Shown in pieces: positions 1-12,825 of a stretch of 12,825 nt of DNA. The stretch's first letter is position 1; each line of letters begins with the position of its first letter. The DNA comes from an uncultured Methanobrevibacter sp. (lineage in GTDB: Archaea > Methanobacteriota > Methanobacteria > Methanobacteriales > Methanobacteriaceae). Below the pieces are notes generated by a model. That model had not been told where the DNA came from, ran no database searches, and saw only the letters and a list, made by a program, of their open reading frames with translations. The translations under genes and the position numbers were made by a program. The DNA is taken from positions 1 to 12,825 of the forward strand of contig CAMODR010000009.1 in NCBI GenBank assembly GCA_946611495.1. Direction: 5' to 3'.

Positions 1-388
1 TAGGTTCCTTAATACCAGATTCTTTTTTCTGCTCTTCAATTTTTGCTTTGGCTTCTTCCGGAGTTCTGACTCCCCACATCTGATAAAAGGTGTTCATATT
101 GAAAGGAAGGTTGTATAATTCGCCCTTGTAGTTGGCAACAGGTGAGTTTGTGTAACGGTTAAATTCAGCAAATTGATTGATGTAATTCCAGACCTCTTTA
201 TTTGAAGTGTGGAATATATGTGCACCATATTTATGGACATTTATGTTCTCTTTCTCTTCTGTGTAGACATTTCCACCAATGTGGTCGCGTCTTTCTATTA
301 CCAGACACTTTTTGCCTTTCTTAGTCATTTCATGTGCGAATACACATCCGAACAGGCCTGAGCCTACAATTAAATAATCATACTTCAT
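1..388 (-). CDS. glf: UDP-galactopyranose mutase, N-terminal part (runs off the window)
   Basis: This is the first 129 residues of a UDP-galactopyranose mutase, the cytosolic flavoenzyme that converts UDP-galactopyranose to UDP-galactofuranose for surface glycans. The start is ATG at 388-386. The protein opens with MKYDYLIVGSGLFG, the Rossmann FAD-binding loop, followed by an acidic strand end (VIERRDHIGGN) and the family hallmark YGAHIFHT at about residues 54-61. LPFNMNTFYQMWG follows near residue 93. All of these are classic Glf features. The gene continues leftward beyond position 1, so the C-terminal two thirds cannot be judged. A weak ribosome binding site (GAGATG) lies six bases before the ATG. 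It is divergent from the acyltransferase at 568, with a 179-bp shared upstream region. A decayed C-terminal piece of a second glf lies at about 2587-2737. Confidence 0.95.
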   Translation of the reverse strand, partial: MKYDYLIVGSGLFGCVFAHEMTKKGKKCLVIERRDHIGGNVYTEEKENINVHKYGAHIFHTSNKEVWNYINQFAEFNRYTNSPVANYKGELYNLPFNMNTFYQMWGVRTPEEAKAKIEEQKKESGIKEP

Positions 389-540
389 TGTTTACATCTC
401 ACAAATTTTTAAATTTAGTTATTATTATATTGAATCATATTATTTAAATATTTGATAATATTTACTCTATTGGACTGTCAAAAAATTCAAGACCCCTAAA
501 CTTATCTATAAATGAAGAAAAATTTAATTCTAATAAACCT

Positions 541-549
541 TTTATATTT
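541..549 (+). promoter_or_regulatory. TATA box of the acyltransferase at 568
   Basis: TTTATATTT is centred about 23 bases before the ATG at 568, and no Shine-Dalgarno-like sequence lies between them. This spacing suits an archaeal promoter that gives a leaderless or nearly leaderless mRNA. The call is by eye only. Confidence 0.45.
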
Positions 550-567
550 CTATAACAAACTATAAGT

Positions 568-1608
568 ATGAATAATAAATATCTTGAAAATGGTAATGTA
601 ACAAAAAGAGAAATTTGGGTGGATTATCTAAAAGCAATAGCTATTTTTTTAGTAATATTCCCACATCTTGGAGTGAATGATAAATTTTTTATCACAAGCA
701 TGATCATAAACATTCCCCTATTCTTTTTCTGTTCAGGATATTTATATAAGCAGATAGAAATAAAAAAAGCATTTAAAAAGTATTTTTATCGTTTAATAAT
801 ACCCTATATATGCTTTAACATATTTGAATTTGTATTTGAATCCTTATTAGAACATCACGAAAGTGCATCTGCATTCCTACATAATTTAATCTCAAATTTT
901 GATATAACTTACCTCATTACATTTTTCACAGTAGATGTGCATGGAACTCATTTTAACATGATGACATGGTACCTGATAGCATTATTTGTTGTTTTAATCC
1001 TATTCACCACACTAAAACAATATCTTAAAAACGATAAGCAACTTGTTGCAACCATGTTAATTTTAGTGGCTTTAGCTTACTTGCTAAATATGTTCGAATT
1101 ACAAATTCCTTGGGAAATTAATGGAGCTCTTGTTGGAATAGCATTTTTCTTTGTAGGATATTTGTTTAAAAAATACAAGTTACATGAATTTATGAGCAGC
1201 AATAATATTCTAAATTTTATCATATTAATTACGTTTCCATTGGTATCAGTAATCCTAGCTTTGAAAGGAAACAAATTCAGCTGGTTTGTTGGGGGCATTT
1301 ATGGGAATATATTACTATCATATGCATCCTCATTCCTATTATTATTTTTCATGATTTTAGTGACCTACACCCTTCAAAACAGGAATAAGCTCATATATTT
1401 AATAAGTGTTAACACTTTAACAATAATGGGTTTGGGAGTGAGCGCTATAAAATTATCCGATAAAACAATGAAATTAAGTAGTTTAAATACAGTTGACAAA
1501 ATAGTTTTAACAGCACTCATATTAATAATTCTTGCAATAGTTGGAGAATTATTAACCCGATATGTCCCTATTATTGTAGGTAGAAAAAAATTAAAAGAGA
1601 GTGATTAA
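568..1608 (+). CDS. Acyltransferase-3 family membrane protein (putative glycan O-acyltransferase)
   Basis: A 346-residue, strongly hydrophobic protein with about ten predicted membrane segments, which is the usual size of the acyltransferase-3 family. These integral membrane enzymes move acetyl or other acyl groups onto surface sugars or lipids. The N-terminal signature is present: WVDYLKAIAIFLVIFPHLG, with the family Asp (D19) and the presumed catalytic His (H33). Next come the short motif FFFCSGYLY (residues 52-60), a basic loop (KKYFYRLIIPY), and the WYL motif at 134-136. The last segment ends in a basic cytoplasmic tail. The substrate cannot be read from the sequence. Its place beside glf suggests modification of a galactofuranose-containing or other surface glycan. 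The gene has no clear ribosome binding site. It is followed by about 1.2 kb without an intact gene. Confidence 0.8.
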   Translation: MNNKYLENGNVTKREIWVDYLKAIAIFLVIFPHLGVNDKFFITSMIINIPLFFFCSGYLYKQIEIKKAFKKYFYRLIIPYICFNIFEFVFESLLEHHESASAFLHNLISNFDITYLITFFTVDVHGTHFNMMTWYLIALFVVLILFTTLKQYLKNDKQLVATMLILVALAYLLNMFELQIPWEINGALVGIAFFFVGYLFKKYKLHEFMSSNNILNFIILITFPLVSVILALKGNKFSWFVGGIYGNILLSYASSFLLLFFMILVTYTLQNRNKLIYLISVNTLTIMGLGVSAIKLSDKTMKLSSLNTVDKIVLTALILIILAIVGELLTRYVPIIVGRKKLKESD

Positions 1609-1879
1609 TCCATTCTTAAAAGAAAATAAGAGTTCTTTCCTAAAAATTAATATACTTGGGTAATTCCATAATTCAAAATAAAGTTAGATTTGTTAAATAA
1701 AGAGTACGGTTCATAAATTAAAAAAAAATAATAAAATAGTCATATTAGGGCATCATATGAAACCATTAATTCTAGCATTCTAAGAACAAACTACCGTAAA
1801 AAGATAATACAAGCGATTAATTATCCATAGAACAAAAAAATTTCCTAATCAAAGATGTCTCCACTTAAAATTAACATAA

Positions 1880-2319
1880 ATTAAATTCAAAGCCCAGATA
1901 GGAAAATATATTATTTCAATCAAATACAAAAACTTCTGAAGAAATCTAAACTTAATTCCATTTAAATAATTAATTGAAAAAAGAAATAATTTCAGAATTA
2001 AAAATATTTTGTCAGATGAAAATCTAACAAAAAACAGATATGAGGTAATTTAAAAGAAGAAAATTCATTAGAAAACATAATTCAAATATTTCAAGAATTT
2101 TTATTAAAAAACACTTCTGAACATTATTTTTAATCAGGCAAAAGATAAAGCATTAAAATTAATCAAGAAAGACCAGGAATATTCAAAGAATAAAACAAAA
2201 AATATAAAAATTAAAAAGGAGTTAAAAAATTACAGAAGTTAGATAATTCTATTAGATTCAAATAACGGATGTCTTCTTGCTTTAGAAAAATAGGTAATAT
2301 ATTAAGAAAATTAAACTGA
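1880..2319 (+). pseudogene. Decayed C-terminal part of a glycosyltransferase with coiled-coil tail
   Basis: No open frame survives, but fragments in shifting plus-strand frames read like the tail of the coiled-coil glycosyltransferases found elsewhere in the window. Around 2003-2110 the pieces ILSDENLTKNRYEVI and NSLENIIQIFQEFLLKN appear. From 2132 a frame gives NQAKDKALKLIKKDQEYSKN and then the lysine-rich NIKIKKELKNYR. At about 2250-2319, after one or two small indels, the sequence resembles LDSNxW followed by FRKIGNILRKLN and a TGA at 2317-2319. The order basic coil, Ser-rich SW turn, LRK-rich end matches the intact genes at 10448-12813. The upstream border is uncertain: the catalytic domain is not recognisable, and 1609-1880 shows nothing I can assign. 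The reading is by eye and needs a translated search. Confidence 0.55.
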
Positions 2320-2457
2320 TTCGATTAGATATTCAAGGACAATGTAGGATAGAGAAATCATAATAATGGAAAACAAATCATCAAACAATATAATATATTG
2401 GCTTTTTCGTATCAGATGAAATTTTTATTCAAAAAATTTAATAATTTAAAAATCTAA

Positions 2458-2512
2458 TAATAATATGGAGAATAGTTATCACATCTCAAATTAACACTAT
2501 TCTCCATTATTA
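2458..2512. terminator. Inverted repeat between two convergent gene remnants
   Basis: GGAGAATAGT (2467-2476) and ACTATTCTCC (2496-2505) are perfect 10-base inverted copies around a 19-base loop. Pairing resumes outside a two-base bulge with TAATAAT (2458-2464) and ATTATTA (2506-2512), giving 17 pairs in all. It lies between the 3' end of the plus-strand glycosyltransferase remnant and the 3' end of the minus-strand glf remnant. That is where a bidirectional terminator would sit. No long T run follows, so an alternative is a small mobile-element scar. Confidence 0.4.
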
Positions 2513-2586
2513 AAAACCATTATCTTATTCTAAAAGCCCAATATAATCACTCTGTTATCTTACATTATTCTGAAAAAATCATCAGA

Positions 2587-2737
2587 TTATATAGTTTTAG
2601 TTTCCTTGATGAATTCACATATCAAAATATTGGTACATCCGTCTTCCACGGAAGATTATGTTTTCATCATCTACCAATTCTTCATACTTCTCGTAAAGGG
2701 AGGAATTATTCTCATCATTTACAGGATAATAAAGTAA
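2587..2737 (-). pseudogene. glf: C-terminal remnant of a second UDP-galactopyranose mutase
   Basis: Read on the minus strand, 2731 to 2618 translates without a stop to a peptide starting YYPVNDENN, continuing LYEKYEELVDDENIIF and RGRRMYQYFDM. This closely follows the conserved Glf C-terminus (YYPVND-NN-LY-KY-EL---ENVIFGGR---Y-YYDM). A TGA at 2615-2617 interrupts it. After a one-base shift the frame resumes with EFIKETKTI and a TAA at 2587-2589, as expected for the terminal helix. Upstream (2738-2809) the similarity fades into IIRKLL and then nothing, so the FAD-binding and catalytic portions are gone. It lies in the same orientation as, and directly downstream of, the phosphonate operon, about 70 bases past the dehydrogenase stop. 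It is probably a leftover of a rearrangement, not a functional gene. Confidence 0.82.
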
Positions 2738-2809
2738 TTTACGAATAATTTTAAATATATTTGTTAATGTTTGAAGAATATTGATTTTTTACTATATGAA
2801 TATTAAACC

Positions 2810-3892
2810 TTATTTATAACAACAATTTAAAATATCTTGAATTTCTTCTTCATTGAAAACAATTGGATTATTATCCATTCGTCCTCCAGTAGTAGCTAAC
2901 TTAACAATATTTGGTATTTCTTCCTTTTTAACTCCAAAATTTTTCAAATTAATTTTTTCACCTGAAACAAGTTTAAACCAATCAAATACTTCATCCAAAC
3001 TATCAACACCAAATGATTCTAAAAATAATTCTTTTTCTTTCAAGTAATCCCAGTTTCTTTTTAATATTTCAAATAGGGTTATTGACACAGCAAATCCATG
3101 ATTAATCCCATAAAGCATAGTTAAAGGATAGGATATTGAATGTGCCGCAGTTGTTCGAGTATTGGAAAATGCAAGTCCTGCAAAAAAGGAACCCATTAAC
3201 ATCTTCTGCCTATACTCCAAATTATCCAAATCTTCTAAAACTAATGGCAAATATTTGCTAATTATTCTAATTGAGTCTCTTGCAAGCACTCTGGTGTATG
3301 AATTTGAAGCATTAGACCAATAGGATTCCATTGCATGAGCCAAAGCATCCAAACCAGTAGATAAAGTTAAATCATGCCCCATTGTAGAAGTAAGCTCAGG
3401 AACTATCCAAGATTCAAATGGATATAAATAATCTGCATCGATGGAGTATTTTTTCAAATTATCCATATCCCATATTGTCGCCCATTTAGTGCATTCAGAT
3501 CCTGTTCCAGCAGTGGTGGGAACTGCTACAATAGGAATATTTGATTCATTTTCCAAATATTTTTTAGATTTGATTAACTCCAGCACGTCTTCATCATTGT
3601 ATTCATATAATGCAGAAATTGCTTTTGCAAGGTCAATCGAACTTCCACCACCAATAGCAACAATCAAATCAGGCCTGAAAATCTTATCCAAAACTTTCTC
3701 GACCAAATGAATATCGGGATTAGATAAACTTTCATCTAAAACTTGAAAGCTTGAAACATCCAAATCAAAAGTATTAATTACTCTTTTAGAAGCAATAAGC
3801 AGAGTATTACTATCAAATTCTTTTAATCTATTTTTTAACTCTTTCAAATTATACTCATGAAATTTAATGGGAACGTTATAAATCCAATTCAT
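2810..3892 (-). CDS. Iron-containing alcohol dehydrogenase, probable phosphonoacetaldehyde reductase
   Basis: A 360-residue group III (iron-dependent) alcohol dehydrogenase of normal family length. The nucleotide-binding turn GGGSSIDLAK is at residues 81-90, the PTTAGTGSE motif at 125-133, and all four expected metal ligands are present: D182, H186, H251 and H265. Overall it resembles PhpC-type enzymes that reduce phosphonoacetaldehyde to 2-hydroxyethylphosphonate with NAD(P)H. The substrate is inferred mainly from context: the start codon overlaps the stop of the phosphonopyruvate decarboxylase gene by four bases (ATGA), and PEP mutase lies just upstream. Removing the aldehyde makes the unfavourable mutase step productive. 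An AGAGGTTGG ribosome binding site sits inside the end of the decarboxylase gene, suggesting translational coupling. It is the last gene of the operon. Another alcohol substrate cannot be excluded. Confidence 0.85.
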   Translation of the reverse strand: MNWIYNVPIKFHEYNLKELKNRLKEFDSNTLLIASKRVINTFDLDVSSFQVLDESLSNPDIHLVEKVLDKIFRPDLIVAIGGGSSIDLAKAISALYEYNDEDVLELIKSKKYLENESNIPIVAVPTTAGTGSECTKWATIWDMDNLKKYSIDADYLYPFESWIVPELTSTMGHDLTLSTGLDALAHAMESYWSNASNSYTRVLARDSIRIISKYLPLVLEDLDNLEYRQKMLMGSFFAGLAFSNTRTTAAHSISYPLTMLYGINHGFAVSITLFEILKRNWDYLKEKELFLESFGVDSLDEVFDWFKLVSGEKINLKNFGVKKEEIPNIVKLATTGGRMDNNPIVFNEEEIQDILNCCYK

Positions 3893-5004
3893 AAACCCAA
3901 CCTCTTTTTAAATTCATTCTTATTTTCATTTGGTGTTGTGGTCGGCCTACCCAGATCTTTTCTAGAAGAAATATCTACATCAATATTTAAAAATACAGGT
4001 CCTTGATCTTTAATAAACAAAGGCAATACCTCTTTCAATTCATCAAGGTTTCTTGCATTGTACACTTTATAGTATCCGCAGGATAAAACCAAGTCTTCTA
4101 TTTCTATCTGATTCATAATTGTTGGAAGTCCTCCAACGCTTTCATGGGCAGAATTATTAAACATTACATGATAGAAGTTTTCAGGTTTTTTAGAGCCAAT
4201 CAAAGCAATGGAACCCATATGCATCAACAACGCACCATCTCCATCAAAACAAAAGACTTTTTTTTCAGTATTTAATGCAACACCCAATGCTATGCTTGAA
4301 GAATGGCCCATTGAACCAACTGTTAAAAAATCATTTCCATGCCCTTGATTCAGAGCTTCGCGATATTCAAATAATTCTCTTGAAGACTTCCCTGTAGTGG
4401 AAACAACAATATCCTCTTCAGTTAAATGATCCACAATTGTTTGAATTGCCTGCTCTCGTGTAAGGATGTTGTCATTTTCTTTTTTAATCTTATAATCCTT
4501 AAATGCTTTTTTAGATACCACAATTGCTACGCTTTCACCATTATTTAACTTTTCAAGGAAATCATTTTCAAATGCATCTACTAACTCATTGAACTCAGAA
4601 TCTTTTGTAATATTGATATGGGATATATCCAATAAATCCAATAAGTCAGGCGTAATCGCACCCTGCTTAATGTGCTGAGGTTCATCATGAACTCCAGGTT
4701 CTCCTCTCCAACCTATGATATAAATTATAGGAATGGAATAAACTTTTTCATGAGTTAGAGATGTTACAGGATTAACAATATTTCCAAGGCCGGAATTCTG
4801 GAGGTAAACAACCGGATATCTGTCTGTTGCAAGATTATATCCTGTAGCAATAGCTAATGCATTTCCTTCATTAGCTGCTATTATATTTTCACAGTTTTCT
4901 TCGACATAATCACAAAATGAAGATAATTGGGAGTCCGGAACTCCGGTGAAAAAACCAATATCCCTGCTTTCAAAATAACTAACTAAATCTTTAACATCAA
5001 TCAT
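3889..5004 (-). CDS. ppd: Phosphonopyruvate decarboxylase
   Basis: A 371-residue thiamine-diphosphate enzyme that decarboxylates phosphonopyruvate to phosphonoacetaldehyde, the irreversible step that pulls phosphonate synthesis forward. The N-terminal pyrimidine-binding domain has GVPDSQLSSF (21-30) and the catalytic Glu in AANEGNALAIATGY (E46). The loop WRGEPGVHDEPQH (99-111) is characteristic of Ppd. The C-terminal domain has VGSMGHSSSIALG (229-241) and the ThDP/Mg motif GDGALL (255-260), completed by the NNSAHES segment (283-289). The related sulfopyruvate decarboxylase of coenzyme M synthesis is a likely confusion in methanogens. The single-chain length and the neighbouring PEP mutase and dehydrogenase argue for phosphonopyruvate. 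The gene starts four bases after pepM with a GAGG ribosome binding site in the end of pepM, and overlaps the dehydrogenase by four bases. Confidence 0.92.
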   Translation of the reverse strand: MIDVKDLVSYFESRDIGFFTGVPDSQLSSFCDYVEENCENIIAANEGNALAIATGYNLATDRYPVVYLQNSGLGNIVNPVTSLTHEKVYSIPIIYIIGWRGEPGVHDEPQHIKQGAITPDLLDLLDISHINITKDSEFNELVDAFENDFLEKLNNGESVAIVVSKKAFKDYKIKKENDNILTREQAIQTIVDHLTEEDIVVSTTGKSSRELFEYREALNQGHGNDFLTVGSMGHSSSIALGVALNTEKKVFCFDGDGALLMHMGSIALIGSKKPENFYHVMFNNSAHESVGGLPTIMNQIEIEDLVLSCGYYKVYNARNLDELKEVLPLFIKDQGPVFLNIDVDISSRKDLGRPTTTPNENKNEFKKRLGL

Positions 5005-5008
5005 GTTT

Positions 5009-6304
5009 TTATTCCTCAGGAATTAGTGTTAAAATCTCTTTAATAGATAAGCATTTATCATCCACTTCTTTTGATCTTTCATTTTCAAGAATTAGCTTGG
5101 CTGTTTCCTGCATTGCAGGATAAGCACTTCTAATTAAATGATTTGCATAAATAATGATATTTACTCCTTTTGCTGAAAGCTCTTCTTCATAAACTTGGTT
5201 ATATGAAGTTGGAACAACCACCAAAGGAATTTCGGGTGCAAATTCTCTAAATTTATCGCAAAATTCAAATATTTCATCAGGCTGCTTTTCACGACTGTGA
5301 ATCATGATGCCATCAGCACCCGCTTTAATATATGCTTTTGCTCTTGAAAGGGCATCTTCCATACCTTGCTTCAAGATTAAACTTTCAATTCTTGCAATAA
5401 TCATGAACTCATCGGTTTTAAGGGCGCTCTTACCTGCATGCAACTTCTCACAGAAGTGTTCAATGCTATCTTGTGTTTGTTCGACCTCTGTTCCAAATAG
5501 AGAATTTTTTTTCAAGCCTATCTTGTCTTCAATAATTATAGCGGATACTCCCAGTCTTTCTATGGTCTTGATATTAAATACAAAATGTTCTATCAATCCG
5601 CCGGTATCTCCGTCAAGAATAATTGGCTTTGTTGTCACTTCCATTATTTCATTAATTGTGTTTATTCTTGAAGTCATGTCAACTAGTTCAATGTCCGGTT
5701 TTCCCTTTGCCGTTGAATCTGTCAAGCTTGAAATCCACATTCCATCAAATGAGTTGATTTTTTCATCTTTCTGTACTTGAGTATTTTCGACAATCAATGC
5801 TGAAAGCCCATTATGTGCTTCCATGATTCTAATTGTTTTTTTAAGTGATAAAAGTTTTTTAAGTTTTCCTCTTCTTGATTCAGGGATTGAATCTGATTGT
5901 TTGATGATGCTGTTGATTTGATCAATGCTGACATCCTCTGTATATGGAATTTCTATCAGTTCTCCGCCCCATCCCTTTAAGGTCTCAATAACACTTTGTC
6001 TTATCTGGCTTTGAGAACCTTCTTTCCAGTCATCACCATGAAAAACATAGTCTGGCTTTAATTGATTCAAGTTTTCAGTATAATCCAATGTCTTCTGGGG
6101 AATTATTTCTTTTACTCCAACAATGTTTTTAATTATTTCACATCTATTTTCATAATTCAAGACCGGCAGTCTTTTATATGTTGCTATTGCCTCATCAGTT
6201 AAAACTCCGACAGTCAAATCTCCATATTCTGATGCTTTTTTAATTAAATTGATGTGTCCATGGTGTAGAATATCCGCGCTTACTGCAATATATACCTTTT
6301 TCAT
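5009..6304 (-). CDS. pepM: PEP phosphomutase fused to an N-terminal cytidylyltransferase-like domain
   Basis: A 431-residue two-domain protein. Residues 1-135 form a cytidylyltransferase-like fold of the glycerol-3-phosphate/TagD type, with HHGH (14-17) for the HxGH motif and GDDW (90-93). The usual RTxGxSTT motif is altered to YTEDVSID (121-128), so activity of this domain is uncertain. Residues about 155-425 are PEP phosphomutase, which rearranges PEP to phosphonopyruvate and forms the C-P bond. The mutase signature EDK-x5-NS is intact (E259, D260, K261, N267, S268), as are DGDTGG (231-236), R305 in IARIES, and H336. Together these separate it from isocitrate-lyase-like relatives. The ATG overlaps the stop of the upstream nucleotidyltransferase by four bases (ATGA). 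Fused nucleotidyltransferase-PepM proteins are known in bacterial phosphonate loci where the product is put on polymers or lipids. Confidence 0.94.
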   Translation of the reverse strand: MKKVYIAVSADILHHGHINLIKKASEYGDLTVGVLTDEAIATYKRLPVLNYENRCEIIKNIVGVKEIIPQKTLDYTENLNQLKPDYVFHGDDWKEGSQSQIRQSVIETLKGWGGELIEIPYTEDVSIDQINSIIKQSDSIPESRRGKLKKLLSLKKTIRIMEAHNGLSALIVENTQVQKDEKINSFDGMWISSLTDSTAKGKPDIELVDMTSRINTINEIMEVTTKPIILDGDTGGLIEHFVFNIKTIERLGVSAIIIEDKIGLKKNSLFGTEVEQTQDSIEHFCEKLHAGKSALKTDEFMIIARIESLILKQGMEDALSRAKAYIKAGADGIMIHSREKQPDEIFEFCDKFREFAPEIPLVVVPTSYNQVYEEELSAKGVNIIIYANHLIRSAYPAMQETAKLILENERSKEVDDKCLSIKEILTLIPEE

Positions 6305-6993
6305 TTTATCAACTCTTTAATTCTATTTAAATCTTCAACTGTGTCTATTTCCTGACATAAATCTCCCTTAATGTCTGTTGGAGTTATAGCAATCTCATCT
6401 GATAATGCATTTTCTGCATAAACATTAACTTTTCCATCCATACAGAATTCACGGATATTATTTTTCCAAATTTTCCAATCTTCTTTTTTTATTTTGTAGA
6501 ATGGCTGGCAAGCAACTGCATCATCATCAAAATATTTGGTTGAAATGCATTTAACTTTATTGTCTTCTATTTTTGCTTTAAAATCATCCTTTGGAAGGGG
6601 AATAGTTGAATCTGTAACAACTGTTGTTACTTTTGAATTTATAATTTTCTCTGCCACTTCATCTGAAAATACTAAGTCCCCATGCACCAAAATTACATCA
6701 TCATCTATATCAGGAATTAAATCAATTGATTTGATATAATTGGTTGTTCCATATTCTGGATTATGAATGAATTTAAATGAAATATTTGAAAAATTATTTG
6801 CATAATTTTCTAAAACAAGATTTAAATAACCGGTAGTGATGATGAATTCATCGATATCAAATTTTGATAAAATTTTTATGGCTCTTGAGAAAATAGTTTC
6901 ATTTTCTGTTATCTTAACTAATGATTTAGGATTATTTTTAGTTAATTCTTTTAATCTTGTACCCATTCCGGAGTTTAAAATAATAATTTTCAT
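6301..6993 (-). CDS. LicC/PntC-like nucleotidyltransferase, probable phosphonate cytidylyltransferase
   Basis: A 230-residue GT-A-fold sugar-phosphate/choline-phosphate type nucleotidyltransferase. The N-terminal loop is LNSGMGTRL (residues 6-14; usually AAGxGTRL), followed by NPKSLV (21-26), YGTTNYIKSI (81-90), the metal aspartate in HGDLVF (D106), and a late EIDTVEDL (215-222). This arrangement resembles CTP:phosphocholine (LicC) and CTP:2-aminoethylphosphonate (PntC) cytidylyltransferases. As first gene of the operon it would activate the phosphonate, most plausibly 2-hydroxyethylphosphonate, to a CMP conjugate for transfer to a glycan or lipid. Substrate and nucleotide are inferred from context. 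A sugar-1-phosphate substrate is the main alternative. There is no Shine-Dalgarno sequence before the ATG, but a TATA-like element about 25 bases upstream suggests a leaderless transcript. Its stop overlaps pepM by four bases. Confidence 0.85.
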   Translation of the reverse strand: MKIIILNSGMGTRLKELTKNNPKSLVKITENETIFSRAIKILSKFDIDEFIITTGYLNLVLENYANNFSNISFKFIHNPEYGTTNYIKSIDLIPDIDDDVILVHGDLVFSDEVAEKIINSKVTTVVTDSTIPLPKDDFKAKIEDNKVKCISTKYFDDDAVACQPFYKIKKEDWKIWKNNIREFCMDGKVNVYAENALSDEIAITPTDIKGDLCQEIDTVEDLNRIKELIK

Positions 6994-6996
6994 AAT

Positions 6997-7037
6997 ATAA
7001 CTATATAGTTTATATAATAAATAACTATAGAGTTTAT
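6997..7037 (-). promoter_or_regulatory. Promoter and paired palindromic boxes of the phosphonate operon
   Basis: Two 17-base copies that differ at one position, ATAACTATATAGTTTAT (6997-7013) and ATAACTATAGAGTTTAT (7021-7037), lie 24 bases apart just before the first operon gene. The core of the first, AACTATATAGTT, is a perfect palindrome. The second has one base changed. On the minus strand TTATATAA lies between them, about 18-25 bases before the ATG at 6993, and can serve as TATA box. Repressor operators flanking a TATA box would fit. Low-complexity AT sequence is the alternative. Confidence 0.5.
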
Positions 7038-7040
7038 TTT

Positions 7041-7319
7041 TTTAAATTTCTTCTGATTTTTATCGTTTTCGCACAACCTAGTTTATCATATTAAAATACA
7101 AAAATTATAGCGGTTAATCAAACTTCATTATAGAGGAGTGACAAATACTATATGTGTCAGGAAAAAAATTAATCTTGAAACAAAAAATTAAAGCATTTAG
7201 AGCTTGCATGCTATTAATGAAACCATAAAATTTTCATCGGATACAAATCAAGCGTAGTTTGGGTTTTTACATGATGATAACATTAAAAAGCAATACTTTT
7301 TATCGATATATATAGAGTG
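7041..7319. other. Gap between phosphonate operon and IS; possible short gene remnant
   Basis: No intact gene. On the plus strand a good ribosome binding site (GGAGTGA, near 7134-7140) is followed by ATG at 7152, but the frame stops after six codons. In the next frame a broken reading runs to the IS edge at 7319 with three stops, including pieces INLETKN, SLHAINETIKFSSDTNQA and FGFLHDDNIKKQYFLSIYIE. This may be the 5' part of an old gene cut by the IS. I do not recognise it. Confidence 0.25.
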
Positions 7320-7335
7320 TTGGCAGAAATTATTT
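7320..7335 (+). repeat. Left terminal inverted repeat of the IS
   Basis: TTGGCAGAAATTATTT, the exact inverse of 9108-9123. It marks the left boundary of the element. Confidence 0.85.
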
Positions 7336-7511
7336 GATTTTTCAATTTTGTTCAACATGCTATTTTTTTAAAGATTTTTTGCCAAAAATTCACTTATTTT
7401 TTTAATTTAACAGCAAAATTTTCATTTAAATTAAATAAAACTAGTATTTTTTTATTAAAATTTAATTTAAATAGTTAATCATTCTTTATTCTTACTAAAG
7501 TTATTAAAAAG

Positions 7512-7541
7512 TATTTATATTAAAAATAACAAATATATAAG
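7512..7541 (+). promoter_or_regulatory. TATA-like region before the transposase gene
   Basis: TATTTATATTAAA (7512-7524) and AAATATATAAG (7531-7541) are the best archaeal TATA-box candidates ahead of the transposase. A TAGG sequence at 7581-7584, about 11 bases before ATG 7596, is a weak ribosome binding site. Confidence 0.35.
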
Positions 7542-7586
7542 TAGTTATATGTAATTTTACAAGCATATAATTATATATTTTAGGTT

Positions 7587-8396
7587 TTGATTAATATGAT
7601 TACTGAACACCACATTTTAAGCAATTTTAATCAAGAAATTAATGAAATGGAAGAGGAATTTCGACTTATGTATTTTGCATCAGAAATCGTTGAAGGAACC
7701 TTCAATTTCTTTAAAATCAGACGAATAAGCTCCAAAGTCGGCAAGCCTCCTTTTAATCTCAAAGATATGATTAAACTAATTTTTTACGGCCATATTAACA
7801 AAATAACCAGCAGCGTGCAAGTCGCTTATCAGGCGAAATACAATCATCTATACCGATTGATTTCAAACTCCGCCGAACCCAGCGACAGAACAATCAGAGA
7901 CTATAACAAGTACTTCCAGCCAATCTACCAACTAATAATGAGTTTTATCCTGTATGCGGCAAAAACTATCGGATTAACAGATTTTAAGCATCTTTCCATT
8001 GATGGAACAATAAAAAGAGCTCACAACTCCCCATTCAACTTAATCAAAGAAAAAGACATCAAATTGCTCGTAAAACATTATTTGGTGGAAGAATTAACAA
8101 AAGAAGAAATTAAAAAGCTTAGGCGAACAGCACGGAAATTTATGGACGATAAATCAAAAACAGATAAGGAAAAAGTCGATATTCTTTTTCATTGGCGGCA
8201 TTTGCTGGACTGTTCGGGCCAAAAATCCCTTGCTTTGAATGATCATGATTCGAGATTAATGAAAATTAAGGATAATGGCCAGAAATATCCTAAATTTTCA
8301 TTTAACGTTCAGTTGGGAACAGATACGAAATCCAAGCTGATTTGCGGCGTTAAGTCGTCCAAAGCCCAACAGATCATTATCAAATTCCAGCCTTGA
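7587..8396 (+). CDS. IS1182-family transposase, N-terminal part (frameshifted)
   Basis: This is the first part of the IS transposase. The open frame can begin at TTG 7587, but ATG 7596 (MITEHHILSNF) is the likelier start. It contains the N-terminal helical DNA-binding domain typical of the family (KPPFNLKDMIKLIFYGH, about residues 53-69, and EPSDRTIRDY, 97-106). It also holds the first catalytic Asp in HLSIDGTIKRAHNS (D139 counted from TTG). The natural frame ends near codon GTT at 8349. The last residues after that (SSKAQQIIIKFQP) are out-of-frame read-through to a TGA at 8394. The missing DDE residues are in the following piece, so this product alone should be inactive. Confidence 0.88.
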   Translation: MINMITEHHILSNFNQEINEMEEEFRLMYFASEIVEGTFNFFKIRRISSKVGKPPFNLKDMIKLIFYGHINKITSSVQVAYQAKYNHLYRLISNSAEPSDRTIRDYNKYFQPIYQLIMSFILYAAKTIGLTDFKHLSIDGTIKRAHNSPFNLIKEKDIKLLVKHYLVEELTKEEIKKLRRTARKFMDDKSKTDKEKVDILFHWRHLLDCSGQKSLALNDHDSRLMKIKDNGQKYPKFSFNVQLGTDTKSKLICGVKSSKAQQIIIKFQP

Positions 8397-9055
8397 TGAA
8401 TCAGATCCTCGTCAATTTAAATACAAAACCAGAGAAAATCAGCGCGGATACGATTTATCTAACGATAGCAAACCTGGAATATTTGAAAAACTTGGGAATA
8501 ACTGCTTTAATTCCAACATCACTGCAAAATAGAAAGAATTCAGGCAAAATGCCTGACAATCCATTTGCTATAGATTACTTTGTATTTAATGAATATAAAA
8601 ATGTTTTCATTTGCCCCAATAACGAAGAATTAACCTTGGATGGAACTTATCCCGCGCCACAAGAAAAAGGAGGGCAAAACAAGCTTAAATTAATCTATTC
8701 TAACTTCAAAGCCTGCAACAAATGCATAAACAAGGGAGTGTGCTTTAAAAAAGGACATAGAACCATAACAAGGTACGTTCATGAACTTACATACGAAACA
8801 GAGAGAATAATATCATCCAAAGAAGGATTAAAGGATTATAAATTGCGTTCACGAACAGTGGAAGCACATAACGGCACTTTCAAAAACATCTACCATTATG
8901 ATTTCATCCCAATAACCGGTTTAAAAAGAGTTCAGAACCTAATATTCGCAATTGTAGCTTCGTACAACCTAATAAGACTATATAATCTGATAAACGATAA
9001 CAAAATGGACTTAAATTCAGTTATACAAAAAATAAGGCAAATATCATCAGATTAA
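8354..9055 (+). CDS. IS1182-family transposase, C-terminal part (frameshifted)
   Basis: This is the second part of the same transposase. Native sequence starts at about 8354 with VVQSPTDHYQIPAL, a segment normally continuous with LICGV of the first part. An isolated start at TTG 8393 or ATG 8396 is possible but unlikely to be used. The piece has the second catalytic Asp (SADTIY, D19 counted from 8393), a cysteine cluster (C74, C108, C111, C117), and the catalytic Glu in RSRTVEAHNGTFKN (E157). It ends with the hydrophobic family tail RVQNLIFAIVASYNLIRL. Inserting one base after 8353 would restore a single protein of about 490 residues. No slippery heptamer is visible at the junction, so programmed frameshifting looks unlikely and the element is probably dead on its own. 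Confidence 0.88.
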   Translation, partial: VVQSPTDHYQIPALMNQILVNLNTKPEKISADTIYLTIANLEYLKNLGITALIPTSLQNRKNSGKMPDNPFAIDYFVFNEYKNVFICPNNEELTLDGTYPAPQEKGGQNKLKLIYSNFKACNKCINKGVCFKKGHRTITRYVHELTYETERIISSKEGLKDYKLRSRTVEAHNGTFKNIYHYDFIPITGLKRVQNLIFAIVASYNLIRLYNLINDNKMDLNSVIQKIRQISSD

Positions 9056-9107
9056 AAAAAAAACGATGTTCAAAAAAATAAGAAAAAAGTGAAAAAAATT
9101 TAGAAAA

Positions 9108-9123
9108 AAATAATTTCTGCCAA
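9108..9123 (-). repeat. Right terminal inverted repeat of the IS
   Basis: AAATAATTTCTGCCAA, the exact inverse of 7320-7335. It marks the right boundary of the element. Confidence 0.85.
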
Positions 9124-9127
9124 AACA

Positions 9128-9137
9128 TTTATATAAA
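9128..9137 (+). promoter_or_regulatory. TATA box of the acyltransferase at 9156
   Basis: TTTATATAAA lies four bases outside the IS right repeat and about 24-33 bases before the two possible ATG starts (9156 and 9165). No ribosome binding site is seen, so a leaderless mRNA is likely. Everything upstream of this box now belongs to the IS. Confidence 0.5.
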
Positions 9138-9155
9138 AAAAAATTAAATATTTTT

Positions 9156-10169
9156 ATGATTAATATGCATGAAAATAGAATTTTTTATTATGATTTTTTA
9201 AGGGCATTTGCAATACTTGCTGTTGTTATGTGTCATATAGGATTCTTTTTTGGTTCATTAGATACCTTAACTAAAATAATCTATCACGATTCCATTCATG
9301 CAATTGGTTTGATGGGAGTTCCAATTTTTTTAATGCTTACAGGAGCATTATTATTAAATAAAAAAATTTCATTACCTAAATTTTTTAAAAGACGTTTTTC
9401 AAGAATTTGTTTTCCATTTATTTTTTGGGTAGTTATTATCCTAGCTTCAGGGTTTTTAATTTTTAATTGGAATCTTGAAATAGCACTAAGGAGATTTATG
9501 GGTGAAGCTTCAATACTTTGGTATTTTTGGACATTGATTGGAATTTATTTATTTATACCAATTATTAACTCATTTATAAGAGAATACCAAATGAAAGGTT
9601 TAGAATATTTTTTGATAATATGGTTTTTTACAATTTTACTAAAAACTTTTCAATTATGGCCTTTGTTTCCTCCCTTTGAATTTAATTTTAATTTTGAATT
9701 AAACTATTTTACCGATTTTATTGGGTTTGTTATTTTAGGTTATTATTTAGATAATAAAGATTTCAAAATTAATTCTATTAATATGCTAATAATTTCATGT
9801 TTAACATTAATTATTTCAATAGGGTTATATGATTACCTAATTTTAAATCATGTTTATATAGGGCCTGTATATCAAAATTTAATTAATGTATTCATGGCTA
9901 TAGGAATCTTTTTATTCATAAAACAATTGGATAAATTAAACATATTGGAACATATGAAAGATAATTTAATCGGCAAATTAATTACTTCATTAAGTATCTA
10001 TAGTTACGGCATTTATTTTGTTCATTTTATCATTTATCATTATTTCATGTTATTTGATTTTCATTCAAATAAAATGATTCCCATAATGATAATTATTGTT
10101 TTAGGAATTTCATGTGGAATAATATGGATTTTAAGTAAAATTCCCTATATAAATAGGGTTAGTTATTAA
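9156..10169 (+). CDS. Acyltransferase-3 family membrane protein (WecH/OafA-like)
   Basis: A 337-residue polytopic membrane protein with about ten hydrophobic segments. The N-terminal signature is YYDFLRAFAILAVVMCHIGF, with the conserved Asp (D13), Arg (R16) and presumed catalytic His (H27). It continues with GVPIFLMLTGALLL (54-67), a basic loop FFKRRFSRICFPFIFW (76-91), and LWYFWTLIGIYLFIPI (121-136), which is typical of O-acetyltransferases of the WecH/OafA type. The role is probably acetylation or other acylation of a surface polysaccharide. The start may be ATG 9156 or ATG 9165; neither has a Shine-Dalgarno sequence. It is only distantly similar to the acyltransferase at 568, so it is not a recent duplicate. 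It lies directly downstream of the IS and convergent with the glycosyltransferase pair. Confidence 0.85.
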   Translation: MINMHENRIFYYDFLRAFAILAVVMCHIGFFFGSLDTLTKIIYHDSIHAIGLMGVPIFLMLTGALLLNKKISLPKFFKRRFSRICFPFIFWVVIILASGFLIFNWNLEIALRRFMGEASILWYFWTLIGIYLFIPIINSFIREYQMKGLEYFLIIWFFTILLKTFQLWPLFPPFEFNFNFELNYFTDFIGFVILGYYLDNKDFKINSINMLIISCLTLIISIGLYDYLILNHVYIGPVYQNLINVFMAIGIFLFIKQLDKLNILEHMKDNLIGKLITSLSIYSYGIYFVHFIIYHYFMLFDFHSNKMIPIMIIIVLGISCGIIWILSKIPYINRVSY

Positions 10170-10433
10170 TATGGATTTGTAGAAACCATTAATTTTATGA
10201 AATTAGATTGATCTGTAAATATGTAAATCCATCCTTGAGTTTAGTTTATTAATGGGCTGGTTAAATCATAATGTGATTTCCCCTCAAACATCATATGCTG
10301 AATATTGTTTAACTGTTGTTTCTTTGAATAAACGGTGCATGTAATAAATAAAAAATTTACAAAAACAATTAAATTTGATAGATTCATTGATTTAATAACA
10401 ATCAAAACATGAAGAAAGTAATTCTCTTTTAGA

Positions 10434-10449
10434 AAAAATCATGATTTTT
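10434..10449. terminator. Palindrome at the end of the glycosyltransferase pair
   Basis: AAAAATCATGATTTTT is a perfect 16-base palindrome overlapping the stop codon of the minus-strand gene. Read on the minus strand it ends in a run of six T, as expected for an archaeal terminator. It lies in the 278-bp convergent gap, which otherwise shows no gene, and could also stop the plus-strand acyltransferase transcript. Confidence 0.4.
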
Positions 10450-11653
10450 ATCTTGAAAAAAATTTTTTTATTAATCTTAAAGGTTTTGTAATTTTCCAAG
10501 ATGATGAATTTAATAACTGCTTGTTTTGTTTTTTAACCTTTTTATAAGTCCTGTTTAAATTTTTATTTTTCTTTTTAAGAGTCTTTATATCTTTGTTTAA
10601 AGAAGTGATTTCACTATTTAAAAAATCAATTTCATCTTTTAAGGACTGAAATTCCTCATCAGAAAAACAATTTTGAGAAGAGAATCTTAATAAAAATAAT
10701 GGAGACCGATATTTATAATAAATCCTTTGATGACGACGTTTTAATTTATTGTCAAGAATATCCTTATCCACTCTTTTTAATACTGTTTGAATTAAATTAC
10801 ACACTTCAAAACTAAGATTTTCATCATAACCCTCATTATGTTCAAAAATTATTTCTATATACCTAAATAAACGTTTATACAATTCTATTAAAATTTTTTC
10901 AGAATGTAAATCATATTTGTCTAGAATTTCATAAATATCTAAAATTCTTTTCATTGGTGCAGTTAAATCAAAAGAGTTATTTGAAGAAGAATCAGGATTA
11001 GATACTCTGTAAAAATAATAAGGTTTATCTGTATAAACAATACATTTAGCTAAACAAGTTGTTTCATAGAAAAATGGATTATCCACCCATCCTCCACCAG
11101 GAGCCTCTATCATGCGAATACTATTTTCATCTAAAAAATCTTTACGATAAATACCAGACCATACCGAAGGATGACCATCAAGTATCTCTTCATTCCCATC
11201 GATATTGAAACATTCATGTAACGGTAGACTTTTTTTAACTGGTTCAATTTTTTTTATATGTTCACTACTTAAATCATCATAATGATAAAATACCCCTTTG
11301 ACCACATCAACGTTAGAATTATTAGTTAATCCATATAACGATTCAAGCATATCCAACTGAATAAAATCATCCGTTTCAATAATACTTATGTATTCTCCTA
11401 TAGCTATTTCGAGCCCCAAGTTTACTTGATGACCATAACTTTTTTCATTAGAAATTAATAATTTTGATCGAGGATCTTTATCAACATATTCCTTTAAGAC
11501 TTCTTGTGTTCCATCACTGGATCCCCCATCTATAAATATTACTTCTATATCTTTTAAGGTTTGATTTAAAACACTATCTACACATTCTTTAATATATTTT
11601 CTTACATTTAATGAAGGCATGATAACTGAAATTTTTGGTTTTTCCATGTCCAT
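10448..11653 (-). CDS. Family 2 glycosyltransferase with C-terminal coiled coil
   Basis: A 401-residue glycosyltransferase, presumably cytosolic or membrane-associated, that adds sugars to a surface glycan precursor. The GT-A domain begins at once with ISVIMPSLNVRKYIKECVDS (residues 8-27). It has IDGGSSDGTQEVL (41-53) for nucleotide binding, the metal motif ETDD (93-96), and a likely acid motif WVDNPFF (189-195). Residues about 335-380 are a lysine/asparagine-rich coiled coil, followed by LLNSSSWKITKPLRLIKKFF (380-399). There is no transmembrane segment; the basic tail may bind the membrane or a partner. The ATG at 11653 has an AGGTG ribosome binding site five bases upstream. It follows the other glycosyltransferase by 14 bases and is co-transcribed with it. 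The donor and acceptor sugars are unknown. Confidence 0.92.
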   Translation of the reverse strand: MDMEKPKISVIMPSLNVRKYIKECVDSVLNQTLKDIEVIFIDGGSSDGTQEVLKEYVDKDPRSKLLISNEKSYGHQVNLGLEIAIGEYISIIETDDFIQLDMLESLYGLTNNSNVDVVKGVFYHYDDLSSEHIKKIEPVKKSLPLHECFNIDGNEEILDGHPSVWSGIYRKDFLDENSIRMIEAPGGGWVDNPFFYETTCLAKCIVYTDKPYYFYRVSNPDSSSNNSFDLTAPMKRILDIYEILDKYDLHSEKILIELYKRLFRYIEIIFEHNEGYDENLSFEVCNLIQTVLKRVDKDILDNKLKRRHQRIYYKYRSPLFLLRFSSQNCFSDEEFQSLKDEIDFLNSEITSLNKDIKTLKKKNKNLNRTYKKVKKQNKQLLNSSSWKITKPLRLIKKFFSR

Positions 11654-11658
11654 AATAA

Positions 11659-11663
11659 CACCT
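11659..11663 (-). promoter_or_regulatory. Ribosome binding site of the glycosyltransferase at 11653
   Basis: AGGTG on the minus strand, five bases before ATG 11653, within the 14-base gap between the two glycosyltransferase genes. Confidence 0.6.
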
Positions 11664-11667
11664 AAAC

Positions 11668-12813
11668 TTAAATTTTGTGTTTTAATTTTCTTAAAATTTC
11701 AGTAGATTTCCAACTTCTTGAAGATAAAATTTCATCATACTGTTTTTTCAATTTTTTATTTTGCTTTTTTAATTTCTTGTTTTCACGTTTTAATTTTTTA
11801 ATTTTCCTATCATCATCATATTTCTGTACAGTTAAAATTAATTCCTTAGATGTGTTTGCAATAAGAGTTTCATCTAAAATTAATTTATTGCGAGGTGTCA
11901 AAATATCTACTAACAAGTCATAAAATTCTTTATCAAAAACCCAATTTTTGAAATTTTTCTGCATTTCAAAAAAATATAACTGTTTGAATTCATCTTTAAT
12001 CTCGAGTAATCTCCTATATACCAATTTAATTTTTCGATTATATGCTGTAACATTGTATGTTTCATCATCTAACAAACCAAATTTTTCAAATACTTCTAAT
12101 ATCAAATCATTGACCGTTATGAAATCTAGAAAACGTTTGTCGCCTGCTCGTGTAGACGATGCATCATACCATCTTCTTGTAAATAGATGTTCTTTAAGGA
12201 AATAAATTCTTTTTGCACTAAAGAAGACTTCCCAAAAGAAAACATTGTCTTCAAAAATAAGACCTTCGGGGAAAGTTGCTCCACATTTTTCAACAAATTC
12301 CCTATTATATAATTTACTCCATGGAGCGACACTAATGGTAAAAGCAAGATCACCTATATCTTTATAATCAAAAATTTCATCTCCAACAAAATCTGCTAAT
12401 TTATTCATACTGTACATTTCATTAGCATATGTTCTATCTGTAGCTTCATCGTAGTTCATAGCTTGGAAAAGTACAAAATCAACTTGTTTCTCTTCAGCAA
12501 CATTATAAGTTTTTTCCAGTGCTTCTAAATCCAACATATCATCGGAGTCCATTAGATATAAGTATTTTCCTTGTGCAAGTTTCATGCCATTATTAGTTGC
12601 AACGGCATGACCTCCATTTTTTTGAGAAATTACAGTAATTCTATCATCTTTTTCTGCATAAGAATTTAAAATATCAAGTGATTTATCAGTGGACCCATCG
12701 TTAATGCATATAATTTCAATATCTTTCAAAGTTTGATTTACAATACTATCCATGCAAATATTCAAATATGGTTCCACATTATATACGGGGATTACAACAG
12801 ACACTTTAACCAA
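11668..12813 (-). CDS. Family 2 glycosyltransferase with C-terminal coiled coil
   Basis: A 381-residue glycosyltransferase. The GT-A domain starts VSVVIPVYNVEPYL (4-17), with INDGSTDKSLDIL (37-49), the metal motif MDSDD (88-92), and an acid motif FEDNVFFWE (187-195). The tail has a strongly basic coil (about 336-362, repeated KKLKxxNKKLKK units) and then LSSRSWKSTEILRKL (363-377), matching the tail of the neighbouring glycosyltransferase. The start is TTG at 12813-12811. It is chosen because GGTGGTG lies five bases upstream, the same layout as the next gene, and because MVKVSVVIPVYN is a normal family start. A start further right, outside the window, is not needed. It is the upstream member of the pair and may be part of a longer operon entering from the right. 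The sugar specificity is unknown. Confidence 0.92.
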   Translation of the reverse strand: MVKVSVVIPVYNVEPYLNICMDSIVNQTLKDIEIICINDGSTDKSLDILNSYAEKDDRITVISQKNGGHAVATNNGMKLAQGKYLYLMDSDDMLDLEALEKTYNVAEEKQVDFVLFQAMNYDEATDRTYANEMYSMNKLADFVGDEIFDYKDIGDLAFTISVAPWSKLYNREFVEKCGATFPEGLIFEDNVFFWEVFFSAKRIYFLKEHLFTRRWYDASSTRAGDKRFLDFITVNDLILEVFEKFGLLDDETYNVTAYNRKIKLVYRRLLEIKDEFKQLYFFEMQKNFKNWVFDKEFYDLLVDILTPRNKLILDETLIANTSKELILTVQKYDDDRKIKKLKRENKKLKKQNKKLKKQYDEILSSRSWKSTEILRKLKHKI

Positions 12814-12818
12814 ATAAA

Positions 12819-12825
12819 CACCACC
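12819..12825 (-). promoter_or_regulatory. Ribosome binding site supporting the TTG start at 12813
   Basis: GGTGGTG on the minus strand, five bases before TTG 12813. It is close to the archaeal consensus (GGAGGTGAT) and decides this unusual start. It touches the window edge. Confidence 0.6.

Follow-up and report, generated by a model that had tools for sequence, protein, structure and literature searches.

A predicted operon for hydroxyethylphosphonate synthesis and activation with two nucleotidyltransferase domains in a surface-glycan locus of an uncultured Methanobrevibacter

Gene Organization and Neighborhood of the Operon

A four-gene phosphonate operon in an uncultured Methanobrevibacter sp. 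raises the question of which phosphonate is made, which enzyme activates it, and whether it is attached to the cell surface. The window analyzed here, i.e., the whole stretch of 12,825 nucleotides (12.8 kb), is one entire contig of a fragmented MAG (291 contigs, 62.8% complete). The genes form a run on the minus strand in the order nucleotidyltransferase (NTase), phosphoenolpyruvate mutase (PepM), phosphonopyruvate decarboxylase (Ppd) and iron-type alcohol dehydrogenase (Fe-ADH), and all catalytic motifs that were looked for are intact (Table 1). The EDK-x5-NS signature of the PepM mutase domain reads EDKIGLKKNS at residues 259-268. The Fe-ADH passes the Pfam cut-offs of PF00465 and PF25137, and a pattern match places its metal ligands at D182, H186, H251, and H265. 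Family scores and motif search thus confirm the four genes with intact catalytic motifs that the first-pass annotation had described. For the Fe-ADH, the best model is TIGR03405 (phosphonate Fe-ADH, PsrA type), yet its score of 257.2 bits lies below the cut-off of 423.7; by sequence the enzyme is classed as a dehydrogenase related to TIGR03405 which is not assignable to that equivalog. The flanks of the operon in the window also hold an IS1182-like transposase.

Table 1. Features of the 12.8 kb window with their positions, strands and supporting evidence.
Feature	Position	Strand	Evidence
UDP-galactopyranose mutase, truncated at contig end	2..388	-	TIGR00031 positions 1-122 of 378, 163.7 bits (cut-off 303.75)
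Type 3 family membrane acyltransferase	568..1608	+	PF01757
Iron-type alcohol dehydrogenase, 360 aa, proposed phosphonoacetaldehyde reductase	2810..3892	-	PF00465/PF25137
Phosphonopyruvate decarboxylase (Ppd), 371 aa	3889..5004	-	TIGR03297, 447.7 bits (cut-off 312.5)
Whole two-domain PepM gene	5009..6304	-	
Phosphoenolpyruvate mutase domain, residues 146-431	5009..5869	-	TIGR02320, 429.6 bits (cut-off 319.55)
N-terminal CyTase domain of PepM, residues 1-138	5891..6304	-	PF01467; 5x3d, E 5.6e-47
CTP-clamp place in CyTase, residues 124-128, DVSID instead of GISST	5921..5935	-	Fom1 alignment
LicC/PntC-like NTase, 230 aa, H104 at amine-site position	6301..6993	-	PF00483
H104 codon of NTase; counterpart of E104 in Tde-PntC, the AEP-amine residue	6682..6684	-	Alignments
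Second PF01757 acyltransferase, same family as 568..1608	9156..10169	+	PF01757
Two family-2 glycosyltransferases	10448..12813	-	PF00535 in both

The Separate Nucleotidyltransferase and Its Residue 104

The separate NTase carries the LicC/PntC cytidylyltransferase motif GXG(T/S)RX4-8PK. By sequence it matches the structures 1jyk (E 1.2e-9) and 6pd1 (E 9.3e-8), and the fold of its AF2 model (pLDDT 96) matches 6pd2 and 1jyk, i.e., it is nearest to PntC and LicC. In PntC, Glu104 is positioned to bond the amine of aminoethylphosphonate (AEP), and the equivalent residue in LicC is Asp105 (PMC6697681). This acidic amine-site residue of the AEP-specific PntC and the phosphocholine enzyme LicC is absent from the NTase of the window, which has a histidine (His104) at this place. 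This replacement of Glu by His leads to a predicted product of HEP (2-hydroxyethylphosphonate) rather than AEP.

For comparison, loci were sorted by their neighboring enzyme into ADH clusters and AEPT (aminotransferase) clusters. In the first locus set, the ADH clusters yield 43 alignable NTases, all with His at residue 104, and the AEPT clusters 11, all with Glu; the ADH row L018 has no letters at this position and stands outside this count, and L056, with ADH and AEPT hits both near, has His. The first-scan loci L006, L007, L008, and L010 are repeats of L124, L126, L122, and L125, respectively, and were excluded from the counts. The rule for residue 104 and the clamp pattern described below were picked after the first alignments had been viewed, and a single later test covered both. 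For residue 104, genomes were sampled evenly across the class to which Lachnotalea belongs, without regard to the window. PepM was found in 32 of the 391 genomes, and the regions of the 31 PepM genomes other than Lachnotalea, none of which overlaps with the first set, were taken. Throughout the later test, NTase profile hits below 60 bits (L203, L205, L211, L214, L215, and L218) were left out. In the drawn sample, residue 104 is His in 14/14 ADH loci having an NTase and Glu in 7/7 AEPT loci, and L198, which carries both cluster kinds, has one His and one Glu NTase. Combined, and with L197 from outside the drawn sample added, the comparison covers 58 alignable NTases from ADH clusters, all 58 with His, and 18 from AEPT clusters, all 18 with Glu.

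A search of the Gammaproteobacteria (the class of L016) gave 34 PepM places, 20 of which were taken for comparison. The separate NTases of their AEPT clusters have Asp (10/11) or Glu (1/11) at residue 104, and the PepM-fused NTase domains have Tyr (11/11 scored). Tyr is also present in L219, the sole NTase of a gammaproteobacterial ADH cluster that was found, which goes against the His rule. On a tree of 88 NTases, from which the gammaproteobacterial rows were excluded, the product label switches once, and the His/Glu split therefore counts as one old event. It is, as far as the tree indicates, a split into two old subfamilies and not repeated adaptation.

Gene fusions tie the NTase to the phosphonate pathway. 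An NTase-ADH fusion is present in 19 loci, and an NTase-CyTase-PepM fusion was found 11 times among the 32 PepM places that the 31 regions of the drawn set contain, ten of these fusions with an ADH nearby. Activation by CTP, as predicted in the first-pass annotation, is supported.

The Cytidylyltransferase Domain Fused to PepM

PepM is a two-domain protein, and its residues 1-138 are a PF01467 cytidylyltransferase (CyTase) domain with 52% identity to the CyTase fragment of Fom1, which we take to be the protein of structure 5x3d. With this N-terminal CyTase and the separate NTase, the operon holds two nucleotidyltransferase domains; the LicC/PntC-like gene of the first-pass annotation stands, but not as the single nucleotidyltransferase. 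The CyTase of Fom1 is a known HEP cytidylyltransferase producing CMP-HEP in fosfomycin synthesis, and both types of nucleotidyltransferase domain around PepM, fused and unfused, are already in print (PMC6697681). In the stretch shared with Fom1, 12 CyTase positions separate ADH from AEPT clusters. Fom1 and the window have the identical ADH-type letter at six of these (9, 10, 41, 44, 73, and 98) and differ at the other six (15, 53, 97, 100, 127, and 129); the Ser of the window at position 97 is no ADH-type letter.

The CyTase motif HxGH is found as HHGH at residues 14-17, and HGDDW at 89-93. HxGH is retained in all 104 of the 106 compared rows that have letters there, which speaks against a dead CyTase domain. 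The CTP motif of the RTxGISTT type, reported as CTP-binding in this enzyme class (PMC8262930), is absent from the CyTase of the window, which reads YTEDVSID where the Fom1 fragment reads YTPGISST. Fom1 itself has Tyr in place of the Arg of this motif, though it is reported to be active, and the TagD-like protein of the same MAG retains RTKGISST. The clamp stretch was modelled at low confidence (mean pLDDT of 62 over residues 121-130).

Of the 17 ADH clusters that lack an NTase within ~5.5 kb, 16 have an intact clamp GIS[ST][ST]; of the 44 that have an NTase, 6 do. By counts, with kinship ignored, this association has a Fisher p of 5e-9; the PepM tree gives only two independent contrasts, and therefore no statistical significance is claimed. 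The exception among the NTase-less clusters is L116, located in genome G123, whose second cluster L118 has an NTase. In the later test, the clamp is intact in none of the 16 ADH loci with an NTase, which are 15 of His type (among them L197 from G142) and L219, reading DISSS. Where an NTase is lacking, the clamp is intact in L217 and L218 (one genome) and in L220, and lost in L185. Since L220 and L079, a locus of the first set, share one contig, the later NTase-less loci add one genome for and one against the pattern.

It is unlikely, in our estimate, that the Fom1-like CyTase activates HEP and the separate NTase acts on another substrate, e.g., a sugar phosphate or polyol phosphate destined for the glycan. 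The invariant HxGH and L185, which has neither NTase nor clamp, speak against activation by the NTase. Against the CyTase as activator stand the missing clamp in 38 of the 44 ADH clusters having an NTase, the CTP binding reported for RTxGISTT (PMC8262930), the many loci with an NTase fused to ADH or PepM, the agreement of NTase residue 104 with the phosphonate type, and the NTase fold, which is nearest to PntC and LicC. The separate NTase seems the likelier activating enzyme, considering its fusions to ADH and to CyTase-PepM and the clamp loss alongside it. As a tentative proposal, the His-type ("HGD") NTases could form a separate, undescribed family of CTP:HEP cytidylyltransferases in Clostridia and methanogens, next to which the CyTase would have been repurposed and its clamp eroded after the NTase had taken over. 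A repurposed CyTase might, e.g., hold HEP or CMP-HEP or regulate PepM.

Surface Setting and the Transfer Step

The surface-glycan setting proposed earlier is supported by the glycosyltransferases, acyltransferases and the UDP-galactopyranose mutase in the flanks as well as by LicD genes near the operons of relatives. A LicD-type transferase is absent from the window, i.e., the entire 12.8 kb contig, as had been stated. Within the sequence retrieved around the 13 places with this operon type, LicD (PF04991) occurs at seven (L116, L117, L118, L121, L122, L123, and L143). The distance to the nearest operon gene ranges from ~0.2 kb in L118 (divergent from the NTase) and ~0.4 kb in L122 (divergent) to ~5 kb in L143. 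In G018 (L122; 73% complete) the operon-adjacent LicD is the only one found in the genome. In the single-contig genome G113, whose operon is located at 1.1 Mb, the search found one LicD, at 1.9 Mb. The MAG of the window encodes four LicD on other contigs and one TagF-like PF04464 protein; an orthology of these four to the operon-near LicD is not clear, as their best matches show ~33-40% identity. In G057 (91% complete) and G111 (70%) the search found no LicD, so that other transferases may serve besides it. Within the family of the window, LicD is widespread (89 of 138 genomes) and was found in 26 of 28 PepM genomes vs. 63 of 110 others (p 3e-4, kinship ignored). The wall of M. ruminantium is described as phosphate-rich, and homologues of teichoic-acid genes are reported for this species (PMC2812497).

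Selected neighbors considered as transferase candidates turned out to be an adhesin-like protein of 896 aa, a tRNA synthetase, a tRNA-guanine transglycosylase and FtsX, and further ones a methyltransferase, a sugar NTase and a V4R regulator. Two scanned neighbors (in L010 and L012) have a radical SAM domain, which limits the case against the diffusible product considered next.

A small diffusible phosphonate of antibiotic type, fosfomycin-like or as in Methanocorpusculum, would be a different end product from a surface decoration. The CyTase-PepM resembles the product of an early fosfomycin gene by its match to Fom1, and Ppd and Fe-ADH also match early fosfomycin genes. Antibiotics have been proposed for a similar cluster of Methanocorpusculum (PMC10035134). 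However, the window holds no further phosphonate gene, and both its flanking glycosyltransferases, acyltransferases and UDP-galactopyranose mutase and the LicD genes at 7 of the 13 places argue against a diffusible product, which we consider quite improbable.

Product and Proposed Pathway

The prediction of HEP had been drawn from the absence of an aminotransferase nearby and is better founded by residue 104 and the CyTase letters. The 12 genomes that carry this operon type include one assembled as a single contig, and an AEPT search of the 12 gave only distant hits (23-29% identity) in ten and none in two; for reference, the fused AEPT of G083 matches at 38% (E 1e-80). That the operon makes AEP by means of a distantly encoded aminotransferase, with the ADH working on a different aldehyde, is most improbable, for although the absence of such a gene from a MAG of 62.8% completeness means little, His104 in place of Glu, the ADH-type CyTase letters at six positions and the outcome of the AEPT search all speak against it.

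Taken from sequence, the probable function of the operon is to produce HEP and to activate it with CTP, so that it can be passed to a surface glycan. All substrates, the transfer step and the acceptor we infer as follows. PepM would convert PEP to phosphonopyruvate, Ppd would decarboxylate this to phosphonoacetaldehyde, and the Fe-ADH would reduce the aldehyde to HEP. The separate LicC-like NTase, a putative HEP-adapted relative of PntC in which the amine-holding Glu is His, would form CMP-HEP from CTP and HEP. A LicD-type phosphotransferase encoded elsewhere probably passes the HEP group to the glycan, which may be the product of the neighboring glycosyltransferases. The Fom1-like CyTase on PepM would represent an older or second CTP:HEP site which has lost its clamp and is probably not the main activator.

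Comparison With Known Systems

The general scheme, in which HEP is made, activated with CTP and attached to the surface, is known from bacteria. In the phosphonoglycans of Glycomyces and Stackebrandtia, HEP is carried on an exopolysaccharide. The Stackebrandtia MAG locus L021 has CyTase-PepM, Ppd and ADH as in the window; unlike the window, it has no LicC-like NTase within ~5.5 kb, and its GISST is intact. The Pnt pathway with PntC (Treponema denticola/Atopobium rimae) shares the cluster of PepM, Ppd and LicC-like NTase, and in both systems LicD-like or glycosyltransferase genes are near and the NTase has the motif GxGTR-PK; PntC also occurs as a fusion with the enzyme making the final phosphonate (PntC-AEPT), in parallel to the NTase-ADH fusions (PMC6697681). 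In contrast to Pnt, the operon has an ADH in place of the aminotransferase, His for Glu at the amine site, and an archaeal host. Fom1 has, like PepM of the window, a CyTase N-terminal to the mutase, with 52% identity over the CyTase domain. Unlike Fom1, the window has DVSID for GISST and a separate NTase, and no later fosfomycin genes were seen in it.

In M. millerae ZA-10, a rumen Methanobrevibacter, a four-gene cluster (IE19DRAFT_01711-4) including PEP mutase and Ppd was reported in 2016 near cell-wall polysaccharide genes, and a modification of the wall polysaccharide was guessed; of the four genes, the passage on this strain identifies two, and it states no product (PMC4987999). Judged by this description, to which the match is limited, the cluster would be the operon studied here.

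New in the present operon type are the CyTase as a second nucleotidyltransferase domain, the group of His-type NTases, the fusions linking them to ADH, and the loss of the clamp with an invariant HxGH. Among open-licence PMC papers, none on a HEP-type PntC or CMP-HEP in methanogens was found.

Distribution and Kinship

Phosphonate synthesis genes are present in bacteria and archaea, and production was shown in MGI Thaumarchaeota (PMC8931226); a PPM/PPD/adh1 cluster of Methanocorpusculum has been in print since 2023 (PMC10035134). Of the 138 genomes in the family of the window, 28 carry PepM; they belong to 3 of the 17 genera and hold 30 PepM places. With these genomes and the methanogen clusters printed earlier, the view that such a decoration would be unusual in a methanogen was too strong. 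Thirteen of the 30 places, in 12 genomes and including the window, are of this operon type; contig ends truncate L126 and L143, the latter of which is separate from the rest on the PepM tree. Fifteen places are of another type with PepM, metallophosphoesterase, epimerase, DUF6564, a dehydrogenase-like gene, Ppd and LicD (L127 and L128 shortened). The remaining two are L140, with an NTase-AEPT fusion, and the truncated L144.

When one genome was scanned for each species, the best 80 of 113 PepM relatives were kept. Among these, the closest named relatives are Methanobrevibacter MAGs (79-81% identity), and the nearest outside methanogens are Lachnotalea and Herbinix (74 and 75%; L063 is partial). 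Both lie inside the methanogen group on the PepM tree, which indicates that a transfer between Clostridia and methanogens has happened. In an actinobacterial search, PepM was found in 11 of 394 genomes; besides G141, one is of CyTase size (G950).

If the proposed reading is right, a sequence rule of one residue tells AEP-making from HEP-making phosphonate clusters, and the presence of two nucleotidyltransferases in one pathway becomes a directly testable question. Gut methanogens would then have phosphonate-decorated surfaces, with possible effects on host recognition, viruses and phosphorus use, and if the His-type NTases do form a family of their own, some methanogens would coat themselves with HEP.

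Further phosphonate loci

A second type of phosphonate locus, distinct from the operon of the window, was found in the same family, Methanobacteriaceae (L127-L139, L141, and L142). Its genes encode PepM, a metallophosphoesterase, an NAD epimerase, a DUF6564 protein, a saccharopine-dehydrogenase-like protein, Ppd and LicD, and the residues of its cytidylyltransferase domain (CyTase) are similar to those of the AEP type. Both ADH and AEPT are absent within about 5.5 kb; in L131 an AEPT-profile match is present, but lies beyond this distance.

In 11 loci from the Gammaproteobacteria search (L221, L222, L224-L227, L229-L232, and L234) the nucleotidyltransferase domain is fused to PepM and carries Tyr at position 104, and the GxG(T/S)R motif of the same domain is changed. 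A separate nucleotidyltransferase with Asp is encoded nearby in all but one of them (10/11). This is a further pathway with two nucleotidyltransferases, of which one is seemingly altered.

Two PepM clusters, one HEP-type (His) and one AEP-type (Glu), are adjacent in a single locus of the Lachnotalea class (L198).

Genes near the operons

Very long proteins, related to each other, are encoded near two operons of the window's type; L010 is the same contig as L125.

Features in the window, related loci and the own genome
Feature	Location	Remarks
IS1182-like transposase	window 7587-9055	split over two overlapping frames; opposite strand to operon, upstream
AT-rich stretch	window 1609-2809	1.2 kb, 22.5% G+C; downstream of operon; no ORF of at least 80 aa
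Very long protein	L010:815-4570	radical SAM domain, two glycosyltransferase domains
Very long protein	L116:321-3686	
TagD-like cytidylyltransferase-GFO/IDH oxidoreductase fusion	L002:493-1797	own genome
TagF-like glycerophosphotransferase	L002:1895-3091	own genome; adjoins the fusion gene

The TagD-like fusion and TagF-like genes are genes for a teichoic-acid-like polymer.
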